Source of the DNA: Chloroflexota bacterium
Lineage (GTDB): Bacteria > Chloroflexota > Anaerolineae > Promineifilales > Promineifilaceae
Assembly: GCA_024223125.1 (NCBI GenBank)
Contig: JAAEOP010000963.1
Coordinates: 1 to 5,969, forward strand
Direction of reading: 5' to 3'
Length of the DNA stretch: 5,969 nucleotides
The translations under genes were made by a program, and so were the position numbers. Positions 1-5,969 of the stretch are shown in pieces (within the stretch, counting starts at the first letter, position 1; every line of letters begins with the position of its first letter). Under the pieces are notes generated by a model. It saw only the letters and a list, made by a program, of their open reading frames with translations, made no database searches and was not told the origin of the DNA.

Positions 1-36
1 TCAGAATCGTTTTTTGAGCCGTTACCTGAATAGGTG

Positions 37-69
37 AGAGATTGGAGATTAAACCCATCTCCAATCTCT
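37..69. repeat. 13-bp perfect hairpin
   Basis: Positions 37-49 (AGAGATTGGAGAT) are the exact reverse complement of 57-69, leaving a 7-nt loop. No T run follows, so it is not a classical intrinsic terminator for + strand transcription. The outer hexamers 21-26 (GTTACC) and 73-78 (GGTAAC) are also complementary and could extend it with internal loops. It could be the end of an upstream transcript or an intergenic palindromic repeat. The AGATTGG/CCAATCT arm sequence recurs in the hairpin after polA (5821-5853). Confidence 0.6.
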
Positions 70-72
70 AAT

Positions 73-169
73 GGTAACCAGTCAGGTGCCCGGCACTTCA
101 TTACCAAGTCTACTGGAGTAGCACACTCGTTTATAAGTGCCAGGCACCTTGGGGGAGTGAATGGTTACC
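73..169. repeat. Composite REP-like palindromic element
   Basis: The core is an inverted repeat of 15 bp with one mismatch, 84-98 (AGGTGCCCGGCACTT) against 135-149 (AAGTGCCAGGCACCT); the mismatch is c91/a142. It is flanked by a second inverted pair, GGTAACCA at 73-80 and TGGTTACC at 162-169, and encloses a small stem at 110-113/118-121. Each 15-mer arm is itself nearly palindromic. The arms match the consensus of the hairpin just before polA (2950-2982), so both probably belong to one dispersed palindromic repeat family of this genome. That family membership is inferred from two loci only. Confidence 0.6.
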
Positions 170-253
170 TCTAATGAGTGCATACAGAATTTGTCTCCCA
201 AGTTTTGCTCCTGTACGCCCATATGGAATGATGGGTGACGGCCGTTTTTCAGG

Positions 254-259
254 TACAAT
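254..259 (+). promoter_or_regulatory. Probable -10 box of the NACHT gene
   Basis: TACAAT lies 42 nt before the ATG and matches the sigma-70 -10 consensus at five of six positions. No good -35 is visible at the usual spacing; GTGACG at 235-240 is too close. The local sequence GGTACAAT is repeated exactly at the polA candidate promoter (2809-2816), which supports both weakly. Confidence 0.4.
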
Positions 260-289
260 GGACGGTATGGTGCTGATGTTGATGGAAGT

Positions 290-294
290 GAGGG
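290..294 (+). promoter_or_regulatory. Ribosome binding site, NACHT gene
   Basis: GAGGG followed by AATTTAT and ATG gives a 7-nt spacing. It is a good Shine-Dalgarno match and fixes the start at 302 rather than at a later methionine. Confidence 0.7.
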
Positions 295-301
295 AATTTA
301 T

Positions 302-2626
302 ATGCCGGTCAAAGCCAACCAACAAGATGACATAGACAGAGCAATTGCAGAAAAGGCGGAATGGTTGTGGGAGGGTTACGGCCGTTCATTCCTACAAACC
401 CACAACATTCCTGATTGGGATGAAGTCCGGTGGCAAGCGGCCGCAGTTGATGACCTGACTTACCTCTACAACCGCGTACAGGCGCTGCATGTGTTGGGGC
501 AGGGACAGGCTACGCTGGAGAAATTGTATACCCAGGTATATTTGCTGAAAGAAAGAGATGCGTTTGTCCGTTTTGGCGAAGACGTCGTGCGACCTGGCAC
601 CTGGGTAGGGCGTTTCTCCTCTCACAAAGGGGACAAGCAGGATGGGGCACAATTGGCTGCGGCCGTAGACAGACTTTACATTTTGGGGCAGCCGGGTGCA
701 GGCAAGACTACTTTTCTCAAACAAATTGCACGGGAAGCAACGCTGGGCAAGATAGTTGGCTGGCCGATGTTTGTACCTTTGGTGGAAGTGGCCCAAGCGA
801 AACAGACGATTGCCGAGTTTATCACGGCGCAGTTTGCGGCGGCGGAACTACCTGAGGCTGAATCATTGACCCGGTTCTTGTTAAAACAAAGGGGATTACT
901 GCTCTTGTTGGATGGCTTGGATGAAGTGCCCCAGGAGCATAACCAACGGCGGCAAATCATTCGGGATATTGAAGGATTATCTTTGCGCCATACCCAATGC
1001 AAGCTGTTGCTGACTTGCCGTAATGCAGCGGCTGATTATCGCTTTACCCGCTTTCAGTATGCAGAAATTGCTGAATTTAATGAATCCCAAATTCAGATTT
1101 TTATCCAAAACTGGTTTGGCAAAGAACAAGCGGAGACGGCAGTTGCTTGTTTCCAGACTTTAACAGAGACAGACACGCTTAAAGAAATGGCGCGGGTTCC
1201 CCTGCTGTTGACATTGTTGTGTTTGTCTTATGATCTGGATAAAGGGTTTCCACCAGGACGGGCAAACATTTACCGGCAAGCTGTGGATGGCTTGCTGCAA
1301 AGATGGGATAAGATGCGTGGTATTGACCGTGATCCAATTGCCGGTTTAGCGGTTAGTCAGAATGCAGAACTGTTGGCTTATCTGGCTCACGAGACTTTTT
1401 TGGATGGGCACCAATTGATTGCCGGGCATGATTTAGTGTGGCGCATTGAGAACCGCTGCCAGGCGGAATATGATAAACAGGTAGATGGCAAAGAATGGCT
1501 GCGCCAGGTAGAAGCGAATACTGGTTTGCTGCTAGAAAGAACGGCGGATGTATATGCCTTCGCCCACCTAACATTACATGAATATTTGACAGCTTGGTGG
1601 ACTATCTTTAAAGAAAGTTGGGATAAGTTTCAACCACATATAGCTGATGGCCGTTGGCGGGAAGTGCTGCTGTTAATGGCCGTACTGCCCCCAGATGCGA
1701 CTCTTTATTTGCAATTATTCCTGGATGAAATGCAGCGGATGGCGGCCGATGAAAAGATAGCTGCGCTTTTGAATTGGGGAGCCGTAAAAAGTACGCAAAG
1801 CGGCGGACTTCGCCCTGCCGCTTTGCGTACTTTTTACCTCGACCGCGACCTCGACCGCGTCCTCGACCGCGACCTCGCCCGCGTCCTCGCCCTCGACCTC
1901 GGCCACGACCACGACCACGACCGCGATCTCGCCCTCGCCCTCGACCTCGCCCTCGCCGTCGACCGCGACCTCGACCTCGACCGCGACCTCGCCCGCGATC
2001 TCGACCTCGACCTCGACCTCGACCTCGACCTCGCCCTCGACCGCCGCGACCTCGCCCTCGACCTCGACCGCGCCATCGCCCGCGCCCGCGCCCGCGACCG
2101 CGATCACGACCTCGCCCTCGACCTCGACTTCGACCGCGACCGTACCCTCGACCGCGCCCTCGCCTTCGCCCGCGCCCTCGCCCTCGCCCACACCTACGGC
2201 CCACTGCTCGCCCTCGATTATTTGTTAACCATAGGGGTATTGGTTATGCAGGCGGTGCTGCGTTATGGACAGGAGGTTGTCAATGAGGCTGTGGTGATGG
2301 AGTTGAATCGTTTACGCAGCACGTTACAGGAGTTGAGTGTGGCGGCCGATTTACCGGAACTAACGGCCGCTTGCCAACAATTGACTGTGCCCTCAGCCAT
2401 TGCCTCGGATGCAACATGGAAAACGTTTGCCCAGCAGTTTATCCATCTGGCCCAAACCCAACGGGATATGGGCCGGGAATGGCATTTGAACCAGGAACAG
2501 GTGGATTTGCTGGTGAAATACCTGGAAGCCAACCTGCTGTTTGTGGAATGTCTCAATCTGGCCTATGTGCCCAACCGGGAAGCAATCGAAAACCAGATTT
2601 TGCTGCCGCCGGGTTGGCCTGAATGA
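302..2626 (+). CDS. NACHT-domain STAND NTPase with Leu/Arg-Asp/Ala dipeptide tract, putative antiphage defence
   Basis: A 774-residue STAND NTPase of the NACHT class. Seen: an N-terminal helical region (1-120) with no effector fold I recognise; Walker A GQPGAGKTT (129-137); Walker B DGLDE (204-208) after a run of leucines; sensor LLLTCRN (235-241); the proline of RVPLLLTLL (P300); and FAHLTLHEYLTA (420-431), the box that typically closes a NACHT module. After a helical stretch come an in-frame palindrome-encoded segment (495-512), an alternating dipeptide tract (513-629) and a helical C-terminal domain (630-774) ending in a motif I associate with bacterial NACHT proteins (NQEQVDLLVKYLEAN, then a cysteine-containing segment). 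No signal peptide or membrane segment is evident, so it is probably cytoplasmic. Known of the family: NTP-dependent oligomerisation on sensing a trigger, with antiphage activity shown for several bacterial members. The trigger and effector here are unknown. It stands alone, with its own promoter signals and ribosome binding site. Confidence 0.88.
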   Translation: MPVKANQQDDIDRAIAEKAEWLWEGYGRSFLQTHNIPDWDEVRWQAAAVDDLTYLYNRVQALHVLGQGQATLEKLYTQVYLLKERDAFVRFGEDVVRPGTWVGRFSSHKGDKQDGAQLAAAVDRLYILGQPGAGKTTFLKQIAREATLGKIVGWPMFVPLVEVAQAKQTIAEFITAQFAAAELPEAESLTRFLLKQRGLLLLLDGLDEVPQEHNQRRQIIRDIEGLSLRHTQCKLLLTCRNAAADYRFTRFQYAEIAEFNESQIQIFIQNWFGKEQAETAVACFQTLTETDTLKEMARVPLLLTLLCLSYDLDKGFPPGRANIYRQAVDGLLQRWDKMRGIDRDPIAGLAVSQNAELLAYLAHETFLDGHQLIAGHDLVWRIENRCQAEYDKQVDGKEWLRQVEANTGLLLERTADVYAFAHLTLHEYLTAWWTIFKESWDKFQPHIADGRWREVLLLMAVLPPDATLYLQLFLDEMQRMAADEKIAALLNWGAVKSTQSGGLRPAALRTFYLDRDLDRVLDRDLARVLALDLGHDHDHDRDLALALDLALAVDRDLDLDRDLARDLDLDLDLDLDLALDRRDLALDLDRAIARARARDRDHDLALDLDFDRDRTLDRALAFARALALAHTYGPLLALDYLLTIGVLVMQAVLRYGQEVVNEAVVMELNRLRSTLQELSVAADLPELTAACQQLTVPSAIASDATWKTFAQQFIHLAQTQRDMGREWHLNQEQVDLLVKYLEANLLFVECLNLAYVPNREAIENQILLPPGWPE
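1784..1837. repeat. 54-bp palindrome translated in frame inside the NACHT gene
   Basis: Arms 1784-1804 and 1817-1837 are perfect 21-bp reverse complements around a 12-nt centre (1805-1816). The unit is exactly 18 codons and starts on a codon boundary, adding VKSTQSGGLRPAALRTFY (residues 495-512) without shifting the frame. Because it is a palindrome, the opposite strand reads an almost identical peptide (VKSTQSG...AALRTFY). It ends one base before the hexamer tract begins. The A5 and T5 runs at the outer parts of the arms also give it the form of a bidirectional intrinsic terminator. It resembles in kind, not in sequence, the Rickettsia palindromic elements that insert in frame into genes. 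Confidence 0.85.
1838..2188 (+). repeat. Hexanucleotide tract CNCGNC encoding (Leu/Arg/His)-(Asp/Ala)
   Basis: 58 hexamers plus one extra CGC codon (2042-2044, giving Arg-Arg) make 351 bp and 117 codons in the NACHT frame. 50 of the 58 hexamers fit CNCGNC. The first residue of the pair is Leu 32, Arg 18, His 4, Phe 2, Val 1, Ile 1; the second is Asp 34, Ala 20, Val 2, Gly 1, Thr 1. 113 of 117 codons end in C, unlike the mixed third positions elsewhere in the gene. The pattern decays after 2188 (HTYG, then LALD) into ordinary sequence. Only this frame gives proteins that continue sensibly on both sides. The length of such a tract is likely to vary between strains in two-codon steps. Confidence 0.93.
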
Positions 2627-2627
2627 G

Positions 2628-2695
2628 TACAACAGATTCAGGAAAAAACAGATGATGGTTGTCAAAAAAATCTGTTTATTCCTTCATCTGTTGTA
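2628..2695. terminator. Long imperfect hairpin after the NACHT gene, possible terminator
   Basis: Arms 2628-2653 and 2670-2695 pair in one continuous register at 23 of 26 positions (mismatches at 2638, 2639 and 2645), with a 16-nt loop. It begins one base after the NACHT stop codon. There is no T run after the right arm, so the terminator role is inferred from its position; a rho-independent signal is not clear. It could instead be a small palindromic mobile element, since ACAGATGA/TCATCTGT offers a second pairing. Confidence 0.45.
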
Positions 2696-2715
2696 GTCTC
2701 CAAAAAGAGTGACCC

Positions 2716-2770
2716 TCCTCCCGGAGGTTCCGTCTAAAATGGTAGATTTCAGCTTAAACCTCCAGGAGGA
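2716..2770. repeat. Imperfect palindrome with TCCTCC arms
   Basis: Positions 2716-2729 (TCCTCCCGGAGGTT) pair with 2757-2770 (AACCTCCAGGAGGA) with one mismatch, and short inner pairs 2734-2735/2751-2752 and 2737-2740/2746-2749 keep the same register. Each arm is itself a small palindrome. The function is unknown. The GGAGG strings resemble Shine-Dalgarno sequences, but no convincing gene follows them. Confidence 0.5.
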
Positions 2771-2807
2771 TTATCGCACCCCGCCCCCGGTGCGAACATC
2801 TGTTTTA

Positions 2808-2816
2808 TGGTACAAT
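2808..2816 (+). promoter_or_regulatory. Probable extended -10 promoter of polA
   Basis: TGGTACAAT combines a TGN extension with TACAAT, an arrangement that can work without a good -35, and none is seen. It would give a polA leader of roughly 175 nt. A 7-bp stem (2774-2780/2789-2795) sits over the expected -35 region and might affect polymerase access; that is speculative. Confidence 0.4.
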
Positions 2817-2871
2817 CACCCCCATTCACAGCCCCCAACCGGCGCCACAACCATAATCGCGGGCCAAACCA

Positions 2872-2934
2872 GGGCGAGACAGGCGGGTGAAAAGGTAAGA
2901 CATTTGGCGAAGATAATAACCGCCTGTCCCGTCC
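2872..2934 (+). promoter_or_regulatory. Stem in the polA leader
   Basis: Positions 2872-2886 pair with 2920-2934 at 14 of 15 positions, counting one G-T wobble, with mismatch a2877/c2929. They include a 9-bp perfect block (GACAGGCGG with CCGCCTGTC). The 33-nt loop is purine-rich. If transcription starts near 2822, this lies in the 5' untranslated region of polA. I do not recognise a riboswitch class in it. Confidence 0.35.
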
Positions 2935-2949
2935 CTACTATATTTGTAG

Positions 2950-2982
2950 AAGTCCCCGGCACTTTGGAAGTGCCGGGGACTT
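2950..2982. repeat. Perfect 15-bp REP-like hairpin just before polA
   Basis: AAGTCCCCGGCACTT (2950-2964) and AAGTGCCGGGGACTT (2968-2982) are exact reverse complements with a 3-nt loop. The right arm matches the consensus of the arms at 84-98 and 135-149, so I infer one dispersed repeat family. It ends 16 nt before the polA ATG, directly next to the ribosome binding site, so it may influence translation initiation if transcribed. Confidence 0.75.
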
Positions 2983-2987
2983 GAGAG

Positions 2988-2993
2988 ATAGGT
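2988..2993 (+). promoter_or_regulatory. Ribosome binding site, polA
   Basis: ATAGGT includes AGG and lies 5 nt before the ATG at 2999; a further purine-rich GAGAG sits at 2983-2987. The match is modest, but the start is supported by the conserved N-terminus that follows (VLIDGHALAYR), which begins where DNA polymerase I proteins normally begin. Confidence 0.5.
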
Positions 2994-2998
2994 AATTT

Positions 2999-5800
2999 AT
3001 GTCTGAAAATAAACTGGTTTTAATAGACGGCCATGCCCTGGCTTACCGCATGTTTTATGCGCTGCCGTTGCAGGCGTTCAGCACCAAAGCAGGCGAACCA
3101 ACCAACGCCACCTATGGCTTTATCCGCACCGTGTTAGAGCGTCTTCTGGCCGACAACCCGCCCCATTATTTCGCCATCAGCTTTGATTTGGGCAAAACAT
3201 TCCGGGATGAGATGTTTGCCGACTACAAAGGGACGCGGGAAAAGATGCCCGACGAACTGCGGTCCCAAATTGAGCGCATTAAGGAAGTGGTGGCCGCACT
3301 CAACATCCCCATTTTGGAGTTGGAAGGGTATGAGGCGGATGATGTGTTGGGAACCATCGCCGCCCAGGCCAAGCCGCACCATGTGCCGGTGCAAATCATC
3401 ACCGGCGACCGGGATTTGCTGCAATTGGTGGACGAGAATACGTTGGTGGAACTGCCGCCGCGCCGGGGGAATGACCAGCCAGATTTATACGACGCGGCTA
3501 AGGTGGAAGCGTATTTTGGGGTACGGCCGAATCAAGTCGTAGATTGGAAGGCGATGGTTGGCGACAGCAGCGACAACATCCCCGGTGTAAAAGGGGTGGG
3601 CCAGAAAACGGCCACCAAACTGCTGCTTGAGTACGGCACATTGGATGGCGTCTATGAAAACATTGAAGCCATTAAAGGGGCGCTGAAAAAGAAATTGGAA
3701 GCGGGTCGGGAAAACGCTTACCTGAGCCAGAAACTGGCCCGCATCGTCACCGACGCGCCGATTGCGTTGGATTTGGCTGCGTGTGTGGCTCATGATTTTG
3801 ATGCGGCCGTTGTCCTGGAGCTGTTCCGCGAATTAGAATTCCGTTCCTTGACTAATTTGCTGCTGGAACGGGTACAGGCGGCCGCTGATCTGGCCGAACC
3901 GCAGTCAGCCCAGCCGGGCACAGAATTGACCATCGTGCAAACAGAAGCGCAGTTGGCCGACCTGGCAGAGAAGTTGAACACGGCCGATTTGATTGCCTTC
4001 GATGTGGAAACGACCAGCCTGAACAAGATGACGGCCGAGGTTGTGGGCATTTGTCTGGCCGTAGAGCCGCCGGGAGGATATTACATTCCGGTGGGACATC
4101 TGGCTAACCAGGAGCAGGCACAGACGGGACAGATGGGCTTGTTTGCCGGGCAGCCAGAACTGGCGGCCGACCAACTGCCGTGGGAGATGGTGCGGGCGGC
4201 GATTAAACCGGCATTGACCAATCCAGCCATTGGCAAAGTGGCCCATAATGCTAAGTATGATTTCATCATTTTGCAGCGGCATGGGTTGACAGTGACGCCC
4301 ATCATTTTTGACACGATGATTGCCGAATGGTTGACCGACCCGGCCACCAGGCATAAGGGGTTGAAGGATTTGACCTTTCACCGGCTGGGCATCCAGATGA
4401 CAGAGATTTCGTCGTTGATTGGCAAGGGGAAGAAGCAGCGGCCGTTTAGCGAAGTGCCTATTGAAGACGCCGCTCCCTATGGCGCGGCCGACGCCGATAT
4501 GACATTGCGATTGGTGAAACCATTACAAAAAGAGATCGCCGAGAAAAATCTGGAACGTATGTTGGAGTTGGAACTACCTTTGATTCCGGTGCTGTCGGCC
4601 ATGGAGCAGGCCGGGATTGGGGTAGATGTGCCCTTTTTGCGCCACATGTCGCAGGATATGGCCGCCCGGCTGACCCAGTTGGCACAAGAGATTCATGAGA
4701 TTGCCGGCGAGCCGTTTAACATCAACTCCACGCAGCAGTTGAGCGATGTGCTGTTTGTGACATTGGATTTCCCCAAAGAGGGATTGAAGAAGACGAAGAG
4801 CGGTTATTTCAGTACGGCCGCGGCGGTGTTACAAGGCTTAAAACAAACAGAGCAGGAAAAGAAGACGGGCATCATTAACCACATTTTGGAATTCCGAGAG
4901 TTAGGCAAGCTAAAAAGCACGTATGTGGATGCGCTGCCGGAGATGGTGAATAAGGAAGACGGCCGTATTCATACTAGCTTCAACCAGACCGGGGCCATCA
5001 CCGGGCGGCTGGCCAGCAGTAATCCCAATTTGCAAAATATTCCCATTCGCAGCCAGGTGGGGCAGCAGATTCGGCGCGGCTTTGTCGCCAATCCAGGGCA
5101 TCATTTTTTGGCTTGTGATTATTCGCAGGTGGAACTGCGGGTGCTGGCGCACATCAGCCAGGATGCGGCTTTGTTGGAAGCGTTTCGGGAGGATCAGGAT
5201 ATTCATCGGGCAACGGCCGCGGCCGTGTATAGCATTGAGCCGGAAGAGGTAACATATAATCAGCGACGTTTTGCCAAAGCGGTGAACTTTGGCCTGATTT
5301 ACGGCATGGGCGCTTTCCGGCTGGCGCGGGATTCTGACCTGACGCTGGCGGAGGCGGAAAATTACATCGCCGAATATTTTGCCCGTTTTCCCGGCATTCA
5401 AACCTATCTGGATGAGACGAAAGAGAAGGCCAAGAAAGAAGGCTACGTAGAAACGTTGCTGGGAAGGCGGCGTTACTTCCCCGTTTTTGGCGGTTCGATG
5501 ACGGGCGCCAACCGGCAGGCGTGGCTGCGGGCCGAACGGGAAGCGGTCAATCATCCCATTCAAGGCACGGCGGCCGATATTGTGAAGCTGGCGATGATTG
5601 ATTTGCATGAGAAGCTGGCCTCGTATGAAGCCCAGATGTTGCTGCAAGTGCATGATGAACTGCTTTTGGAACTGCCAGATAAGGAATTAGAAGTCGTTCA
5701 ATCATTGGTGGTGGACACAATGTCAGGCGCGTATCAACTGGATGTCCCTTTGAAGGTGGATGCCAGTGTGGGGCGCACCTGGCTGGCGTTGAAAGATTAG
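2999..5800 (+). CDS. polA: DNA polymerase I
   Basis: A complete family A polymerase of 933 residues, close to the 928 of E. coli, acting in Okazaki-fragment maturation and repair synthesis. The 5' nuclease domain (1-290) shows LIDGHALAYR (D10), GYEADD (110-115), TGDRD (135-139) and VGDSSDNIPG with the helix-hairpin-helix after it (187-215). The 3'-5' exonuclease is of the active type: DVE (335-337), N417 to D421 in AHNAKYD, and YGAAD (494-498), so proofreading should work, unlike in Taq polymerase. The polymerase domain has TGRLASSNPNLQNIP (668-682), motif A DYSQVELR (707-714, catalytic D707), motif B RRFAKAVNFGLIYG (756-769; K760, F764, Y768; F764 is the position governing dideoxynucleotide discrimination) and motif C QVHDE (883-887, catalytic D886). 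The gene probably forms its own transcript, with a structured leader and a hairpin 20 nt after the stop. I see nothing degenerate. Confidence 0.98.
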   Translation: MSENKLVLIDGHALAYRMFYALPLQAFSTKAGEPTNATYGFIRTVLERLLADNPPHYFAISFDLGKTFRDEMFADYKGTREKMPDELRSQIERIKEVVAALNIPILELEGYEADDVLGTIAAQAKPHHVPVQIITGDRDLLQLVDENTLVELPPRRGNDQPDLYDAAKVEAYFGVRPNQVVDWKAMVGDSSDNIPGVKGVGQKTATKLLLEYGTLDGVYENIEAIKGALKKKLEAGRENAYLSQKLARIVTDAPIALDLAACVAHDFDAAVVLELFRELEFRSLTNLLLERVQAAADLAEPQSAQPGTELTIVQTEAQLADLAEKLNTADLIAFDVETTSLNKMTAEVVGICLAVEPPGGYYIPVGHLANQEQAQTGQMGLFAGQPELAADQLPWEMVRAAIKPALTNPAIGKVAHNAKYDFIILQRHGLTVTPIIFDTMIAEWLTDPATRHKGLKDLTFHRLGIQMTEISSLIGKGKKQRPFSEVPIEDAAPYGAADADMTLRLVKPLQKEIAEKNLERMLELELPLIPVLSAMEQAGIGVDVPFLRHMSQDMAARLTQLAQEIHEIAGEPFNINSTQQLSDVLFVTLDFPKEGLKKTKSGYFSTAAAVLQGLKQTEQEKKTGIINHILEFRELGKLKSTYVDALPEMVNKEDGRIHTSFNQTGAITGRLASSNPNLQNIPIRSQVGQQIRRGFVANPGHHFLACDYSQVELRVLAHISQDAALLEAFREDQDIHRATAAAVYSIEPEEVTYNQRRFAKAVNFGLIYGMGAFRLARDSDLTLAEAENYIAEYFARFPGIQTYLDETKEKAKKEGYVETLLGRRRYFPVFGGSMTGANRQAWLRAEREAVNHPIQGTAADIVKLAMIDLHEKLASYEAQMLLQVHDELLLELPDKELEVVQSLVVDTMSGAYQLDVPLKVDASVGRTWLALKD

Positions 5801-5820
5801 GCGCTTACCTGCCAAGTTTG

Positions 5821-5853
5821 AGATTGGTTCACTCTGCCAGAGTGAACCAATCT
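5821..5853. terminator. Strong hairpin after polA
   Basis: A near-perfect palindrome: 5821-5836 (AGATTGGTTCACTCTG) is the reverse complement of 5838-5853, allowing a 15-bp stem with a 3-nt loop 20 nt after the polA stop. There is no T run after it, so termination is inferred from position and stability. The AGATTGG/CCAATCT ends also occur in the hairpin at 37-69. Confidence 0.55.
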
Positions 5854-5886
5854 ACGACTGTTAATAACTCGACGTTCGCTTAAATT

Positions 5887-5937
5887 TTGACATAAAAAGC
5901 AAATTTGGTACACCTATGAATTATGATGAGTGTACCA
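5887..5937 (+). promoter_or_regulatory. Possible promoter with overlapping operator palindrome
   Basis: TTGACA (5887-5892) is a perfect -35 box. After 16 nt comes TACACC (5909-5914), a weak -10 in a context (GGTACA) shared with the other two candidate promoters. An inverted repeat TGGTACAC (5906-5913) with GTGTACCA (5930-5937), spaced by 16 nt, covers the -10 and the expected start site, as a repressor operator would. TATGAT at 5922-5927 is a better -10 by sequence but is 29 nt from TTGACA. The regulator is unknown. Confidence 0.35.
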
Positions 5938-5969
5938 GATAAACGAATCAACTGGAAGATAATAATACA
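5923..5969 (+). CDS. Possible start of a downstream gene, cut by the window end
   Basis: From ATG at 5923 (or the next codon, ATG at 5926) the frame stays open to the window end and reads MMSVPDKRINWKIII. No Shine-Dalgarno sequence precedes it. If the promoter at 5887-5914 is real, transcription would begin almost at this ATG, suggesting a leaderless message. Fifteen codons are far too few to judge coding potential, and the product cannot be named. Charged residues followed by isoleucines could lead into a membrane segment, but this is a guess. Chance openness is the main alternative. Confidence 0.22.
   Translation, partial: MMSVPDKRINWKIII

Follow-up and report, generated by a model that had tools for sequence, protein, structure and literature searches.

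An alternating hexamer-encoded tract in an NLR-like NACHT gene of a Chloroflexota bacterium and in related genes of four phyla

The window, by which we mean the whole 5,969-nt stretch of DNA that was analysed, contains two recognised genes: an ORF encoding a NACHT-NCH2 protein (Table 1) and, after it, the gene for DNA polymerase I (polA, 2999-5800). The NACHT domain carries the motifs GQPGAGKTT and LLLLDGLDE, with both a P-loop and an acidic Walker B motif present, and residues G129, P131, G132, G134, K135, T136, D204, D207 and E208 were invariant across 96 aligned sequences. The nearest homologues, P0001 and P0002, were 53-58% identical to the window protein; P0002 is encoded at locus L001 in an Anaerolineae genome, and no close orthologue was found among the homologues searched. 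No named antiphage family in NCBIfam or PADLOC scored above its curated cut-off (DS8 from NCBIfam, 21.2 bits against the 790 required; mad8, the sole PADLOC match, E = 0.0087). A neighbouring system gene was considered and rejected, the next gene being the unrelated DNA polymerase I. Rfam returned nothing at gathering score across the window.

Table 1. Coordinates of the features of the NACHT gene within the window
Feature	Position	Strand	Evidence
ORF, 774 aa, NACHT-NCH2 protein (STAND NTPase, NLR-like)	302..2626	+	
NACHT NTPase domain, residues 125-274	674..1123	+	PF05729, 68.8 bits vs cut-off 26.7
Perfect inverted repeat, arms 1784-1804 and 1817-1837, 21 bp, loop 12 nt, abutting the tract	1784..1837	+	
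Alternating tract as called on residues alone, ignoring third positions, 132 residues	1826..2221	+	
CNCGNC hexamer tract, alternating (L/R/H)(D/A) residues	1838..2188	+	
Phase slip CGC CGC from a one-codon gain or loss; alternation then continues in the other parity	2042..2047	+	
NCH2 (NACHT C-terminal helical domain 2), residues 703-769, profile 27-96 of 96	2408..2608	+	PF22727, 41.4 bits vs cut-off 27

The first-pass annotation had placed a tract of CNCGNC hexamers after the NACHT core, and both the placement and the counts held. We observed that 50 of the 58 hexamers from 1838 fit this pattern once one phase slip at 2042 is allowed for; the eight others are CGCGAT (three times), GTCGAC, ATCGCC, TTCGAC, CGTACC and TTCGCC. 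Among the 117 tract codons, the CNC codons were CTC (32), CGC (18), CAC (4) and CCC (0), and the GNC codons were GAC (31), GCC (20), GTC (3) and GGC (1); in agreement with what had been stated, C is absent from the first variable site and G occurs a single time at the second. Tandem Repeats Finder reported positions 1836-2186 with period 6, 59 copies and a score of 303. No Pfam repeat family (LRR, TPR, WD, ANK or HEAT) matched in the tract, and the 18 families found at E up to 1 all lay outside it. The tract had a G+C content of 0.76, the remaining window one of 0.51, and C stood at the third position of 113/117 codons. In the residue-called tract, third-position C reached 0.92 compared to an amino-acid-matched expectation of 0.20 from the remainder of the same gene, which excludes codon usage as its cause. 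By the genetic code, no stop lies one base change away from any CNC or GNC codon.

The two variable positions of the hexamer were mutually independent (P = 1, Fisher's exact test on the 43 fitting hexamers whose first variable base is T or G and whose second is A or C). Hexamer order was close to random: the longest exact repeat (28 nt) was equalled in 39 of 100 shuffled orders, and autocorrelation was weak. Recent block duplication in the window tract was accordingly rejected, as was strand-symmetric mutation, in which T or G at one site would mirror A or C at the other (rho = 0.04, 18 tracts). An order that looks random rather than block-duplicated is a point against the reading that we favour below. 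Targeted second-position mutagenesis, for example by a diversity-generating retroelement (DGR) acting on a CACGAC template, would place variation at the A positions of the would-be template, where it is indeed concentrated, and NACHT proteins are described as DGR partners in the consulted parts of PMC10907252. We consider it very improbable, because the spectra are skewed and site-specific (T 32, G 18, A 4, C 0 vs A 31, C 20, T 3, G 1) where a DGR would give broad-spectrum substitutions at template adenines, and first positions vary in other lineages. Within the window, to which the evidence on reverse transcriptases is limited, NACHT and polA are the only recognised genes.

Related proteins carried the tract widely. 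Using a residue-only model, we called alternating tracts in most of the 120 best homologues: 108 had one of at least 30 residues and 82 one of at least 60; after residues were shuffled, 0/120 reached 30. Tract length in these homologues had a median of 69.5 and a maximum of 163 residues, and exceeded 200 in some other proteins. By eye, in the 50 homologues listed, the tract lay between a conserved R(A/S)(F/Y)-like segment and NCH2. A tract-only search gave 43 proteins up to E = 0.01, and 33 of these had NACHT although that domain lies outside the scored region, so that the NACHT proteins with such tracts that had been proposed for a search do exist. The remaining matches were two TIR proteins, three with a sulfatase-modifying-factor domain and no NACHT, and five without a listed domain; one TIR protein, P0153, has the architecture LRR-tract-Roc-COR-TIR. 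This search was a sample: scoring covered the 7996 candidates with the most words in common, and proteins of ~425-1354 residues.

At the genome level, a tract pattern that allowed N at some of its variable positions matched 5 of 301 Chloroflexota genomes. The matches in G036, G190 and G350 were in frame in NACHT-type genes, and those in G306 and G064 fell in unrelated ORFs in another reading frame. The G190 and G350 loci represent a second, HEAT-like family. The G190 locus fragment matched no Pfam family; its sister L114 (28.3 bits vs a cut-off of 26.7) suggests that this family is NACHT, L116 points weakly the same way (20.6 bits, under the cut-off), and the kinship of G350 to the HEAT-like NACHT-type family is a probable one judged by eye. 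An initial pattern scan of genome contigs confirmed no relative, one of its patterns being low-complexity, and an NCH2 survey matched 2/400 Chloroflexota genomes at E up to 1e-3, a rate too insensitive for mapping the family.

Overall, tracts occurred in Chloroflexota, Cyanobacteriota, Acidobacteriota and Actinomycetota. Of the 29 loci L084-L112, actinobacterial NACHT genes related to P0123, 15 had no tract, suggesting that it is dispensable in some lineages; its absence from many of these relatives also counts against the favoured reading. The Fremyella/Tolypothrix plasmid genes L071 and L074 lacked a tract of 30 residues, and L071, L072 and L073 were identical to each other, so the plasmid genes gave no rate. 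Contigs of G023, G036 and G391 terminate within the tract (G036 contributes two contig ends, L033 and L060), as they might if the arrays were assembly artefacts. The first-pass annotation had named such an artefact as what would overturn its reading. We find this explanation barely credible and, for the family, refuted, because tracts are present in the circular complete plasmid records L067-L069 and in 108/120 homologous proteins.

To compare tracts at the DNA level we used 57 genes chosen from the available loci, and a call blind to third positions found at least 30 tract residues in 39 of them. Third-position C exceeded the amino-acid-matched expectation in 18/39 tracts (z > 5). It was at or below background in 13/39 (z < 1; e.g. 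L028, L031, L035 and L075), where alternation was still called; the other eight, all actinobacterial, had z of 1.6 to 4.2. The excess was large in L041 (0.99 vs 0.40 expected) and also in AT-rich cyanobacterial genes: Nostoc L067 (0.87 vs 0.20), L068 (0.83 vs 0.19), L069 (0.94 vs 0.24) and L076 (0.80 vs 0.20). Since the excess in the 18 tracts is measured against the same gene, codon preference cannot account for it, and the 13 tracts that keep alternation with synonymous sites at or below background suggest a protein-level constraint. These data support the earlier proposal of a repeat acting on the DNA and a filter acting on the protein, with alternation outlasting synonymous drift. The simplest account is that arrays begin or are rewritten as near-pure hexamers and then age by synonymous drift while selection keeps the residue classes. 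Drift in the aging tracts L015 and L038 was mostly C to T.

Every young array that we saw used C-ending codons, whatever the genome composition. The GC-rich alphabet was CTC and CGC followed by GAC and GCC. Cyanobacterial alphabets were mainly CTC/CGC/CGA/TTC by TCC/GAC/ACC in L068, CTC/AGC by GCC/GAC/ACC in L069, and ATC/TTC/AAC/AAA by GCC/ACC in L076. Young arrays in general thus combine C-ending codons with a bulky or basic residue alternating with a small or acidic one. The claim that codon positions 1 and 3 are frozen while position 2 varies is right for GC-rich members and fails in cyanobacteria (CTC/AGC, TCC/GAC/ACC); the fixity of third positions reflects an array that is young or has been homogenised. 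Our codon model favours K/M second positions and C-ending codons, which makes K/M purity and the codon-based selection of the seven young and 12 older tracts below partly circular, and for this reason the paired third-position test was made third-blind.

Proline and glycine, which were thought to be avoided, were depleted but not excluded. In the seven young tracts, of which L033 and L060 come from a single genome, CCC made up 2/282 CNC codons and GGC 2/296 GNC codons; set against their one-step source codons, the ratios by hand were 2/184 for Pro and 2/143 for Gly. Comparison changes in young tracts were third-position C to T (22/593), Arg to His (8/98) and Ala to Val (5/153). The 12 older tracts had CCC at 19/458 and GGC at 12/468. 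Across the 120 homologues, Pro stood at 2.2% and 0.6% at the two tract parities compared to 3.8% elsewhere, and Gly at 0.8% and 3.8% compared to 4.7%, the tract frequencies being lower bounds given the low Pro/Gly emission of the residue model. A filter against both residues is likely, and in this sample it is modest.

Change between related genes was compared in three pairs. The closest pair with a tract on both sides, L110 and L111, agrees in tract and length with L011 and L008, loci of two Acrocarpospora species, and has old tracts. Residues 795-918 were 97.6% identical compared to 96.0% for the core, with 13 synonymous and 3 non-synonymous codon changes, a second-position difference of 0.008, and 3/123 tract residues differing; the called tract spans 767-918, and a 3-residue indel before 795 lies outside this count. 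The old tract of this pair is under ordinary purifying selection, and the suggestion that the tract reverses purifying selection is not borne out. That the tract of the closest pair is stable save for one 3-residue indel is itself a point against the favoured reading. In the more distant pair L100/L101, residues 820-1045 were 54.7% identical compared to 83.2% for the core. The young pair L041/L114, from the sister genomes G190 and G391, was identical at 258 of 300 flank residues. Of its 18 comparable tract codons before the contig end, 8 agreed in register and 14 after a shift of four hexamers (7-12 for other even shifts), with C at the third position of 18/18 codons in both. Across these three pairs, then, the young one differs by a unit shift, one old tract is conserved and the other is not.

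These comparisons bear on two alternatives. One is neutral, microsatellite-like expansion in a permissive loop, with alternation a by-product of the hexamer unit. It would agree with near-total third-position C in young arrays of genomes of differing base composition, with the strong change between L100 and L101, and with block repeats of 53-70 nt in L029, L030 and L033 (the shuffled control covers the window). We hold it to be quite unlikely, given that 13/39 genes keep alternation without a synonymous-site excess, that synonymous changes prevail in the L110/L111 tract, and that the tract-only search yields mainly NACHT proteins together with P0153. Block periodicities were present in some tracts.

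The second alternative is an adjustable spacer, in which the array would do no more than tune how long or how stiff a helical or charged linker from the NACHT arm to NCH2 is, and residue order is irrelevant. The near-random hexamer order of the window, the wide spread of tract lengths among homologues and net charges ranging from -17 to +37 all speak for a spacer. L110 and L111, however, keep their residue classes and nearly all of their residues, and a pure spacer does not need strict alternation across 100-200 residues. We regard the spacer as doubtful, though it deserves more weight than neutral expansion.

The structure of the tract was assessed on predicted models. The window protein was modelled with a mean pLDDT of 84, with blocks from 521 to 620 at 31-54 and values below 50 at 524-585 and 600-616, within the tract. 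Because most of the window tract falls at pLDDT 31-54, helix assignment relies on the homologue P0045, whose model places the tract in helices 537-558, 563-579 and 583-606 (block pLDDT 49-92) and whose NACHT part resembles the structures of NLRC4, NLRP3 and NOD2. These models weakly suggest that the tract is helical. The helix-compatible tract of the first-pass annotation thus remains the better structural guess from P0045, at low confidence for the window tract itself.

A perfect inverted repeat abuts the tract, outside the interval that the first-pass annotation had covered. Its arms encode VKSTQSG and AALRTFY, and RNA folding gave z = -7.5. Perfect stems of at least 16 bp near the tract start were found in 5/39 tract genes (window, 21; L015, 21; L033, 17; L029, 16; L030, 16), compared to 4-10 bp in the other 34 (126-nt region around the tract start). 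No stem of 14 or more occurred in 545 other coding windows of 147 nt. We compared 12 related Chloroflexota genes with 400 random synonymous versions each, leaving out L014 and L035 (stems 6 and 7) and L060 (contig begins in the tract). In the five hairpin genes, the observed stem was reached by 0/400 versions. The other seven had stems of 5-10; those of L028, L034 and L038 were equalled by 10, 21 and 25 of 400 versions, and the other four by at least 256.

The five stems differ in sequence. Four of them (window, L015, L029 and L030) have arms in codon register, and in these four genes 10 of 15 compared pairs had changed on both sides, with all pairs Watson-Crick. The L033 stem lies further upstream. 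Third-position C in the tracts of the five genes was 0.69-1.00; L081 (0.84) and L013 (0.75) had no long stem. In the 39-gene set, long pre-tract stems were absent from cyanobacterial, HEAT-type and actinobacterial tract genes, and downstream-side stems were only 6-9 (7 of 9 genes examinable).

According to the parts consulted, a single template-switching event can make such stems, with multibase compensation (PMC8794818), and perfect coding palindromes occur in nematomorph mitochondria (PMC6649704). Template switching would produce the in-register, covarying stems of the four genes, which suggests that the locus is prone to replication template switching, a process that could rewrite the array too. 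The perfect stem, its folding score and the covariation with every pair Watson-Crick could also belong to a hairpin kept for RNA or DNA structure, such as a pausing, attenuation or recombination site. We think this possible but less probable than not, since the stem is present in just 5/12 related genes tested, its position has moved in L033, the stemless L081 and L013 tracts still have high third-position C, and multibase compensation can come from template switching by itself (PMC8794818, as far as consulted).

We favour, at about even confidence, an array that is rewritten in frame faster than by point mutation and filtered for a segment that alternates and is probably helical. In its favour count the spread of tracts among homologues, the prevalence of NACHT in the tract-only search, the third-position C excess of young tracts and the alternation kept in drifted ones, the block repeats and periodicities, the unit shift between L041 and L114, the contigs that end inside tracts, the purifying selection in L110/L111, the hairpins, and the likeness of the P0045 NACHT model to NLRC4 and NLRP3. 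It is an in-frame hexanucleotide repeat in a bacterial NLR-like gene, at the place where NLRs carry variable target-facing sensor repeats. Replication slippage, block duplication and template switching would reshuffle a small set of founder hexamers at a pace above that of point mutation, so that arrays of LD, LA, RD and RA pairs change in order and length with the reading frame intact. Selection would retain residues that let the tract continue the NACHT helical arm as an alpha-helix, and would remove most Pro and Gly. The product would be a charged and variable helical surface adjacent to the NTPase switch, which would most likely recognise an invader-derived or host-partner molecule. A bolder version, which we rate as unlikely, is that bacterial NLR-like receptors of four phyla share a diversification device free of reverse transcriptase: an array of two-residue units, each with about two binary choices, rewritten by slippage and template switching into a variable charged helical recognition surface, with the hairpin beside the array as a switch point in some genes.

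Known routes by which bacterial NLR relatives renew specificity are the DGR-linked and repeat-scaffold cases; alternating tracts of the (Leu/Arg)(Asp/Ala) kind in immune-type proteins of several phyla point to a little-noticed route to protein variability. If the arrays vary among strains and set targets, they would supply simple, stop-proof and frame-proof receptor variants that are easily scored. The hairpins may link a local mutational mechanism to receptor diversity, a link open to testing.

We found no published description of these tracts in titles and abstract openings, a search outside which most subscription papers and preprints fall, and passages of PMC7159879, PMC10907252, PMC8195603 and PMC4986451 do not mention them. 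Bacterial NACHT/NLR-related proteins (bNACHT, antiviral STAND) share the NACHT NTPase core with Walker motifs and the helical C-terminal part, and the predicted P0045 core is like NLRC4 and NLRP3; the window protein differs in lying under all named antiphage cut-offs and in carrying the dipeptide array. In kind, the tract comes closest to the repeat arrays of fungal NLRs and to NACHT sensors linked to DGRs. Fungal NLRs with WD, ANK or TPR repeats, in the parts of PMC4986451 consulted, likewise have a sensor-side intragenic array with length polymorphism, homogenised copies and few variable positions, but their unit is a whole structural repeat, whereas here it is six bases or two residues with no Pfam repeat family. 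DGR-diversified sensors, as described in part of PMC10907252, also join a variable target-facing part to a bacterial NACHT (target-facing would be the presumed role here); unlike them, the window has no recognised reverse transcriptase and a spectrum unlike adenine mutagenesis. Coding palindromes and template-switch hairpins, as far as described in the consulted parts of PMC6649704 and PMC8794818, are similarly perfect inverted repeats in conserved coding sequence with multibase compensation, whereas the present hairpin adjoins a hexamer array, in a bacterial gene of immune type.

We detected seven inverted-repeat pairs in the whole window. Besides the pair at 1784-1837, three are intergenic, and by eye these appear terminator- or REP-like. 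Counterparts of the 1784-1837 repeat were observed in four related Chloroflexota tract genes (L015, L029, L030 and L033), each differing in sequence.

Inverted repeats in the window
Feature	Window position	Arm length and match	Location
Inverted repeat	1784-1837	21 bp, perfect	adjoins tract
Inverted repeat	2625-2698	29 nt, 86%	intergenic
Inverted repeat	2950-2982	15 nt, perfect	intergenic
Inverted repeat	5821-5853	16 nt, perfect	intergenic

We observed contig starts or ends within tracts in three genomes (G023, contig C302; G036, contigs C21 and C103; G391, contig C41). Some such tracts have therefore probably been lost from short-read assemblies.

In the Anaerolineae locus L001 (1-12297), the homologue of the window NACHT-NCH2 gene is surrounded by a helicase-nuclease with EAD7, ParA and a TraG/TraD-like ATPase. 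These neighbours suggest that the homologue lies in a mobile element. The cyanobacterial members that were fetched are located on plasmids. The annotation of one of them, on a Nostoc sp. MS1 plasmid (L066), splits the copy into four pieces.

One homologous NACHT gene of the HEAT type (L116) differs from its relatives: its tract, at open-frame residues about 922-1111, is strongly basic, with a net charge of +37, and contains AAARARIR-type blocks.
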